From an uncultured Bacteroidales bacterium (GTDB lineage: Bacteria > Bacteroidota > Bacteroidia > Bacteroidales > Paludibacteraceae): DNA of 63,767 nucleotides. Below the pieces are notes generated by a model that saw nothing but the letters and a program-made list of their open reading frames with translations, did no database searches and was not told the DNA's origin. Shown in pieces: positions 1-63,767 of this stretch (positions are counted from its first letter, which is position 1; each line of letters starts with the position of its first letter). Location of the stretch: NCBI GenBank assembly GCA_902799875.1, contig CADCCH010000006.1:1-63767 (forward strand), given 5' to 3'. The position numbers were made by a program, and so were the translations under genes.

Positions 1-198
1 GATGAGCGTGGTCGTGAGTTCGCATGGGAGAACCAACGTCGTCGTGACTTGATCCGTTTTGGTCAATTCGAGAACGTTCAGTACGTAGAGAACAAGGATC
101 AAACTCGTCGTTGGTTCCCGATTCCTTTCTCGGTACTTGAGAAATCCTATATTGACGAGAATGGTAATCCTATCTGGACCCAGAACCCTGGATATTAA
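1..198 (+). CDS. SusD/RagB-family outer membrane lipoprotein, C-terminal end
   Basis: Only the last 65 codons are in the window, open from base 1 and ending TAA at 196-198. The visible part holds the typical SusD C-terminus: an ERGREFAWENQRRRDLIRFG stretch at residues 2-21, then RRWFPIP and a final WTQNPGY. SusD-family lipoproteins cap a TonB-dependent SusC transporter and bind glycans at the cell surface. The lipoprotein 78 bp downstream is SusE/F-like, so this is the 3' part of a polysaccharide-utilisation locus whose susC and most of susD lie left of the window. The substrate cannot be read from this piece. Confidence 0.93.
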   Translation, partial: DERGREFAWENQRRRDLIRFGQFENVQYVENKDQTRRWFPIPFSVLEKSYIDENGNPIWTQNPGY

Positions 199-276
199 TA
201 AAGAAACATTCGTTAAGAGAACGAATTGTAAAAATTCATAAACAACTAACATTATTAACTAAAAAACAAAAAGAAC

Positions 277-1449
277 ATGAAAAAGCTTGGTATTTTTGTA
301 ATGAGCATTGCAATGGTTTCAATGCTGTTCACTGCTTGTAAGAAAGACAACGGTACTTCCGGTGCTGGTGGACAAGACCTTGACAACATCGTAGAGAACG
401 GTTTCTACGTAGTAGGTGAGGCAGCCGGTTATCCGGAGTTCAACGTACTCTGCCAATTTGCTCCTGGCCGTAACGAGGCTGATGAGAACAAACTGCGCGA
501 TGGCATGTATGAGAAGTACATCGTTCTTGAGGCTGGCAAGAAATTCCAATTCATCAAGAAAGAGGGCAATAATGAGACTCGTTATGGTGCTCAATTGACC
601 TACGGTAAGCTTCCGACTGACAATCAAGAGGTAGATGGTTACAAAGGCTCGCTCGCTGAAAATGTCGAGATGGAGGTTAAGGAAACCGGTTTGTACCATA
701 TTGTGTTGGATTTCGATGCTGATCAGGCTCTTAAAAACGTAGGTGGACCGCAAATCGTTATGGCTATGGTCAAAGATTGGGGTATTGGTGGTAGCACCAA
801 CGGCTGGGGCTATTCTGCTTGCAACGAGGCTAAGAACTATGTTTACACTTGGAATGACTTTGAGTTTACAGAAGGTGCTGAATTCAAGTTCAAAAATCTT
901 GGTGCTTGGAAACTCAATCTTGATGATGCTGAGTTAGTTAAAGCTAATACTAACATCGGTGCAGAGGGCGTTCCCGGTGGTGATAACATCAAGGTTGCTG
1001 AAGGTGGTCTCTACAAAGTTGTTCTCACATTTGCTTTGGCTAAGGGGGATATCGGTGAAAGCTTCAAGTATGAATTGAAAAAAACTGGTGAGGTTGCTTT
1101 CAAGGATTACAGCGAAGTAGAGCTCGAGCTCGTAGGTGACGCTATTAACCCGCAGGCTGGTACTGAAGATGATGACATCTGGTCATGGGGCCAAAAGATG
1201 GATTTGGGTAAGCCGGTTCGTGATGCTGACCTCTTCGTCTGGGAAGCAAACGTAGAAATGAATGCTGCTGGTGGTTTCAAAGTTCGTACGAAAGGCTATA
1301 CAGCTCAAGGCGAGTTTGATGCATTCGACTTTGGTAAAGATGGTACCGGTGACAATGCAACTGTTGACGCTGATGGCTTGTACAAAATCCAGGCTACTAT
1401 CAACGGTAAGAACGGTGCAAAGAACCTCATTATTACTCCTGCAAACTAA
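277..1449 (+). CDS. SusE/SusF-like outer membrane lipoprotein
   Basis: A 390-residue lipoprotein with signal peptide and lipobox (LFTAC, Cys at about residue 21) followed by KKD, which resembles the charged export signal of Bacteroidota surface lipoproteins. The rest looks like three beta-rich modules of about 110 residues, each with a Gly-Leu-Tyr-hydrophobic strand (GLYHIVLDF, GLYKVVLTF, GLYKIQATI) as in SusE/SusF carbohydrate-binding folds. Its place directly after susD supports a surface glycan-binding role. A perfect hairpin terminator follows it, so it is the last gene of the locus. I assign it by position and fold pattern, not by close similarity to a characterised SusE. Confidence 0.8.
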   Translation: MKKLGIFVMSIAMVSMLFTACKKDNGTSGAGGQDLDNIVENGFYVVGEAAGYPEFNVLCQFAPGRNEADENKLRDGMYEKYIVLEAGKKFQFIKKEGNNETRYGAQLTYGKLPTDNQEVDGYKGSLAENVEMEVKETGLYHIVLDFDADQALKNVGGPQIVMAMVKDWGIGGSTNGWGYSACNEAKNYVYTWNDFEFTEGAEFKFKNLGAWKLNLDDAELVKANTNIGAEGVPGGDNIKVAEGGLYKVVLTFALAKGDIGESFKYELKKTGEVAFKDYSEVELELVGDAINPQAGTEDDDIWSWGQKMDLGKPVRDADLFVWEANVEMNAAGGFKVRTKGYTAQGEFDAFDFGKDGTGDNATVDADGLYKIQATINGKNGAKNLIITPAN

Positions 1450-1471
1450 TATTTGCATTTCTGATTCATTC

Positions 1472-1502
1472 AGAGCGGACGGTTTTCCGTCCGCTCTTTT
1501 TG
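1472..1502 (+). terminator. Intrinsic terminator of the sus-like operon
   Basis: A perfect 11-bp stem (1472-1482 with 1487-1497) with a TTTT loop is followed by a T-run. It lies 22 bases after the stop codon of the SusE/F-like gene. Confidence 0.92.
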
Positions 1503-1551
1503 TGTCCCTATGGGACAAAATCCAAGAAAATGCTAAAAACATTGTTTTTTA

Positions 1552-1583
1552 TTTGCATATTCAAAAAAAATGTTGTAACTTTG
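1552..1583 (+). promoter_or_regulatory. Bacteroidota promoter for the 1631 gene
   Basis: TTTG at 1552-1555 and TAACTTTG at 1576-1583 are separated by 20 bp, the Bacteroidota -33/-7 arrangement. Transcription should start near 1588-1590, about 40 bases before the ATG. Confidence 0.8.
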
Positions 1584-1630
1584 CAGCGTCTTTAAAATAG
1601 GCATAATGTAACCTTTAAATTAATACGTGT

Positions 1631-2377
1631 ATGAGACTGGAAGTTTTACTCTATTCGTTATTGTTTATTCTAATCGGCTTGGTGTTGGTGTCCCTCTTCC
1701 TGGTGTGGCACTGGTTTGATGCGCGTGAGCGTTTGAAAGTCGTACGTGAGGTGACGCGCGAGCAGACGATGCATGCTATTCGTCATGCGCATAACAAATG
1801 CCGTATCTTGCTCTACGTTAGTCTCTTGCTGGCATTAGCATATGTGCCTATTCCTATTTTCCTGCACGAATATTATAGCACGCTCGTGTATCCGGGCGTA
1901 GTCATCATTGCGGACCTCTTAATGCTCTTTGGCTTGCGTGCCCGTGCGAAGATGTATCTTGCTTCCATCGATGAGTATGTGAACGAGAACGAGGAGCATG
2001 TACGCGAGGCGGCTATCCAGCGTGAGCAGATGCGCGAACAATGGAAAAAAGATGCTGTAAAGCTCAATCCGCAAGCGCAGGCTGAGATCAAAGAAGCCTT
2101 GGGGGACAACTACGAGACCTGGTATCAGCACGATATCCTTGTCGGACGTAATGTCCTGGCTAATCGTGAATTAGGCTTGCTCTATGCGCAAGGTATCGTT
2201 ATCCCGTTCTCCGAGATCATGGAAGTGCGTTATGGCCGCAAGGACCTCAAACTCGTTACCACCAATAGTACATACCCGTTCATCACGATTGACTTCGGCG
2301 CCCTGCCGATTAATCCCGAGACAGGTAACAAATACATGGACGAGATAGCAGAAGAGATTCAGAAACTCATCGCATAA
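1631..2377 (+). CDS. Membrane protein of unknown function, three predicted TM segments
   Basis: 248 residues. A long hydrophobic segment (about residues 3-26) is followed by a basic stretch with an RxxxR pattern, then two more hydrophobic segments (about 58-76 and 82-100). A charged, helical cytoplasmic part with many Glu and Arg (about 105-165) follows, and then a soluble C-terminal domain with short beta-type strands (GIVIPFSEIMEVRYG, STYPFITIDFGALP). This C-terminal part resembles small PH-like domains in which a membrane protein ends in a beta-sandwich, but I cannot assign a family. It has its own promoter and shares a bidirectional terminator with panB, so it is monocistronic. Confidence 0.75.
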   Translation: MRLEVLLYSLLFILIGLVLVSLFLVWHWFDARERLKVVREVTREQTMHAIRHAHNKCRILLYVSLLLALAYVPIPIFLHEYYSTLVYPGVVIIADLLMLFGLRARAKMYLASIDEYVNENEEHVREAAIQREQMREQWKKDAVKLNPQAQAEIKEALGDNYETWYQHDILVGRNVLANRELGLLYAQGIVIPFSEIMEVRYGRKDLKLVTTNSTYPFITIDFGALPINPETGNKYMDEIAEEIQKLIA

Positions 2378-2405
2378 AAAAAGAGGCATCTGCCTCTTTT
2401 TTTTG
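2377..2405. terminator. Bidirectional terminator between convergent genes
   Basis: Stem AAGAGGCA (2381-2388) pairs with TGCCTCTT (2391-2398), flanked by an A-run on the left and a T-run on the right, so it can end transcripts from both the 1631 gene and panB. Confidence 0.9.
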
Positions 2406-3221
2406 TTAATAACTCTCCTCTATATTAGGGAAACTACTATCTTTTACTGCGGAGACATATTCGCTTACTGCCTCTTTGATGGGTTCTGCCAGTTTGGCAA
2501 AATGCCGCAAGAATTTCGGTTTAAAGCCTTGATTAAGACCTAACATATCGTGCAGTACCAGCACTTGACCGTCACAACCGTTTCCTGCACCGATACCGAT
2601 TACCGGACAGCTGACAGCTTTCGTTACTTTCTCGGCCAAGGCAGCAGGAATCTTCTCCAATACAATCGAGAAACAACCCGCCTCGTCCAGTAACTTGGCA
2701 TCGTGCAGCAGTTTCTCTGCCTCTGCCTCTTCCTTGGCGCGCAGACCGTAACCGCCGAACTGATTCACACTCTGCGGAGTCAAGCCCAGATGACCCATCA
2801 CCGGTACACCGGCTTGAATCATATGGCGTATAGATGGCAGGATCTCTTCTCCTCCCTCTAACTTAACCGCATCGCAGCCGCTCTCTTTGAGGATCTTAAT
2901 AGCATTGCGTACCGCCTCCTCTTCACTTACCTGATAACTGCCAAACGGCATGTCGCAAACGACCAACGCGTGCTGTGCCGCGCGTACTACACCTTTGGTC
3001 AGGAAAATCATCTCCTCCACCGTGATAGGTAAGGTCGTTCCGTTTCCGCAAACCACATTGCTCGCGCTGTCGCCTACTAGCAGTATGTCAATTCCTGCTT
3101 CATCGACCAGGCTTGCTAAAGTGAAATCATAACTCGTTAACATGGCGATCTTCTCGCCGTTTGCCTTCATTTGACGCAACTTGGCCGTCGTCATTCGGCT
3201 ATTTTGTACATGTACAGACAT
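2406..3221 (-). CDS. panB: 3-methyl-2-oxobutanoate hydroxymethyltransferase
   Basis: 271 residues, the normal length. PanB makes ketopantoate from 2-oxoisovalerate and methylene-tetrahydrofolate, the first committed step to pantothenate and coenzyme A. Family signatures are present in order: LTSYDFTLA, LVGDSASNVVCG (metal and substrate Asp), VKLEGG (Lys), VMGHLGLTPQSVNQFGGY, the LEKIPA region with the catalytic Glu, and IGIGAGNGCDGQVLV. It follows the FecCD permease with only one base between the genes and ends at the bidirectional terminator, so the two are probably co-transcribed. panC and panD are not in the window; coaBC and coaX, later steps of the pathway, are encoded further along. Confidence 0.97.
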   Translation of the reverse strand: MSVHVQNSRMTTAKLRQMKANGEKIAMLTSYDFTLASLVDEAGIDILLVGDSASNVVCGNGTTLPITVEEMIFLTKGVVRAAQHALVVCDMPFGSYQVSEEEAVRNAIKILKESGCDAVKLEGGEEILPSIRHMIQAGVPVMGHLGLTPQSVNQFGGYGLRAKEEAEAEKLLHDAKLLDEAGCFSIVLEKIPAALAEKVTKAVSCPVIGIGAGNGCDGQVLVLHDMLGLNQGFKPKFLRHFAKLAEPIKEAVSEYVSAVKDSSFPNIEESY

Positions 3222-3222
3222 T

Positions 3223-4170
3223 TTATTTATGTTTTAATATAATCCAGATAATAATCGGCGCACCGAACAACGCACTTACCGTACTGATCGGCAGCGGATA
3301 AATAAACAACGAACACAACACATCGCATACCAGCAGCAGACAGGCTCCTATCAGCACACAAGCAGGGACAGTGATTCGATGGTTCGAAGTCTTAAACACG
3401 CCCCGCGCGATATGCGGTACCGCTACGCCGATAAACGCAATAGGTCCGCAGAAAGCCGTTACACCACCGGCTAACAGTCCTGTCGCCAACACAATAAACA
3501 AACGCGTTCGTCCCACATTAATCCCCAAACCTCGGGCGTAGTCCTCGCCTAAGAGCAAGCCGTTCAGCGGTTTCAATGCCAAGAGCACAAACAACGCGCC
3601 TACCGCTAATATCGGCACCATCAACTGCATGTCGCTCCAACCGACGCTACTAAGCGAGCCCAAAGTCCAGACGATAAACAGCTTCAATGCATCCGGGTTA
3701 GCGAAGTTCTGCAGCAGACTCACCAAAGCACCTGCTATCGAACCAAACATCATACCTACGATCAGCAAACTCACGTTACTCGTCACCTTTCTGCTCACCG
3801 CCAGCACCAGCAGCAACACCAGCGTCGCTCCTATACATGCGGCGATTGGTAACATTAGTACCAAGGTCGCTGAACACATTGTCAAAAACGCTACACCTAA
3901 GCTGGCACCTGAACTTACGCCCAATGTGTACGGTCCCGCTAAGGGATTGCGAAAAAGCGTCTGCATGATAAGACCAGAAACCGACAGAGCTGCTCCCGCT
4001 AAAATGGCGGTAATGGCTTTCGGCAGACGAATCGCGTGCAGTATATTTTGCTCCATCACACTCATCTTTCCCCACGGCCACAACCACATACTTCCGCTGC
4101 ATACATCGAGGCAAAAAAGCAGTACCAGCAGTACTACCAACACCCCAAATATGTACGTGTTTCGTTTCAC
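3223..4170 (-). CDS. FecCD-family ABC transporter permease (iron-siderophore/cobalamin type)
   Basis: 315 residues, strongly hydrophobic, with about ten membrane helices. Family marks are IRLPKAITAILAGAALSVSG, the LFRNPLAGPYTLGVSSGASLG region and FCGPIAFIGVAVPHIAR, as in BtuC, FhuB and FecD. Such permeases pair with a BtuD-like ATPase and a periplasmic binding protein; neither is adjacent here, so the partners must be encoded elsewhere, or the permease is shared. The start is GTG at 4170, only 4 bases after the -7 element, so the mRNA is probably leaderless (see findings). Substrate unknown: iron chelate, haem or cobalamin. Confidence 0.92.
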   Translation of the reverse strand: MKRNTYIFGVLVVLLVLLFCLDVCSGSMWLWPWGKMSVMEQNILHAIRLPKAITAILAGAALSVSGLIMQTLFRNPLAGPYTLGVSSGASLGVAFLTMCSATLVLMLPIAACIGATLVLLLVLAVSRKVTSNVSLLIVGMMFGSIAGALVSLLQNFANPDALKLFIVWTLGSLSSVGWSDMQLMVPILAVGALFVLLALKPLNGLLLGEDYARGLGINVGRTRLFIVLATGLLAGGVTAFCGPIAFIGVAVPHIARGVFKTSNHRITVPACVLIGACLLLVCDVLCSLFIYPLPISTVSALFGAPIIIWIILKHK

Positions 4171-4174
4171 GCTG

Positions 4175-4206
4175 CAAAGGTACTGCTTTTTTTTGATATA
4201 AACAAA
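4175..4206 (-). promoter_or_regulatory. Promoter of the FecCD permease-panB operon
   Basis: On the minus strand TTTG (4206-4203) and TACCTTTG (4182-4175) are 20 bp apart, with the A-tract/GCAGT spacer seen at several promoters in this window. The -33 TTTG is also the end of the T-run of the clpB terminator. Confidence 0.85.
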
Positions 4207-4232
4207 AAAAAGAGCGCCGAAACGCTCTTTTT
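4203..4232 (-). terminator. clpB terminator, overlapping the next promoter
   Basis: Arms AAAGAGCG (4209-4216) and CGCTCTTT (4223-4230) form an 8-bp stem. On the minus strand it is followed by a T-run that reads straight into the -33 TTTG of the next promoter. Confidence 0.88.
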
Positions 4233-4234
4233 CT

Positions 4235-6286
4235 TTAATTACGGAACTTCAACTCACCGTCCCGCAGTTCTACAATCACCGGTTTGTTCTGATCCACCTT
4301 GCCGGCAATGATGCTCTTACTCAGTTCATTGAGTACCAACCGTTGCAAAGCTCTCTTCACAGGACGAGCACCGAATTGCGGATCGTAGCCTTCCTTGGCG
4401 ATATATCCGATCGCATCGTCCGTGACACGCAGGTCGATTCCTTGACCCTCTAACATCTTATGAATCCGACTTACTTGCAGACCCACTACGGCTTTGATAT
4501 CGTTCTCCGTCAATTCACTAAAGTGAATGATCTCGTCGATACGGTTGATGAACTCCGGTCGTACGCTTGCCCGTAACTGCTCTTCCGTCAGGTTACTCGT
4601 CATAATGATCAAGGTGTTCTTGAAATTCACTACACGTCCTTTGTTATCCGTCAATCGACCGTCATCCAGCACTTGCAGCAGTACATTGAACACATCCGGA
4701 TGCGCTTTCTCGATCTCATCGAACAGTACGACAGAGTAGGGTTTTCTGCGGATCGCTTCGGTCAACTGACCACCCTCATCGTATCCTACGTATCCCGGAG
4801 GCGCACCGATCAGACGCGTCGCACTGAATTTCTCCTGGTACTCACTCATATCGATACGCGTGATCATATTTTCGTCGTCAAACAGGTAATCTGCCAATGC
4901 CTTTGCCAATTCGGTCTTACCGACACCGGTAGTACCCAGGAAGATAAAACTACCAATCGGTCGTTTGGGATCCTGTAAGCCCGCTCTCGATCTACGGATG
5001 GCATCGCTTACGGCTTCAATCGCAGCGTCTTGACCGATGATACGCTTATGTAACTCTTCCTCCAGATGCAGTAACTTATCCCGCTCCGATTGCATCATCT
5101 TTGCTACCGGTATACCCGTCCAACGGGCTACTACCTCCGCGATATCGTCTTCGTCGACTTCCTCTTTGATTAACGCTTCGTTACTGATGGCATGCAGCGA
5201 GTCTTGTGCTGCTTTGATATTCGCTTCCGCAGCAGGAATCTGACTGTACCGGATCTCCGCTACCTTACCGTAGTCACCTTCGCGTTCCGCCACCTCCGCC
5301 TGATGTTTCAGGGTCTCAATACGTGCTTTCTCGTTCTGGATCGTCGCTACGTAGCCTTTCTCTTTGTTCCAGCGTGCGTTCAGTTCGTCAGACTGCGCTT
5401 TGAGGTCTTTGAGTTGAGCCTCAATTGCTTTCAGTTTCGCGTCATCTTTATCACGCTTAATCGCCTCACGCTCAATCTCCAATTGTTTAATTTGCCGATC
5501 TAAGGTATCGATCTCTTCCGGCTTGGAGTCCACCTCCAGACGCAGTTTGGCAGCTGCTTCATCGACCAGGTCAATCGCTTTATCCGGTAAGAAACGATCG
5601 GTGATATACCGCGCGCTCAGGCTTACGGCTGCAATAATGGCATCATCTTTGATACGTACCTTATGATGCGTCTCATACCGCTCCTTCAGACCACGCAGAA
5701 TCGATATCGTGGCTGCCTCGTCCGGCTCGTCCACCATCACTTTCTGGAAACGACGCTCCAGCGCTTTATCGGTCTCAAAATACTTCTGATACTCATCCAA
5801 CGTCGTGGCACCGATGGCCCGCAGGTCACCTCGTGCCAGCGCCGGTTTTAAGATATTGGCCGCGTCCATGGCACCGCTACTTTTACCGGCACCTACCAGC
5901 GTGTGGATCTCATCGATAAAGAGGATGATCTCACCGGCGGCAGCTACCACTTCGTTCACTACACCTTTCAGACGCTCCTCGAACTCACCCTGATACTTCG
6001 CACCCGCAATGAGTGCTCCCATATCGAGGGAGTAAATCTGTTTCTTCTTCAGGTTCTCCGGTACGTCTCCGCGTACGATACGATGGGCAAGCCCCTCAGC
6101 GATAGCAGTCTTACCGACACCCGGTTCACCAATCAGGATAGGATTATTCTTCGTTCTACGACTCAGAATTTGTAATACTCGCCGAATCTCGTCATCTCTA
6201 CCGATTACGGGATCCAATTTGCCCTCGCGAGCCCGCTCGCAGAGGTTAATCGCAAACTTTTGTAAATTTTCGTTGTTGTTATTCAT
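4235..6286 (-). CDS. clpB: ClpB-type AAA+ disaggregase lacking the N-terminal domain
   Basis: 683 residues against about 860 for standard ClpB. ClpB works with DnaK to pull apart protein aggregates. The protein starts only about 25 residues before the first AAA+ module: Walker A GEPGVGKT is at residues 53-60, Walker B LFIDEIH follows, then [18 protein letters not shown]. The coiled-coil M-domain (about 260-390) is intact, followed by the second AAA+ module ([25 protein letters not shown]) and the C-terminal D2-small domain. The roughly 145-residue Clp N-domain is missing, and the 67 bp upstream cannot encode it. A loop in D2 before RPEFINRID is also shorter than usual. The M-domain marks it as ClpB rather than ClpA or ClpC. 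Confidence 0.92.
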
Positions 6287-6353
6287 AGTTGTATGTCGTT
6301 TAGTTAATAATCAATTTTCACTAACCAACCTACAAACTATGTTCCAAATTGTG

Positions 6354-7700
6354 TTAGACTGACAAAATGGCAGTCAATCGTGCTAAGAGCGCCAGCATGT
6401 TCGGTAGCACCTCATCGGCTTTCTCCTCCCATAACTCCGCATCGGGTAGGGGCCCCGTGTTGACGGCAAACGTATACAGTCCGGCTGCTTTGGCTGCACG
6501 TACACCAAGCGGCGCGTTCTCTACGACTGCACACTCCTCTTTCTTAAAGCCCGAACGTTCCCAAGCCTTCAGATACGGCTCAGGATCGGGTTTGCCTTTT
6601 ACTACATCAAACGAAGAGATGATACCCGTGAAGACATGATCGAAGGTCTCGTTGAGGGCATTAATCAAGTTCCGCTGACCGCTTCCGGTCACTACCCAGC
6701 ATTGTACCCCTTGCTCGTGCAGGAACTTAAGCACCCTGTCTACATTCGGGATAATACCCGGAAAACCACCGGTCATCTCTGTAAAATGTTCGGTCTTATC
6801 CTTATAGATCGCCTCTATCAACTCTGCCGGTGCATCTGTACCGTACATCTGTTGATGGTGCTCCTGAATGACACCGGTACTGGTGCGTCCTTCGTTGCGG
6901 TAACACTCCATCGGGGTGTAGGGTAGACCGTGCTTGGTCATCGCCCATGCCCAGGACTCCGCATGATACGGCATCGAGTTATAGAGTACGCCGTCCTGAT
7001 CAAAGAAGACGGCTTTTAAAGTGTGACCGAAGGGCTTTTCGGGTGTCGAGCCGCTCGACCGAGCACCAAATATTGTACTTCCTATTCGAACCATAGTAGA
7101 TCCACATTCTATCGCCAATTTATAATCATCACTCATGCCCATCGACAGTATAAGATTATTCGGATTATTCAGATTATTCAGAACTCTCCGAGTTTCTGTA
7201 AAACACCGCCGTATCTCCGTTTCATCGTCTGTGTTCGTGGCCATCGTCATCAATCCGCGTACGTGGATATTCCTGAAATCGTCAATCTTAAATCTTAAAT
7301 TCTCAACCTCCTCCGGAGCAAATCCCGTTTTGGTCTCTTCTTTGGCTACATGCACCTCCAACAGCACATCCTGCACGATGCCCATTTTTGCCGCCTCGTC
7401 ATTGATGACCTTCAATAAATGTGCTGAGTCCACGGATTGAATGAGGTAGGGATGCAGTTTGAGCAAATCGCGTACCTTATTGGTCTGCAGATGTCCGATA
7501 AAATGCCAATGTATATCCGTTGGCAGTTGAGCTGCTTTCTGTTTCAACTCTTGTACGCGGCTCTCCCCAAAATGCCGTTCACCGGCTTCGTAAGCTGCAC
7601 GAATGGCCTCTACCGGTTGAAACTTACTCACGCACACAAGCGTGACATGCGCAGGTATATGCGCGCGTACCTCTTTTATTTTTTCTGCGACTTCAACCAT
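6354..7700 (-). CDS. YggS-type PLP-binding protein fused to a HAD phosphatase
   Basis: 448 residues in one frame, two domains. Residues 1-215 are a full YggS/PLPBP module: VSKFQP with the PLP-binding Lys, [19 protein letters not shown] and [17 protein letters not shown]. YggS carries pyridoxal phosphate and controls B6 homeostasis. From about residue 230 a HAD hydrolase of the beta-phosphoglucomutase group follows: [11 protein letters not shown] (nucleophile and acid Asp), [19 protein letters not shown] and [16 protein letters not shown]. Both modules look complete, so this is a fusion, not a frameshift. The substrate of the HAD part is unknown; a phosphorylated B6 vitamer is a guess from the fusion. 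A 9-bp repeat (7154-7180) encodes an Asn/Leu-rich loop in the YggS part. It overlaps glsB by 25 bases. Confidence 0.9.
7154..7180. repeat. 9-bp tandem repeat, 3 copies, inside the YggS domain
   Basis: Unit GATTATTC(A/G) three times in frame, giving an Asn-Asn-Leu/Pro loop on the minus strand. Two copies of the 7-mer AATCTTA follow at 7284-7297. Confidence 0.85.
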
Positions 7701-8614
7701 TCCACGTACGGATTGATATAACGTTCTTTCTTTTCCGGATAGATGGTGTCGATATCAACCATGATACCTGTCTCGTACACATTAGCTAACTCGTCATTGA
7801 TGGCATTACCGAAGAACATCAAATCGTTCGTCAGATTGAGGTACGCAGAGAACATCGGCGGGATCACGGTGCCTTGTTCGCGCACTGCATGCTGCAATAT
7901 ATGGTAGTTCTCTTGCTTGTCCTCTCCCTGGAACGGACTCTCGGCAATATAATTGGTAGTCAGGGGCAGGTAAGGTCCGAACAATCCTGCTTCGCCACGA
8001 TGGTACTGTTCCAGGTATTTGTAAATCAAAGCCCGAGCCGATGCGTTATAATCCGGATAGATCGTCACTTTACCGATCATATAATGGAGTTCCGGATGGT
8101 TATACACCAACGCACCGATGCCGTCCCAGATATTATCCAACGCAAAGAGGGCTTTGACTCCCGCTTCGCGTGTCTGATAAGCCGGTTGCACGAAGGCACG
8201 ACCGAACTCGATGGCATAGGGCAGGTAGTCCTTGATGAACCGCTCCGAGTACTTAAACAGATGTGCCGACGTGATATACGGCTGGCCGTCACGGATCTCC
8301 GCATCCTTACCCAACAGATAGCGGTACCCGCCGATGATCTGTTTATTGGCAGGGTCCCAGACAATCAGCTGATGGTAGGGCTTTGCCATCGTGTCCATGT
8401 CGTCTATATCCATTTCTTTGCCCGTTGCACCACCACCGTCGCGGTAGCTGATCTCCCTTAGACGCGCGATCTCGCGCATCACGTTCGGACACTCGTGTGC
8501 CGTGATGTCATAAATCAGATTATCCGCTTTGTTGGTCGGACGTAACAAATGACCTTCCAGTTCTTTTTCCAGAACCGATGTTTCAACAGCTGGTATGATT
8601 GGTTGCATATACAA
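7676..8614 (-). CDS. glsB: Glycine N-acyltransferase for glycine-lipid synthesis (GNAT fold)
   Basis: 312 residues. The central part (about 60-200) is the GNAT-like OlsB/GlsB acyltransferase domain: REISYRDGGGATGKEMDIDDMD near residue 54, IIGGYRYLLG, and EFGRAFVQPAYQ with the acyl-donor-site Arg. In Bacteroides, GlsB attaches a 3-hydroxy fatty acid to glycine and the neighbouring GlsA adds a second acyl chain, giving glycine lipids that matter for envelope fitness. The same gene order is present here, with a 32-base overlap into glsA upstream, so the two are translated from one message. The assignment rests on family plus synteny; an ornithine substrate is possible but less likely in this phylum. 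Confidence 0.88.
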   Translation of the reverse strand: MYMQPIIPAVETSVLEKELEGHLLRPTNKADNLIYDITAHECPNVMREIARLREISYRDGGGATGKEMDIDDMDTMAKPYHQLIVWDPANKQIIGGYRYLLGKDAEIRDGQPYITSAHLFKYSERFIKDYLPYAIEFGRAFVQPAYQTREAGVKALFALDNIWDGIGALVYNHPELHYMIGKVTIYPDYNASARALIYKYLEQYHRGEAGLFGPYLPLTTNYIAESPFQGEDKQENYHILQHAVREQGTVIPPMFSAYLNLTNDLMFFGNAINDELANVYETGIMVDIDTIYPEKKERYINPYVEWLKSQKK

Positions 8615-9416
8615 TTGATTTTACGTGTTGAGCCCATTCTTTGGGCGTTTTACTATTATCAAATGTAGTATAAGGGATAGGTTTCAATACATGCACCTTA
8701 AAGTGCTTACCATGCGCACCGTACATCTCGTCCACGAGATACAACATCTCGATATTCAGTTTAATATGCAGCAACTTGCGGATGTAGGCCAGTGCATAAA
8801 AGAACCGACTGTTCTTACCTTCAAAATAAATCGGCACAATATCCCGTTGGTATTCTTTGGCGCGCTGAATAAAATTTTTCTGCCACTCTAAATCCTGAAT
8901 CTGCCAATGACCGTTGATGCGTTGCAAACGACTGCATGCTCCGGCAGGAAAAGTCAGTACATCTGTCTCGCTCTGCCACATTTTTTGCTGCGCTGCCGCC
9001 TGTTCTTTGCTCAAGTGTCCCACTTTATTCACCGGTGCCCAAAGTTCGTTAATCGGCTTCATGTACATGAGCAACTCATTGACGATCACCTTCAGCGGTC
9101 GAGGACGACTCTCATGAATCATCTGCGCGATGATCATGCCATCCAAACCTCCCAGAGGATGATTGCTGACAAAGATGACCGGTTTGTCATCCTTCGGGAT
9201 ATTCTCTGTGCCTTCTATCGAAGCGCTGCAGCCTAACATCTCATGCGTCACGCGATCGATAAATTCATACCCTTTGAGGTCTGGGTACTGACGCAAGAAC
9301 GCATTCATCTGTTTCACATGCACGATACGCTCCAGGTACCGGATCACAAAACCCGGTACATGCGCCTTGGGCGCTTTGGTCTTCAGAATGGCTCGTATGT
9401 CAAACTGAAGGGGCAT
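8583..9416 (-). CDS. glsA: Glycine-lipid O-acyltransferase, PlsC-like
   Basis: 277 residues with a lysophospholipid-acyltransferase core. The acyltransferase motif is SNHPLGGLDG, with His86 and Asp92, a five-residue gap as in GlsA/OlsA relatives rather than the usual four. TFPAGACSR matches block II/III (FPEGTRS-like) and IVPIYFEGKNS the later substrate block. It would acylate the hydroxyl of the N-acylglycine made by GlsB. It lies between DUF4494 (1-base overlap) and glsB (32-base overlap), in a tight minus-strand operon. Peripheral on the inner membrane by family; I see no clear TM helix. Confidence 0.87.
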   Translation of the reverse strand: MPLQFDIRAILKTKAPKAHVPGFVIRYLERIVHVKQMNAFLRQYPDLKGYEFIDRVTHEMLGCSASIEGTENIPKDDKPVIFVSNHPLGGLDGMIIAQMIHESRPRPLKVIVNELLMYMKPINELWAPVNKVGHLSKEQAAAQQKMWQSETDVLTFPAGACSRLQRINGHWQIQDLEWQKNFIQRAKEYQRDIVPIYFEGKNSRFFYALAYIRKLLHIKLNIEMLYLVDEMYGAHGKHFKVHVLKPIPYTTFDNSKTPKEWAQHVKSIVYATNHTSC

Positions 9417-9832
9417 TATTGAACGGCGTGCAGGATATCCATGATCTGGGTCTTGGCCATCGAGATGATCTCGCAGTCGTATGCTTTCAGAGCCTGCTTG
9501 AGTGCAAAGACTGCATCGTCCAGCATGTTGGCTTGTACCAGGACAGAAACGTTCTTACGGGTCTCTTTGTCTCCGTCAATAGTGATCATCTCCACGCGTC
9601 CTTTGTACCAGAAGGCACCACCTTCGTTCGGGAATACATCAAAGAACTGACTGCGTTTGCAGTTCTGTACCTCGCAGTCCCCGAAGATAAAGGGTTTGAT
9701 CTCGTTTAATACACAATTCTCTGCGTCTGCAAAGCTCACTGCACCTTCAATCAAATAAATCTCTTTAGCTGCTTTGGGATTGTCTTCTCCCGTCTGGCGC
9801 TCGTACTTAACTTTAATCTCGTGAAATATCAT
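9416..9832 (-). CDS. DUF4494 domain protein
   Basis: 138 residues. It matches the Bacteroidota-only DUF4494 pattern: an N-terminal FHEIKVKYERQ strand, a LIEGAVSFADAE helix, the FIFGDCEVQNCKRSQFFDVF block, the FWYKGRVEMITID strand and a C-terminal SMAKTQIMDILH. The function is unknown. In this phylum it is often found near yggS, and here it sits three genes upstream of the YggS fusion. No signal peptide or membrane segment, so cytoplasmic. Confidence 0.88.
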   Translation of the reverse strand: MIFHEIKVKYERQTGEDNPKAAKEIYLIEGAVSFADAENCVLNEIKPFIFGDCEVQNCKRSQFFDVFPNEGGAFWYKGRVEMITIDGDKETRKNVSVLVQANMLDDAVFALKQALKAYDCEIISMAKTQIMDILHAVQ

Positions 9833-9836
9833 AGTG

Positions 9837-11297
9837 TTAAAATATTAATTCTGCTACATCGGTCGCATCCAACTTGCCTTCCGGCATCGGACGAATCGTT
9901 CCGGACCAGTAGAGTAACGGTGATACAGGTTTGTCGTCGATGACGCGATCGGAGATGTGGTTCTCGTCCCGCATGAGTTGCCATCCGGGTTGGAGCAGGA
10001 AGACTACATCACCGGTATGCCGTTTGCAAAGCGTGGAGCCTATCTGCGGATGTTGCATCGCTTCATGTCCCGGCATCGCCAGTTGTACACCCTCAAAATC
10101 CATCAGAAAATTAGCCACCTGCCGTTGGATCGTCTCCAGACTCAACCGTTTTTGTTCTATCAGCGTGCGGTTCAAATAGATGGATTGTCCGTACGCGCCG
10201 TCCACCCAACGTTCATGACCGTATAATGCCATGAGGTAGGTTCCGGTCAAAGCGGCAGCCCGGTCGGCATTGAAAGTCTGCACCGGCATGTGGATATCGT
10301 TCAGTTTCTGTGCATCTGTACCTAAGACCGGACGACCTACAACCAGCACCTGATAGTTTGTGCGACCGATACGTTTGTTGAGTTGTTCCATCAAGAATCC
10401 CAGATCCTGGTTGAGCCGCAGATATACATCTTCGTGCTCTGCACAGGCAATGCGGTCCGAGGTGGCGTTCGGGCTTAACGCATGCAACTGCAGCATCAGC
10501 ATGTCGGGTGTCGCATCTGTACCGAGTTTCTCTGCTTGCTGGATGGCTAATGCCAGTTCGATCACCAGCGTGTTGGCCTCCGGTGCACGCATCAACACCT
10601 CTCCTACGCGGTACGAGAACGGTTTCTTGCGTTCCTGTGCCGTAGGGCAGGTATAGGTCTGTATATCCATACGCGGGGTCCAGGTACGGGCTGCAAAGGT
10701 AGCAATCTTACCGGATTTGTTCTGCTCAAAAGCAGCAGTAGGCAGTCCTTCGCTGTAGGCGGCGGTGGCCACCCACGCTTGCTGTTGGGCATCGATCCAA
10801 CAGCACGCATTAGCCGCATGACCGGCCAAGAGAACACAGGTCTCTGCCTCCAGACCGATGGCGTATATCTTTGCCTCCGGATGGGCCAGACGCATCTTAT
10901 CCGTCATCGTCTGCGAGAGCAGGTTCTTGGCGGAGATCTGCTGCTGTGTTCCTATGCCGTGGACCGATTCATCCTCCAGCATCGCGTGTGCCTGACGGTC
11001 ACGGCGGGCAAAATAACTGTCCATCGTGTATCCGTGCCGATCCGGTGTGACACCGGTCATCAGCGTCGCCGTCGTCTCATTACCTCCATAGACCAGATGC
11101 GGATAGGCGACCGTCGTCTGGAAGGCCTCTTCACTTAAGGTACGGATACCACCTTGCTCCCAGAAAGGACGTAAGGAATTCAGATTATCCACCGTCATAC
11201 CGTCCACTACCGCCACTACCGTCAGACGCGGTGCGGCTTGCAGGCAAAGGGCACAAAGTACTGCCGTTAACGTACTATATAGATAAGTCTTGCGCAT
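9837..11297 (-). CDS. Alkaline-phosphatase-superfamily periplasmic protein, active site apparently degenerate
   Basis: The frame is open to 11426, but the start is best placed at ATG 11297, where the protein begins with a signal peptide (MRKTYLYSTLTAVLCALCLQ) and RLTVVAVVDGM. That leaves 486 residues and a 31-base overlap with the DUF4105 gene. The fold follows PafA-type phosphatases: VVDGM (first metal Asp), an MTGVTPDRHG segment, a DVYLRLNQDL segment and a late HTGDVVFLLQPGWQ. The Thr or Ser nucleophile expected before MTG is not recognisable (context GGNETTATLMTG). The metal Asp normally ahead of GP.S is absent (LQLHALSPNA), and the final THVPL-like His is replaced. A non-catalytic or altered enzyme is therefore likely. 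Confidence 0.78.
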   Translation of the reverse strand: MRKTYLYSTLTAVLCALCLQAAPRLTVVAVVDGMTVDNLNSLRPFWEQGGIRTLSEEAFQTTVAYPHLVYGGNETTATLMTGVTPDRHGYTMDSYFARRDRQAHAMLEDESVHGIGTQQQISAKNLLSQTMTDKMRLAHPEAKIYAIGLEAETCVLLAGHAANACCWIDAQQQAWVATAAYSEGLPTAAFEQNKSGKIATFAARTWTPRMDIQTYTCPTAQERKKPFSYRVGEVLMRAPEANTLVIELALAIQQAEKLGTDATPDMLMLQLHALSPNATSDRIACAEHEDVYLRLNQDLGFLMEQLNKRIGRTNYQVLVVGRPVLGTDAQKLNDIHMPVQTFNADRAAALTGTYLMALYGHERWVDGAYGQSIYLNRTLIEQKRLSLETIQRQVANFLMDFEGVQLAMPGHEAMQHPQIGSTLCKRHTGDVVFLLQPGWQLMRDENHISDRVIDDKPVSPLLYWSGTIRPMPEGKLDATDVAELIF

Positions 11298-12256
11298 AGA
11301 TGTGTCAAAGGAATAATAAGCAGTCTCCAACCAAAGCCCACCAGCGGATGGCAGGAGAAGAAAGTAAGAAATGTAACGATAATCAATAATAGCGCATACA
11401 CGCCGTATAGGATATATTCCACCCATTTGGAGCGTTGGCCCCGTTGGCGGTCATAGTAACTCATGCCGGCTACCAACAGGAAATACAGCACCAGACCTAA
11501 GGGCCACGAAGCGTACCAGGGTGTCTTCGTTACCTCAAACGAACCGATGGTACTTTCGCTCACTACCGGTGTGCCGTCACTCAGCCGGGCGTGCTCTATG
11601 TACCGCATCAGTTCTTCGGGTAAGAATAAGCGTTGCTCGTTGTTCATCGGTTGATCGGCGCGGGGACCGAACAGCAGATTGATACCGGCATTCTCCCATG
11701 AAAGCGCACCCGTATAATGGCGAATGAACGTGCGGTACGAGATACCCGTATAACCGCTATAATCGGAGAGAATCGTATCGCCTAACACGCGCTTAAGCAA
11801 CACGTATGGACGCGTTGCGCAATTGTCAAAGACGAAGTTATAGAGGTATTTTCGGTTCTTAGGTTGGTAATTGGTCTCCAAATCTTGCCATAAGGTTTCG
11901 CGTTGTTCCGCGTTAAGATTCAGTACCTGCTCATAGACCTGACGATGGTCCTGTTCGTACTCTTGCGCAAACCACCACGTTGGTGCGGCACCTAACTCGT
12001 ACCAGGTCTCACCCTTGACGAATTTCCAATAGAAATAATCCGTGTTAAAATCAAAGATCCCGTAGTTAAACGTGATATCCATGCCGTTGGCTTCGTCTAA
12101 CACTCGGATAGCAGTATGTCCGTAACGCGCGTACAGTTCGTGTCCGGGTGTGCAGGTAATGAGTGAGATGCGGGCGTTCTCACTGAGCGTCTGTGCTTGC
12201 GTACTTGTGAACACGCAAAGCAAAAGACTTACTATGTACCAACGCCATTTATGCAT
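11267..12256 (-). CDS. DUF4105 / Lnb N-terminal-domain periplasmic protein
   Basis: 329 residues with a signal peptide (about 1-21, ending TQAQ). The DUF4105 core covers about residues 25-200: LITCTPGHELYARYGHTAIRV, FNYGIFDF, FYWKFVKGE and NFVFDNCATRP with a conserved Asn-Cys pair. The C-terminal third has three or four hydrophobic helices, so the periplasmic domain is tethered to the inner membrane. DUF4105 is related to NlpC/P60-like cysteine-hydrolase folds (His of YGHT and Cys of DNCATRP are candidate catalytic residues), but its substrate is unknown. The neighbours are a PAP2-like membrane protein and the phosphatase-fold protein, so an envelope or lipid role is plausible. Confidence 0.88.
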   Translation of the reverse strand: MHKWRWYIVSLLLCVFTSTQAQTLSENARISLITCTPGHELYARYGHTAIRVLDEANGMDITFNYGIFDFNTDYFYWKFVKGETWYELGAAPTWWFAQEYEQDHRQVYEQVLNLNAEQRETLWQDLETNYQPKNRKYLYNFVFDNCATRPYVLLKRVLGDTILSDYSGYTGISYRTFIRHYTGALSWENAGINLLFGPRADQPMNNEQRLFLPEELMRYIEHARLSDGTPVVSESTIGSFEVTKTPWYASWPLGLVLYFLLVAGMSYYDRQRGQRSKWVEYILYGVYALLLIIVTFLTFFSCHPLVGFGWRLLIIPLTHLCARLIYIVR

Positions 12257-12884
12257 AACTCATGATCAGATACGGAAGAAAAGTACATGCTATCCCTAAT
12301 AACCAACCGGCACTCACTTGGGCACCGGTGTGGGCGTTGAGTCGTAGACGGGCCGCCATCAGCAGCCAGGAAAGTACCAGCCAAAGTACCCACGTGCCCC
12401 AGGTAGGGATCGCACCGATGCCCAAGCAGTAACTCATGATACCGCCTACTAATCCACCCAGACCCGTGAGGTGTGCACTGATCTTCCACCACCGGTTGAT
12501 GGCCGCCACCAGTCCGATCGCGATTGCCGCACCCACCGCTATCCCTCCGAGATACGAAGGCGCATGGAGAATCTGTACTAACAGATATGCCCAGAAACCG
12601 AAACCTAAGAAGGCATATATATACGGCATCGTCCGTTCGCTCGGATCCTCGATATAGAGGTCCTTCACCTGGCCGCGTTTCATCATGATCCAGATAGCCG
12701 TGATGGGGATGACACAAGTCAATAAGAACGTCCCAACCAGTGCTATCACCACCCAGATCCAGGGCAGCGGAGCCACATGCAGCGAGTGTGCCCAACAGAA
12801 AAGGATCATTCCGTAGGTGGGTACAAAGAGCGGGTAGAGAACCACACTCAAGATCTTAGCTACTATGTCGATCGCTTGGTTCAT
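12249..12884 (-). CDS. PAP2-like integral membrane protein
   Basis: 211 residues with about six membrane helices. A WWKISAHLTGLGGLVGG segment (about 137-153) and RLRLNAHTGAQVSAGWLLG near the C-terminus resemble PAP2 motifs II and III as found in Bacteroidota membrane phosphatases. The canonical SGH triad is SAH here, and the last His-x3-Asp has become HTGAQ, so catalysis is uncertain. It overlaps rpoN by 4 bases and DUF4105 by 8, which puts it in the same operon. A lipid- or polyprenyl-phosphate phosphatase is the family expectation; a non-enzymatic relative is possible. Confidence 0.75.
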   Translation of the reverse strand: MNQAIDIVAKILSVVLYPLFVPTYGMILFCWAHSLHVAPLPWIWVVIALVGTFLLTCVIPITAIWIMMKRGQVKDLYIEDPSERTMPYIYAFLGFGFWAYLLVQILHAPSYLGGIAVGAAIAIGLVAAINRWWKISAHLTGLGGLVGGIMSYCLGIGAIPTWGTWVLWLVLSWLLMAARLRLNAHTGAQVSAGWLLGIACTFLPYLIMSYA

Positions 12885-14383
12885 ATATGTCTTTTACGCA
12901 GGCGTGCCACTTGGATACCTAACTGCTCGCGGTACTTGGCAATCGTTCGGCGCGCAATCGGGTAACCGTGTTGCGCCATGTAATCCACCAACTGTTCGTC
13001 CGTCAGGGGATTGAATTTATCTTCCTGGTCAATCAACTCTTGCAGCATCTTCTTGATCTCATGCGTGGAGACCTCGTCGCCTTCGGCATTCATCATGGAC
13101 TCCGAGAAGAAATACTTGAGCGGATAGATACCGAACCGCGTCTGGACGTACTTACTGTTACTTACACGCGAGATGGTCGATACGTCATAGCCCGTACGGT
13201 CCGCAATGTCCTGCAGCACCATCGGTTTGAGACTCGTCTCTTCGCCATCCAGGAAGAAATCATACTGCGCTTTGAGGATAGCCGTCATCGTGCGCATCAG
13301 GGTCTCGTTGCGTTGCTTGATGGCATCAATGAACGACTGCGCGGCATCTAGCTTCTGTTTGATGAAGAGGCGTGCTTCCTTGGCCTCTTTGGACTTGTTG
13401 TTATCCTTATAGCCCTCCAGCATCTCTTTGTAGTCGCGACTGACGTGCAGTTCTGGGATATCCCCGGTGTTCAGCACCACAAACAATTCCTCGTCCCGTT
13501 CTTCAATCGTGAAATCAGGAATGATGGTCTCTCGTTGGGTCTCATACACGTTCCCAGTAAACGCATTGGCGGGTTTCTGGTTCAGATGTACAATCTCTTG
13601 TACGGCTGCCTGAAAATCGGCATCGTCCAGTTCCAGACGTTGTTTGATCTTATCGAAATGATGCTTGGAGAAGGCCTCAAAATACTGCTCGATGATGGCT
13701 TTGGCAAAAGCCAGACTGTTGGAATTAGGATCCTGTCCCAGCTTGACTTCCAACTGCCTCAACAAACACTCTTGCAGGTTCGCACTGGCGATGCCGGGCG
13801 GGTCAAATCGTTTGATTTGTTGAACGATCTCCTCCATCTCGGCATCCGTGATGGAGATCTGCTCCTGGAACATCAGATCGTCCACTAACTGCTCCGTCGT
13901 ACGACGCAGGTAACCGTCGTCATCGATGTTACCCAACACCCATTTGGCCACGTGCCGCTGCGGCTTGGTCATGTTGGTCAGGTAAATCTGTGCCTTCAAC
14001 TCCTCAATCAGACTGCTGCCTCCTATGATCGGTACTTCGCGCCGGTCTTCGTCTGCGGGGTTATACTGCGGATGTAATAGGTAACTCGGCGTCTCGTCAT
14101 CCGACACGTACTGCTCGTAGTTAAAGTCTTCGTTCTGCAGCGGGTCTTTCTGCCTTCCCTCGTCGTAACCGTCTTCCGGCATATACCCTTCTTCAAACTG
14201 CTCCTCGATGGCTTGAACCCCTTCATCCTCTCCTTCTTCGAGGGCAGGGTTCTCCTGCAGCTCCTCGTTGATACGCTGGTTGAGTTCTACCGAAGGTAAC
14301 TCAATCAGTCGCACCACTTGGATCTGCGTAGGGGACAGTTTGGTGGTTTGGGTGAGGTTTTGTTGTAGGCCTATTTTTTGCAT
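12881..14383 (-). CDS. rpoN: RNA polymerase sigma-54 factor
   Basis: 500 residues. The N-terminal region I (about 1-50) is Gln/Leu-rich with paired helices (LQQNLTQTTKLSPTQIQVVR, ELNQRINEELQENPALEEG) that bind activators. A long acidic linker (about 50-110) follows, then the core-binding domain (KWVLGNIDDDGYL, RFDPPGIASANLQECLLRQL) and the DNA-binding part. The RpoN box is present as ARRTIAKYREQLGI and recognises the -24 element. SMMNAEGDEVSTHEIKKML is the usual helix-turn-helix lead. Transcription by it needs an AAA+ activator; none is encoded in this window. It overlaps the DegT gene by 13 bases. Confidence 0.97.
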   Translation of the reverse strand: MQKIGLQQNLTQTTKLSPTQIQVVRLIELPSVELNQRINEELQENPALEEGEDEGVQAIEEQFEEGYMPEDGYDEGRQKDPLQNEDFNYEQYVSDDETPSYLLHPQYNPADEDRREVPIIGGSSLIEELKAQIYLTNMTKPQRHVAKWVLGNIDDDGYLRRTTEQLVDDLMFQEQISITDAEMEEIVQQIKRFDPPGIASANLQECLLRQLEVKLGQDPNSNSLAFAKAIIEQYFEAFSKHHFDKIKQRLELDDADFQAAVQEIVHLNQKPANAFTGNVYETQRETIIPDFTIEERDEELFVVLNTGDIPELHVSRDYKEMLEGYKDNNKSKEAKEARLFIKQKLDAAQSFIDAIKQRNETLMRTMTAILKAQYDFFLDGEETSLKPMVLQDIADRTGYDVSTISRVSNSKYVQTRFGIYPLKYFFSESMMNAEGDEVSTHEIKKMLQELIDQEDKFNPLTDEQLVDYMAQHGYPIARRTIAKYREQLGIQVARLRKRHI

Positions 14384-15501
14384 AATTCCAAAACGTTGGA
14401 AGTGATATATTCCAATTGTTCGTTATCGAGTTCAGTGTGCATCGGCAGCGATAACACGCATGCTGCCAGTTTTTCTGCTACCGGGAAGTCACCGTCTTTG
14501 TACCGCGGATCGAGGTATGCTTTCTGCTGATGCAGCGGTACAGGATAGTAGATCATCGCCGGGATGCCGCGTTCTGCTAGCCCTTCGCGTAAGGCATCTC
14601 GGTCTGCGCCAACTACTCGTAATGTATATTGATGGAACACATGTGTCGAGTGGGGCTCGTGACCCGGGATAAGCAACTTGTCGCAGTTGGCAAAGGCTTT
14701 ATCGTAATACGCTGCGGCCTTCTGACGTGCCGCGATATATTCGTCCAGGTGCGGTAACTTGGCATCCAGGATTGCCGCTTGAATACTGTCCAGACGACTG
14801 TTGACGCCGATCTCGTCATGGTGGTAACGCACGTGACAGCCGTGGTTGGCAATCGCACGCATGCGGTCCGCCAGGGCGTCATCGTTGGTGAAGATCGCCC
14901 CACCGTCTCCGTAGCAGCCTAAGTTCTTCGATGGGAAGAACGAGGTGCAACCGATATGTCCGATGGTGCCGGCTTGCTTCGTCTCTCCGTTAGCGAAGGT
15001 GTATTTTGCACCGATGGCCTGACAGGCATCCTCGACTACAAACAGATGATGCTCGTTGGCCAGCGCCATAATCGCTTCCATGTTGGCACATTGACCGAAT
15101 AGGTGCACCGGTACAATCGCTTTGGTGCGCGGCGTTATCGCACGGCGTACGGACTCTACATCCATGTTCATCGTGTCCCAGTCCACGTCCACTACCACCG
15201 GTGTCAGACCTAACAAGGCTACCACTTCGGCTGTTGCAATGAAGGTGAAAGTAGGGGTGATGACCTCATCCCCGGGTTTCAGTCCCAGGCCCATCAAGGC
15301 AATTTGCAACGCGTCCGTACCGTTACCTACATTGATGACATGTTTGGCACCGGTGTAGGCCTCTAAATGCTCTTGAAACTGCGCTACTTTAGGACCCTTG
15401 ATGAAGGCTGCCGATTCAATGACTTCCTGTATGCCGGCATCGATATCCCGCTTGATACGCTGATACTGCGTCTGCAGGTCTACCATTTGTATTTTTCTCA
15501 T
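14371..15501 (-). CDS. DegT/DnrJ/EryC1/StrS-family sugar aminotransferase
   Basis: 376 residues, full length. PLP enzymes of this family transfer amino groups to nucleotide-linked keto-sugars used in O-antigen or capsule. Visible marks are NVGNGTDALQIALMGLGLKPGDEVITP, VVEDACQAIGA (PLP Asp), SFFPSKNLGCYGDGGAI with the Schiff-base Lys, the NHGCHVRYHHDEIGVNSRLD region and YYPVPLHQQKAY near the end. Segment order and the NSRLDSIQAAIL motif are close to the WbpE/WlbC branch that acts on UDP-linked 3-keto hexuronates, but I cannot fix the substrate. It lies between rpoN (13-base overlap) and the YbbR-like gene (1-base overlap), away from any sugar cluster. Confidence 0.93.
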   Translation of the reverse strand: MRKIQMVDLQTQYQRIKRDIDAGIQEVIESAAFIKGPKVAQFQEHLEAYTGAKHVINVGNGTDALQIALMGLGLKPGDEVITPTFTFIATAEVVALLGLTPVVVDVDWDTMNMDVESVRRAITPRTKAIVPVHLFGQCANMEAIMALANEHHLFVVEDACQAIGAKYTFANGETKQAGTIGHIGCTSFFPSKNLGCYGDGGAIFTNDDALADRMRAIANHGCHVRYHHDEIGVNSRLDSIQAAILDAKLPHLDEYIAARQKAAAYYDKAFANCDKLLIPGHEPHSTHVFHQYTLRVVGADRDALREGLAERGIPAMIYYPVPLHQQKAYLDPRYKDGDFPVAEKLAACVLSLPMHTELDNEQLEYITSNVLELCKK

Positions 15502-16415
15502 TATTGCTCTAAAATAAACTCCACTACACCCGGATAGGCCCAGGCGTTAGTGATATAGGGATTGGTGTAAAAGATATCCACATCTAATTTGTCGGTGCGG
15601 TCCGGTGCATAGGTGCAATACGCGTAGATATCCCGCGGCTGTACTTCCGTAAAATGGTTCATTCCTACGCGTACGTTCACTTCGACCTCCTTGGGGAAGA
15701 GCCGGATATGCGCACCTTCAGGTACGTTCTTGACATGCAAGGGCACGATGAATTTCTTCTCCGTAAACCGCTCGCATATCACCGCTATATTCACGCTGTC
15801 GATCTCTGCCCGTGTGCCTTTCGGTAGCACCAGTGCAGCCCGGATATCCGTGGTGTCACTCAACTCACGTAAATCCAGCACGTCGGTATAGACCGTATCG
15901 ATCTTATTGAGTCGGCGGTCTTCGCCGTAGAGTTTGATGCGCTTCTGACTCAGGGTCGGACCCGAGACGATCTGGTACTCGGCGGCAGGGCTGATAGCAC
16001 CGGCAAAAGCCACCGCTACACTCTTCTCCTGCTCCGTGAAATAGGGGCAAAGGATCTCTTCGGGTTTGGTGTCAATCAGCCTGCTCGTACCCTGTAAGAT
16101 ATCGCTTATACTGCGTCGGAGGGCATCCGAAGGAACATGAATGGTTCCTTTGTCACCGTGAATATATCCGTGCAGATCGATGGTCAGACGTAACGGATCT
16201 CGGTGGTAAGTGTTGAGCCGTGCACCGGCGTCCCGCACCTCAATCATCACGGTGTCCGGCAGGCCGGGGTCACCCAAACCAATCGCACCGGGTTTACCGG
16301 TGTACTGGATCAGTACCGGCACATGCGTGTTACGCACCGACTGCATCGCGTGACCGTACCAGATGAGTGCCGCCAACACAACAAACAGCTGAAATGTCAG
16401 GATATCCCTTTTCAC
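15501..16415 (-). CDS. YbbR-like domain membrane-anchored protein
   Basis: 304 residues with one N-terminal membrane helix (about 7-23, LTFQLFVVLAALIWYGHAM) and the rest outside the membrane. Two or three repeated beta modules resemble YbbR/CdaR repeats, with strands such as VPVLIQYTGKPG and FIVPLHVKNVPEGAHIRLFPKEVEVNVRVG. In Firmicutes the related CdaR controls the c-di-AMP cyclase; in Bacteroidales this gene is usually found right after yajC, as here, and its job is not established. No cyclase gene is adjacent. The stop codon lies 2 bases from the yajC side and the gene is co-transcribed with nusB and yajC. Confidence 0.82.
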   Translation of the reverse strand: MKRDILTFQLFVVLAALIWYGHAMQSVRNTHVPVLIQYTGKPGAIGLGDPGLPDTVMIEVRDAGARLNTYHRDPLRLTIDLHGYIHGDKGTIHVPSDALRRSISDILQGTSRLIDTKPEEILCPYFTEQEKSVAVAFAGAISPAAEYQIVSGPTLSQKRIKLYGEDRRLNKIDTVYTDVLDLRELSDTTDIRAALVLPKGTRAEIDSVNIAVICERFTEKKFIVPLHVKNVPEGAHIRLFPKEVEVNVRVGMNHFTEVQPRDIYAYCTYAPDRTDKLDVDIFYTNPYITNAWAYPGVVEFILEQ

Positions 16416-16417
16416 CC

Positions 16418-16753
16418 TTATTTCTTCTCTGATTGCTGCTGTTGAGCGGCGTCTGCTGCGTCAGCGAACACACTGTCTTTGCTTACTTTGATTGTAACGT
16501 CTTTGGCAATCGTGATGATGAAAGTCGTGTCCTGTACTTCCTTAATCTCACCGTAGATACCACCGGCGGTAACCACTTTGTCACCCTTCTTCATTGCCTC
16601 GCGTTGTGCCTGAAGTTCTTTCTGCTTCTTGGTCTGCGGACGGATCATGAAGAAATAGAATACGACGAAGATGAGGATCATCATGATCCAGAAACTCCAT
16701 TGATTACCTTGTTGTGCAGCGCCTTCTGCCTGCAATAAAATTAAATTTAACAT
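16418..16753 (-). CDS. yajC: Preprotein translocase subunit YajC
   Basis: 111 residues, typical. One membrane helix (about 18-37, WSFWIMMILIFVVFYFFMI) is followed by RPQTKKQKELQ and MKKGDKVVTAGGIYGEIKEV, the family signature. YajC associates with SecDF and SecYEG. The gene sits between nusB and the YbbR-like gene as in other Bacteroidales. Its upstream spacer carries the 16776-16810 heptad repeat and no Shine-Dalgarno sequence, as is usual in this phylum. Confidence 0.96.
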   Translation of the reverse strand: MLNLILLQAEGAAQQGNQWSFWIMMILIFVVFYFFMIRPQTKKQKELQAQREAMKKGDKVVTAGGIYGEIKEVQDTTFIITIAKDVTIKVSKDSVFADAADAAQQQQSEKK

Positions 16754-16775
16754 ATTATAAAAAATTAAAATTTTT

Positions 16776-16810
16776 CATTAACCATTAACCATTAACCATT
16801 CACCATTCAC
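16776..16810. repeat. Heptad tandem repeat between nusB and yajC
   Basis: Five copies of a 7-mer (CATTAAC three times, CATTCAC twice), then a partial sixth (CATTATT) that runs into the nusB stop codon. It lies in the 59-bp spacer upstream of yajC, where a change in copy number would alter the nusB-yajC distance. Confidence 0.92.
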
Positions 16811-16812
16811 CA

Positions 16813-17766
16813 TTATTTCAATGTTAACACTTTGAAATTGTCCCCGCGTTGTTTGAGTTCGCGGAGGATCTCGGTCAAGATACCGTTGATGAACATATAA
16901 CTCTTGTCACCCGAGTAACTCTTGGCTAACTCGATATACTCGTTCATCGACACCGTCAAGGCGATATCTTCGAACTCGAGTATCTCTGCCAGTGCGGTCT
17001 CCAGGATGATACGGTCCATGTAAGCGATGCGGTCCGCGTCCCAACCCTTGAGGTGGGTGTTGATCATCTGCTCGAACTGCTCGTGACCCGCAATCGTTTT
17101 TTCTAATAGGGTGGTGGCAAATTGCAACTCATCCTCTGTGTCGAACATCTCTAAGAGCGGCATGTCCGGGGTGCTGTCGGTCGTAAAACGCTTGACGGTT
17201 TTGATCACGTAACTGAGGACAATATCCGCATCTACGGTCCAGTTCGCTTTGTCCAGGGTCACCTCCATCTCGTCCAAGGCATCTTCCAAGGCTACGTTAC
17301 TCGGCAGCAGGTTCTGGTAGATTAACCGCCAGATACGCTTGTCGTCCTCGTACGAGCAGGTCTCCGCCTCCATGTATTGGATATAGAAATCACTCTCCAC
17401 CAGTTTCTTATACACATCTGCTACGGCCGGAATACCGGCGTCCCAACTCAAATGCTGCTCCTCTACGCGACGACGCAACGCACGATTGTCAAACAACTGT
17501 TGCGCCAGGCGGTTCTGCACAAAACGACGATTCGGAACCCAGCTCGAGTGCGTGGCTTTGGCCCGACCGATCTGCTCTTCCAACTGCTGCTGAGCGTATG
17601 CCGTGAGCACGTTGGCAAAATCCAATAATGCAAAATACAAATCGTACGTGTCGGCAAAACTCTTCGTCAACTCCTTACGCGCCGTCGTAACGGTCTTCCC
17701 CTTGTCTTGATAGTACGCGAACAGTGTCTGGATCACACGTGTTCGTACCATAGTTCTGTTAATCAT
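16813..17766 (-). CDS. nusB: Transcription antitermination protein NusB, long Bacteroidota form
   Basis: 317 residues, about twice the length of E. coli NusB, as is usual in Bacteroidota. The true NusB fold is the C-terminal half: TTLLEKTIAGHEQFEQMINTHLKGWDADRIAYMDRIILETALAEIL and then SMNEYIELAKSYSGDKSYMFINGILTEI. The N-terminal half starts INRTMVRTRVIQTLFAYYQDKGK, which matches the family's first helix, and then carries an extended helical insert. NusB with NusE binds boxA and supports antitermination on rRNA operons. First gene of the nusB-yajC-YbbR operon, with a promoter at 17827-17858. Confidence 0.96.
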   Translation of the reverse strand: MINRTMVRTRVIQTLFAYYQDKGKTVTTARKELTKSFADTYDLYFALLDFANVLTAYAQQQLEEQIGRAKATHSSWVPNRRFVQNRLAQQLFDNRALRRRVEEQHLSWDAGIPAVADVYKKLVESDFYIQYMEAETCSYEDDKRIWRLIYQNLLPSNVALEDALDEMEVTLDKANWTVDADIVLSYVIKTVKRFTTDSTPDMPLLEMFDTEDELQFATTLLEKTIAGHEQFEQMINTHLKGWDADRIAYMDRIILETALAEILEFEDIALTVSMNEYIELAKSYSGDKSYMFINGILTEILRELKQRGDNFKVLTLK

Positions 17767-17826
17767 ATACTATATAAATATTGTTCGTGTGTACACGCGC
17801 ATATCGCGCGCAACCTAAAAATCGCG

Positions 17827-17858
17827 CAAAGATACAAAAAAAATTGCATATATGCAAA
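17827..17858 (-). promoter_or_regulatory. Promoter of the nusB operon
   Basis: Minus-strand TTTG (17858-17855) and TATCTTTG (17834-17827) are 20 bp apart. The -33 lies inside the palindrome TTGCATATATGCAA (17844-17857). The DUF3276 promoter starts 17 bp further on the other strand. Confidence 0.85.
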
Positions 17859-17874
17859 AAAAATGTACTATTTA

Positions 17875-17906
17875 TTTGTATAAATAGAAAAATTTTACTA
17901 ATTTTG
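17875..17906 (+). promoter_or_regulatory. Promoter of the DUF3276 gene
   Basis: TTTG (17875-17878) and TAATTTTG (17899-17906) with a 20-bp spacer, leaving about 24 bases before the ATG at 17935. Confidence 0.85.
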
Positions 17907-17934
17907 CAGCGAATTTCTCAAAAAATGTTGAAAA

Positions 17935-18303
17935 ATGGAGAAGAATCAAGAAGAAAGACGCGAGCAGGAGATCGTTTACAGCCGTTCGGTGAAAGCCGGT
18001 AAACGCATCTATTATTTGGATGTTCGTAAGGCACGTAACAACGATCTGTATCTCTCGATTACCGAGAGCAAGCGTCGTCAGGCGGAAGAAGGTGAAGCAC
18101 CTTCATTCGAGAAACACAAGGTATTCCTGTACAAGGAAGATTTCGCTCACTTTACCGAAGGACTGCAGGACGTGATTGCGTACGTGCAGAATCAATTAGG
18201 CGACATTGAGGAACGTCAAGAGTACGTTCCCGAAGCTAAAGAAGAGGTTGCAGAAACTGAGGAGTCTAAGAAAAAAGGACTCTTAGGATTTCTTCGGAAA
18301 TAA
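17935..18303 (+). CDS. DUF3276 / PUR-alpha-like nucleic-acid-binding protein
   Basis: 122 residues. The PUR-type core covers about residues 10-85: EIVYSRSVKAGKRIYYLDVRKARNNDLYLSITESK, then FEKHKVFLYKEDFAHFTEGLQDVIAYVQ. The C-terminal tail is acidic, then basic (EESKKKGLLGFLRK). PUR-repeat proteins bind single-stranded DNA or RNA; a bacterial homologue from Borrelia has this fold and binds nucleic acid. The position divergent from nusB is common in Bacteroidales. Its last 38 bases overlap the 3' end of coaBC on the other strand. Confidence 0.9.
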   Translation: MEKNQEERREQEIVYSRSVKAGKRIYYLDVRKARNNDLYLSITESKRRQAEEGEAPSFEKHKVFLYKEDFAHFTEGLQDVIAYVQNQLGDIEERQEYVPEAKEEVAETEESKKKGLLGFLRK

Positions 18304-19474
18304 CCGCTTTGGATTGTAAGGGGAGGGCGGTCTCAGAACCGTCAGCTTGGAGGATAGTAACGATGTTGGTGTCCGTTCCGAAGCCTGCGCCCCGATCCCG
18401 AAGTGAATTGAGTACAATTGCATCAAGAGATTTGCGTTCCATTTTATGGAGCGCATTCTCTTTTTCGTGCTCTGTCTCCAGGGCAAAACCGACTAAGGTC
18501 TGGTCCTTGCGTTTGGTTTGACCCATGGATCGAGCGATATCCGGTGTGGTCGTCAGATGGAGATCCAGTGCGGTCTGACCGGGGACTTTCTTAATTTTAT
18601 TTTCTGCGGTGCTTTCCGGAGCAAAGTCTGCTACGGCGGCGCAGAGGATGGCGATGTCTTGCTGTGGCCAGTTGGTAACACAGACTTCGTGCATCGCTTG
18701 GGCAGAGAGGGCATCGATGCGTTCAATCTGCCCAAAGGGATTATAGACCGGTACGGAGATACACCCGCATACGAGTGTCACGTGCGCTCCTCTGCGCGCA
18801 CATGCATGAGCGAGGGCGACACCCATCTTTCCCGTCGAGTAATTGGAGATAAACCGCACGGGATCGATTTGTTCCTGTGTCCCTCCGGCGGTGATGAGTA
18901 CCCGCTTACCCGCCATCGTCTTGGGGGTGAGGGCATACTCCAACGCTTCCTGGAGCAGTTCTATCTCCGGCATACGGCCTTTGCCGACCACACCGCAGGC
19001 CAAGATGCCTTCGGCGGGTTCGAGTAATGTAACGTTCTCCCAACCGCGGATCGTCTGAACGGCATGTTGCGTAGCGGGATTCTCCCACATCTTGTCGTTC
19101 ATCGCCGGTGCTACCACGATAGGTTTGCGGGCCACACATGAACAGATAGTGGTGGTTAACGCATCATCGGCGATGCCGGCAGCCATCTTGGCTAAGACGT
19201 TTGCTGTGGCAGGTGCTACGATCATCGCATCGCACCAGTCGGGTAGGGAGATATGTTCGGTGGAATGGTCATTGATGGCGGCGAACACATCGGAATACAC
19301 CCTGCTTCCCGAAACGGTCTGCAGGGTGAGTTCGGTAACGAACTGCAAGGCATTAGGTGTCGTGGCTACCTTCACTTGCGCACCCGCTTTAACTAACGAG
19401 CGAATGAGTTCCGGTATTTTATACGCTGCGATCCCGCCGCTGATACCCACTAAGATGTGTTTGCCTTGAAGCAT
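18266..19474 (-). CDS. coaBC: Bifunctional phosphopantothenoylcysteine decarboxylase / phosphopantothenate-cysteine ligase
   Basis: 402 residues, full length. It carries out two successive coenzyme A steps. The N-terminal CoaC flavoprotein domain shows GISGGIAAYKIPELIRSL, INDHSTEHISLPDW (active-site His), APATANVLAKMAAGIADD and PAMNDKMWENPA. The C-terminal CoaB domain has VLITAGGTQEQIDPVRFISN, the STGKMG nucleotide loop and AAVADFAPE, with the KIKK motif (NKIKKVPG). It overlaps rpoZ by 1 base; the bamD-rpoZ-coaBC order is usual in Bacteroidales. Its 3' end overlaps the convergent DUF3276 gene by 38 bases. Confidence 0.97.
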   Translation of the reverse strand: MLQGKHILVGISGGIAAYKIPELIRSLVKAGAQVKVATTPNALQFVTELTLQTVSGSRVYSDVFAAINDHSTEHISLPDWCDAMIVAPATANVLAKMAAGIADDALTTTICSCVARKPIVVAPAMNDKMWENPATQHAVQTIRGWENVTLLEPAEGILACGVVGKGRMPEIELLQEALEYALTPKTMAGKRVLITAGGTQEQIDPVRFISNYSTGKMGVALAHACARRGAHVTLVCGCISVPVYNPFGQIERIDALSAQAMHEVCVTNWPQQDIAILCAAVADFAPESTAENKIKKVPGQTALDLHLTTTPDIARSMGQTKRKDQTLVGFALETEHEKENALHKMERKSLDAIVLNSLRDRGAGFGTDTNIVTILQADGSETALPLQSKAVISEEILRVLFS

Positions 19475-19806
19475 TATTTTAACGCGTCGTCACGATTACC
19501 GATACGGTAAACGAGGTCGCCGTCGATGAACTCCTGGGTAGCCATCAGCGTCGGCTTCGGCAGACGCTCGTACTGGCGGCTGATCTCAATCTGCTCGCGG
19601 TTCTCAAAAGTCTCCTCCAAGTTATCCTGCGGAATCGAGAAATCCTGCAGTTTGGCGTCCAACTCGCGCTTCAGACCCATACTGATCTGGTTCGCACGTT
19701 TGGCAATAATAGCGACGGTCTCATAGATGTTACCTACCGGCTCCATGAGCTTGTTCACGTCACGGGTCACCGTGTTCTTCGGTGCTTTACTTGCTTTGTA
19801 ATCCAT
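19474..19806 (-). CDS. rpoZ: RNA polymerase omega subunit, Bacteroidota type
   Basis: 110 residues. The short conserved omega segment is present as PVGNIYETVAIIAKRANQISMGLKRELDAKL, corresponding to the NRFELVLVAARRARQL region of E. coli omega. The C-terminal part (KPTLMATQEFIDGDLVYR) is particular to this phylum. Position between bamD (5 bases away) and coaBC supports the call. Omega helps assemble RNA polymerase and forms part of the ppGpp site 1 in some bacteria. Confidence 0.92.
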   Translation of the reverse strand: MDYKASKAPKNTVTRDVNKLMEPVGNIYETVAIIAKRANQISMGLKRELDAKLQDFSIPQDNLEETFENREQIEISRQYERLPKPTLMATQEFIDGDLVYRIGNRDDALK

Positions 19807-19811
19807 ATAAT

Positions 19812-20618
19812 TTAGTCTTTTAAAAATTTCTTGATTTGATTCATCATACGTTCTGCCTCCTTGCGGTGCTTGGAGTCCGGGAACTCGGTGATGAAATTAT
19901 AATATTCGTCCTGTGCATCACGGGCACGTTCGATTTTCTTGTCCTCAAACGAGTTGGTCATCTGCTGGTATTTGGCTTGGAGCACCAACCAACTGAAATC
20001 CTCCTGGTACTTGTTACTCGGGTAGTTCTTGAGCGCATTCTTGGCCACAATCTCACAGCTGAGGTAGTTATTACCCAAGTACGAACCTAGGTTATAGTAC
20101 AATTGCGCACTCTTCAGTTCTTTGAGTGCCAGTTTGTCGTACAGTTCCGCCATCTCCATGTAAGCCTGCTCGGCGTACGGACTCTCGGGGTACAGCTCCA
20201 CGAATTTTGTGAAGGCATCGATGGCTTTGTTAGTCACCGTCTGATCCAGACGTGCGTCCGGGGAGTCGAGGTACTGACAGTGTCCGATCTGGAAATACGC
20301 CTCGGGAGCGTACTTACCTTTGGGGTAGTTGCGCACATAAGCCTGGTAGTAGTCTGTCGCGGACTCGTACGCTTTCTGGCCCATATAACTGCGGGCTAAA
20401 TACACCAACACATCCTCCGAACGCTCCGTCCCCTTGTAGTAGGAACTGACATCATCCAAGAGGGTTTGGGCTTTGACGTATTGCCGGTCGTTGAAATAAC
20501 GTAAAGCGGCCTGGTATTTGGTCTCCGGATCACGCGATTTCAGCAGTTGCTGGTACTCTCCACAAGATGTGAAAAGCACCGTGATAAGCAGTAATATGTA
20601 GTATGTTTTTATGCGCAT
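19812..20618 (-). CDS. bamD: Outer membrane assembly lipoprotein BamD
   Basis: 268 residues from the ATG at 20618. The open frame runs to 20666, but the upstream residues lie over the promoter, while 20618 gives a clean lipoprotein signal peptide (MRIKTYYILLLITVLFTSC). TPR-type helices cover the rest: YFNDRQYVKAQTLLDDV, YLARSYMGQKAYESATDYYQ, YAPEAYFQIGHCQYL, and the final FITEFPDSKHRKEAERM. BamD is the essential lipoprotein that works with BamA to insert beta-barrels. Length and repeat spacing are as in the family. Confidence 0.96.
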   Translation of the reverse strand: MRIKTYYILLLITVLFTSCGEYQQLLKSRDPETKYQAALRYFNDRQYVKAQTLLDDVSSYYKGTERSEDVLVYLARSYMGQKAYESATDYYQAYVRNYPKGKYAPEAYFQIGHCQYLDSPDARLDQTVTNKAIDAFTKFVELYPESPYAEQAYMEMAELYDKLALKELKSAQLYYNLGSYLGNNYLSCEIVAKNALKNYPSNKYQEDFSWLVLQAKYQQMTNSFEDKKIERARDAQDEYYNFITEFPDSKHRKEAERMMNQIKKFLKD

Positions 20619-20635
20619 TTTGCCAAAATAGCCTG

Positions 20636-20667
20636 CAAAATTACAATAAAAATTGCATATATGCAAA
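20636..20667 (-). promoter_or_regulatory. Promoter of bamD-rpoZ-coaBC
   Basis: Minus-strand TTTG (20667-20664) and TAATTTTG (20643-20636), 20-bp spacer. The palindrome TTGCATATATGCAA occupies 20653-20666. It lies in the spacer after apbE, so the bam operon has its own start. Confidence 0.85.
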
Positions 20668-20675
20668 TTTTTTTC

Positions 20676-21707
20676 TTATTTTGTGATCATTTCTGCCCAA
20701 TTTGGGGAGCAAACGGTCACCAGACTGTCATTTTTTGCTACTAATAAGTAGCATGCGGCGTCACCGGCACGGGCAATCATCTCGAGGGCTTCAGTCTCGC
20801 CGAGCACCATGCAGGCGGTAGCCATTGCGTCGGCACGCATGCAGGTCGAACTGACGACGGTTGCGCTGAGCACCGAGTGCTGTACCGGATAACCGGTACG
20901 CGGGTCAATCGTGTGACTGCGGCGTTCGTCGCCTTCGTAGTAGAAATTGCGGTAGTTACCGCTGGTGGCCATGCAGATGTCGGTCACGGCGAGTATCTCC
21001 TGCAAATCCTCCTGCGCCCCTTCGTTATTAAGGTTAGGTTTGGTGATGCCGACATGCCAGGGTTCTCCTTTTGCATTCAAACCGTGACAAACGACTTCCC
21101 CGCCGATGTCCACCAACCAGTTTGCGCAGCCTTGCCGTTGCAGCATAGCTGCAATCATATCGCAAGCCTGTCCTTTGGCTACGGCTCCGCCGTCTAACTG
21201 CACCCGCGGGTCGGCTTTGATGACCTTATGGTCCACCAATTGCACCTTCTCAAACCCCACGAACTCCCGCAGGGAATCGATTGAAGATTGAAGATTGGAG
21301 ATTGAAGATTGAAGATTTTTTTCTTTATTTCCAAATCCCCAGAAGTTGACCAGCGGGGCGACCGTGATATCAAATGCCCCGTTACTGAGCGTATAGACGC
21401 GTTCAGCTTCGGACCACATGGCCTCGAAAGCGGCGTCGGTTGTCGTGTCGCGGTTGGCGTTGACAGCGGAGAGGACGGAGTGGGGGTTGAAGAGACTCAG
21501 ACTGTTGTCAAACGCCTGCAAGGCGGCGTTGATACTGTCCTGCAGATCGGTTGTGGCACTATAACGGATGTTATAATATGTCCCAAAGACCCGTCCTTCG
21601 TTGTGGAAGTACGTGGTCTTCGGTTCGTCATTCCACCCCCAGATGAGCAAGGCCGCCAGGCCGATACCCAACAGGGCGCTGATGATATGTTGTTTTTGAA
21701 TATGCAT
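20676..21707 (-). CDS. apbE: FAD:protein FMN transferase (ApbE family)
   Basis: 343 residues from ATG 21707, which overlaps the stop of the upstream barrel gene as TAATG. ApbE moves FMN from FAD onto Thr residues of exported proteins such as NqrB, NqrC and RnfG. A single N-terminal helix (about 8-23) anchors it facing the periplasm. Motifs: FGTYYNIRY, NPHSVLSAVN, FDITVAPLVNFWGFG, LDGGAVAKGQACDMIA, LVDIGGEVVCHG and HTIDPRTGYPVQ, with TCMRADAMATACMVLG for metal and FAD binding. A five-copy heptad repeat at 21279-21313 encodes two copies of NLQSSI(S/D); a copy change would shift the frame. No nqr or rnf genes are in the window. Confidence 0.94.
   Translation of the reverse strand: MHIQKQHIISALLGIGLAALLIWGWNDEPKTTYFHNEGRVFGTYYNIRYSATTDLQDSINAALQAFDNSLSLFNPHSVLSAVNANRDTTTDAAFEAMWSEAERVYTLSNGAFDITVAPLVNFWGFGNKEKNLQSSISNLQSSIDSLREFVGFEKVQLVDHKVIKADPRVQLDGGAVAKGQACDMIAAMLQRQGCANWLVDIGGEVVCHGLNAKGEPWHVGITKPNLNNEGAQEDLQEILAVTDICMATSGNYRNFYYEGDERRSHTIDPRTGYPVQHSVLSATVVSSTCMRADAMATACMVLGETEALEMIARAGDAACYLLVAKNDSLVTVCSPNWAEMITK
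21279..21313. repeat. Five-copy heptad repeat inside apbE
   Basis: Unit GATTGAA at 21279, 21286, 21300 and 21307, with GATTGGA at 21293. Thirty-five bases of a 7-bp unit in a coding frame, after roughly residue 131. Confidence 0.93.
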
Positions 21708-22564
21708 TAGAACCAGATGCCTAAACCGATGCAACCGTTCAGTTTCTGATTGTACAGTTTCTCGTCACCCGAGCCGTTGATATAGACGTTCTCTTTGTCC
21801 AGACCGTCCGGGTTGAGGCTGCCTAATGCAAACAGATCCAGCGTCAGGTGTTCGAACTCCCATTCCTGGGTCACTTTGAGGCTGAGGTTGGTAACAGCAA
21901 ACTTCTCATTGCCGTACAGCGGACTCTCCCAAGGGGAGATACCGATCTGCGCACCGATGGTGGTTCCGAAATCAAAGGTGTAATCATAACCTAACTCAAT
22001 GTAGGTGGAGAAAGCCTGACGCTCTAACTGACCGGCTAAGATCTTCACGGGATCTGTCTCTAACTTCAGGTCACCACCTCCAGCAATAGTCGTGTACCAG
22101 TTGATGTACGCACCGGCTTTGTCACCGAAGAAATGACTGAAGTTATACCCGAACCATAACTCCTGCGTGTGGTCACTACCGTCGTTGCAGTAGTAATAGG
22201 CATTGTAACCTACGCTGGCGCCGAAGAAAGAAACGCGGGCCATAAAGTCCACCTCCGGCATAAAACGGGTGTTGGGATCGATGGGATTCAAGTCCTCGTC
22301 GAAATACGGCAGTTGGTTCTTTGCAAATTTCCAATCACTCGCACCGAGGTTAGCCCATACACCGGCACGAAACTCAACAGCTTCGTCTGCGGCATTAAAA
22401 CCCAACTCGATGTCTGGTTGGAAAGAAAGACCACCGTTGTACTGGCCACGCCAGATATACGCACTCACCAGTTCAGCACCGGCATCGTACGCAAACTCTA
22501 CTTCTGCTTTTGCAGACATAACTACCGCCATCACGGCGGCAACCAAAACTAATACCTTTTTCAT
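21707..22564 (-). CDS. Outer membrane beta-barrel protein (TorF-like), copy 1
   Basis: 285 residues with signal peptide (about 1-20, ending MSAKA) and a C-terminal Phe as expected for a BAM substrate. The mature part is a run of amphipathic strands with many aromatic residues. SAYIWRGQYNGGLSFQPDIELGF at the front resembles the TorF putative porin family. A paralogue starts 4 bases into it (22561), so the pair arose by tandem duplication. Substrate unknown. It is translationally coupled to apbE. Confidence 0.78.
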   Translation of the reverse strand: MKKVLVLVAAVMAVVMSAKAEVEFAYDAGAELVSAYIWRGQYNGGLSFQPDIELGFNAADEAVEFRAGVWANLGASDWKFAKNQLPYFDEDLNPIDPNTRFMPEVDFMARVSFFGASVGYNAYYYCNDGSDHTQELWFGYNFSHFFGDKAGAYINWYTTIAGGGDLKLETDPVKILAGQLERQAFSTYIELGYDYTFDFGTTIGAQIGISPWESPLYGNEKFAVTNLSLKVTQEWEFEHLTLDLFALGSLNPDGLDKENVYINGSGDEKLYNQKLNGCIGLGIWF

Positions 22565-23361
22565 TTTAAATAAACTCCAAATGTTATATTCGTCAAAATG
22601 ACATTCGTCACGGCAAAGGGGTTAACGCAGAGCTGTCCTTGCAGCATTAGTCCGCATCGCCCGGCTACCGTCCAGTCCTTGCGCAAACGCGCTTCTATGT
22701 TCTGCAGCGCGGCGCCGTCGGGGTTATAGACGCCTCTCCAGGGCGTTACACCAATCGCACCGTACAGACTGAATCCGTCTCGCAGTGCCTGGATGTAACT
22801 GATCTGGGCGTAACTTGAATAGGCATGTACGAACTCACCTTTATCGTTGACGATACCGTCCGAAGCCGCTACGCGGGTTGCCCAGGAGAAGGTTAAAGGG
22901 ATCTTGTCGCTGAGGGTGTAGCTGATGTCCAGTTCCAGACGGTTGCCTTTGTCGGCATAGTTACCGAAATCAAAGAACCCGCAGTTGAAATTATGGATAT
23001 AGAGCGCAAAGATGTTCAAGCCCCATCGCTGAAAACCGATCGATATATCTACCTCGGGTTGGAAAACTTTAAACGTCGCATCCTTCACACCCACGTTCCA
23101 CCACAGATCGGCATACATGCCGTAGTAGCCTATATTGGCACTCGCCTGTATGTTCGCACCTCCGGCTTGCAGTCCCCGCCATAAATAGGCAGACTGGACT
23201 TTCGCCTGCGCGCCATAGGTGAACTCGCTCTTCTGCGCGTACGCACCCGCGCTATTCACAAGAGGTAGCGCCCCGATGCAAAGCATCAGAGCTACTACTT
23301 TACTCCCTAATTCTCTAATCACTAATCTCGAATCGATTACAGTGCATTCTGAACCTCCCAT
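22561..23361 (-). CDS. Outer membrane beta-barrel protein (TorF-like), copy 2
   Basis: 266 residues, paralogous to the downstream barrel: SAYLWRGLQAGGANIQASANIGY aligns with SAYIWRGQYNGGLSFQPDIELGF, and DGFSLYGAIGVTPW with the equivalent GISPW strand. The signal peptide ends GAYAQ. The start is uncertain: ATG 23361 lies inside the 3' end of the upstream gene, and GTG at 23322 would give a shorter, cleaner signal peptide. The first 13 codons lie in a degenerate CTAATCA-type repeat. It ends ITFGVYLK without a terminal aromatic residue, less typical for a barrel than copy 1. Confidence 0.75.
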   Translation of the reverse strand: MGGSECTVIDSRLVIRELGSKVVALMLCIGALPLVNSAGAYAQKSEFTYGAQAKVQSAYLWRGLQAGGANIQASANIGYYGMYADLWWNVGVKDATFKVFQPEVDISIGFQRWGLNIFALYIHNFNCGFFDFGNYADKGNRLELDISYTLSDKIPLTFSWATRVAASDGIVNDKGEFVHAYSSYAQISYIQALRDGFSLYGAIGVTPWRGVYNPDGAALQNIEARLRKDWTVAGRCGLMLQGQLCVNPFAVTNVILTNITFGVYLK

Positions 23362-23576
23362 GCACGACGCAAGGCAACTTCCAGAATACGAGTGTTCGTG
23401 AAGTCAACGATACCGCCGTCAAAACCCGGCTCCAGATGGTAATCAGCTGTTCCCTCACCGTTGAAGTATGCTCTCACCTCGTCGCCGGTCAACCCTAACT
23501 CTGCAGCAATAGCATCCATACTTCCGTGAGGGAGACTGTCTTTTACAGCGCGAAGACGATTAAATGTTGTACGCAT
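23337..23576 (-). CDS. Small helix-turn-helix-like DNA-binding protein
   Basis: 79 residues. RLRAVKDSLPHGSMDAIAAELGLTGDEVRAYFNG (about 7-40) fits a helix-turn-helix, with AAELGLTGDEV as the turn and recognition helix. The C-terminal half (GFDGGIVDFTNTRILEVALRR) matches small Bacteroidota proteins of this kind. The function and target are unknown; regulation of the adjacent barrels is possible because they follow in the same operon, overlapping by 25 bases. It has its own promoter at 23647-23678. Confidence 0.78.
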   Translation of the reverse strand: MRTTFNRLRAVKDSLPHGSMDAIAAELGLTGDEVRAYFNGEGTADYHLEPGFDGGIVDFTNTRILEVALRRAWEVQNAL

Positions 23577-23646
23577 AATAATTTGTGTTTTTATCGTTTA
23601 TGTATGTTAATTATCCGTTTTTTTCGGTTTTTTCCAAAATCCGCTG

Positions 23647-23678
23647 CAAAGGTACTACTTTTTTTTGACATATGCAAA
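23647..23678 (-). promoter_or_regulatory. Promoter of the small HTH-barrel operon
   Basis: Minus-strand TTTG (23678-23675) and TACCTTTG (23654-23647), spacer 20 bp with the A-tract/GTAGT form. Confidence 0.85.
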
Positions 23679-23771
23679 TGTTTTATATGAAAAAAGAATC
23701 AACAAAAAGTGTATATATACTATGTATATATACATATAAAGTATATTTTTGTGCATTTTATATAATTTATC

Positions 23772-23810
23772 ATATGGGTATCCTATGGGTATTATATGGG
23801 TATCCTATGG
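23772..23810. repeat. 17-bp direct repeat, two copies
   Basis: ATATGGGTATCCTATGG at 23772-23788 and again at 23794-23810, exactly two helical turns apart (22 bp), 70 bp before the next plus-strand promoter. Confidence 0.9.
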
Positions 23811-23880
23811 TGCGCATAGTTATTTATTCATGTTTCCATATAAAAAAACTACTAAATCGGCAAGAAAATCGCACGCGGGC

Positions 23881-23911
23881 TTGCACATGTAAAAAAAAAG
23901 TAGTACCTTTG
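23881..23911 (+). promoter_or_regulatory. Promoter of the lipoprotein gene at 23947
   Basis: TTG (23881-23883) and TACCTTTG (23904-23911), spacer 20 bp with an A-tract. The start codon is about 30 bases downstream of the expected transcription start. Confidence 0.83.
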
Positions 23912-23946
23912 CACGCGATTTTGAATAACATTAAAAATCTTACGAT

Positions 23947-24945
23947 ATGAAAAAGCAGATTCTCTTTGCCATGATGGCAATCGTAGCAGTGCTGTTTGCC
24001 GCATGTGAATTGAATGGTCCGTACAGTGCGTCCCATGGAGGAGGTGGTGGCGGTAGTAGTAAAGATACGACGCAGCAAGACACGACGAAACAGGATACGA
24101 TCGGTGGGGACACGATTGGTGGTGATACCCTTAATCCGGTAGAACCCGAAGATCCGAATCCGCTCTATCCGGTGCCGACTGTAACGCCGACGCAAGGTGC
24201 GGTGACGGTGATGATCAAGTTCGACCAGCCGGTATGCGAGGGCATGGACGTGGTGTTCGTAGGTAAGTACAACGGTTGCAACTGGGCGATTGAGACAGCG
24301 AGTCGTATGACGCCGGTGAATGACGGTTGGTACAAAGTAGTGATTGCTCCGGATGCTGCGGGAGATATTTGCGGTCGTCCGGTGATGTACGACGGTCAGA
24401 TACCGAACTGGGACTACACCTGGGTGCATGATATGAGCAACCTGGTATCGGTTTGGCACGTACAGGATCGTATGATCGGCTATAACGAGTTTAACGAGCT
24501 GACCTTGTATTTCGAGCAGCGCGACGCCGATGCTGCGAAGGTGGTGTATATCGAGAGCAAGGCCTGGAAGCTGAAACCCTGTGAGACGCCGGAACATGAG
24601 TACCGCGTGACGCTGTATGCACCGGAAGCGACCTGCGGTTTTGATTTTGACCTGGAGATATTAGGTACGTTCTGCGGCTGGGAGAGCGGTGCGATTGCGA
24701 TGACGCACGTACGCGAAAACATCTGGATGGCTTCTTTCACTGCACACGAAGGGGATGAGTACAAGATCCGCGGACGGCAGAACGGCGTAGGAAACTGGGA
24801 TATCCAGGTAATGTACTACGTGCCGGAGGAGGAAACCTATTATTGGTTCCAGAACCAGGTGCTTGGTTCGCAAACGGATATTCCATTGTACTACAGCGAC
24901 GATGCGTATTATATCTGGAGCGTATGCTTGTACGGATTGAAGTAA
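23947..24945 (+). CDS. Surface-type lipoprotein with Gly/Asp-Thr linker and two beta-domains, function unknown
   Basis: 332 residues. Lipobox VLFAAC with Cys20. A flexible linker follows (about 27-70) with six glycines and then repeated Asp-Thr units (QQDTT, KQDTI, GGDTI, GGDTL). Two beta-rich modules follow, each with a carbohydrate-binding look: VTVMIKFDQPVC...FVGKYNGCNWA and YRVTLYAPEATC...ILGTFCGWESGAI. The pairing of WxxNxF-type strands recalls CBM20/E-set folds, but I cannot name a family. No lipoprotein-processing or glycoside hydrolase gene is adjacent. It starts a plus-strand operon that runs on to fabG, possibly with internal promoters. Confidence 0.75.
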   Translation: MKKQILFAMMAIVAVLFAACELNGPYSASHGGGGGGSSKDTTQQDTTKQDTIGGDTIGGDTLNPVEPEDPNPLYPVPTVTPTQGAVTVMIKFDQPVCEGMDVVFVGKYNGCNWAIETASRMTPVNDGWYKVVIAPDAAGDICGRPVMYDGQIPNWDYTWVHDMSNLVSVWHVQDRMIGYNEFNELTLYFEQRDADAAKVVYIESKAWKLKPCETPEHEYRVTLYAPEATCGFDFDLEILGTFCGWESGAIAMTHVRENIWMASFTAHEGDEYKIRGRQNGVGNWDIQVMYYVPEEETYYWFQNQVLGSQTDIPLYYSDDAYYIWSVCLYGLK

Positions 24946-24963
24946 CAAAACATAACAAACGAT

Positions 24964-25371
24964 ATGACAACAACAGGAAAAGTAATTACATGGACATCGG
25001 TCATCGCCGTGCTGGCGCTGGCGGGATTTATCTTCTTTAAGTTCTGCTTTGTGTATGCGGAAGGCGTGAACGAAGGCGACATCAACTATTTCCAGAAGGA
25101 AGGAATTATCTTTAAGACCTACGAGGGTAAGATGATCCAGACGGGTCTGAAGAACAGCAAGATCCAAGGTTCGATCCAATCGAATGAGTTTAAGTTCTCG
25201 GTGGTTAAAGAGAGCGTGGCTAAGCAACTGAACGAAGGAACGAACACCGGTGTGAAGCTGCACTGGAAGCGCTATTTGGGTACCTTACCTTGGCGCGGAA
25301 ACAGTCAGTTCATCGTGGATTCCGTTTATACGGCTACGCCGATACAGCCGGTACAGCCGGTAAAACGTTAA
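24964..25371 (+). CDS. Single-pass membrane protein of unknown function
   Basis: 135 residues with one helix (about 10-28, WTSVIAVLALAGFIFFKF) and a periplasmic part KEGIIFKTYEGKMIQTGLKN...EFKFSVVKESVAKQL. Homologues are common in Bacteroidales just upstream of an AMP-binding gene and are often misnamed 6-phosphogluconate dehydrogenase; nothing in the sequence supports that name. The tail repeats IQPVQPV through a 9-bp repeat, and the stop codon lies in an 8-bp repeat (25365-25396). Confidence 0.8.
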   Translation: MTTTGKVITWTSVIAVLALAGFIFFKFCFVYAEGVNEGDINYFQKEGIIFKTYEGKMIQTGLKNSKIQGSIQSNEFKFSVVKESVAKQLNEGTNTGVKLHWKRYLGTLPWRGNSQFIVDSVYTATPIQPVQPVKR

Positions 25372-25396
25372 GCTGTTAAATAGTTAAACGGTTATG
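25365..25396. repeat. 8-bp degenerate tandem repeat across the gene junction
   Basis: Four units of the form NNGTTAAN (ACGTTAAG, CTGTTAAA, TAGTTAAA, CGGTTATG). They cover the stop codon of the 24964 gene and the start codon of the acyl-CoA synthetase gene. Confidence 0.8.
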
Positions 25397-27070
25397 ATGT
25401 TAGAAGAGAAATATAATTTCGTCAAGATGTTCGAGCGGTCGTTTCGGGATAACTGGAGCGAGCCGGCAGTGACCGATTACGGCACGGACGTGACCTTGAC
25501 GTACGGACAGTTGGCAATCAACATCGAGAAGCTGCATATCCTGTTCAAGGAGTGCGGTGTGAAGAAGAACGATAAGATTGCCGTGATGGGTAAGAACAAC
25601 AGCAACTGGGTGGCGGTCTATCTGGCAGCGATCACCTATGGTGCAATCATCGTACCGATTCTGCAGGATTTCCGTGCGAACGATGCGATTCATATCATCA
25701 ACCACTCGGGTACGAAGTTGCTTTTTATCAGCGACATCAACTGGGAAGGTATGGACCTGGACCAGATTCCGAAGGTGCTGGCGGTAGTGAGTCTGAACGA
25801 CTGGCATCCGATATCCTTGGCGGTGGATCAGAAGAAGATCAACTACGAGGCGATTGCGCAGAAGTTCAAGGAGAAACATCCGGAGGGATACTGGGCGAAA
25901 GATCTGCATTTCGATGAACGCAGCAACGAGGAGATCGGTAGTATCAACTATACGAGTGGTACGACGGGATTCAGCAAAGGTGTGGTGATGCCGCTGAACG
26001 GTCTGGCAGGTAACGTACGGTACGGTCTGGAGTCGGGTTTGGTAGATAAGGAATCGCGTTTCGTGACCTTCTTGCCATTAGCGCACGCGTACGGTTGTGC
26101 ATTTGACTTCTTGAGTTGTCTGGCAGCCGGAGGTCATGAGTGGCTGATCGGTCGTACGCCGAGTCCGAAGATCTTGCTGAAGGCTTTTGAGGAGATCAAA
26201 CCGACGCTGATTCTGTCGGTGCCGCTGATTTTGGAGAAGATCTACAAGAAGATGATCGTGCCGCAGATTCAGAAGCCGCCCGTAAGCTGGGTGCTCAAAG
26301 TGCCGTTCTTAGATGAGGTGGTATGCAGTAAGATCCGCGAGCAGTTGGTTCAGGCTTTTGGTGGGGAATTCAAACAGGTGATCATCGGTGGCGCGCCGCT
26401 CAACCCGGAGGTGGAGGCGTTCCTGAACCGGATCAAGTTCCCGATGTCGGTGGGTTACGGTATGACCGAGTGTGCCCCGCTGATCACGTTCACAAAGTTC
26501 GAGGACGGTTCGAAGTTATACTCCTGCGGTAAACCGCTGCCGGGTATCATGGAGGTGAAGATTCTCGATCCGAACAGCGAAGGTATCGGTGAGGTAGTGA
26601 CGCGTGGTGAGAACACGATGCAAGGCTACTACAAGAACCCTGCGGCCACGAAGGACAGTTTTACCGAAGACGGTTGGTTGCGTACAGGTGACCTGGGTAC
26701 GATTGACGAAGACGGATTCCTCTATATCAAAGGTCGTTGCAAGACGATGCTGTTGGGTCCGAGCGGACAGAATATCTACCCGGAGGAGATCGAGGCGAAG
26801 ATCAACAACATGCCGTATGTATTAGAGTCACTGGTGCTGCAGCAGGAAGACACGCGTCTGGTGGCGCTGATCTGTCCGGACTATAACGAGGTGGACGCAA
26901 GTGGTCTGAGTCGTGAGCAACTCATGGAGCAGATGGAAGAAGCCCGTAAGCAGGTGAACAGTGAGTTAGCGGCCTACGAGCAGATTGCGATTGTGAAGCT
27001 CTACCCGCACGAGTTCGAGAAGACTCCGAAGAAGAGTATAAAGAGATTTCTTTATACTTCGATGGTTTAA
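25394..27070 (+). CDS. Long-chain fatty acid-CoA ligase, AMP-binding family
   Basis: 558 residues. ANL-superfamily adenylating enzyme: P-loop-like YTSGTTGFSKG (about 191-201), PLAHAYG, VGYGMTECAP, TGDLGTIDEDGFLYIKGRCK (hinge and Asp/Arg of the adenylation site), and a C-terminal KTPKKSIKRF with the catalytic Lys. It activates a carboxylic acid, most likely a fatty acid, with ATP and CoA. Two start codons are adjacent (25394 and 25397); I use the first. It follows the 24964 gene by 22 bases and precedes coaX by 23. Exact chain-length preference cannot be read. Confidence 0.93.
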   Translation: MMLEEKYNFVKMFERSFRDNWSEPAVTDYGTDVTLTYGQLAINIEKLHILFKECGVKKNDKIAVMGKNNSNWVAVYLAAITYGAIIVPILQDFRANDAIHIINHSGTKLLFISDINWEGMDLDQIPKVLAVVSLNDWHPISLAVDQKKINYEAIAQKFKEKHPEGYWAKDLHFDERSNEEIGSINYTSGTTGFSKGVVMPLNGLAGNVRYGLESGLVDKESRFVTFLPLAHAYGCAFDFLSCLAAGGHEWLIGRTPSPKILLKAFEEIKPTLILSVPLILEKIYKKMIVPQIQKPPVSWVLKVPFLDEVVCSKIREQLVQAFGGEFKQVIIGGAPLNPEVEAFLNRIKFPMSVGYGMTECAPLITFTKFEDGSKLYSCGKPLPGIMEVKILDPNSEGIGEVVTRGENTMQGYYKNPAATKDSFTEDGWLRTGDLGTIDEDGFLYIKGRCKTMLLGPSGQNIYPEEIEAKINNMPYVLESLVLQQEDTRLVALICPDYNEVDASGLSREQLMEQMEEARKQVNSELAAYEQIAIVKLYPHEFEKTPKKSIKRFLYTSMV

Positions 27071-27071
27071 T

Positions 27072-27095
27072 GGATGAATGGGTGAATGGGTGAAT
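27072..27095. repeat. 8-bp tandem repeat at the coaX start codon
   Basis: GGATGAAT, GGGTGAAT, GGGTGAAT: three units, the last overlapping the first two bases of the coaX ATG at 27094. Confidence 0.85.
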
Positions 27096-27843
27096 GAATC
27101 TCTGTATTGATCAAGGAAATAGCAGGACGAAGGTGGCGTTGATGACGGACGAAGGTAAGATGATCAATCATTTTATCTACAAGTCTTTCAGTTCGTCGGA
27201 CGTGGAGCGTCTGTTCGATCTGTACGACATCACGGATTCGATCATCTCGTCGGTGGTGGACATCGAAGCGGCGGTGGTGAACACGCTGCATCGGCGTTCG
27301 CAACATTTTGTCCTCTTTGATCATAACACCCCGGTGCCGATCATCAATAAGTACGACACGCCGCAAACTCTGGGTCAGGACCGTCTGGCTGCGGCTGTGG
27401 GCGCGAAGAGTCTCTGTCCGGATGAGAACCTGCTGATCATCGATGCCGGTTCGGCCATTACGTATGACTTCGTGACGGACAAGGGGGAGTATATAGGCGG
27501 TAACATCGCGCCGGGACTGAAAATGCGGTTTACGATGCTGCAGCGGATGACGAAGAAACTGCCGCTGGTGGACGCGGAGGAGAATGAGTTGATTCCGCTC
27601 TTCGGAACGAACACCCGTGATGCGATTGTAGCCGGTGTGGTACGCGGTGTGGCATATGAGGTGAAAGGTTACATGCGGACGCTTAAGGAGAAAGTGGTTC
27701 ATTACCAGACTTTCGTGACCGGTGGTCACGCAGCGTATATCCTCAATAACGTGCGTAACTCACGTAACGAGAAAAGAGAGATACAGTTCGAGAAGAATCT
27801 GGTGCTGATCGGACTGAATGAGATTTTGAGATTTAATAAATGA
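27094..27843 (+). CDS. coaX: Type III pantothenate kinase
   Basis: 249 residues. Phosphorylates pantothenate, the first coenzyme A step after vitamin synthesis, with no feedback by CoA in this class. The phosphate loop DQGNSRTKVAL (6-16), TPQTLGQDRLAAAVGA (adenine and pantothenate site) and IIDAGSAITYDFV (ASKHA Asp) are in order, with ISSVVDIEAAV in between. Together with panB and coaBC in the window this covers three steps of one pathway at three loci. It overlaps the next gene by 4 bases (ATGA). Confidence 0.96.
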   Translation: MNLCIDQGNSRTKVALMTDEGKMINHFIYKSFSSSDVERLFDLYDITDSIISSVVDIEAAVVNTLHRRSQHFVLFDHNTPVPIINKYDTPQTLGQDRLAAAVGAKSLCPDENLLIIDAGSAITYDFVTDKGEYIGGNIAPGLKMRFTMLQRMTKKLPLVDAEENELIPLFGTNTRDAIVAGVVRGVAYEVKGYMRTLKEKVVHYQTFVTGGHAAYILNNVRNSRNEKREIQFEKNLVLIGLNEILRFNK

Positions 27844-29063
27844 CGAAAAGAATAACGATATTTTTGGCTGCGCTGGTGATGAGCGTTGGGGCTTGGGCGC
27901 AGAATATGACGAGTTCGCCTTATTCGCGTTACGCGTACGGTGACTTGAACGAGAACGTGCCGACTGGTTTTCGGGCGATGGGTGGAGTAGGTTTCGGTAT
28001 GCGGAACAACAAAGCCATCAACCCGGCGCAGCCGGCATCGTACACGGCTTGTGACTCGTTGACGTTTATGATGGACATCGCGGCGAGTGCTAACTGGAGT
28101 CGGTACGAGGACGCGTCCGGCATGCGGAACAAGGCGAACGGAAACTTAGAGTATCTGACGCTGCAGGTGCCGTTGTACAAACAATGGATAGCTGCGTCGG
28201 TGGGTCTGCTGCCCTACAGTTCGGTAGGTTACAACATCGTGCTGGCGGACTCGATCCGGTCCGATTACCATTACGCGAAGACGTACACCGGAGAAGGAAA
28301 TATCAGCGAGGTGTACGGAGGTTTGAGTTTTAATATCTGCAACTGGTTGGCTTTGGGTGCGAACGTGTATTATATGTGGGGTGATCTGGCGCACCTGAGG
28401 ACACTTTCTTTCAGTGAAGCCAGTCTGCATACGACCATTCAGGATGAGTTGCTGTCCGTCAGTTCGGTACGTTTCCGTTACGGAGCGCAGTTCTTCCATA
28501 CCTGGGGCGACCATTCGATTGTGCTCGGCGGTATGTTTGAGAACAAGATGAAATTAGGTAGCCAGTACGTGGCGATAGAGACCCAGACGGATGATTCGAT
28601 TCCGGTGTACGAGGGTGGTTTTGAGACCCCTATGGTGTACGGTGCGGGTGTGAGTTACAACTGGGCGAACCGTTTGACCGTTGCTGTGGATTTTGAGCGG
28701 CAGTGTATGTCGTCGGCCTTGTATAACGGTGCGGCCGGTAAGTTAAGTGGTCTGCAGGACAAGAACCGCTATGCGTTAGGTGTGGAGTACCGGCATAACC
28801 CGCAGGGACGTAAGTACGTGGAGCGCATGCTCTGGCGCGCGGGTGTGAACGTGCAGGACGAGTACCTGGTATCTATCGGTGCCAAGCGTGTGACAGCGAG
28901 TATCGGAATCGGTTTTCCGCTCTGGACCATCGGCACAACGATTAACACGACCATCGAGTACGCCCATCGCGGCAGTGCAGCGACCGGACTGGTGGATAAC
29001 AGTCTGCGGTTCACGATCGGTGCTTCGATTGCCGAGAGTTGGTTCTTCAAACGCAAACTGTAG
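27840..29063 (+). CDS. Outer membrane protein, OmpP1/FadL-like barrel expected
   Basis: 407 residues, signal peptide ending WAQ (about residue 20). The front NMTSSPYSRYAYGDL...FRAMGGVGFGMRNN...INPAQPASYTACDSLTFMMDI is the typical start of a Bacteroidota family found after coaX, with the SPYSRYGYGDL and NPAS segments seen in FadL-like barrels. Many alternating aromatic strands follow. The C-terminus is SWFFKRKL, not a classic terminal Phe. Substrate unknown; fatty-acid or other hydrophobic uptake would fit the acyl-CoA synthetase upstream, but this is inference. Confidence 0.8.
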   Translation: MTKRITIFLAALVMSVGAWAQNMTSSPYSRYAYGDLNENVPTGFRAMGGVGFGMRNNKAINPAQPASYTACDSLTFMMDIAASANWSRYEDASGMRNKANGNLEYLTLQVPLYKQWIAASVGLLPYSSVGYNIVLADSIRSDYHYAKTYTGEGNISEVYGGLSFNICNWLALGANVYYMWGDLAHLRTLSFSEASLHTTIQDELLSVSSVRFRYGAQFFHTWGDHSIVLGGMFENKMKLGSQYVAIETQTDDSIPVYEGGFETPMVYGAGVSYNWANRLTVAVDFERQCMSSALYNGAAGKLSGLQDKNRYALGVEYRHNPQGRKYVERMLWRAGVNVQDEYLVSIGAKRVTASIGIGFPLWTIGTTINTTIEYAHRGSAATGLVDNSLRFTIGASIAESWFFKRKL

Positions 29064-29090
29064 GTTTGGCACGATATTTGAGAGAGACCC

Positions 29091-29114
29091 GGTATCCCGG
29101 TATACCGGTATCCC
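29091..29114. repeat. 8-bp tandem repeat between the outer membrane protein and TPR genes
   Basis: GGTATCCC, GGTATACC, GGTATCCC: three units in the 83-bp spacer. The middle unit makes a 12-bp palindrome, CCGGTATACCGG. Confidence 0.88.
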
Positions 29115-29146
29115 GAAGAAAATTAACAAATTAAAATCAATATATT

Positions 29147-30559
29147 ATGAAACTGAAAAATCTTTTGGTAGTCGCTCTGGCAGCCGCAGTACCGGCTGTG
29201 TCGGGCGCAAAGAAACCGACGAAAGTGAGTGAAGAGACTCCGGTGAAGGCAGCTCCGGCACAGGAAGAAGATCCGGTAATCACCGAGGAGTGTGTGATGA
29301 ACGTGTCGCTCTTCCACGAGTCCGTTAAGAACAAGATGTACGCGGATGCGTACGAGCCGTGGTATGAGGTGTATACGACCTGCCCGAATGCGAACAAGTC
29401 CATCTACTCGGACGGAACAAAGATCGTAGAGGCGCTGTATCAGGCTACGTCTGATCCGGCAGAGAAAGAGCGTCTGGCTAAGTTGGCGATCGAGATGCAA
29501 GACAAACGTATCCGTTTCTTCGGTAACGATCCCAAGTACCCGACGGCATATATCTTAGGTGAAAAGGGTCTGGCCTATCTGGATTTCTATGGTGAGGCAA
29601 AGGTTTCTGAGGCACGTGAGTGCTTGCAGCAGTCGGCAGCCGGTATGGGTGCAGCCAGCAAGATCATGGTGCTCGTGAAACTGGTAGATGCTTCGTACGC
29701 CGTGTACAAACAGGATCCGAACGGTAAAGCAGAGCAGTTCATCGCGGATTATGAGTTGGCAAGTAACCTGTTAGGCGAGCAGGCAGCGAACACGAACAAC
29801 AAGAACGCCGAGATCGCCGGTAAGCAGAAAGATTATGTGGATAATATCTTTGCTATCTCGGGTGCTGCAGACTGCTCGAAGCTGGATGAGATCTACGCAG
29901 CAGCTGTTCAGGGTAACCTGTCTAACCTCGATATGTTGACCAAGATCGCGAAGCTGTACAAACGTGTTCGTTGCACGGAGAGCGATGTGTATTTCGCAGC
30001 CTGCGAGGCCGCTCACAAACTGCAACCGACCCAGGAGTCCGCAGCCGGCTGCGCATCGATGTCCGCCAAGAAAGGCGACTATGAGCAGGCTATTGCTTAC
30101 TACGACCAGGCTATCAAGCTGGCGATGGTTGAGGACGAGTTGGAAGACGTAGCGGATTATCAGTACAACGCTGCATTCTACTGCTACAACAACCTCAAGA
30201 AATACGCAGAAGCACGTAAGTACGCTCTGGCTTCCATCAGCACCCTGCAGAGTCTGGGGATGAACAAGGGGCAGGGACGTTGCTACATCATCATCGGTAT
30301 GTGCTACGCTTCGACGCAGTTGTATCCGCAAGATGCCAAGGGTCGTATCCTGAACAAGACCGTTTACTGGGCAGCTGTGGATAAGTTCGTGAAGGCTAAA
30401 CAAGTAGATCCGTCGGTAGAGGCACAGGCTTCGGAGTTCATCTCGAGCTACAGCAAGTACTATCCGACCAAGGAGGAGCGTTTCGACCTGCCGAACGAGT
30501 TCAGCGGAAATACTTATTTCGTTGGAGGTTGGATTGGTGAATCGACATCTATCCGTTAA
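29147..30559 (+). CDS. Periplasmic TPR-repeat protein
   Basis: 470 residues with signal peptide (about 1-20, ending VSGA) and a short charged linker. The rest is all-alpha. TPR-like helices are clearest near the C-terminus: ASMSAKKGDYEQAIAYYDQAIKLA, YQYNAAFYCYNNLKKYAEARKYALASI and YIIIGMCYASTQLYPQ. Bacteroidales homologues sit at the same place, between the coaX-linked outer-membrane protein and lptC. Its role is unknown; a periplasmic scaffold for envelope assembly is the simplest reading. It overlaps lptC. Confidence 0.87.
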   Translation: MKLKNLLVVALAAAVPAVSGAKKPTKVSEETPVKAAPAQEEDPVITEECVMNVSLFHESVKNKMYADAYEPWYEVYTTCPNANKSIYSDGTKIVEALYQATSDPAEKERLAKLAIEMQDKRIRFFGNDPKYPTAYILGEKGLAYLDFYGEAKVSEARECLQQSAAGMGAASKIMVLVKLVDASYAVYKQDPNGKAEQFIADYELASNLLGEQAANTNNKNAEIAGKQKDYVDNIFAISGAADCSKLDEIYAAAVQGNLSNLDMLTKIAKLYKRVRCTESDVYFAACEAAHKLQPTQESAAGCASMSAKKGDYEQAIAYYDQAIKLAMVEDELEDVADYQYNAAFYCYNNLKKYAEARKYALASISTLQSLGMNKGQGRCYIIIGMCYASTQLYPQDAKGRILNKTVYWAAVDKFVKAKQVDPSVEAQASEFISSYSKYYPTKEERFDLPNEFSGNTYFVGGWIGESTSIR

Positions 30560-31112
30560 TAGAATAGGCAAGCAGGCGAGTGTCGTGTTGGCACTCGTCC
30601 TGTGTCTTGTTGCGTGCCATAAGCCGGAGGTACAGCAGGGTGCGGTGACCTTGCCACGGGAACAGATTGCGGCCTTGATGACCGACACGGTCAGTACGCT
30701 GATCTCCGACTCCGGTGTGACGCGTTACCGTATCGAGGCCCCGCAGTGGTTGTTGTACGATAAGACCGATCCTCCTTACCAGGAGTTTCCCAAGGGTGTG
30801 TACCTGGAGCAGTTCGACTATGATCTGTCTGTACAGGCTTCGTTGCGGTCCGACTATGCGTATTACAATGAGAAGTTGCAGGTCTGGACGCTGACGGGTA
30901 ACGTGCATGCACTCAACCGCAAAGGAGAGGAGTTTGATACCCCGAAACTGATCTGGGACCAGAAGAATCACCGCGTCTATTCGGACACCACCATTCATAT
31001 CACGCGCGAGACCAGTATCATCGAAGGTGTGGGCTTTGAGTCCAACGAAGAGATGAGCAAATATACGATTTTGAATCCTACGGGAGTGTTCCCGATAAAA
31101 GACGAAGAATAA
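30537..31112 (+). CDS. lptC: LPS export periplasmic protein LptC
   Basis: 191 residues from the GTG at 30537; a TTG at 30522 is also possible. Signal peptide with lipobox LCLVAC, so it is a lipoprotein here rather than a single-pass protein. The LptC core is visible as VTRYRIEAPQWLLYD, FPKGVYLEQFD, LRSDYAYYNEKLQVWTLTGNV and the EEFDTPKLIWDQKNHRVYSD strand, the beta-jellyroll that passes LPS from LptFG to LptA. It overlaps the TPR gene by 23 bases and fabG by 1. The lpt ABC genes are not adjacent. Confidence 0.9.
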   Translation: MNRHLSVNRIGKQASVVLALVLCLVACHKPEVQQGAVTLPREQIAALMTDTVSTLISDSGVTRYRIEAPQWLLYDKTDPPYQEFPKGVYLEQFDYDLSVQASLRSDYAYYNEKLQVWTLTGNVHALNRKGEEFDTPKLIWDQKNHRVYSDTTIHITRETSIIEGVGFESNEEMSKYTILNPTGVFPIKDEE

Positions 31113-31852
31113 TGTTATTAGAGAATAAAGTAGCTTTGATCACGGGCGCAGCTCGTGGTATAGGCAAATCGATTGCGTTGGCGTATGCCCGTGAAGGGGC
31201 TAACATCGCGTTTACGGATCTGGTGCACAACGAGGCCGCTGAGTCGACACGCGATGAGATAGCCGCTTTAGGTGTGAAGGTACAGTTCTATGCCTCCAAT
31301 GCGGCGGATTTTGAGGCGGCGCACCAAGTGGTAGAGCAGGTGGTGTCGGATTTCGGACGACTGGATATTCTGGTCAATAACGCCGGCATCACGCGTGACA
31401 CCTTGTTGATGCGTATGACCGAGCAGATGTGGGACCAGGTGATTGAGGTGAACCTCAAGTCGGCCTTTAACTTCACCCACGCGGCGACACCGGTTATGAT
31501 GCGTCAGCGCGGCGGTTCAATCATCAGTTTGAGTTCGGTAGTAGGTCTTAACGGCAACGCCGGACAGGCCAATTATGCGGCTTCCAAGGCAGGTATCATT
31601 GCGTTGACCAAATCCGTAGCGAAAGAATTAGGCAGCCGTGGTGTGCGTGCAAATGCGATTGCCCCGGGTTTTATCCTGACGGATATGACCAAGGCACTGC
31701 CGGAAGAGACCCTGAAGCAGTTCGTGACCATGATCCCGATGCGTCGCGGAGGAGAGCCCGAAGAAGTAGCTAAGGTCGCTCTCTTCTTAGCGAGCGACCT
31801 TAGTTCATACGTCTCCGGACAAGTGATCCAGGTAAACGGCGCGATGGCTTAG
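31112..31852 (+). CDS. fabG: 3-oxoacyl-[acyl-carrier-protein] reductase
   Basis: 246 residues, normal length. Short-chain dehydrogenase: NADPH site TGAARGIGKSIA (10-21), NNAG, active-site Ser of SLSSVVG, and YAASKAG with Tyr and Lys. PGFILTDMTKALPEE and SGQVIQVNGAMA are FabG ends. It reduces the beta-keto group in fatty acid elongation. It shares its start base with the end of lptC and converges on the GH13 gene with a 4-base overlap. Confidence 0.94.
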   Translation: MLLENKVALITGAARGIGKSIALAYAREGANIAFTDLVHNEAAESTRDEIAALGVKVQFYASNAADFEAAHQVVEQVVSDFGRLDILVNNAGITRDTLLMRMTEQMWDQVIEVNLKSAFNFTHAATPVMMRQRGGSIISLSSVVGLNGNAGQANYAASKAGIIALTKSVAKELGSRGVRANAIAPGFILTDMTKALPEETLKQFVTMIPMRRGGEPEEVAKVALFLASDLSSYVSGQVIQVNGAMA

Positions 31853-33123
31853 CGTTCGATAATCTCGTAAGCCCAAGGCTCCAGTTCAAACGTCTCGTTG
31901 GTCTCCAGCGTGACGTTTTGTTTTTGTGCGCTCATGTTCATGATCGCGCGTACGCTGTGTCCGTCGAGCGGACGTTCGCAAGTGAAGATGGCCTCGTTGT
32001 CACACGCGATGCGCACCATCGGAGCTCCGAGTTCAGGACTGAAGAGCGCTTTGTTACGTGCCCGCATGGCATTGAGTTCTTTGTACAGATCGGCAAAGGC
32101 GTATGCCTCGTCGGTATCAATCAGATCTTTCTCGAAAAACTCCAGACGGTGATGGTTTCCTACCAACTGACCGGTGTAGATCATCGGCATGCCCGGAACG
32201 ATATAGCAGAATGTAGCAAACAGTTTCGCCGCGTCACCCATACGTTCAAACTCGGTGCCATTCCAGCTGTTCTCATCGTGGTTGGTGATGAAGTTCATAC
32301 GGATGGCTTCGGGACGGATGGTGGTATCGGCCTTGGCGAAATACGCCCAGAGGTCCTCGACGTTGCTCTTGCCCTGCGCTACGTCATTCATGATGTGGTG
32401 CAGTGTCCAGCCGTAGTACATATCGAAGGCTGTTTCGGTCAGTTCGTCCGCTTTGTCCTCATCCTCTGCGAGGGTGAACATCTGCGGGTGGGTCTGGCGG
32501 AGATCGGCCATTGCCCAGTTCCAGAAATCAGTCGGTACCTCACCGGCTACGTCGCAACGGAAACCGTCGATACCGATGCTGTCCATCCACCAGTGCATGG
32601 ATTTGAGCATCTCGGCACGCATGTCCTGGTTCTCGTAGTTGAGTTTGGAGATGTCGGTCCAGTCGTATTGCACCATCAGGTTACCCAGACTGTCGCGATA
32701 GTGCCAGCCTTCGTGCTGGGTCCACTCGCTGTCCGGTGCGGTGTGGTTAGCAACCCAGTCGAGGATGACCTTAAAGCCCATCTCGTGTGCGGCGGCAAGG
32801 AAATGTTCGAAGTCCGCGCGCGTACCGAACTCGGGGTTGATGGCGCAGTAGTCGATGATCGAGTAGTAACTGCCGAGCGTGCCCTTGCGGGTGATCACAC
32901 CGATCGGCTGGCAGGGCATAACCCAGATGATGTCGATGCCGTTGTCTTTGAGCATAGGCAGCAAAGACTCTGCGGCAGCAAACGTTCCTTCCGGTGTTGC
33001 CTGACGGGTGTTGAGTTCATAGATCGTTGCGTCATACGCAAACTTCGGGTGACGTAAATTCGTCTCCTCTGCGCAGCTGACCAGCATCAGGGCAGCTGCG
33101 ATAAAAAAGAGTGATTTTCTCAT
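31849..33123 (-). CDS. Alpha-amylase family (GH13) lipoprotein
   Basis: 424 residues, lipobox LMLVSC with Cys17 followed by AEE, so perhaps surface-exposed. A (beta/alpha)8 barrel follows: IDIIWVMPCQP, VILDWVANHTAPD, IDGFRCDVAGEVP with the nucleophile Asp, TLAEDED with the acid Glu, FITNHDENS with the third Asp. It is shorter than most amylases and ends with a small beta-domain (SAQKQNVTLETNETFELEPW). It hydrolyses alpha-1,4-glucans or maltodextrins by family. It overlaps the next GH13 gene by 4 bases, so the two are one operon, and meets fabG end to end. Confidence 0.93.
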   Translation of the reverse strand: MRKSLFFIAAALMLVSCAEETNLRHPKFAYDATIYELNTRQATPEGTFAAAESLLPMLKDNGIDIIWVMPCQPIGVITRKGTLGSYYSIIDYCAINPEFGTRADFEHFLAAAHEMGFKVILDWVANHTAPDSEWTQHEGWHYRDSLGNLMVQYDWTDISKLNYENQDMRAEMLKSMHWWMDSIGIDGFRCDVAGEVPTDFWNWAMADLRQTHPQMFTLAEDEDKADELTETAFDMYYGWTLHHIMNDVAQGKSNVEDLWAYFAKADTTIRPEAIRMNFITNHDENSWNGTEFERMGDAAKLFATFCYIVPGMPMIYTGQLVGNHHRLEFFEKDLIDTDEAYAFADLYKELNAMRARNKALFSPELGAPMVRIACDNEAIFTCERPLDGHSVRAIMNMSAQKQNVTLETNETFELEPWAYEIIER

Positions 33124-35150
33124 TTTTCTTCGATATGATAGGTTAATTCATTGCGGTTGATGGTGACGATGACTTGCTGACCCAGGTACACGCGTGCGTA
33201 CTGAATCTCGTCCGGAGTGTTCTCCAGCACGATCAGATCACCGTAGAGCAGCGGCATCGAGTGACGACGGAAATGAATGAGTTCCGCTACCGTATTACGC
33301 ATGTCCTTCTCTTCGTCATTAAGCGTCTCAAAACGCATCATGTGGCGGTTATCGGGGTCGTTACCGCCTACTTCAGCATACTCGTCGCCTTGGTAGATAC
33401 AGGGCACGCCCGGCAGGGTCAGGTTGATCACCTCCAGCAGCAGCGCACGTTTGTATGCCTTCTCGGCATCACCGATTCCTACTTCTCGGGTCCAGCCTTC
33501 TTCCTTTCCCTGACTGCTGATGTCGATCGCACCGCCGGCGATAGAAGCAAAACGGATCTGGTCATGGTTACCGCTGATGTTACCCATCGTATGGTGAGCA
33601 CCGTAGGTTCGCAGCGATGTCAGTTCGTTATTTAGCACCTCATCCAATCCTTTGAAACCGCAGAGCGCCTCTCGGGTGGTGAAGTATACATTGAAATCGA
33701 ATTGGGCATTCAGCATACCGGTCTTGACGTAACTGCCGATGAGTTCAGGACTACCGTAGGTCTCACCGATCATCCAGATCGGACGACCCGGCCAGCGCGT
33801 GGCGATCTTCTGACCTAACATACGCCAGTAGCCTTCGGGTATATGTTTGCAGGCATCGTGACGGAAACCGTCCAAGTCGTAGTTAGCCAACCAATAGAGG
33901 GCACTGTCCGTCATCTGCTCACACACCTCCGGGCGCTCCAGATCGAGGGTAGGGATATGCTTGTCGAACCAGGTCGTCAGACGGGCCTCTTCCCAGAGTT
34001 CGAAGTTACGTCTGCCGTCCGGCAGGATCGAGTCCGTATGCCAGTCAGGGTGCGCCTGCAGAGTCGGGGAGTTGATATGCATGTGGTTGGCCACGTAATC
34101 GAGCACCACGTTGATCTCGTGCGCGTGCGCGCTATCTAATAAGGTGCGGAACTCGTCCGGCGTACCGAAACGTTTGTCCAACTCGGTGGCAAAGATAGGC
34201 CAGTAGCCGTGGTAACCGCTGAAACGCGTATAGGTCTTGGTCGGGTCGTACTTATTGCCGTTCTTGAACTCGTAGCATCCCCACGCGTCCCAAGGGTTCT
34301 GCGTGATCGGACTGATCCAGAGGGTGTTCACTCCAAGCTTGTCGAAATAGCCTTCGGATATTTTAGCTGTGATACCGGCCAGGTCACCGCCTTGGTAGTC
34401 CACGATATCGAGTACTTCCGGACTGTTCATCTTCCAGTCGTTGGACTCGTTGCCGTTGTAGAAACGGTCGATCATGAGCGAATAGAGTACCTGTGCCTGC
34501 TGGTCATGACGGTTGAGTAGGGCGGCATCGGTGATGATTTGACCATCCTGCAACGGCAGCATAAGGTCGTTATAGAGGTAGGTATCATCCTCTGCAAACA
34601 CACGCAGATAACTGCGTCCGCTGTAGGTTAATCCGCTCAGATCCAGGGTCCATGACCCATCTTCGTTGGCGCTCCAGCGATCGTGATCAATGAGGGTGTT
34701 CTGGATATAGGCTTCAAAAGAAGGGTTTGCTACATGATCCACGAAACCTACACGTAACAGGTCATTCTCGTAGCTGAGCGACACCAGCGCCTGCCGTACG
34801 GGCTTGTTCGGTAAGATAGGAATGGCAAAACTGCCGCTCTTGTCATGCATGGTGAGGGCGTGAATCGAGCGGTCGCGATTGACGATGTTCATCTGCTCGA
34901 TGATGGGTGCGGTACCACTCAGGTCCAGACACTCAACGGCCTCATCGGTGGTCCATTGTAGTCCTTTCCAGAGAACCGTGTCCCCGTAGAGCGCAGGGAC
35001 ATAATCGGTGAGCACTACCAGGGTAGTATCACTTGTCATACGGACAGGCATGATAGGATTGGAGGAAGCGATGGTAGCAGCAATCGGATTTTTGTGCTGG
35101 CAGCCCATTAAACAGAGGGCGATAGCCAAGAATAAGATACTTTTTCTCAT
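33120..35150 (-). CDS. Neopullulanase/cyclomaltodextrinase-like GH13 lipoprotein
   Basis: 676 residues with lipobox LCLMGC (Cys17). Residues about 20-210 form an N-terminal beta-sandwich region, including a segment on strands SYENDLLRVGFVDH and SWTLDLSGLTYSGR. The catalytic barrel starts near 215 (YSLMIDRFYNGN). Key sites are VVLDYVANHMH, LDGFRHDACKHIP (nucleophile), WMIGETYGSPELI (acid Glu), and NISGNHDQIRFASIAGG (third Asp), as in SusA-type neopullulanases. A C-terminal beta-domain closes it. The pair with the downstream GH13 suggests stepwise breakdown of starch or glycogen fragments. Confidence 0.93.
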   Translation of the reverse strand: MRKSILFLAIALCLMGCQHKNPIAATIASSNPIMPVRMTSDTTLVVLTDYVPALYGDTVLWKGLQWTTDEAVECLDLSGTAPIIEQMNIVNRDRSIHALTMHDKSGSFAIPILPNKPVRQALVSLSYENDLLRVGFVDHVANPSFEAYIQNTLIDHDRWSANEDGSWTLDLSGLTYSGRSYLRVFAEDDTYLYNDLMLPLQDGQIITDAALLNRHDQQAQVLYSLMIDRFYNGNESNDWKMNSPEVLDIVDYQGGDLAGITAKISEGYFDKLGVNTLWISPITQNPWDAWGCYEFKNGNKYDPTKTYTRFSGYHGYWPIFATELDKRFGTPDEFRTLLDSAHAHEINVVLDYVANHMHINSPTLQAHPDWHTDSILPDGRRNFELWEEARLTTWFDKHIPTLDLERPEVCEQMTDSALYWLANYDLDGFRHDACKHIPEGYWRMLGQKIATRWPGRPIWMIGETYGSPELIGSYVKTGMLNAQFDFNVYFTTREALCGFKGLDEVLNNELTSLRTYGAHHTMGNISGNHDQIRFASIAGGAIDISSQGKEEGWTREVGIGDAEKAYKRALLLEVINLTLPGVPCIYQGDEYAEVGGNDPDNRHMMRFETLNDEEKDMRNTVAELIHFRRHSMPLLYGDLIVLENTPDEIQYARVYLGQQVIVTINRNELTYHIEEK

Positions 35151-35171
35151 GGTTTCACATATTTAGCGCTG

Positions 35172-35203
35172 CAAAGATACGAAAAAATTTGCATATATGC
35201 AAT
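35172..35203 (-). promoter_or_regulatory. Promoter of the GH13 operon
   Basis: Minus-strand TATCTTTG (35179-35172) with ATTG (35203-35200) 20 bp upstream. The -33 lies within the TTGCATATATGCAA palindrome at 35189-35202 that the menG promoter also uses. Confidence 0.82.
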
Positions 35204-35219
35204 ATTTTTTGTAATTTTG
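35188..35219 (+). promoter_or_regulatory. Promoter of menG, divergent from the GH13 operon
   Basis: TTTG (35188-35191) and TAATTTTG (35212-35219), spacer 20 bp. Expected start near 35224, leaving about 6 bases before the menG ATG at 35230. Confidence 0.83.
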
Positions 35220-35229
35220 TGCCCGATTT

Positions 35230-35922
35230 ATGGAAGAAAAACAGCATATAGGACAACTCTTTGACCGAATTGCTCCGACTTATGACGGGCTCAATCACGG
35301 TTTGTCGCTCAATATCGACCGTCGCTGGCGTCGCAAGGCGGTGATGCGGATGCGCCCTGCACAGCACGTGTTGGATGTAGCGATCGGTACAGCCGATCTG
35401 ACGATCGAGATGCTTCGTCGCGGAAAGGCGCAGCAAGTGACAGGACTGGATCTGAGTAAGGAGATGATGGCGATAGGAGCATCGAAGGTTGAAGGTTTAA
35501 AGTTTAATGGGAAGGTAGTCTTTGTCTACGGCAACGCCCAGAAGATGCCTTTTGACGATGCTTCTTTTGATGGGGTGACCTGTGCTTTCGGCTGTAGGAA
35601 TTTCCAGAATCTGGATGAGGGATTACGGGAGATGTACCGGGTGTTGAAACCCGGTGGACAAGTGACCATTCTTGAGTTTAGTTACCCCTCCCGTCGGTAT
35701 ATACGTGCATTGTACGACTTCTATTTCACGCACGTGCTGCCAACAATCGGGCGCATCGTGAGTCGGGACAAAACGGCATACACGTATCTGAACAAGAGTG
35801 TGAAGAATTTCTGTTGGGGCGAATCGTTCGTGCAGCATCTAAGGGACGCGGGGTTCAAAGACGAACATTTTGAGACTCTGACGTTTGGTATCGCAACAAT
35901 TTATACAGCAATAAAATGGTAA
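35230..35922 (+). CDS. menG: Demethylmenaquinone methyltransferase
   Basis: 230 residues. The UbiE/MenG family is complete: FDRIAPTYDGLNHGLSL, VLDVAIGTADLTIEMLRRG (SAM site, GxG-like), VTGLDLSKEMM, GNAQKMPFDDASFDGVTCAFGCRNF and YRVLKPGGQVTILEFSYP. It makes menaquinone from demethylmenaquinone, the last step of the anaerobe's quinone. Located at the cytoplasmic membrane face. It overlaps the Dabb gene by 7 bases. Other men genes are not in the window. The 5' leader is very short (see findings). Confidence 0.96.
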   Translation: MEEKQHIGQLFDRIAPTYDGLNHGLSLNIDRRWRRKAVMRMRPAQHVLDVAIGTADLTIEMLRRGKAQQVTGLDLSKEMMAIGASKVEGLKFNGKVVFVYGNAQKMPFDDASFDGVTCAFGCRNFQNLDEGLREMYRVLKPGGQVTILEFSYPSRRYIRALYDFYFTHVLPTIGRIVSRDKTAYTYLNKSVKNFCWGESFVQHLRDAGFKDEHFETLTFGIATIYTAIKW

Positions 35923-36221
35923 AGCACATTATTCTTTGGCGTCTTCGTGAGGACTTGAGCGAGGCGCAGAAACAGGAAACGGCACGGGCTATCAAGCAAG
36001 GCTTGGAGAGTTTGAAGGGAGTGGTGCCCGGTTTGGTAGACATTCACGTACAGATCGACGGACGTTTGGAGACCAGCAATGCGGATATTATGCTGGACAG
36101 TACCTTGGAGTCTTTTGAGGCCCTTAAGGGGTATGGCGTTCATCCGGCGCATCTGGCGGTCGCGAATGGGGTAGTACGTCCGAATACGGCGCAGCGTACC
36201 TGTTTGGATTTTGAAGTATGA
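35916..36221 (+). CDS. Dabb (stress-responsive A/B barrel) family protein
   Basis: 101 residues, the size of a single Dabb domain: MVKHIILWRLREDLSEAQKQET, IPGLVDIHVQIDG-type strand (PGLVDIHVQIDGR) and ADIMLDSTLESFEALKGYGVHPAHLAVA with the HPxH motif. Such dimeric ferredoxin-like domains are found alone or fused, mostly with unknown substrate. It overlaps menG by 7 bases and the next gene by 4, so the three are co-translated. Confidence 0.9.
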   Translation: MVKHIILWRLREDLSEAQKQETARAIKQGLESLKGVVPGLVDIHVQIDGRLETSNADIMLDSTLESFEALKGYGVHPAHLAVANGVVRPNTAQRTCLDFEV

Positions 36222-36883
36222 GAAAAATCATTCTTATCGGATGCTTGCTGACGCTCAGTCTTTGTGGCTGGGCGCGTGAGCAGACACGGGCGGTGGTGAT
36301 GGACACGGTGGTGAATGCACCGATGAAAAAACTGCTGCCTGTCATCAGCCGTTTCTGTTATGAGTTCCAGGCCTGCCCGGACTCCCTTTTCGGATGGGCG
36401 TACACCAACCTCGGTGAGCCGGAAGTGGTGGAGAGTGATGGGAAGAGCAAAGAGAGTAGGGATGCTATTCAACTGGACTACAAGGATCGCGTTTATGACA
36501 AGCAGACCAAGACGGGCGATGTGGCGATTGATATCTACGTGCTGGGTGTCAAATGGTGGAAAGACCAGCATCTGGGCACCCAATACACGCTGACGCGTCC
36601 GGCGAATGCCCAATATCCCCTCACGGCACATTTGCGGGCGACCTACAGCGGTTCGCTGCTGGAGGAGGGAAATATCATCTTCCTGATGCAACCCCTTTCA
36701 GACACGCAGACGCAACTGCACTATGAGTTCGATCTGACCTTCGGGCGTTTTTTGTCTCTTTTTATCAGCGACCGCATGTGGCATAACGCCATCGAGTGGC
36801 GCTTCGAGACCATCCTCAATAACTTGGTCGAATACACGGAGACCGGTACGGTGAAGAAGAAAGAAGTCGGTCCCAAAAAATAA
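36218..36883 (+). CDS. Secreted protein of unknown function
   Basis: 221 residues with signal peptide (about 1-20, ending CGWA). The mature part is alpha/beta with strands VMDTVVNAPMKKLLPVISRF and LYEFDLTFGRFLSL-like (HYEFDLTFGRFLSLFISD), hinting at a START/SRPBCC-type lipid-binding fold, but this is weak. It ends with a Lys-rich tail. It is last in the menG-Dabb operon and is followed by a bidirectional terminator. I do not recognise a named family. Confidence 0.7.
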   Translation: MRKIILIGCLLTLSLCGWAREQTRAVVMDTVVNAPMKKLLPVISRFCYEFQACPDSLFGWAYTNLGEPEVVESDGKSKESRDAIQLDYKDRVYDKQTKTGDVAIDIYVLGVKWWKDQHLGTQYTLTRPANAQYPLTAHLRATYSGSLLEEGNIIFLMQPLSDTQTQLHYEFDLTFGRFLSLFISDRMWHNAIEWRFETILNNLVEYTETGTVKKKEVGPKK

Positions 36884-36896
36884 GATTACAACAAAA

Positions 36897-36916
36897 AAGG
36901 AACTCGAAAGTTCCTT
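36897..36916. terminator. Bidirectional terminator before tRNA-Glu
   Basis: AAGGAACT (36897-36904), CGAA loop, AGTTCCTT (36909-36916), with A- and T-runs outside. It ends the menG operon rightward and tRNA-Glu leftward. Confidence 0.92.
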
Positions 36917-36922
36917 TTTTTG

Positions 36923-36995
36923 TAGTGCTACCCGGACTCGAACCGGGGTTTACGGCGTGAGAGGCCGTTGTCCTAGGCCACTAGACGATAGCACC
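36923..36995 (-). tRNA. tRNA-Glu (anticodon CTC)
   Basis: 73 bases form a full cloverleaf: acceptor GGTGCTA with TAGCACT (first pair G-U), D-arm GTCTAGTGGCCTAGGAC, anticodon stem ACGGC/GCCGT with loop CTCTCAC, and T-arm CCCGG TTCGAGT CCGGG. Anticodon CTC reads GAG. CCA is not encoded; the discriminator base is A. Confidence 0.95.
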
Positions 36996-37012
36996 GAGGT
37001 AAAAATGCTTTC

Positions 37013-37100
37013 TTTCTCAAAAGCGGGTGCAAAGGTACTGCTTTTTTTTGATATGACCAAATTTTTTGGCAAAAAAATGCACTTTACCCCTCATTTTTTT
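37013..37100 (-). repeat. 85-bp promoter repeat of tRNA-Glu, near-identical to that of tRNA-Val
   Basis: This stretch and 48602-48690 differ at only about five positions and small runs. It holds the tRNA promoter: minus-strand TTTG (37061-37058) and TACCTTTG (37037-37030), 20-bp spacer. Shared conservation extends about 40 bp upstream of -33 and into the leader (CTTTTGAGAAAG). Confidence 0.88.
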
Positions 37101-37107
37101 TATTTAA

Positions 37108-37139
37108 TTTGCATATATCCTAAAAAATGTGTACCTTTG
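37108..37139 (+). promoter_or_regulatory. Promoter of the CYTH gene
   Basis: TTTG (37108-37111) and TACCTTTG (37132-37139), 20-bp spacer. The start codon is 8 bases after the -7 element, so little or no 5' leader is expected. Confidence 0.87.
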
Positions 37140-37147
37140 CACTCATT

Positions 37148-37618
37148 ATGACAGCAAACACAGAGATTGAACGGAAGTTCTTAGTGAACTCGGATGCGTT
37201 TAAGACGCAAGCCACGCACCGGTATGAGATAGAGCAGGGCTACCTGTGCAAGGAGCCGGGTAAGACTATCCGCGTACGCATACGTGATAATCAGGCTTTC
37301 TTGACGATTAAGTCCGGTAAACTTCGGGAGGGCTTGGCGAAGTTCGAATGGGAGCGCGAGATAGAGGTGGCGGACGCTCGGGAGTTGATGCTGCTCTGCC
37401 TGCCGGGTGCAATCCGTAAGACGCGTTACGTCATCCCTGCCGCTGCGTACGAAGGCGCACCGCGCTGCTGGGAGGTCGATGTGTTCCACACCGGTAAACT
37501 GGCAGGAAAGGCGCTGGCGGAGATGGAGTTAGGTAACGAGTATGAACCTTTTGACCGTCCGGACTGGCTCGGTGACGAAGTGACCGGTATACCGGCGTAT
37601 TACAATGCCAATATGTAA
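37148..37618 (+). CDS. CYTH-domain protein (triphosphate tunnel metalloenzyme)
   Basis: 156 residues from ATG 37148; an upstream ATG at 37127 lies inside the promoter and is rejected. CYTH marks are EIERKFLVN (residues 6-14), IRVRIRDNQAFLTIKS, LAKFEWEREIEV, IRKTRYVIP, WEVDVF and LAEMEL. Charged residues point into a tunnel that binds triphosphates and Mg. Bacterial members hydrolyse tripolyphosphate or other triphosphates; adenylate cyclase activity is known for some. Monocistronic, followed by a bidirectional terminator. Confidence 0.92.
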   Translation: MTANTEIERKFLVNSDAFKTQATHRYEIEQGYLCKEPGKTIRVRIRDNQAFLTIKSGKLREGLAKFEWEREIEVADARELMLLCLPGAIRKTRYVIPAAAYEGAPRCWEVDVFHTGKLAGKALAEMELGNEYEPFDRPDWLGDEVTGIPAYYNANM

Positions 37619-37622
37619 CAAG

Positions 37623-37644
37623 AAAGACCGCGATTGCGGTCTTT
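37623..37644. terminator. Bidirectional terminator between CYTH gene and tRNA-Ser
   Basis: AAAGACCGC (37623-37631), GATT loop, GCGGTCTTT (37636-37644), followed by more T. Confidence 0.9.
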
Positions 37645-37651
37645 TCTTTTG

Positions 37652-37738
<87 letters not shown>

Positions 37739-37778
37739 GTAAGCTTTGACTGAAATACATAATTTTCAAAAGCGGGTG

Positions 37779-37810
37779 CAAAGGTACTGCTTTTTTTTGA
37801 TATACGCAAA
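37779..37810 (-). promoter_or_regulatory. Promoter of tRNA-Ser
   Basis: Minus-strand TTTG (37810-37807) and TACCTTTG (37786-37779), 20 bp apart, with the A-tract/GCAGT spacer. The leader CACCCGCTTTTGAAAA matches those of tRNA-Glu and tRNA-Val. Confidence 0.87.
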
Positions 37811-37862
37811 TAAAAATGAAAAAAAAATGAAAAAAAAGTAAAAAGCGCCCTAAAATCTACTA

Positions 37863-37891
37863 TAAAAAAAGAAGGTTGTCTCACGACAACC
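37863..37891 (-). terminator. Intrinsic terminator of the candidate small RNA
   Basis: Seven-base-pair stem, 4-base loop and a T-rich tail on the minus strand. Confidence 0.88.
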
Positions 37892-37934
37892 CAACCTTTT
37901 CATTTAACCTTAAATCTAATACCATGAAAAACAC
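37863..37934 (-). ncRNA. Candidate small RNA or leader-peptide attenuator
   Basis: A complete minus-strand transcription unit of about 72 bases in the gap between the universal-stress gene and tRNA-Ser. The promoter is at 37939-37970. The end is an intrinsic terminator with GGTTGTC/GACAACC arms (37874-37880, 37885-37891), a GTGA loop (minus strand) and TTCTTTTTTT. It contains one short frame from ATG 37925 (MVLDLRLNEKVGLS) whose TGA lies in the terminator loop. Leu makes up 4 of 14 residues. I believe related leaders occur in other Bacteroidales but cannot name the family. It may act alone or control read-through to tRNA-Ser. Confidence 0.65.
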
Positions 37935-37938
37935 GATG

Positions 37939-37970
37939 CAAAAGTACTGCTTTTTGGTGAACTGACCAAA
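37939..37970 (-). promoter_or_regulatory. Promoter of the candidate small RNA
   Basis: Minus-strand TTTG (37970-37967) and TACTTTTG (37946-37939) with a 20-bp spacer ending AAAAAGCAG, the same architecture as the tRNA promoters. Confidence 0.85.
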
Positions 37971-38044
37971 TATTTTTTCAAAAAAGTGTTATTTTTCTTG
38001 AAAATGTAAAATTTAGTTAACAAAATGGTAGTATTCTATACCAA

Positions 38045-38605
38045 TCAGTCGCACAATGAGAATAAATCTTCCCTTGGATTGATCAACATGACAGGCACAA
38101 GTGCCTTCTGGATGGCTTTGCGCTCGGGTGGACCGAACAAAATGTCATCCAACCCGTAATCGCGGCTGGCCGTAAGGATGAGTAAGTCATGCTGAAAATC
38201 GCGTTGGCGTTCGGCCGCTTCCTGAATCAGTTTGAAACTGTCTTTGCGGGCGATACACACTTCGTAGGATATCTTATCTCCTGTTTTTTCGGCTACGGCC
38301 CTGATATGCGTCACGATACGATTGACGTTCTGTCGCGCATGCGAACCATAGTCATTGGCCTGCAGAAGAATAATATGCGCGCCGGTCTTGCGTGCCAGAT
38401 AGGTGCAAATCTCCGCTTTGTAGGTCTCCTCTTCCAGCATCGACACCGGTACCAACAAGCGTCTGATCGGTTTGATGGTCATTGTGTTGGTTACAAACAC
38501 GTACGGTCTGCGCTCCTCGCGGCATTCGTTGAGGTGGCGTTGAATGACACGTGTGTTGTTCTCGCACTCAATCAGTTTGATATCGTCGTTATTGTCCCAA
38601 ATCAT
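38045..38605 (-). CDS. Universal stress protein (UspA family)
   Basis: 186 residues. An N-terminal extension of about 45 residues precedes one Usp domain: IKPIRRLLVPVSMLEEETYKAEICTYLARKTGAHIILLQ, a KISYEVCIARKDSFKLIQEAAE segment, and HDLLILTASRDYGLDDILFGPPERKAIQKALVPVMLI. The ATP-loop GxxGxxxxxxGS of ATP-binding Usps is replaced by GLDDILFGPPE, so ATP binding is doubtful. It overlaps mltG by 4 bases and ends the cstA-to-usp minus-strand block. The 306-bp gap after it holds the small RNA, the tRNA-Ser promoter and nothing else I can support. Confidence 0.85.
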   Translation of the reverse strand: MIWDNNDDIKLIECENNTRVIQRHLNECREERRPYVFVTNTMTIKPIRRLLVPVSMLEEETYKAEICTYLARKTGAHIILLQANDYGSHARQNVNRIVTHIRAVAEKTGDKISYEVCIARKDSFKLIQEAAERQRDFQHDLLILTASRDYGLDDILFGPPERKAIQKALVPVMLINPREDLFSLCD

Positions 38606-39669
38606 TTGAGTCTCTCCCAGTTAATTGTGTCCATCGTGTGTCGATATTGCGCAGCTGCCGCGGCGTGATTGCGGTAGGAGGAGGAGAAGATATGTGTGTT
38701 GTCGAGTTCCGGACTGGCGCACATAAAGAGGTAATCCGTCTTCGGGGCATTCAGCACGATGTCGATGGTCTCGGGTGACGGACAGCGGATCGGTCCGGGT
38801 GGAAGTCCCGGGTTCTTATACGTGTTATAGGGCGAATCGACCGCTAAGTGACTGTAGAGTACCCGTTTGAGTTTGAAATCACCCACGGCGTACTTGATGG
38901 TCGGGCAAGCCTGCAGCGGCATGTTCTTATGCACGCGGTTGAGGTAGAGCGAGGCAATGAGCGGTAGTTCGCGTTTATTATGACTTTCGCCTTCCACGAT
39001 AGAAGCTACGATAGCAATCTCGATGGGCGTTAGTCCGATGGAGTCGGCTTTGGCACGTCGGGACTCATTCCAGAAACGGTTGAACTCCCGTTGCATGCGG
39101 TCGAAGAGCTGGTCCGGTGTGATGTTCCAATAGACCTCGTAAGTGTTGGGGATAAATAGGCAACGGCTGGTCTCTTTATTCAGTCCGAACGGTGCCAGGT
39201 ACGCATCGTCCTCCAGCAGACGCAGCAGGGTGACGCTGTCCATGAGCAGGTGCGTCGTCACCTTGCCTGCCAGTTCTTCACGGGTACGCACGAAGTTGTT
39301 CCAGGTGATGTTCACCGGTGTCTGCCTGCCGTATTTGAATTTCTCGATCAGTTCGCGGTCGCCGATCTGAGCCGGTACGGTGTAGTGTCCCGGTTCCGGA
39401 TAACGGAAGAGCAGGATACGCATGTGCCATTTGAGGTCCGTCTCCGCGCTGATCTCATAATCCTTGCGAATGAGGGTCAGCAGCGAATCTATCGTCGCCC
39501 CTTCGTAGATATTGTACGTGTGCGATTCGCCGTCACGGGACTCGAAGTTGCAAACCTCCCAGCGGTAGTACTGCTCGGTCACGAAGAGCAGAATCATACA
39601 GAAGATCCAACCGGATATACCTAATGTCCAGCGAAGAATGCGGGCTTTTGTCCATTCGTATTTTGCCAT
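38602..39669 (-). CDS. mltG: Endolytic murein transglycosylase MltG
   Basis: 355 residues with one N-terminal membrane helix (about 12-30) and a periplasmic YceG domain. Catalytic motif IVASIVEGESHNKRELPLIASLYLNR (Glu of VEGES), then LQACPTIKYA and YNTYKNPGLPPGPIRCPS, ending NTHIFSSSYRNH. It cuts nascent glycan strands to release them from synthesis. Length and motif order match E. coli MltG. It overlaps the usp gene by 4 bases and follows mutS by one base. Confidence 0.95.
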   Translation of the reverse strand: MAKYEWTKARILRWTLGISGWIFCMILLFVTEQYYRWEVCNFESRDGESHTYNIYEGATIDSLLTLIRKDYEISAETDLKWHMRILLFRYPEPGHYTVPAQIGDRELIEKFKYGRQTPVNITWNNFVRTREELAGKVTTHLLMDSVTLLRLLEDDAYLAPFGLNKETSRCLFIPNTYEVYWNITPDQLFDRMQREFNRFWNESRRAKADSIGLTPIEIAIVASIVEGESHNKRELPLIASLYLNRVHKNMPLQACPTIKYAVGDFKLKRVLYSHLAVDSPYNTYKNPGLPPGPIRCPSPETIDIVLNAPKTDYLFMCASPELDNTHIFSSSYRNHAAAAAQYRHTMDTINWERLK

Positions 39670-39670
39670 C

Positions 39671-42286
39671 TTATTTTCCTCCTACAAGGCGTTTGATTTC
39701 CGATAATTTATTGAGTGCCTCCAAGGGCGTTAAGTTGTTTATATCCAACGATTTCACCTCATCGCGTATCTGTTCGAGTACCGGGTCGTCGAGTTGGAAG
39801 AAACTCAACTGCATACCCTCGCGACTCTCCCCGATATGATCGGTCGGTTTGGCGAGGTCTCCGTTCTTGGCGGCACGTTCGAGGTCCGCGAGGATCTGGT
39901 TGGCGCGTTCCACGATGGAGGCGGGCATGCCGGCTAATTTGGCTACATGGATACCGAAACTATGTTCCGATCCACCGCGAACGAGTTTGCGCAGGAAGAT
40001 GACCTTTCCGTTCACCTCGCGCACGGAGACGTTGTAGTTACGGATACGCTCGAAGGTCTTCTCCATCTCGTTGAGTTCGTGATAGTGGGTAGCGAAGAGG
40101 GTCTTGGCGTGCCCTTTGTGCTCGTGTATATACTCGACGATTGCCCAAGCAATGGAGATACCGTCGTAGGTGCTAGTACCGCGTCCGAGTTCGTCAAAAA
40201 GGACCAAACTGCGTTCGGAGAGGTTGTTCAGGATCGATGCCGCTTCGTTCATCTCCACCATGAAGGTCGATTCGCCCAACGAGATATTATCGCTGGCACC
40301 GACGCGAGTGAAGATCTTATCCACGATACCGATGGATGCACTCTCCGCGGGCACGAATGAACCCATCTGAGCCAGCAGCACGATGAGGGCTGTCTGGCGG
40401 AGTAGGGCGGACTTACCGGCCATGTTCGGTCCGGTGATGATGATGATCTGCTGACCGTTGTTATCCAGCAGCACGTCGTTGGCGATATACTGTTCCCCCG
40501 GCGGCAGTTGTTGCTCGATGACCGGATGCCGTCCCTGACGGATGTCGATGACCAGACTGTCGTTGACGTCCGGACATACATAACGGTGCTCGGCGGCTAC
40601 GGTCGCGAACGAGAGCAGACAGTCGAGTTGGGCAAGGACGTTTGCGTTGAGTTGCATCTGCGGTACCCATTCGCTGAGGGCGAGCATCAACTCCTGATAG
40701 AGTCGGTTCTCGATGATCTGGATACGTTCCTCGGCGGAGCTGATCTTCTCCTCGTAGGTCTTGAGTTCGTCGGTGATATAGCGCTCGGCGTTGACCAGCG
40801 TCTGCTTGCGGATCCAGTCGGCGGGCACTTGTTCCTTGTATGTGTTACGCACCTCGAGGTAATAACCGAAGACATTGTTAAACCCGATCTTCAGACTTGT
40901 GATACCGGTCCGCTCGATCTCGCGTTGCTGGATCTGCAGCAGGTAGTCTTTGCCATCCGACTGGATCGCACGGAGTTCGTCTAGTTCGGTATCCACGCCA
41001 CGGGCGATGATGTTGGGTCTTCCTTGCACGGCAGGCGGGTCGGGGACTATCTCCCGTTCGATACGCATGCGCATCTCCGAGCACGGGTCCAGTTGTTCAC
41101 CCAGAAGGGTAAGGTACGTATTCTCCCGTGCATTCTCGCATATCTCCTTCACCGGTTTGACGGCTTTGAGTGCTCGACCTAACTGCACCATCTCGCGCGG
41201 GCCGATACGACCGGTGGATACTTTGCTCACGATACGCTCCAGGTCACCTACTTGGTTCAGCGCTTCACGCAGCGTCTCGCGGTCTTCGGGGTTCTTAAAG
41301 AGATGTTCTACCACTGTCTGACGATTGCGGATAGGACGTACGTCTTTGAGCGGAAAAGCCATCCAGCGGTGCAGCATACGTCCGCCCATCGGTGTGATTG
41401 TACGGTCGATGATATCGTAGAGGGTCGCGCTGTCGTCGGTCTGCCGGTGCGTGAGCTCCAGGTTACGGATCGTGAAACGGTCCAACCACACGTATTTGTC
41501 TTCTTCGATACGACTCAGGTGCTGAATATGACCGGTCTGCAGGTGTTGCGTCATGTCGAGGTACATCAGGATTCCTCCAGCGGCAGTCACACCAGCCGGC
41601 ATTTTTTCCAGTCCGAATCCCTTGAGCGAACTCACACCCCATAACTTCTGCAGACGCTCTTTGGCGGTGGATTCAACCAACTGCCAGTCTTCCAGTTCGA
41701 AGGTGAAATACTTGCTGCCGAACAGGTTCTCCACATCGGCCTTGCGACCACGCAGGTGCAGCACCTCTTTGGGGGCAAAGTTCGTCAGCAGTTTGTCGAT
41801 ATAATCGCTGTCGCCCTGTGCAGCCTGGAACTCTCCGGTGGAGATATCGAGGAACGCTACACCGATCACATGTTTGTCGAAATGCAGACAGGCTACCCAG
41901 TTGTTCTCTTTCTGCGTGAGTGTTGTGTCCGAATAGCTGACGCCGGGTGTCACGAGTTCGGTCACACCGCGTTTGACGAGTTTCTTCGTCAACTTAGGAT
42001 CTTCCAACTGGTCGCATATCGCTACGCGTAGTCCGGCCCGCACTAGTTTGGGCAGATAGGTATCGAGGGCATGGAAGGGAAAACCCGCCATCTCCAGGGG
42101 TTGTGCCGCCGAACTGCCACCGTTACTGCGGTGGGTCAGCGTAATATTGAGGATCTTGGAGGCCCGTACAGCGTCCTCCGCATAAGTCTCATAGAAATCG
42201 CCGCAACGAAACAGCAGCATGGCATCCGGGTACTGCGTCTTGATGTCCCGGAACTGCTTCATCATCGGTGTTAACTCATTTTCCAT
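39671..42286 (-). CDS. mutS: DNA mismatch repair protein MutS
   Basis: 871 residues, full length. Mismatch-binding N-terminal domain starts [27 protein letters not shown] with the Phe-x-Glu motif (FYETY), followed by connector, lever and clamp domains and the ATPase: GPNMAGKS (Walker A), [15 protein letters not shown] (Walker B and signature), and FATHYHEL. The C-terminal helix pair for dimer formation is present. Its start codon overlaps the stop of the TonB-dependent receptor gene as TAATG. No mutL in the window. Confidence 0.97.
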
Positions 42287-44730
42287 TATCGTAAATCTAC
42301 TGTTATTTTCAAATTATATCGTCTGCCGGTCAGGTAGTTGGGACTCGCCCACTGTTGACCGTACGCGTCGGCTACCCAGAAATAGGAGTTGACGTTTCGC
42401 CAGCCTACGAGGTTAAAGACCTCAAACTGAATCGCCCACTGTTTGACATGCTTAGCGGAGGGTTTGCGCATGAACTTCGCCGTCTGGGCATTGAAGGCGT
42501 AGGTGGCACCGATGTCGATACGTTTGTAGGTCGGCATACGTCCCCAGGCCTGGTTGTTACGCGGAGCGTAGTAGGGTTGTCCCTCTGCAAACTGCATCTT
42601 AAGGTGGAACTTCAATTGCGGCAGTTGGGGGATATAGTCCTGGAAGAGCATGGAGAAGTTCCATCGTTGTTCGTTCGGACTCGGAATCCACAGATTCGAA
42701 CCGATGAACCGCTGTCGTGCGACCATGGTGGAGAACGAAATCCAACTGTCCGCACCGGGTACCAACTCACCGTATAACTTCAGGTCGATTCCACCGGCGT
42801 AGCCTTTGGAGTCATTGCGTCCGGAGTAGCGTACGCGCACGTTGTCCACCGTGTAACTCTCCATGCGGTCGATGTATTTGTAGTAGCCTTCTGCCGTCAT
42901 CTTGAAGGGCCGTCCCCAGGCACGGAAATAATAATCGCCGCCGAGTACGACATGTACCGAGCGTTGTGCCCGCAAGTCTTGATTGAGTTGGATACGCGTC
43001 ACGCCGAGTGCGTCGGTGATCGTGTCGCGCAGTTCTTTGTAGAACGGAGCCTGGTAGTACAGACCGGTCGCCAAACGGAAACACATGTCGCGTTTCCAGC
43101 CCGGTATCCATTCGACCGACGCACGGGGGGAGGGGAGTACTTCGTTGTTCCAGCTCCACCACTGCAACCGTCCACCTACGGTGAGGATCCACTGTCCGGA
43201 ATTCGTATGCCATTTATGTTCGTTCTGGATATACGCCTGCAGACGCGCCGTGCGCATCTCGCTGCTACCGTTCATGGCGTAATACAGTTCCATTGTGTGG
43301 CCGTTGTCGGGCATCGAGTATCCGGCTGAGTCGCGCCACTCCCATTCGCTGATGGCGTCACGGATCATCTCCATCTGACCGCTCAGACCCCATATAAGGG
43401 TGTTATTGCCGCGTTTCCAGGAGCCGTTATGGGCGAGAGTGACAACACTCGCTTCGAGATTGTTGCGGGCATGCTGATGGAAGATACCGGTACCCAGCAC
43501 ATCAAATGTCTCATCGCTCAGGTTGCTTAACTCGGCATGTGTGTTACCCGGTGTCGATCCGTCTGCCGGTGCATTGGAGAGCACGTACTGACCGGTGATA
43601 TCGAAGTTCTCCCGCTCGTTGGTATAGAAGCCCGACGCATCAAAACCGATCTCTACTTCTTTGCTTACCTTGCCTTTTACACTCAGCGCTGCGAATGCTG
43701 TCAGGAAGCGGTCTTTCTCCTGCCCTTCGTAGTAGATGCTGAGGTTCTTGGCGTCCTGTCCACCGAAGGATTCGGAGAGCGAGTCGGGCGTAAAGCGGTA
43801 GTCGTTTTGACTCACGTTGCCGAGGAAGGACATGTGCCATTTGGGGGCCACTTTCCACGTAATATAGGTCTGATAGTCGATATAGGTCGGTTGGTAGTTA
43901 CCGGCCGTAGCGAGACCGCCGAGCATGTATTTGGACGTCTTGTAACGCAGTCCGTGCATCTGACTGTAAGTGCTATCTCCGTGACCGATGTACAACTGCG
44001 CACCGAGCAGACTGGCACTGATCGAAGCCTCGAAAGCAGTCGGACGTTTGTAGGTGATATCCAGCACTGATGCCATCTTATCGCCGTACTGCGCCCCGAA
44101 ACCACCGGCAGAGAACTGTACGTTTTCCACCATTTCGGGGTTGACGAAACTCAGGCCTTCCTGTTGCCCGCTGCGGATGAGTAGCGGACGATGCACCTCG
44201 ATACCGTTCACATACACGGAGTTCTCGTCGAACGAACCGCCGCGGACGTTGTACTGACTACTCAATTCGTTGGTCTGACTCACACCGGCAAAGGTAATCA
44301 GCAGGCTCTCGATCGAACCGCCTGTGGCGTCTGGCATGACGCGCGTGGTAGCGGCATCGATATGATCCATCGTGCCCTGCGTATGCTTGATTCCGCGCAC
44401 CTCGATCTCGCTCAGCAGCTGCTCGTCCGTCAGCAGTTGGACGTTGATATTGATCACCTCGCGCAGGTCGATGATACGCTGCTGCACGGAGGTATAACCG
44501 ATCATCGAGTAGTTGAGAACCACCGTATCCTCCTCGTCCAGCAGGAGTTCGTAATAGCCGTTTTTGTTGGTCGCCGTGCCGATAGGACGGTCGGCGTTGA
44601 GTACCACCACATTAGCTAATTCGATACCCACGTTATTCTGGTCCACGACGTAACCATATACGCGAGCGTTGCGCGCGTACAAAGAAGCCGTCATGGCAAG
44701 CAGAAATACTATGGAGAGGATTTTTTTCAC
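42286..44730 (-). CDS. TonB-dependent receptor with carboxypeptidase-like regulatory domain
   Basis: 814 residues with a signal peptide (about 1-19). Residues about 22-105 are the carboxypeptidase-regulatory-like domain ([35 protein letters not shown]), then the plug ([40 protein letters not shown]) and the barrel. It belongs to the CarboxypepD_reg plus plug class, without an adjacent SusD, so it is unlikely to be a glycan SusC. Ligand unknown. It overlaps engB by 4 bases. Confidence 0.92.
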
Positions 44731-45317
44731 AATTTATTCAATTCCTCAATGTAAGCGGTCAGTTCCTCGCCGCCGAGTTTCGTTTCTGCCGAGGTGACGA
44801 ACACCGGCGGCAGTTCTTCCCATTCTTCGAGCAGCCGTGCTTTGTAGGCTTCGACGTTCTCTTTGAGCCGCACTTTGCCGAGTTTGTCCCCTTTGGTGAA
44901 GACGATGGCAAAAGGTACACCGTTCTCGCCCAGCCAGTTGATGAACTCGAGGTCTATCTTCTGCGGTTCGTGGCGGCAGTCGATCAGCACAAACAGGCAC
45001 ACCAACTGCTCGCGGAGCAGACAGTACCGCTCGATCATCTTCTTCAGCGCCTCGCGTTGTTTCTGTCCCGCCTGCGCATAGCCGTAGCCCGGCAGGTCCA
45101 CCAGATGCCAGGAATTATCCACCAAGAAGTGGTTGATAAGCAGCGTCTTACCGGGTTTCTGACTCGTTTTTGCCAACTTCGGATTATGGCAGAGCATGTT
45201 GATCAAACTCGATTTACCGACATTACTCCGTCCGATAAACGCGTACTCCGGCAGCGTACTCTGCGGACAACTCGCCACATCCGGCGATGAGATGATATAT
45301 TTGGCTTCCTGTATCAT
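44727..45317 (-). CDS. engB: Ribosome biogenesis GTPase EngB/YsxC
   Basis: 196 residues. GTPase motifs in order: [12 protein letters not shown] (G1, about 28-39), the T-loop region TSQKPGKT (G2), DLPGYGYA (G3), TKGDKLGK (G4) and SAETKLG (G5). It helps late 50S subunit assembly. It overlaps the receptor gene downstream and the modular secreted protein upstream by 4 bases each. Confidence 0.96.
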
Positions 45318-46639
45318 AATTGTGTTTCTTGTCCTGTAAGGGTGTATGTTTTGCTACCGCGTACAATCACGATTTCCCCTTCACGGAGAACCTTCACGGC
45401 AGATGGTTGTTTTTCATCCTGCACCCCCTCGATATCTTCCCAACTGCCTTTATGGGCTTGGAAAGGCATGCTGACGATACATTCGCCCACTTGCACCGAT
45501 AGTTTGTAGAAACCGTTTTTCAGCGGAAGGATATTGATCGCCTCGCCCGGCTGTGCATCGACTGCGCAGACATATTCCGGCGTCTCCTCAATCTCCCATG
45601 TGCTTATCCACGCGCTGTCCACTTGCATGCCTTGGATGTCTTGGTTGTCATAGTTCCGCAGGTAATAGCGCAGAACGTGTGCGCTGTTATCGGTCTCCAG
45701 ATGCACCCACCAAACACCGGCTTCCAGACAGTAGTCATAATCTAAGCCGTTGAAGTCGAACGCATACACCTTCACGCACTCGCCGAAACGCAGCCATGCT
45801 AAGTACTCCTGCCCGCTCATGCCGACTAACGGACTCAGATCAATGGTTTCGCCGTCGCTTACTGCGGCCCCGGCCAGCAGCGTGCGGTGATCGTCGTACG
45901 CCGAGGTGATCCACAGACTGTCTGCGCTCGCCGGTTCACCGGCGTTTTTGATATCTAAAATAAGGTGGTGCGGATTGATATGCGTAAAATGAACCTCTAT
46001 ATCCTCATACGCCTCACACTCGCCTTCATAGTAGAAACTGTTGCTCCAGTAGTCCGTCCCGTTGATCCACGCCACGCATTGAAACTCATTTTCCGACTGT
46101 CCCAAGAGAGGCTGAATATCTATATTTTCGCCCGGCTGCGCATCCGTGCGCATGTAAATGGTAGCGGGCATGGCGCACGAATAATTCTTTCCTACAATCC
46201 AGACGCTGTCCACGTGCGGCGCCGCTGTCTTGCCGGCCTCGCGGATAGAGTACTGCAAGGTATGCGGAGCCGCTATTTTTACATCCCCCGTAAGGATATC
46301 CAGTTCTTTGGAAATGGCTCCGTCGCGCTTGTAGAACTGTTTGACGATACACGAATCTCCGCCCTGCGCGTAGAACCTATAATATCCTCTCTCCAATTTG
46401 GAGACATTGATATAATCGCCGCTCTGCGCATGAAAAAACAGCACTTTTTGGGTCGTGGCACTCGCAGAAATAATCCATCCGCTGTCCATCCGGAATGTCG
46501 CGCTGAAACGGACTTGCAGCAGATTTTCTTGCGCAACAAGGTTCACGGAAATAGGAGTGGTAATCGTTATTTCTTCCGCAAGAATACTACCATTCCCCGC
46601 CAATAAAAGAATCGCTAATATCCGAACAAAATGTTTCAT
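45314..46639 (-). CDS. Secreted modular protein with four repeats and a T9SS-type tail
   Basis: 441 residues with a signal peptide (about 1-21, ending SILAEE). Four modules of roughly 80-90 residues share a pattern: aspartate-serine-x-Trp-Ile, a turn, GE-I-x-I-x-PL, and a final aromatic strand ([29 protein letters not shown]; the first is [10 protein letters not shown]). The tail [22 protein letters not shown] resembles the C-terminal sorting signal of T9SS cargo in Bacteroidales (DGQLxIIRGDKxYTVxGQ). Function unknown. It is between cstA (9 bases) and engB in one operon, an odd place for a secreted protein. Confidence 0.75.
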
Positions 46640-46648
46640 ATCTTTCGG

Positions 46649-48223
46649 CTATTCTCTTTCCCTATTCATCTTTTTTGCCCAAAGTGCAAATCCGCAAAGG
46701 CATCCGATGGTAACCAAGCCTGCGATGACATAGCCGATCCAGCGGTTTTGAGGCGCAAGAGCCAGACCTTCCGGTGCGATAAAGATATAACTGCCGCAGA
46801 CCATCGTCATGAACAGCGCCGGAATCAGTGCTATCAAATAACCAAAGCGGGATCTTCCTCCCCCCCTTGTGCGGGTGAAGAGCTCTGCTCGATCGGACGC
46901 CCAGTGGTCGTCCGTAGAACAAAGCGGGGTGGGGTTATTTCTTTTATACAGCCAAACGGTACCAGCCCAGAGGGTGAAGGTGGCGAGCGTCTGGTTGGTC
47001 CAGGCGAAATAACGCCACACGATGTTGAAATCCACAAACACCATACCGAACACGCAGAGGAAGAGCGGCAAAGCGATAATCAGACGCTTCGGGATAGGAC
47101 GTTGGTCCCATTTGAGGAAGTCCGCCACGATGAGACGCGCAGACCGCAAAGCCGTGTCACCGCTCGTGATCGGTGCCGCAATGACACCGATGATAGCGAG
47201 TATACCGCCTACCGTTCCGAGCCACGAACGGCTGACTTTGTCAATGACCAAGGCGGCGATGTTAGCGCCCGGATGCTCAGCCGCAAAAGCCTGGAGACCG
47301 TCAATGCCGTACAGTCCGGTCTCGGGATCGGCAAAGAACGTACCGGCTGCAGCTGCCCAGATGAGGGCTAGGATACCTTCCGCCACCATGGCACCGTAGA
47401 AGATCCAGCGTCCCTGACGTTCGTTGGTCACGCAGCGCGCCATGATCGGGCTCTGTGTGCCGTGGAAACCCGATATCGCACCGCAGGCGATAGAGACGAA
47501 CATCATCGGGAAGAGCGGCAGGCCGTTGGTTTGGCGGTTATGGAGTCCGTCCATTACTTCCGGCATCTCGCTGCTGTGCCAACCGAGCATGACGACCATG
47601 ATACCCAGGCCCATGAAGAGCAAGATTGCACCGAAAATAGGGTAGAAACGACCAATCAGTTTATCGACCGGCAATACCGTTGCTAGCGCGTAATATACGA
47701 AGATAATAAGCACCCATGCGATAGGAATGGTGGAAAGACCGAATTGGAAGGTCGATAGCGGTGCAAGTCCCTGGAGTAGGGTAGCGGGACCGCTGAGAAA
47801 AGTGGTGGTCAGCAGAATAAGCAGCACGAGCGAGAGCACGCGCATAAACACTTTGATCTTATTGCCCAGTTCATCGCCCACGATATCCGGGAGCGACACA
47901 CCCCCTTTGCGGATGGAGAGCATACCGGAGAGGTAGTCATGAACACCACCGGCGAAGATCGTACCGAACACGATCCATAGGAAGGCTGCAGGACCGTAGA
48001 AAATACCCATAATGGCACCGAAAATCGGACCAAGACCGGCGATATTAAGGAATTGCACGAGGAAGATACGCCAAGGCGCCATCGGTACAAAATCCACACC
48101 GTCGGTCTTCGTGAGGGCAGGGGTTTTACGCTCCGGCTCCACACCGAAAATCTTCTCCACTAACACGCCGTAGGTAAAAAATCCTACGACCAATACAATC
48201 AATGCAATGATAAACGTGATCAT
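46649..48223 (-). CDS. cstA: Carbon starvation protein CstA (peptide/pyruvate transporter family)
   Basis: 524 residues, about 13 membrane helices. Family motifs: FGVEPERKTPA, PWRIFLVQFLNIAGLGPIFGAIMG, GGVHDYLSGMLSIRKGG, TIPIAWVLIIFVYYALATVLPV and GTQSPIMARCVTNERQGR. CstA members carry peptides or pyruvate. Near the C-terminus, between GTVWLYKRN and YLIALIPALF, it holds an insertion of about 30 residues (46847-46936) rich in Pro, Asp and Arg that I do not expect in the family (see separate feature). Promoter at 48245-48276. First gene of the block that runs to the usp gene. Confidence 0.93.
   Translation of the reverse strand: MITFIIALIVLVVGFFTYGVLVEKIFGVEPERKTPALTKTDGVDFVPMAPWRIFLVQFLNIAGLGPIFGAIMGIFYGPAAFLWIVFGTIFAGGVHDYLSGMLSIRKGGVSLPDIVGDELGNKIKVFMRVLSLVLLILLTTTFLSGPATLLQGLAPLSTFQFGLSTIPIAWVLIIFVYYALATVLPVDKLIGRFYPIFGAILLFMGLGIMVVMLGWHSSEMPEVMDGLHNRQTNGLPLFPMMFVSIACGAISGFHGTQSPIMARCVTNERQGRWIFYGAMVAEGILALIWAAAAGTFFADPETGLYGIDGLQAFAAEHPGANIAALVIDKVSRSWLGTVGGILAIIGVIAAPITSGDTALRSARLIVADFLKWDQRPIPKRLIIALPLFLCVFGMVFVDFNIVWRYFAWTNQTLATFTLWAGTVWLYKRNNPTPLCSTDDHWASDRAELFTRTRGGGRSRFGYLIALIPALFMTMVCGSYIFIAPEGLALAPQNRWIGYVIAGLVTIGCLCGFALWAKKMNRERE
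46847..46936 (-). repeat. In-frame hairpin-rich insertion in cstA
   Basis: About 90 bp with C-rich and G-rich ends (CCCCACCCC on one side, GGGGGGGAGG on the other) and an internal hairpin CGGACG/CGTCCG (46894-46899 with 46909-46914). An AGAGCTCT palindrome lies next to it. It keeps the frame and encodes NNPTPLCSTDDHW and on to RTRGGGRSRFG. GC content is above that of the flanking gene. Confidence 0.7.
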
Positions 48224-48244
48224 GTTTCAACAATTTTGCGACTG

Positions 48245-48276
48245 CAAAATTACTGCTTTTTTTTGATATATGCAAA
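48245..48276 (-). promoter_or_regulatory. Promoter of the cstA operon
   Basis: Minus-strand TTTG (48276-48273) and TAATTTTG (48252-48245), 20-bp spacer with A-tract/GCAGT. Expected leader about 15-20 bases to ATG 48223. Confidence 0.85.
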
Positions 48277-48314
48277 TAAAAAGAGAAAAAACGGATTCGA
48301 AAATTGCTGCTTGC

Positions 48315-48434
48315 TGCAATAATCGTTCGAGCGAAGCGAGATAAGACAATTGCCAAACTGCAATAATCGTTCGAGCGAAGCGAGATAAGACAATTGCCAA
48401 ACTGCAATAATCGTTCGAGCGAAGCGAGATAAGA
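48315..48434. repeat. 44-bp tandem repeat, 2.7 copies
   Basis: Units start at 48315, 48359 and 48403; the third is 32 bases. Each has TTCGAGCGAA and CGAAGCGAG motifs that can fold on themselves. Copies appear identical. The array lies between the cstA promoter and the tRNA-Val terminator. Confidence 0.95.
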
Positions 48435-48483
48435 ACCCAGACCGGTACTGCGGAGAGAAGGCCGTAGCGCCTTAAAACGATGA

Positions 48484-48503
48484 AAGATACCTTTCGGTAT
48501 CTT
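48484..48503 (-). terminator. Probable terminator after tRNA-Val
   Basis: AAGATACC (48484-48491), TTTC, GGTATCTT (48496-48503); on the minus strand the T-run after it is short (TTTC), so termination may be weak. Confidence 0.6.
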
Positions 48504-48515
48504 CTCTCGTTTTCG

Positions 48516-48590
48516 TGGGCGTTTACGGATTCGAACCGCAGACCCTCTGCTTGTAAGGCAGATGCTCTAAACCAGCTGAGCTAAACGCCC
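48516..48590 (-). tRNA. tRNA-Val (anticodon TAC)
   Basis: 75 bases: acceptor GGGCGTT/AACGCCC, discriminator A; D-arm with GCTCAGCTGGTTTAGAGC; anticodon stem TCTGC/GCAGA with loop CTTACAA; T-arm TGCGG TTCGAAT CCGTA. Anticodon TAC reads GUA and, by wobble, other Val codons. CCA is not encoded. Confidence 0.95.
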
Positions 48591-48601
48591 TCAAATCTGC
48601 T

Positions 48602-48690
48602 CTTTTTTCAAAAGCGAGTGCAAAGGTACTGCTTTTTTTTGATATGACCAAATTTTTTTGCAAAAAAATGCATTTTACCCCTCATTTTTT
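48602..48690 (-). repeat. 85-bp promoter repeat of tRNA-Val
   Basis: Near-identical to 37013-37100. Contains the tRNA-Val promoter: minus-strand TTTG (48652-48649) and TACCTTTG (48628-48621). Its right end overlaps the last codons of the PAP2 gene. Confidence 0.88.
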
Positions 48691-49368
48691 TTGAAAAACG
48701 CGATAATTGTACCATTTTTGATCCTCAAAACGGTAAAAAACAGCATAACAGAGGATAGTAATGAGCGTTCCAACCAAAACACCGGCAAACACATCAGCAG
48801 CGAAATGCTGACTCAGATAAATACGGCTATAGGCGCCGAGCGCAGCGAGCGCAAAGAGAAGAATCTGGATAATAGCACTTGTCGTCCTAGGACACCTAGG
48901 ATTCCTAGGCTTCCTAGTAAGCAGGATGCAGAGCACGAAGGCAAGGGCAAAGAACGAAGTCGTGTGTCCGGAGGGGAAGGAGTACCAATGATTCATCCGT
49001 ACGCCTTCTGTGAGCGGCAGCTGCAGATCCGGGAATTGTTGTGCAAACCAGGTGATCGGTCTCGGAGCGTTGATGATATGTTTGAAGAGTTGGGTGGTAA
49101 GCGCCGAGAGGATCATCGCTGACGACGCCAGCACATCGTCTCCAATGCGTCCGAAGAGCAGTAACGCCACGCACAGCACGTATGGAAACCACTCGGCTAC
49201 CTGCGTGTAATACCTATAGAATATATCGCGCGCGGGCGTGTGACGGTCGCAGAGTAGCATGTGCAGATCGCCTTTTGGGATATAGACAAGCGCTAAGCCC
49301 AATACTACAAGGAGTATCAGGCTTAGTGCTAGAAAAATCGCGTTTTGTCGGAAGAACGTACGCATCAT
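48682..49368 (-). CDS. PAP2-family membrane phosphatase
   Basis: 228 residues with about six membrane helices. All three PAP2 motifs are intact: KHIINAPRP (motif I), FPSGHTTSFF (motif II) and SRIYLSQHFAADV (motif III, His and Asp). Acts on a lipid phosphate such as undecaprenyl pyrophosphate or phosphatidylglycerol phosphate. A four-copy 9-bp repeat (48895-48930) gives a basic, Pro-rich loop RKPRNPRCPRTT between helices. It overlaps the IgGFc-binding gene by 4 bases, an unusual partner. Confidence 0.92.
   Translation of the reverse strand: MMRTFFRQNAIFLALSLILLVVLGLALVYIPKGDLHMLLCDRHTPARDIFYRYYTQVAEWFPYVLCVALLLFGRIGDDVLASSAMILSALTTQLFKHIINAPRPITWFAQQFPDLQLPLTEGVRMNHWYSFPSGHTTSFFALAFVLCILLTRKPRNPRCPRTTSAIIQILLFALAALGAYSRIYLSQHFAADVFAGVLVGTLITILCYAVFYRFEDQKWYNYRVFQKK
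48895..48930. repeat. 9-bp tandem repeat, four copies, inside the PAP2 gene
   Basis: Units TCCTAGGAC, ACCTAGGAT, TCCTAGGCT, TCCTAGTAA. In frame, so copy change would lengthen or shorten the loop by three residues. Confidence 0.88.
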
Positions 49369-52181
49369 TTCATCCGTTGACCATAGATGTTATACTCCTT
49401 ATCCTCCTTACGGATGACGAGGCGTTGATTGATTAAGTGCTTGGTCGCAGACGCATTCTTTGTTACCGTCGTGTATTCCGGTACTTTCTCAATCTCCATC
49501 GAGCAGGAAGGCAGAACGACACCGTCCGAGCGCGTAAGGATAACTGAGTAGTGCTGTCCGATGACAAACGTTGTATCGATATGATAAACGGACGAGGTGG
49601 CTCCCACGATTGGTATACCATTCAGCAGCCATTGATATGCCGTAAAGTCATACCCTCCGTTGTTCTCCTTGTTATATACGGAAAGGACGTTGTTGAACTT
49701 GTACTTGAAGACATCGCTCGGGTAGTAGATTGAGAAATCCAAGGGGAACTTGAGCGTACGGCCACAAATTGTATCCTGTACGATAATCTGTGCCTTGTAT
49801 AGATTCGGTTTTAACGCTTGGGTCGGTAACTCAAAATACCACTGTTTATCTTGTGTGTAGGGCTCAATGATTGAGTCTATACCTTCGCAGATGAAATGCG
49901 TTTCACCGATGTCTCCTCTATTATTATAGATAAACGGAAGTTGCAGTTTATCTTCCTGGCAGGCATAAGCTGCACCGGTATTCGGGATGTCCATAGCGAG
50001 GCAAGTCTTGATATGCACGTAACAGGTGTCGTAGAGGTCACACATATACTCATTGCCCTGTTTCGTGATCCACGTGATCAATCCGTCTGCCGGAAGGGTC
50101 TCCGGATAGTACCATTTGCCATTCACGTATGCACTGTCATATTCTGTTTTTTCCGAATAATGACCGGTCTCTAAGCCATAAGATACCAGACTGATTTGGA
50201 TATCTTCGTTACAGGAAGCTTCCGGATTGAGGATAGTCATTTTACCGTATGTAACCAGGCTATCCAAGTAAGCCTGTCCTCTTTTGCTGAGGGTATCCGC
50301 TTGCTGTTGCTGCGTGAGACAAACCTTGATGGGATCCACCAAAACGGTATCCTGACGAACTACACGGAAAGAGAATTTGATTTTGCCAATTAGCTGATCG
50401 TCATCTTGCGTACATACTTGATGGCCATAGAGCTCTGCCTCCACATCGTACCAGCCCGGGTTGGTGTAAGCGTGCTGTATTTGCGGTGTAGAGTTGTAAT
50501 CAGTGATACCGTCTCCGAAGTTCCAGTTGACCAGTGTTACTTCGTTCTTTCCTCCTAAATCGGCCTCAAACTTCAGTTCGTTGCCTATGCAGAAACGGGA
50601 TTCACTGACATAGCCGTCTGTGAAAGTCTCGCTTTCCACCTCGACAGCCACTTCAACTGCTGCAGAACCGGCAGAGTAGGCATACGATTCGTTCTTACCG
50701 TTTCCATAAACAGTTGCAATAAAACCTTTCGCATTCTCCAGACGGAAGACGCTATAGCTTTTTGTGTTGGTATCACCAATCTTAGCGCGGGCATAGGAGT
50801 ATTTCGTATTACCAGGGACAGGTGTCCAGGTCAATAGCGAAGTTTTATCTATCTCAGATGCTCCGAATATTGCCGTCAATTTGGTGTTTCTGCACGTGGC
50901 CGTTTCGGTGACTACATTTAAGAAGTGATCTTGTGTATCATTGGTATAGCACGTACCAAAGGTAATCTTGTTGATCTTCTGCTGGATAGGCGATAAGCAA
51001 ACTGAAGAAGGATCACCGTGTTTTTCTGTTATGATTTCGCTACTGGAGCTACCTTTGTATCCATTACCTGTGTCATAATTGTATACTGCACAAGGGCAAG
51101 AGGTTTCTATATACACCGCATCGGCCGTGAGGACCAGATCCACGGGGCGATTACCCGGATCTTTTTCGTGGGGCTTTGCCGGTCCTTGGAGCATAATATA
51201 GTACGTCTGTCCTTGTTGGATAGTTGCTTGATAAATGCCATCTACTGAAATATCTGCTCCCAATGCGTTGGTAGCTGTAATACCAATCAAGTTACCGTCT
51301 TTTTCCAACGAACGTGTTGCAATGAACTGCGTTCCTAAATATTTGGTAGGCATCGCCTGCTCAAACAAGCAGTCACGAGCTGCCAAACCGGATGGAAGAT
51401 TCGTGATAGGAACTCCGCAATAAACAGCAATAGGCTTACCATCCAGGGATTCAATATGTGTTCCGGCAAGCTGATCTTTCTTCTTTGTTGCCAAATAATA
51501 GACTTGACCTTGGTCTAAGGTAATTTCATAGGGAGTACTTTTATTATCATACGTAGTTCCCTTTGGCGAAATTCTTACTCTGGTATTGTCTTCTGTACTC
51601 AAGATTGTAGTAATACCCAGCGCATCGGGAAAATCACCATCTCGCTCATCTGCCCAATAATCTTGAGTGTAGTATTCGTCACCCAATGCCGTAACAGGAA
51701 GTATATTACTTGCGTCCATGGAGTACGGCGAACTAAGGATTACATAGACCGATATTTTCTTTCCATTGGAACTGGTGATGTGTAATCCGTAATTCCGTGT
51801 CTTGCCGGATATCGTATACAAATCGTTCGCGTCTTTAAGGTTGATGGGATACCATGCAGCAGCATTCATCTGTACATTGATAGGTCCGGTGGTAGGATTT
51901 GTGTTATAGGCTTTATTTGAATTACCGAACTCATTCCACGAGCCGGCTGCTACCTGTTGGGTGATGTTGATGGCATTGTTCTCACCACCGGTGATAGTGA
52001 TCGTACACGCCTCCTCAGCAGATACGGCAATGTAGGGTACAGCCGTCTTTTTGTCCGGGGAGCAAGCGAGGGTTGAGCTAACCCAGAATTCCGTTCCCTG
52101 CGTGGAGGCTTGGCCCCATGCCGGTGCTGTCATTCCAATCAACAATGTTACTAAGACAAGCGATTTAATGAATCGTTTCAT
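49365..52181 (-). CDS. IgGFc-binding/PKD surface protein, T9SS cargo, copy A
   Basis: 938 residues with a signal peptide (about 1-23, ending AWGQ). Residues about 25-400 match the IgGFc-binding N-terminal fold: QGTEFWVSSTLACS, SYMDASNILPVTALGDEYYTQDY-type turn (SNILPVTALGDEYY) and FEQAMPTKYLGTQFIAT. A PKD domain follows (LVNWNFGDGITDYNSTPQIQHAY). The C-terminus LVIRKEDKEYNIYGQRMK resembles a T9SS sorting tail. Its paralogue is at 54427. In Bacteroidota such proteins are adhesins or parts of gliding-surface layers; the ligand here is unknown. PAP2 is co-translated downstream. Confidence 0.82.
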   Translation of the reverse strand: MKRFIKSLVLVTLLIGMTAPAWGQASTQGTEFWVSSTLACSPDKKTAVPYIAVSAEEACTITITGGENNAINITQQVAAGSWNEFGNSNKAYNTNPTTGPINVQMNAAAWYPINLKDANDLYTISGKTRNYGLHITSSNGKKISVYVILSSPYSMDASNILPVTALGDEYYTQDYWADERDGDFPDALGITTILSTEDNTRVRISPKGTTYDNKSTPYEITLDQGQVYYLATKKKDQLAGTHIESLDGKPIAVYCGVPITNLPSGLAARDCLFEQAMPTKYLGTQFIATRSLEKDGNLIGITATNALGADISVDGIYQATIQQGQTYYIMLQGPAKPHEKDPGNRPVDLVLTADAVYIETSCPCAVYNYDTGNGYKGSSSSEIITEKHGDPSSVCLSPIQQKINKITFGTCYTNDTQDHFLNVVTETATCRNTKLTAIFGASEIDKTSLLTWTPVPGNTKYSYARAKIGDTNTKSYSVFRLENAKGFIATVYGNGKNESYAYSAGSAAVEVAVEVESETFTDGYVSESRFCIGNELKFEADLGGKNEVTLVNWNFGDGITDYNSTPQIQHAYTNPGWYDVEAELYGHQVCTQDDDQLIGKIKFSFRVVRQDTVLVDPIKVCLTQQQQADTLSKRGQAYLDSLVTYGKMTILNPEASCNEDIQISLVSYGLETGHYSEKTEYDSAYVNGKWYYPETLPADGLITWITKQGNEYMCDLYDTCYVHIKTCLAMDIPNTGAAYACQEDKLQLPFIYNNRGDIGETHFICEGIDSIIEPYTQDKQWYFELPTQALKPNLYKAQIIVQDTICGRTLKFPLDFSIYYPSDVFKYKFNNVLSVYNKENNGGYDFTAYQWLLNGIPIVGATSSVYHIDTTFVIGQHYSVILTRSDGVVLPSCSMEIEKVPEYTTVTKNASATKHLINQRLVIRKEDKEYNIYGQRMK

Positions 52182-52241
52182 ATTTAATGTGTATTTATTT
52201 CTTACAATATCTCAATCTGCATAAATGCGGTTCCCAATTCT

Positions 52242-54404
52242 TTACAGAATCTCGATCTCTACACGACGGTTGTTCTGACGACCTTCTTCGGTATCGTTAG
52301 TGTCGATCGGTTGGGTCTCACCGCGACCTTCTGCCTCAATACGATCGGCTGCTATACCACGCTCAATCAAGTCGTCGCGCACGGCATTGGCACGACCTTC
52401 GGACAGTTTCTGGTTAGCGGCATCCTTACCTACGTTATCGGTGTGGCCGATGATCTTGATACGCACTTGCGGGTTGCGCGCCAGATACATATAGAGGTCA
52501 TTGAGCGCTTCTTCCGAAGAGTTCAGAATACGAGTCTTGTTGGTTGCGAAGAAGAGGTTTCTGACAATGAAGACCTCACCTTTCTTAATGGGCGACAATG
52601 CAATATTCAGGCTGTCTCCGATATTTGCAATGGCGATATCTACGGTGTCGTATCCCATCTGTGCGATGAACAAACGGTACTGCGGACCCTCCTTCAGCAT
52701 CTGGCGGGTCGTACCATTCGTAGAATCGGTAGCGAGGCTATAGGCGGGTTCTGCCGCACCGCTCTTGCGTATTTGTATCGCAGCCGGAAGAACCATACCT
52801 GTCTCCTTGTTAGTCACGCGTACGCGCAGAACAGGGCGGTGACGCAGCGCGATAGTTACGTATTCGGTACTGCCCACTGTTTCAATCTCAAACGGGAAAG
52901 CAGCGGGATAGTAACCTTCTGCATTCACGGTGGCGGTGTAGGAGCCCAGACCATGTTTCTGACGCAGACCCTTCGGAGTGATTTGTTTTTCACGCAGAGC
53001 GATCTTGCCGGAATTGGTATCTTTGGTCTCGATGAGTGCCAACGGTAGCGGTTGGTTGGTTTCTGCATCTACGACGCTGTATATAGCATAGGCAGGAGGC
53101 GGCGGAACCGGACGCTCCATCTTACCCGGTACCTCGAACTGGATCGCAAACTTAGCACCTACGAAGAGGTTGTTGAGGAGGGTGTTGCCGTTGAGCGCCA
53201 ACATCGTGTTCGACTTTGTGACTTCAACCTTGTCCGCGTCAAAATCCACGGGGTTGGCTTTCGGGGTGGCGTTATTATTGAGTACGCTGTACTCGGCAAA
53301 GAGCGCCACGCGGTAGTGTACATGTTCGCGACCGAAAGGTAAACGCTCTCCGGGTTTCACTTTCGCTTTTTTCTTATCCGGCTGTGCCTGCAACCATTCA
53401 TCCAGATCCAGACCTAATTCAACAGCGGCGCTGACGTCCGGGATGGAGAATTTCATGGCCTGGTTGGTCTGGCCGTTGAGTTCATGGATACCCATGCCGT
53501 AGGGCTCAAAGAATGCCGGATCATCGACGGTGATATCATACAAACCTTTCTGGTTGTATCCCATCGGCAGCTCATAGTGCAGTTTGGCTCCCAAGAGGAA
53601 GTAATAGCGGCTGAACTGGGCACCGAACATCACCGGGATACCGAGGCCGAGCATGTTACGTTGCTCTACCATCTTGTCAAACAGGTAGTTATATTTAGCT
53701 CCGTAGGTCAGGTCAATACGGGTTGCCTGGAAGCCGTAGGACGAAGTCGAGTTGAGGAAACGGAAGTCAAGACCGGTCTCAAAACGGAAATGTCCGTATT
53801 CGAGGCTGTAAGTAAGATCCAGACCTGCGCCGCCGCCACCTGTCAGCGAACGATAGGCATAATCGTTGCCTAACTGTTGGCCGTTATTGACGGCTGCCCA
53901 CTGCTCGGGCTGCTTGTCCATCAATGCGGAGTATCCGGCGCGCAGACCGAGGTTGAAGAACGACACTACCTCTGTTCTGGGATTCGCCTGACGCTCCTGA
54001 TATTTCTCGTAATCACGCAGTTGTTTTTCCTCTTTGGCTTTGGTCTCTGCCTCTTTCTTAGCCTGCTCTTCAGCACGTTTCTCGGCAGCTTTAGCACGAT
54101 CCTCAGCGGCTTTGTCTCGTTCGGCCTGTTTCTTCTGATTCTCCTTGGCAGCAGCGGCTTTCTTCTTGTCTGCCTCTTTTTTCTTAGCGGCAGCAGCTTT
54201 CTCTTTCTCACGTGCGGCTTTCTCTTTCTCTTTGGCCTTCTGCGCCTTGGCTTTCTCCTGTTCTTTCTTCTTTTTCTCCGCTGCTTTCTGCTTGTCGGTC
54301 TGGCCGGCAGGTACCGGCTTCGGCATAGCGTACAGAGCTACAGGAGCAGCATTCAAACTAAGAACAACACTCAGTATCAGTATGTTTCGCAATAAACTTT
54401 TCAT
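52242..54404 (-). CDS. OmpA-family outer membrane protein with Lys/Ala/Glu-rich helical arm
   Basis: 720 residues. Signal peptide (about 1-26), then a Lys/Ala/Glu-rich, probably coiled-coil arm (about 33-140: KAAEKKKKEQEKAKAQKAKE and similar). A beta-barrel region follows (about 150-420, FFNLGLRAGYSALMDKQ and many aromatic strands), then two small beta-modules that look like carboxypeptidase-regulatory folds (YAIYSVVDAETNQPLPLAL, VLRVRVTNKETGMVLPAAIQI). It closes with an OmpA peptidoglycan-binding domain: NLFFATNKTRILNSSEEAL, IKIIGHTDNVGKDAAN, LSEGRANAVRDDLIERG and GETQPI. The arm is most unusual for OmpA proteins. It lies exactly between two paralogous IgGFc/PKD genes. Confidence 0.87.
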   Translation of the reverse strand: MKSLLRNILILSVVLSLNAAPVALYAMPKPVPAGQTDKQKAAEKKKKEQEKAKAQKAKEKEKAAREKEKAAAAKKKEADKKKAAAAKENQKKQAERDKAAEDRAKAAEKRAEEQAKKEAETKAKEEKQLRDYEKYQERQANPRTEVVSFFNLGLRAGYSALMDKQPEQWAAVNNGQQLGNDYAYRSLTGGGGAGLDLTYSLEYGHFRFETGLDFRFLNSTSSYGFQATRIDLTYGAKYNYLFDKMVEQRNMLGLGIPVMFGAQFSRYYFLLGAKLHYELPMGYNQKGLYDITVDDPAFFEPYGMGIHELNGQTNQAMKFSIPDVSAAVELGLDLDEWLQAQPDKKKAKVKPGERLPFGREHVHYRVALFAEYSVLNNNATPKANPVDFDADKVEVTKSNTMLALNGNTLLNNLFVGAKFAIQFEVPGKMERPVPPPPAYAIYSVVDAETNQPLPLALIETKDTNSGKIALREKQITPKGLRQKHGLGSYTATVNAEGYYPAAFPFEIETVGSTEYVTIALRHRPVLRVRVTNKETGMVLPAAIQIRKSGAAEPAYSLATDSTNGTTRQMLKEGPQYRLFIAQMGYDTVDIAIANIGDSLNIALSPIKKGEVFIVRNLFFATNKTRILNSSEEALNDLYMYLARNPQVRIKIIGHTDNVGKDAANQKLSEGRANAVRDDLIERGIAADRIEAEGRGETQPIDTNDTEEGRQNNRRVEIEIL

Positions 54405-54426
54405 ATCCGTGTTCTCCTGTTTTAGA

Positions 54427-57129
54427 TTATTGAATAATGAACTTGAAACTACGTGTCTGTTTGTCCGTTACGACCCGGAGCAGATACAGATCCGGTTCGG
54501 TAGGCGTGTCAATTAGACAGCCGCCGTCGGGCAACAGGAACTTCCAGTCTTTATAGATATTGCCGCTGGTTGTGATCCACTGCGCGTAGCACTTGATCTC
54601 GGTCTTACCGCCCCAGTTGGCATTGACAAACACTTTGTCCCCGTGCTGGTATCCGTATGAGGCGGTGATAATCAGACTATCGGGGTCGTTAACGAATTGA
54701 TGCTTGGTGGTGTCCACAACAAACGGTTTTGCGCATGCGCAGTTATACAAGGAGTCCGGTTGACCTTTGTTGATCCAATAGCATACGAAGTACTCATCGT
54801 TCAAATATCTATCCCCTTGTATATCGTAGAGGTTCAATACGGAAGAGGTGGCTCCGGGAATAGCCGTACTATCACTCTTATAGTACCATTGGAAATCACT
54901 ATCACTCTTATAGTACCATTGGAAATCACTCAGCGCTAGACCTTTGATCTGTGGATGGTCCTTGAGCAGACCTAGCACATTGGAATAACGTTGGTCAATA
55001 ACATCATTGCCGACCGGCAGGCGGAAGGGCAGGGTAACGAGCGTGTCTCCGCAGTCGGATTTGACCTCAATCATGATTCCGTATGTGACACCTGGAACGG
55101 CATCGATAGGGATCTCCAATTCAAAATGATCCGGCAGAATATTGAGTAGTTCTTTACCGAAGCCGGCAGCTTTGGCTGCGTCGTTGAAGTCCACTACCAC
55201 ATTGCCTCCTTTGAGGTCGATCGTACTGGTGTACGGAATCGTGCCCGGGCCTTGTACGCCTTTCGCGTCCGGGCAAGGAATGGATGCTTTCTCAACCGAG
55301 AACTCGTACCGACCGATATTGACTTGGATATTGATAACGGTGGTAGCCGATTGGCCTACGCAGACATTGCTGCTATTGCGGAAAATGGTACAAGAAGCGT
55401 CATAAATGCCACCATCCTTGTAATAGTGCGGTATATCTTTCGATGCATTTCCTCCAAACAGCGTTACGTCCGGCGTACCGTCACCGAAATGCCAAACAAT
55501 ACTGTCCGGCGTGAAGTCTAACTGACAGGCAAAATGCACCGTGTCCTTACCGCAAAGTTTATTTTCTTTTTCCGGCGAGAATTCCTCCCCGTTGATATAA
55601 ATCGACTGATTCAGAGACGTGGTAGCGCCACCGGCTGAATAGCCGTAGGATTCATTCGCCGTGAAACCATAAACGTGGGCGATAAACTTCGAGCCGTCGC
55701 TTTTGAGCGTGTGCGCAGCTGCGGAGTCTCCCAACTCTTTCTGAACATAAAAATAGGCACTGTCTGAACCTGTCACAACCTTAAATTCCCCGTCTTTAAA
55801 CTTTTTGCCATCCAGCGTCATCAGCTCCGGTTTGTCGGTCACGACATTGACGTAGTGCTGGGACGTACCGTTGGAACTTTTGTAGGTGGTAAACGTAATC
55901 TGGTCGATTTGCTGCTCAATTGGGTTAACCCACAGCATCGACGGGTCGCCGTTGTTATTCTTGTTTCCGTCCCATTGGCGGGAAGCGGCGAACAGATGCA
56001 CGGCGCACGGGCAGTTGGTCGTCAGCAAACAGTTGTTGCCCACTACTTTCGGCTTCGGACGAGGATTCAGTTTCTCTTCCTTGTCCGTATCGCCGCCTTT
56101 GACGTCTTCGTCGCCGAATTCAAACTCCCAATATTGCTTCGGATTATTTGCGAAATCAAACGAATAGACGGAGTCGCCGTTGATATAAACGGTAGTTCCG
56201 TCCTCGAGCGCCATGATACGCACGAAATCGCGGTGACGGCTGCTGCTGCCGGTCAGCACGAACGTATTGCCCCAATATTCGGTCGGCATGGCTTGCGAGA
56301 AAATGTGATCGCGCTCTTTGATGTCTTCCGGGATATTGGTATGCGGGTTGCCTTGGAATACGGCAATCGGTTTGTTGGCCGAAACGGATGTACCGCTCAA
56401 ATCGTAGTAGTCGCCTTCGCCTTCTCCCGTCCATACATACCAAACTTGACCGTGTTTCAGTGTATCGGAAACGACGGTGTCGCCTTTGTAATGGTGGGTA
56501 GTACTTGCCGACAAGATATAGGTCACAACGGTGCTGTCCTCTGTCGCTACCACAGCAAAATGACTACCTTGTGAACCAGACTGGTGATCGGACGGCGTAT
56601 AGGTCTGAACCATATATTCCGTACGCAGCGAAGCGGTTGGCAGCACGTTGGTGGCATCGAAAGTTGCTTTCTTGTAATTGGTTGCGAATAGCGAGAAATT
56701 CTTATCAGACGTGACATGCAGTGCGCAGTTATCCGTAGTCTCACTGTTGACCGCGTAACAGATGATGCCGGATTCCTCCATCTTCTCTCGTGCACCTTTG
56801 GCAACAGGAACACCGCTGTACAGTTTCACGGGAGCCATCTTGCCCGCTTTGACGTCAATAATCGTATCAAAACCGGTGTACGGATGACTGATAGTTACCT
56901 GGCAGTCCTCGCGGGAAGATATTGCAAGGGATAGCTCCATCGCATTGTATTTCTTACCCTCATATTCAACGGGAGCTTTATCACTGGTTTTCTGGTCAGC
57001 TTGCATAAACGTCACCCAGAAGTCCTTACCTTCCGTCGATTGTCCTTCATCAATAGCATCGGCTGTGGTGCTCATAAACGGCACTACCAGCAGACAGCTG
57101 AGCAGGACATTGAATAGTTGTTTTCTCAT
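54427..57129 (-). CDS. IgGFc-binding/PKD surface protein, T9SS cargo, copy B
   Basis: 900 residues with signal peptide (about 1-25). Paralogue of copy A: GKDFWVTFMQADQ, ATNVLPTASLRTEYMVQTY and IFSQAMPTEYWGNTFVLTG line up with the same segments there. A PKD domain is at IVWHFGDGTPDVTLFGG. The end TDKQTRSFKFIIQ is the strand of a type A T9SS signal (YLLRVVTDKQTRSFKFIIQ). An exact 30-bp duplication (54871-54930) repeats SDSDFQWYYK. Promoter near 57172-57203, so it starts the cluster with the OmpA gene and copy A following. Confidence 0.83.
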   Translation of the reverse strand: MRKQLFNVLLSCLLVVPFMSTTADAIDEGQSTEGKDFWVTFMQADQKTSDKAPVEYEGKKYNAMELSLAISSREDCQVTISHPYTGFDTIIDVKAGKMAPVKLYSGVPVAKGAREKMEESGIICYAVNSETTDNCALHVTSDKNFSLFATNYKKATFDATNVLPTASLRTEYMVQTYTPSDHQSGSQGSHFAVVATEDSTVVTYILSASTTHHYKGDTVVSDTLKHGQVWYVWTGEGEGDYYDLSGTSVSANKPIAVFQGNPHTNIPEDIKERDHIFSQAMPTEYWGNTFVLTGSSSRHRDFVRIMALEDGTTVYINGDSVYSFDFANNPKQYWEFEFGDEDVKGGDTDKEEKLNPRPKPKVVGNNCLLTTNCPCAVHLFAASRQWDGNKNNNGDPSMLWVNPIEQQIDQITFTTYKSSNGTSQHYVNVVTDKPELMTLDGKKFKDGEFKVVTGSDSAYFYVQKELGDSAAAHTLKSDGSKFIAHVYGFTANESYGYSAGGATTSLNQSIYINGEEFSPEKENKLCGKDTVHFACQLDFTPDSIVWHFGDGTPDVTLFGGNASKDIPHYYKDGGIYDASCTIFRNSSNVCVGQSATTVINIQVNIGRYEFSVEKASIPCPDAKGVQGPGTIPYTSTIDLKGGNVVVDFNDAAKAAGFGKELLNILPDHFELEIPIDAVPGVTYGIMIEVKSDCGDTLVTLPFRLPVGNDVIDQRYSNVLGLLKDHPQIKGLALSDFQWYYKSDSDFQWYYKSDSTAIPGATSSVLNLYDIQGDRYLNDEYFVCYWINKGQPDSLYNCACAKPFVVDTTKHQFVNDPDSLIITASYGYQHGDKVFVNANWGGKTEIKCYAQWITTSGNIYKDWKFLLPDGGCLIDTPTEPDLYLLRVVTDKQTRSFKFIIQ
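54871..54930. repeat. Exact 30-bp tandem duplication
   Basis: 54871-54900 and 54901-54930 are identical. In frame, giving ten extra residues (DFQWYYKSDS twice) inside copy B. Confidence 0.97.
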
Positions 57130-57171
57130 ATCGATTTTTGTTGTTAAATGTGTGCGGTTCTAAATCGGGTG

Positions 57172-57203
57172 CAAAATTACTACTTTTTCTTCACACGCGC
57201 GTA
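57172..57203 (-). promoter_or_regulatory. Weak-match promoter of the IgGFc-OmpA cluster
   Basis: Minus-strand TAATTTTG (57179-57172) is a good -7; the -33 around 57200-57203 reads TACG and is poor, although the spacer keeps an A-rich GTAGT end. Confidence 0.55.
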
Positions 57204-57217
57204 CACATATTCACGAA

Positions 57218-57241
57218 AAGTGTGTAAAAATTGACACACTT
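57218..57241 (-). terminator. Possible hairpin after the endonuclease gene
   Basis: AAGTGTGT (57218-57225) and ACACACTT (57234-57241) flank an 8-base loop and overlap the stop codon; the T-run after it is short. Confidence 0.4.
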
Positions 57242-59018
57242 ATCGTATCTGTTGGCCTAAAGTGCTAAAAATTGACGAACCACGGACAATAATCAGTTGT
57301 CCGTTCCGCAATTCTTTGCGGGCGTAAGCGAACGAAGACGGAGTATTACAGCCTTCGGTCCAGTTCTCATTATACGGGTCCCCGTAACTTTGTTCCAACA
57401 GGTAGAAATCCACGGCTTGACCTTGTCTGTCACCCCAGATATATTCCACCAGATCCGGGTAGTCGATGAACGGATTGCGGTTTCCTTGAATTTTATTCAC
57501 CTCCACAGCGCGATCCAGTTCTTTCTGTGAAACAGGGTCCATCCGGTGCCAAGTCAATAGCAAGTCTCGCAGCCAAGGCTGAAACTCCTGCCAGCCATCG
57601 TTGGTCATTGCAGCAGCCGGTTCACCGCTATCTACCCACGTGAGCGAGTCGCCGTAACACGTCGCAATATAGAAATAAGCACGAGCAAAATCGCCTTTGT
57701 ACTCATCGGCGGGACAGAAGACGCGTTGTAAATGATGAATCGTATCTTCTCCTGTTACAAACGAGCCGTTGTTAAAAGAACTGTCGGCCGGTATACCCGG
57801 TGCGTGGTTGGATTTGCTTCTGTTGGCAGATGCATCGCCCGGTACCAGATGGAACAGATCGCAATAAGCAGGGTTCACATCGCCGCCCCACCAGCTCTTC
57901 GGTAGCATGTGCTCAATGTCGAAGCCCATGACACTGGATGTAGGATGTTCCGGATCAAAGTAACGATGGTTGTTGGAGTACATGTCCAAAACCTCATTCG
58001 TGAGTGTATCCCGATCCGTATAGAAGAAACCGTCCCAGGTCTTTTTACTACCGCTGCCATAACGGTAGCGCTTACCGTTACAAATGATGTATCCTAGATG
58101 ATTCTTTAGTGTCGAATCGGCCGTGTTTTGTGCAAATTGGTAGTAGTTGCCCGGCATCGGACCCATTGCCATGCGCGTGGTATCCAGATCAAAGGTACTT
58201 GCACCTGAACTCTTGGGCTTGATGGTCAGTTCTACAGGCAGTTTTTGTGTTGTTGCCCCGGTGGCGACGGCTAAAATAGTATCTTTATAGTTGATCGCAT
58301 AAGTGGGAGCCGTGGTTAATATAATACTATACGAAATAGAAGTCGAAGTAAGCGTAAATTTAGAACCGCTTTTTAAAGAGAGCTGAATATTGTCTGAGAG
58401 ATTTTTGCCAATTATTTCAAAATCCAAGGCGTCCTCCATAGGTTCATCGGCGCTGTACCATGAAACGGGTTCGAAAACAAGCGAAGCATATTGCATTTCA
58501 ATCGTTGGTCGATTCGGATGCGGATTCTCTGCTTCAAATTCAATCTTCTGTACATACCAACGGTTATTTTTGGCATTTTCTGAGGCAATATAAATACTAT
58601 CTACATCTGCATTGACGGAGATGGTGTAAGGCCATATCTCTGTCTTGTGGTTAGTATCCCATTGGATGTTTTGGTTAAAGATATGGAGACCGTAGTTTTT
58701 GGATGCATCCGTACTGAAACATGCAGCATATACAGTCATGGTCGTAATGTGGTAGGTATCATCCAGACCCAAAGTCAGTTCGCCTTTTAAACTCGCTGTC
58801 CCGCCTTTAATACCAAAGTCTTCTTTGGCTCGATACACTTTGCTGGCTGCAATAACCGATTCAATACAGTTGTCCGTGGCTTTATATATCAGACTATATA
58901 AATCGTTCGTTTCTTTACTCGAGTCTGAGTTACTGCTATTAAACACGATTGTATACGTCTCTGCCATCAAACCGATGGAGAAAAGGATGGCAAAAAACAA
59001 TGAGATGTTTCTTTTCAT
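57240..59018 (-). CDS. Secreted endonuclease I family nuclease with T9SS tail
   Basis: 592 residues with signal peptide (about 1-18, ending LMA). The N-terminal 170 residues are beta-rich, with a second module EMQYASLVFEPVSWYSADEP. The C-terminal nuclease domain (about 300-560) is EndA/NucM-like: FDIEHMLPKSWWGG with the catalytic His, YCDLFHLVPGDASANRSKSN, and QGNRNPFIDYPDLVEYIWG with the metal-site Asn/Asp. The end LRNGQLIIVRGSSIFSTLGQQIR is a clear T9SS sorting tail. It would degrade extracellular DNA or RNA. It is followed by the IgGFc cluster and preceded by pssA. Confidence 0.9.
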   Translation of the reverse strand: MKRNISLFFAILFSIGLMAETYTIVFNSSNSDSSKETNDLYSLIYKATDNCIESVIAASKVYRAKEDFGIKGGTASLKGELTLGLDDTYHITTMTVYAACFSTDASKNYGLHIFNQNIQWDTNHKTEIWPYTISVNADVDSIYIASENAKNNRWYVQKIEFEAENPHPNRPTIEMQYASLVFEPVSWYSADEPMEDALDFEIIGKNLSDNIQLSLKSGSKFTLTSTSISYSIILTTAPTYAINYKDTILAVATGATTQKLPVELTIKPKSSGASTFDLDTTRMAMGPMPGNYYQFAQNTADSTLKNHLGYIICNGKRYRYGSGSKKTWDGFFYTDRDTLTNEVLDMYSNNHRYFDPEHPTSSVMGFDIEHMLPKSWWGGDVNPAYCDLFHLVPGDASANRSKSNHAPGIPADSSFNNGSFVTGEDTIHHLQRVFCPADEYKGDFARAYFYIATCYGDSLTWVDSGEPAAAMTNDGWQEFQPWLRDLLLTWHRMDPVSQKELDRAVEVNKIQGNRNPFIDYPDLVEYIWGDRQGQAVDFYLLEQSYGDPYNENWTEGCNTPSSFAYARKELRNGQLIIVRGSSIFSTLGQQIR

Positions 59019-59031
59019 GGTATAGGGATGT

Positions 59032-59742
59032 TTAGTGTTTACATTTTTTTGTGCAAGCCAGCAGCAGGTTCAGCGTGACGTACCAGAGGATACAACCCGT
59101 ACCGCTGAAGAGTGCGAACTCTATATGGTTGGCTTCCAGCGCTTTATACACGCAGAAACCGATAATCACCAAGCATCCGACAAGGAAACTGATAATCACC
59201 GTCTTCTCTTTTGCCCAGCCTTTAAAACTGAAGAACGGAATCTCGGCGTTGAGCAGATAGCAGCTGATAAATGACAGACCGATCAGCACCCACGCCATCC
59301 AGTCGTAAGTCAGCATAGAAACGGGCATACAGCATATACCGCCCCAGAAAATGGCATTGGCCGGAGTTGCCAGACCGATAAACGAATCGTGCTGACGCTC
59401 GTCCACATTGAATTTAGCCAAACGTAGAGCAGAGAAAGCGGCCATAATCAATGCCAGACCTGCCCACCAACCGAGGATGGGTTTGAGGTAACAGAAGACC
59501 ATCATCGACGGTGCTAAACCAAATGTGATGTCGTCTGCCAGCGAGTCCAACTCTACACCGATAGGACTCGGTGCCTTTAATAGACGGGCACTCAAGCCGT
59601 CAAAGAAGTCAAAGAATGCACCGGCTAAGATGAATACAAATGCCCAAATAAAAGCACCTTGGGTGGCCAAGAAGACCGCTATACTGCCGCAAAGCAAGTT
59701 GCAACTAGTGATGGCATCAGGAATAATTCGTTTACAATTCAT
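59032..59742 (-). CDS. pssA: CDP-diacylglycerol-serine O-phosphatidyltransferase
   Basis: 236 residues with about eight membrane helices. The CDP-alcohol phosphotransferase signature is DFFDGLSARLLKAPSPIGVE, followed by LDSLADDITFG, carrying all conserved Asp, Gly and Arg residues. It makes phosphatidylserine, the precursor of phosphatidylethanolamine. Homologue of the Bacillus-type short PssA. It overlaps the MFS transporter gene by 4 bases. psd, the decarboxylase, is not adjacent. Confidence 0.95.
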   Translation of the reverse strand: MNCKRIIPDAITSCNLLCGSIAVFLATQGAFIWAFVFILAGAFFDFFDGLSARLLKAPSPIGVELDSLADDITFGLAPSMMVFCYLKPILGWWAGLALIMAAFSALRLAKFNVDERQHDSFIGLATPANAIFWGGICCMPVSMLTYDWMAWVLIGLSFISCYLLNAEIPFFSFKGWAKEKTVIISFLVGCLVIIGFCVYKALEANHIEFALFSGTGCILWYVTLNLLLACTKKCKH

Positions 59743-60995
59743 AATTTTCTATATACTAAATAAGTAATGATTATCGAAGGTACACAGCACGCCATCACAA
59801 TCCAGAAGAAACCGAGGTATCCGGCCGCTTCCTGAATATAGCCCGCCACCATGCCCGGTAACATCAGTCCCAGGAACATGAATGCCGTACAAATCGAGAA
59901 ATGAGCGGTCTTGTAGGCTCCGTCTGCGACATGAATCATATACAGCATACACGCCGTATAACCCAAGCCGTAACCCAACTGTTCCAGACCTACACACAAA
60001 CTCAAAATCCAGAATGTAGTTGGCTGAAATTGCGCAAAATAGACATACACGATGCAGGGTAGGGTAAGGCACAAAGCCATCGGGATAATCGCTTTTTTGA
60101 GTCCCGTCCGACTGGCCCAAATACCACCGCCGATGCCGCCTAATAGCATCAGTACAACACCTATACCGGTGATCTGACCGATGGTATCCACCGTGATACC
60201 CAAACCACCTTGTTCTTTGGCAGCCAGGAAGAAAGGATTGCACAGTTTGAGCAATAAGGCTTCCGGCAGTCTGTATATCAGCATAAAACAAAGTGCCAAT
60301 ACGATGCCCGGCTTCTTGAAAAACGCCACGAACACTTGTCCTACCTCGCGCCAGATAGCGGAAGACTGATTGCTGATCACTGAAGGCTTCTCCACCTGCG
60401 GCATCTGCCAGACATGCCAGAGTGCTATCAATGCCAGCAGGCCGCTGCATAGGAGCAGGGCAATGGTCCATGAACTCGGGATATCTGTCCTTTTCTGCAG
60501 CCAGCCGACTAACATCAGCAGGATGGATTGACAGAAGATATTGGCGATGCGGTAGAATGTGGAGCGTAAACCTACATAAGCCGACTGATCGTGCTCGTTC
60601 AAGGCAATCATATAATACCCGTCGGCAGCTATGTCATGTGTCGCGGAGCAGAAAGCCGTGATCGTAAATAAGATGAGCGCGATGGTGAAATGTCCTTGTG
60701 GAGCCAGCCATGCCAGTAATGCGGCTGCTACCGCCATCAGTATCTGCATCGTCAGCACCCACCAGCGCTTGGTGCGAAGCACGTCTACAAAAGGACTCCA
60801 GAGTGGTTTGAACACCCAAGGAAAAGCAATCAGGGACGTGAACAACGCCATCTCGCTATTGGGCACACCGAGTTGCGCAAACAGCGTGACGCTTATGCTG
60901 GTAACCAAAAAGTATGGGATACCTTCCGCTAAATACAGCGTTGGCACCCATACCCATGGTGAAATATGTGTTTTCTCCTTATTAATAATACGCAC
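59739..60995 (-). CDS. MFS transporter, AmpG-like
   Basis: 418 residues with twelve predicted helices. AmpG/MFS-1 family features: SPWVWVPTLYLAEGIPYFLVTSISVTLF, the WVFKPLWSPFVD loop with the conserved Lys and Pro, HDIAADGYYMIAL and FRLPEALLLKL-like (YRLPEALLLKLCNPFFL). AmpG carries muropeptides into the cytoplasm; the family also has sugar and peptide transporters, so I leave the substrate open. It follows the PpiD gene by 9 bases and precedes pssA. Confidence 0.88.
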   Translation of the reverse strand: MRIINKEKTHISPWVWVPTLYLAEGIPYFLVTSISVTLFAQLGVPNSEMALFTSLIAFPWVFKPLWSPFVDVLRTKRWWVLTMQILMAVAAALLAWLAPQGHFTIALILFTITAFCSATHDIAADGYYMIALNEHDQSAYVGLRSTFYRIANIFCQSILLMLVGWLQKRTDIPSSWTIALLLCSGLLALIALWHVWQMPQVEKPSVISNQSSAIWREVGQVFVAFFKKPGIVLALCFMLIYRLPEALLLKLCNPFFLAAKEQGGLGITVDTIGQITGIGVVLMLLGGIGGGIWASRTGLKKAIIPMALCLTLPCIVYVYFAQFQPTTFWILSLCVGLEQLGYGLGYTACMLYMIHVADGAYKTAHFSICTAFMFLGLMLPGMVAGYIQEAAGYLGFFWIVMACCVPSIIITYLVYRKL

Positions 60996-61004
60996 GCGCG
61001 CGAC

Positions 61005-63011
61005 TTATTGGAAGTTAGCGCGGTTGTCGGTTACTTCAGCGTTGTCCTCCAGTAACTGCATTGCCTGGTAGGGCAGGTATGCATAGCGGCTTGCCAACTG
61101 TGCTTTCTCGCTCTGAGCGTCAAAAGCAGCCTCGAGGTTATTAGCCGCACCGGTCTTAACAACGAACACACCCATATTACCCTTGATTGGTTCGCTCAAC
61201 GCGTTCTCGCCTTGTGCCAAAGCTGCACCGATAACGGCCGGCTCCATGCCTGCGTTACCGAAACGACTGTCACCAAGTGCTACGCGGTCGATATGCTGAA
61301 CCGGTTGCTTCATGATCTCTGCAGCAGCCTCCAGGCTCTCAACACCCTTCAGTTGCTTGATCAGATAAGCAGCCTTAGCGTTGTTGGTAGCCTCGTAACT
61401 CAACTCGGCGCGAACAGCGTCCAACGGACGATACTCACCGTCGTTTACCTCTGTCAAAGCAGCAACAATGAACTGCTGACCGCACTCGAAGACGTCACTA
61501 ACCTGACCTTCTTTGGCCTCAAATGCCCAACGAACGATAGGACGGCTGGCTTTCAGTTGACCTACCTTGTCCGTGGTCTTGGTCAGATTGTACTGCGGAA
61601 TAACCGTCATACCTGCCTCTTGCGCAGCAGCCTCGAGAGCCTCGGCGTTGTTATTGTTGACGATGAATTGTTTTGCACTGTTGTAAATAACGGAATAGGT
61701 CTTGCTCGACGGAGTAACCTCACGCGCGAGGATAGCCAACTTCACTTTCGGACTCGGTTTGCCAATCTCCATGATCTCGTAAGTCTGTTCACCCATACCG
61801 ATAGCAACGGTGAAACGCTCACCACGTTTGCATTTGAGTGCCGGTTCCGCGATGTTCTTCGGCAGATCAGCAGCTTTGAACCAACCCAGTTCCTGGTCCT
61901 CTTGACCTTCCTCTGCAGCAATAGCCTTCAGCTCAACGCTATCCGGCAACGAGTAACCTGCCTGCATGATACGAGCCATAGCGTAGGTGTTGTTCTCAAA
62001 CAGGATCTCCGTGCAGTCACCGGCTTTGGCACCCTTAGCAAATGCAAAGTCCTTGAATTGTGCCGGAACAGTCTCCTCTGAGTAGTCACGACCGTCGTAC
62101 ATAATATCCGAGTTGGTGTTAACAACCAGACTGATATCATCGGTGGTCTTGAACTCATCCTGCAGACGAACCAACAAGTCCTGAGCGGCTTTGAAATCTG
62201 CCTCACTCGGTACGATATCGAATGCAACGTACTTGATCGCACGGTTCGGGGTTTGCTTGTACTGCTCTTTGTGTTGCTTGTACAGCGCCTTAATCTCGCT
62301 CTCGCTCACTTTAACGAGGCTGTCTGCTACCGTATAATACGGTTGCATCACGTAGTCCGCACTTACACCGTTCTGACGACCGTTGAATGCAAACTCGGCA
62401 TCCAGCGAGTTAGCCTTGAGCAGGTGTTGGAGAAGGTTGTTGTATTTCTCTTGCATGTAGCTGATACGAACGGCTTTCTCCCAGTAGAGCCAATAAGTCT
62501 TAGCCTGCTGGAGGTTTGCGTTCTGCTCTGCATCGTCACTGCCTTCATTGATAGCAGCGATTAAACCTTTCACCATCTCGCGGCTATACTGACCGTTCTC
62601 ATCCATGAACGCACGACGACTACGCAGAATCTGGTGAACGTTCTCACCTACGCAGAGTTCGGTCAATTCGTCTGCAGTAATGTCCATACCGATCTTCTCT
62701 GCTTGCGCACGCAAGGTATAGTCCATAACGAACATGTTCCATACCTGGTTGCGGATCTGGGCGTACATGTCTTCGTCAAAATCCGAACGACCGCTCTCAA
62801 TCTTGTACACTTCCGTTAACTGATCTTTAGCTGCCTCATACTCCGTGTAGTGAATTTTCTGACCCTCAACAACACCGACGTTCTCTCGGCTACGATTGAA
62901 GAAACTACTACCGGAGTTCAAAAAGTCTCCGAGGATAAATGCTAACATGGCGAGACCCACAATTGCGATCAACAATGCGCCATGATTTCTAATTCTTTGT
63001 AAACTTGCCAT
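61005..63011 (-). CDS. PpiD/SurA-type periplasmic foldase with peptidyl-prolyl isomerase domain
   Basis: 668 residues. A single N-terminal helix (about 11-30, GALLIAIVGLAMLAFILGDFL) anchors it in the inner membrane. A SurA-N-like chaperone region follows (about 40-230, EGQKIHYTEYEAAKDQL, DEDMYAQIRNQVWNMFVMDYTLRAQAEKIGMDIT). Next come two parvulin-like stretches (ADSLVKVSESEIKALYKQHKEQYKQ; WFKAADLPKNIAEPALKCKRGE) of which neither shows a clear catalytic Asp-Cys-His set. As with E. coli PpiD it is probably more chaperone than isomerase. It helps newly exported outer membrane proteins. Confidence 0.88.
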   Translation of the reverse strand: MASLQRIRNHGALLIAIVGLAMLAFILGDFLNSGSSFFNRSRENVGVVEGQKIHYTEYEAAKDQLTEVYKIESGRSDFDEDMYAQIRNQVWNMFVMDYTLRAQAEKIGMDITADELTELCVGENVHQILRSRRAFMDENGQYSREMVKGLIAAINEGSDDAEQNANLQQAKTYWLYWEKAVRISYMQEKYNNLLQHLLKANSLDAEFAFNGRQNGVSADYVMQPYYTVADSLVKVSESEIKALYKQHKEQYKQTPNRAIKYVAFDIVPSEADFKAAQDLLVRLQDEFKTTDDISLVVNTNSDIMYDGRDYSEETVPAQFKDFAFAKGAKAGDCTEILFENNTYAMARIMQAGYSLPDSVELKAIAAEEGQEDQELGWFKAADLPKNIAEPALKCKRGERFTVAIGMGEQTYEIMEIGKPSPKVKLAILAREVTPSSKTYSVIYNSAKQFIVNNNNAEALEAAAQEAGMTVIPQYNLTKTTDKVGQLKASRPIVRWAFEAKEGQVSDVFECGQQFIVAALTEVNDGEYRPLDAVRAELSYEATNNAKAAYLIKQLKGVESLEAAAEIMKQPVQHIDRVALGDSRFGNAGMEPAVIGAALAQGENALSEPIKGNMGVFVVKTGAANNLEAAFDAQSEKAQLASRYAYLPYQAMQLLEDNAEVTDNRANFQ

Positions 63012-63043
63012 TTTTGTATAATAAATCTTTTAAATGTTTTTTC

Positions 63044-63767
63044 TTATTTCAAAAGCGGGTTGGACGAATAGTAAATATATCCGCCATTATCTGTCTCTGC
63101 TACTCCGCCGTAGTTTTTCAACTTGGCTTTCAGTACCACGAAGTCTCCTACTTGTACTTGATCTACACTGGTAATATCTTTCTTGTTCGGACCCTTCACA
63201 CGATAAGCCTCAAACGGGAAGTAAACGGTGGTACCATCGTTGGTAGCAGCGATATAGAAGGTAGCATTGTGATAGTTACCGTTGATACCATCTGCATTTT
63301 GGCTGTGCAAACGGAAGATCCAACCTTTGATGTAGTATTCTTCCTTGGTAGCAACACCGTTACCAATCGAGTCGCATTTAGCGCGTGCCTCATATACATT
63401 GAGGGTGCCTTCCGGTACATTAGCGCCTTCCGGATCCGGAGTGATCTTGGTGGGATCCAAAACCGGATCAAAGTTCTTATTGGTCGAATAATAGATGTGT
63501 GCGGAACCTTTACCCGGAGTCTCCGGTTGGTCACCGTATTTCATGATCTGACCATAGATTACCACAAAGTCACCTATCTCCACTTGCGTTGTGCTGGCTA
63601 ACTGCTTACCGTCTTTGCCATATACCTGATAAGCCTCAAATGTGTATTTGTCCGCTGTACCGTCGTTGGTGGCAGAAATGAAGAACGTTGCGTTACCGTA
63701 ACTCTCGATACCATCGGTGTTCTTTGCGTCCAGACGGCAAACCCAACCCTTGATGTAGTACTTCTTA
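63044..63767 (-). CDS. Secreted or surface repeat protein, OB-fold-like modules, N-terminus outside the window
   Basis: The frame is open to the right edge (first complete codon at 63766) and stops at 63044. The 240 visible residues contain two copies of a module of about 110 residues: YYIKGWVCRLDAKNTDG...ATFFISATNDGT...QVEIGDFVVIYGQIMKYGD and YYIKGWIFRLHSQNADG...ATFYIAATNDGT...QVQVGDFVVLKAKLKNYGG. The spacing of strands fits an OB-fold like those in Bacteroidota extracellular proteins linked to nuclease or phosphatase domains. It ends YIYYSSNPLLK, without a T9SS tail, so further domains must be N-terminal. Function unknown. Confidence 0.7.
   Translation of the reverse strand, partial: KKYYIKGWVCRLDAKNTDGIESYGNATFFISATNDGTADKYTFEAYQVYGKDGKQLASTTQVEIGDFVVIYGQIMKYGDQPETPGKGSAHIYYSTNKNFDPVLDPTKITPDPEGANVPEGTLNVYEARAKCDSIGNGVATKEEYYIKGWIFRLHSQNADGINGNYHNATFYIAATNDGTTVYFPFEAYRVKGPNKKDITSVDQVQVGDFVVLKAKLKNYGGVAETDNGGYIYYSSNPLLK

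Follow-up and report, generated by a model that had tools for sequence, protein, structure and literature searches.

A FopS-family small RNA gene predicted in an uncultured Paludibacteraceae-type bacterium

A 108-base unit on the minus strand (positions 37,863 to 37,970) of a 63,767-nucleotide stretch of uncultured Bacteroidales DNA, the window analysed here, is very probably an independent gene for the small RNA FopS, about 70 nt long, with a sigma-ABfr-type promoter and an intrinsic terminator of its own. The same high confidence attaches to our best explanation as a whole, in which the RNA would pair in trans at mRNA start regions and the short peptide frame inside it would be a by-product. 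Sequence and conservation support the reading as a gene with its own promoter and terminator, and the gene is presumably transcribed in the window's organism. The FopS match decides the question in favour of a known regulatory RNA and against an attenuator; the option of a stand-alone small RNA, raised in the initial annotation, was the right one.

The FopS family (‘family of paralogous sRNAs’) was published in 2025, and that report (PMC11697453) describes it as a group of small regulatory RNAs of gut Bacteroidales that are thought to shut off the translation of sugar-uptake genes. The report counts 14 members in B. thetaiotaomicron and 12–15 copies in Bacteroides species, claim conservation for the Bacteroidaceae, and assign to a seed (R1′) the base pairing with start-codon regions, which in B. 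thetaiotaomicron involves the translation initiation regions of susC. The mechanism is documented there by EMSA, in-line probing and mutation with compensating mutation, the family further by knock-outs and CRISPRi, and an RRM_1 protein, RbpB, is named as partner and antagonist. New here are the occurrence of FopS in an uncultured Paludibacteraceae-type lineage, usually at two copies per genome, and its presence in relatives in which no RRM_1 protein was found; for FopS in this setting we found no report in the literature searched (subscription papers and preprints lay outside its scope).

Identity and conservation of the FopS gene

The covariance search against Rfam that had been proposed for this unit returned a full-length match to RF04319 (BTncRNA_FopS), scoring 76.2 bits against a curated cut-off of 56, spanning model positions 1–71 of 71 and carrying an E-value of 2.1e-9 for the whole window. 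The match begins exactly at 37934, the base that had earlier been chosen as the transcription start, and it is the single FopS copy that the Rfam scan finds in the window. The promoter, 14-codon frame and terminator described in the initial annotation are all present where it placed them, on the minus strand (Table 1).

Table 1. Features of the FopS unit and its neighbour in the window
Feature	Position	Strand	Basis
-33 box TTTG	37967..37970	-	read from sequence
-7 box TACTTTTG	37939..37946	-	read from sequence; core AAAGCAGTACTTTTGCA common to tRNA genes
FopS small RNA (RF04319), full length	37861..37934	-	76.2 bits, whole model
Conserved 5′ stretch, 31 nt, including seed (R1′)	37904..37934	-	alignment; seed role from PMC11697453
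14-codon frame MVLDLRLNEKVGLS, judged non-coding	37881..37925	-	stop and ATG losses in copies
Terminator hairpin, GNRA-type loop, then T tract	37873..37892	-	fold, terminator search, alignment
tRNA-Ser (GCT), separate neighbour	37651..37738	-	tRNA/Rfam scan

Upstream of the predicted start G, the TTTG box and the -7 box are separated by a 20-bp spacer, as had been claimed, and together they form a promoter of the Bacteroidota sigma-ABfr type. Among 25 copies (the window and 24 relatives), positions -44 to -1 are 85% identical and positions -120 to -45 are 60% identical. The promoter core AAAGCAGTACYTTTGCA has five exact matches in the window, of which one precedes FopS, three precede the three tRNA genes and one precedes a protein frame. 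In the nearest relative, 1.56 Mb of sequence with 29 tRNA genes contains it 30 times, where 13 occurrences precede tRNA genes, two precede FopS and 15 precede others. Judged from these sequences, the sharing of the FopS promoter core with tRNA genes is likewise a new aspect of this case.

Distant FopS copies (L247–L266) have a different upstream feature, the palindrome ATGTTN4AACAT some 35 bases upstream, which is a possible regulator site. It occurs exactly in 11 of these 20 copies, at -34 to -37 in nine of the 11, versus none of the 25 copies of the window's lineage. With one mismatch allowed the counts are 15/20 and 2/25, respectively, while shuffled sequences give exact matches at 0.03% and 0.04%.

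The most constant part of the RNA is its 5′ end. In an alignment of 35 copies (the window, eight of the 24 syntenic relatives, six second copies and 20 distant copies), variation among the first 31 positions is confined to position 12 (G or A), the other 30 being invariant, apart from an extra T inserted within the stretch in a single copy (L020). Over these 31 nt the window and its 24 syntenic relatives are on average 99% identical, and the window agrees with the Rfam consensus at every position. The stretch is unpaired in the minimum-energy fold, so the single-stranded 5′ R1/R1′ seed characteristic of FopS is present in the window, as is the Rho-independent terminator.

That terminator consists of an 8-pair stem closed by a GTGA loop and followed by a T-rich tail, and it is kept across the 35 copies. 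It is the only terminator-like site in 37601–38101, where shuffled sequences yield a mean of 0.5. The predicted RNA folds more stably than shuffled sequence, at -16.5 kcal/mol (z -2.42, with three of 200 shuffles doing as well), and RNAalifold recovers the same hairpin. Across the 35 copies, 97% of hairpin cells can pair and 14 cells are changed on both sides, values that none of 500 shuffles reaches on either count. Weighing against covariation, double changes affect only two of the eight pairs, which 66 of 500 shuffles also attain, and 12 of the 14 double-changed cells belong to the outermost pair, itself open in eight of 33 distinct rows. The covariation score of the hairpin, 0.144, is also nearly reached (0.118) with partners slid by three columns.

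The surroundings of the gene recur among relatives. The window's MltG (YceG-like) protein is 94% identical to its homologue in the uncultured Bacteroidales genome L001, and other near relatives are labelled Paludibacteraceae, some of them from sheep, goat and yak gut. Among 27 MltG loci, 25 were covered by the Rfam search, all but L027 and the distant flavobacterium-like match L026; FopS lies downstream of mltG in 24 of the 25, and the remaining locus (L011) ends before the place. At the genome level, 19 of the 27 loci's genomes were searched and all 19 carry FopS above cut-off: two copies in 16, one in two and three in one.

In the window, FopS follows a Usp-like gene on the same strand by about 110 bases, and the FopS terminator could therefore have a dual use, ending the upstream mltG-usp operon as well, with part of the RNA being 3′-UTR-derived. 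The recurrence of mltG upstream in those 24 loci and the lack of a further terminator-like site in 37601–38101 favour such an arrangement, and a precedent exists in one of the 14 B. thetaiotaomicron members, reported as 3′-UTR-derived in PMC11697453. We nevertheless consider it unlikely, as FopS has a conserved promoter region of its own that matches the tRNA promoter core.

Going by PMC11697453, the window's RNA and the B. thetaiotaomicron FopS RNAs share the 5′ seed stretch, the terminator, a length of about 70 nt and a sigma-ABfr-type promoter. They differ in copy number: the relatives' genomes carry two copies as a rule, with a range of one to three, versus the 12–15 of Bacteroides species. 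GibS, a B. thetaiotaomicron sRNA with seeds R1 and R2 (PMC7366714), is described there as having R1 in common with FopS, while R2 is absent from FopS members; the comparison is by description, as is its separation by a non-canonical promoter with the motif PM2 (PMC11697453), which is near-palindromic according to PMC7366714. LhrC1–7 and Qrr are, by description, multicopy sRNA families with several sibling RNAs, like FopS, but come from Listeria and Vibrio (PMC11697453).

The 14-codon frame and the neighbouring tRNA-Ser gene

The frame MVLDLRLNEKVGLS exists as described, with its TGA stop in the terminator loop, and the initial annotation had expected promoter, peptide frame and hairpin to be conserved together in relatives. 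Promoter and hairpin are kept; the frame is not. Nine of the 24 syntenic copies lose its stop through a change of GTGA to GGGA, which retains a GNRA-type loop, and one more copy has a shifted frame.

A small-protein mRNA encoding MVLDLR... would be consistent with the ATG found in all 24 syntenic relatives' copies and with the MVLDLRL start in 23 of them. It is contradicted because the first 31 bases are conserved regardless of codon position: the stretch is constant even at third codon bases, while four-fold sites of mltG are 44% identical in 21 of those 25 copies. The losses of the stop and the shifted frame also count against a coding role, as do predicted products whose length in syntenic copies varies between 8 aa and 60 aa or more. 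Two of the 20 distant copies, and thereby two of the 35 alignment rows, have no ATG; the other 18 give products of 10 aa up to 50 aa or more, and none of these 18 encodes the window's peptide. The authors excluded sORFs for the B. thetaiotaomicron members (PMC11697453). We regard a small-protein mRNA as very improbable. The ATG in the FopS RNA may instead have a simple origin, drawn here from sequence: the seed is antisense to a start-codon region (AATACCATGAAAAAC), and CATG is self-complementary.

Attenuation, in which translation of the 14-codon frame would control the terminator and thus read-through into tRNA-Ser, was suggested by the stop codon within the hairpin loop and by a tRNA-Ser gene downstream on the same strand. 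That gene is indeed there in the window, but is preceded on the minus strand by a promoter-like core of its own, at 37793. Among 25 relatives' loci, tRNA-Ser lies within 500 bases downstream of FopS in the same direction in eight, and in the opposite direction in five, L001 of the nearest relative among them. The other 12 loci have no tRNA-Ser close by: it is 4.9 kb away in one and was not found in 11, two of which end within 250 bases of FopS. Second FopS copies adjoin other genes altogether: all ten that were fetched (L047–L049, L051–L057) follow a gene that we take to be trmD-like, and seven of the ten precede one that is presumably pfkB-like. There is thus no conserved leader frame ahead of a cis-regulated gene, and, with the stop and frame losses noted above, the leader-peptide reading finds no support and attenuation of tRNA-Ser is practically untenable.

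Candidate targets and proposed mode of action

As a FopS RNA, the transcript would act through its 31-nt single-stranded 5′ end, whose seed is complementary to mRNA sequence around the start codon (...AATCTAATACCATGAAAAAC...). If it behaves as in B. thetaiotaomicron, it would pair in trans and block translation initiation of outer-membrane sugar-uptake genes, while the 3′ hairpin would terminate transcription and probably stabilise the RNA. The apparent leader peptide would then be a by-product of the seed's complementarity to the start codon.

Duplex energies between the 31-nt stretch and gene start regions differed between 25 SusC-search genes and 53 others (p 4e-4); the former came from 30 loci of five genomes, five of them without a usable start, and the latter from the window and L001. 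A wider comparison over 1149 genes (1.56 Mb of the nearest relative's sequence) gave p 0.02 for the five SusC genes, with one of 60 shuffled seeds as good. They rank 9, 11, 15, 226 and 1093, the top three by virtue of ATGs inside genes that are not likely starts. When 11 further TonB-receptor-like genes are added, all 16 SusC/TonB receptors give p 0.13, a result that seven of 60 shuffled seeds equal. An ungapped pairing score gives p 0.09 for the five SusC genes and 0.11 for all 16 receptors. These comparisons point only weakly to a preference of FopS for SusC start regions in the nearest relative.

A gene that we take to encode a ROK-type glucokinase matched the pairing pattern in ten of 19 genomes and was rejected as a target when its orthologues failed to preserve the pairing (of 20 starts fetched, 16 were readable). 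Genes that are presumably for secreted amylase-like proteins showed strong pairing in some genomes only, among the 30 of 51 matches examined. In the window itself, two adjacent alpha-amylase-family genes occupy 31849–35150 on the minus strand, and by eye they start with lipoprotein-like signals.

FopS and RRM_1 proteins across Bacteroidales

Published FopS works with the RRM-1 protein RbpB, according to PMC11697453, whereas RRM_1 (PF00076) was found in none of the 19 relatives' genomes searched here; a control, Bacteroides ihuae, matched. The closest kin of the window's organism thus seem to lack the protein that counteracts FopS. Among 295 genomes of the order, drawn with completeness of at least 90% requested and unconfirmed per genome, FopS was above cut-off in 58 and RRM_1 was present in 198; the FopS counts are lower bounds because 16 candidates were scored per genome. 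RRM_1 was not found in 25 of the 58 FopS genomes (E <= 1e-7), and the 295 genomes show no positive association between the two (Fisher p 0.09, odds ratio 0.58).

A MutS tree was built from the window and 29 of the 58 FopS genomes, comprising 24 RRM-negative genomes (G120, with a match in two pieces, was excluded) and five of the 33 RRM-positive ones. The window groups with the RRM-negative G001, G233 and G056, next to the RRM-positive G293. Elsewhere, the positive G270 has the negative G118 and G203 as neighbours, and G165, also positive, has the negative G300. Since negatives sit right beside positives, some RRM_1 absences may be assembly gaps.

Tentatively, and with rather less than even confidence, we suggest that FopS could be older and wider than the RbpB circuit. 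In this Paludibacteraceae-type lineage and possibly several further groups of Bacteroidales, an RRM_1-free FopS with a tRNA-like promoter might act as an unopposed, growth-coupled brake on the translation of uptake genes. Organisms that carry FopS but yielded no RRM_1 match would offer a natural way to test the contribution of RbpB.

A second small RNA-like unit of FopS-like build was seen in the same relatives, with a similar promoter core, a 5′ stretch TTTTCATAGTTAAGGTTTAGG and a strong terminator. A search of the window for it found no copy. Against Rfam it gave a sub-threshold match to BTnc231 only (28 versus 80.4 bits) in two of the 13 loci searched out of 19. It occurs once per genome in all 19 relatives (L315 at about 1501–1529; L297–L314; G001 C5:20271–20299), and by eye its terminator stem varies between genomes by paired changes. 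Across the order it is present in 25 of the 295 genomes, and comparison of the lists by eye places every one of these among the 58 FopS genomes.
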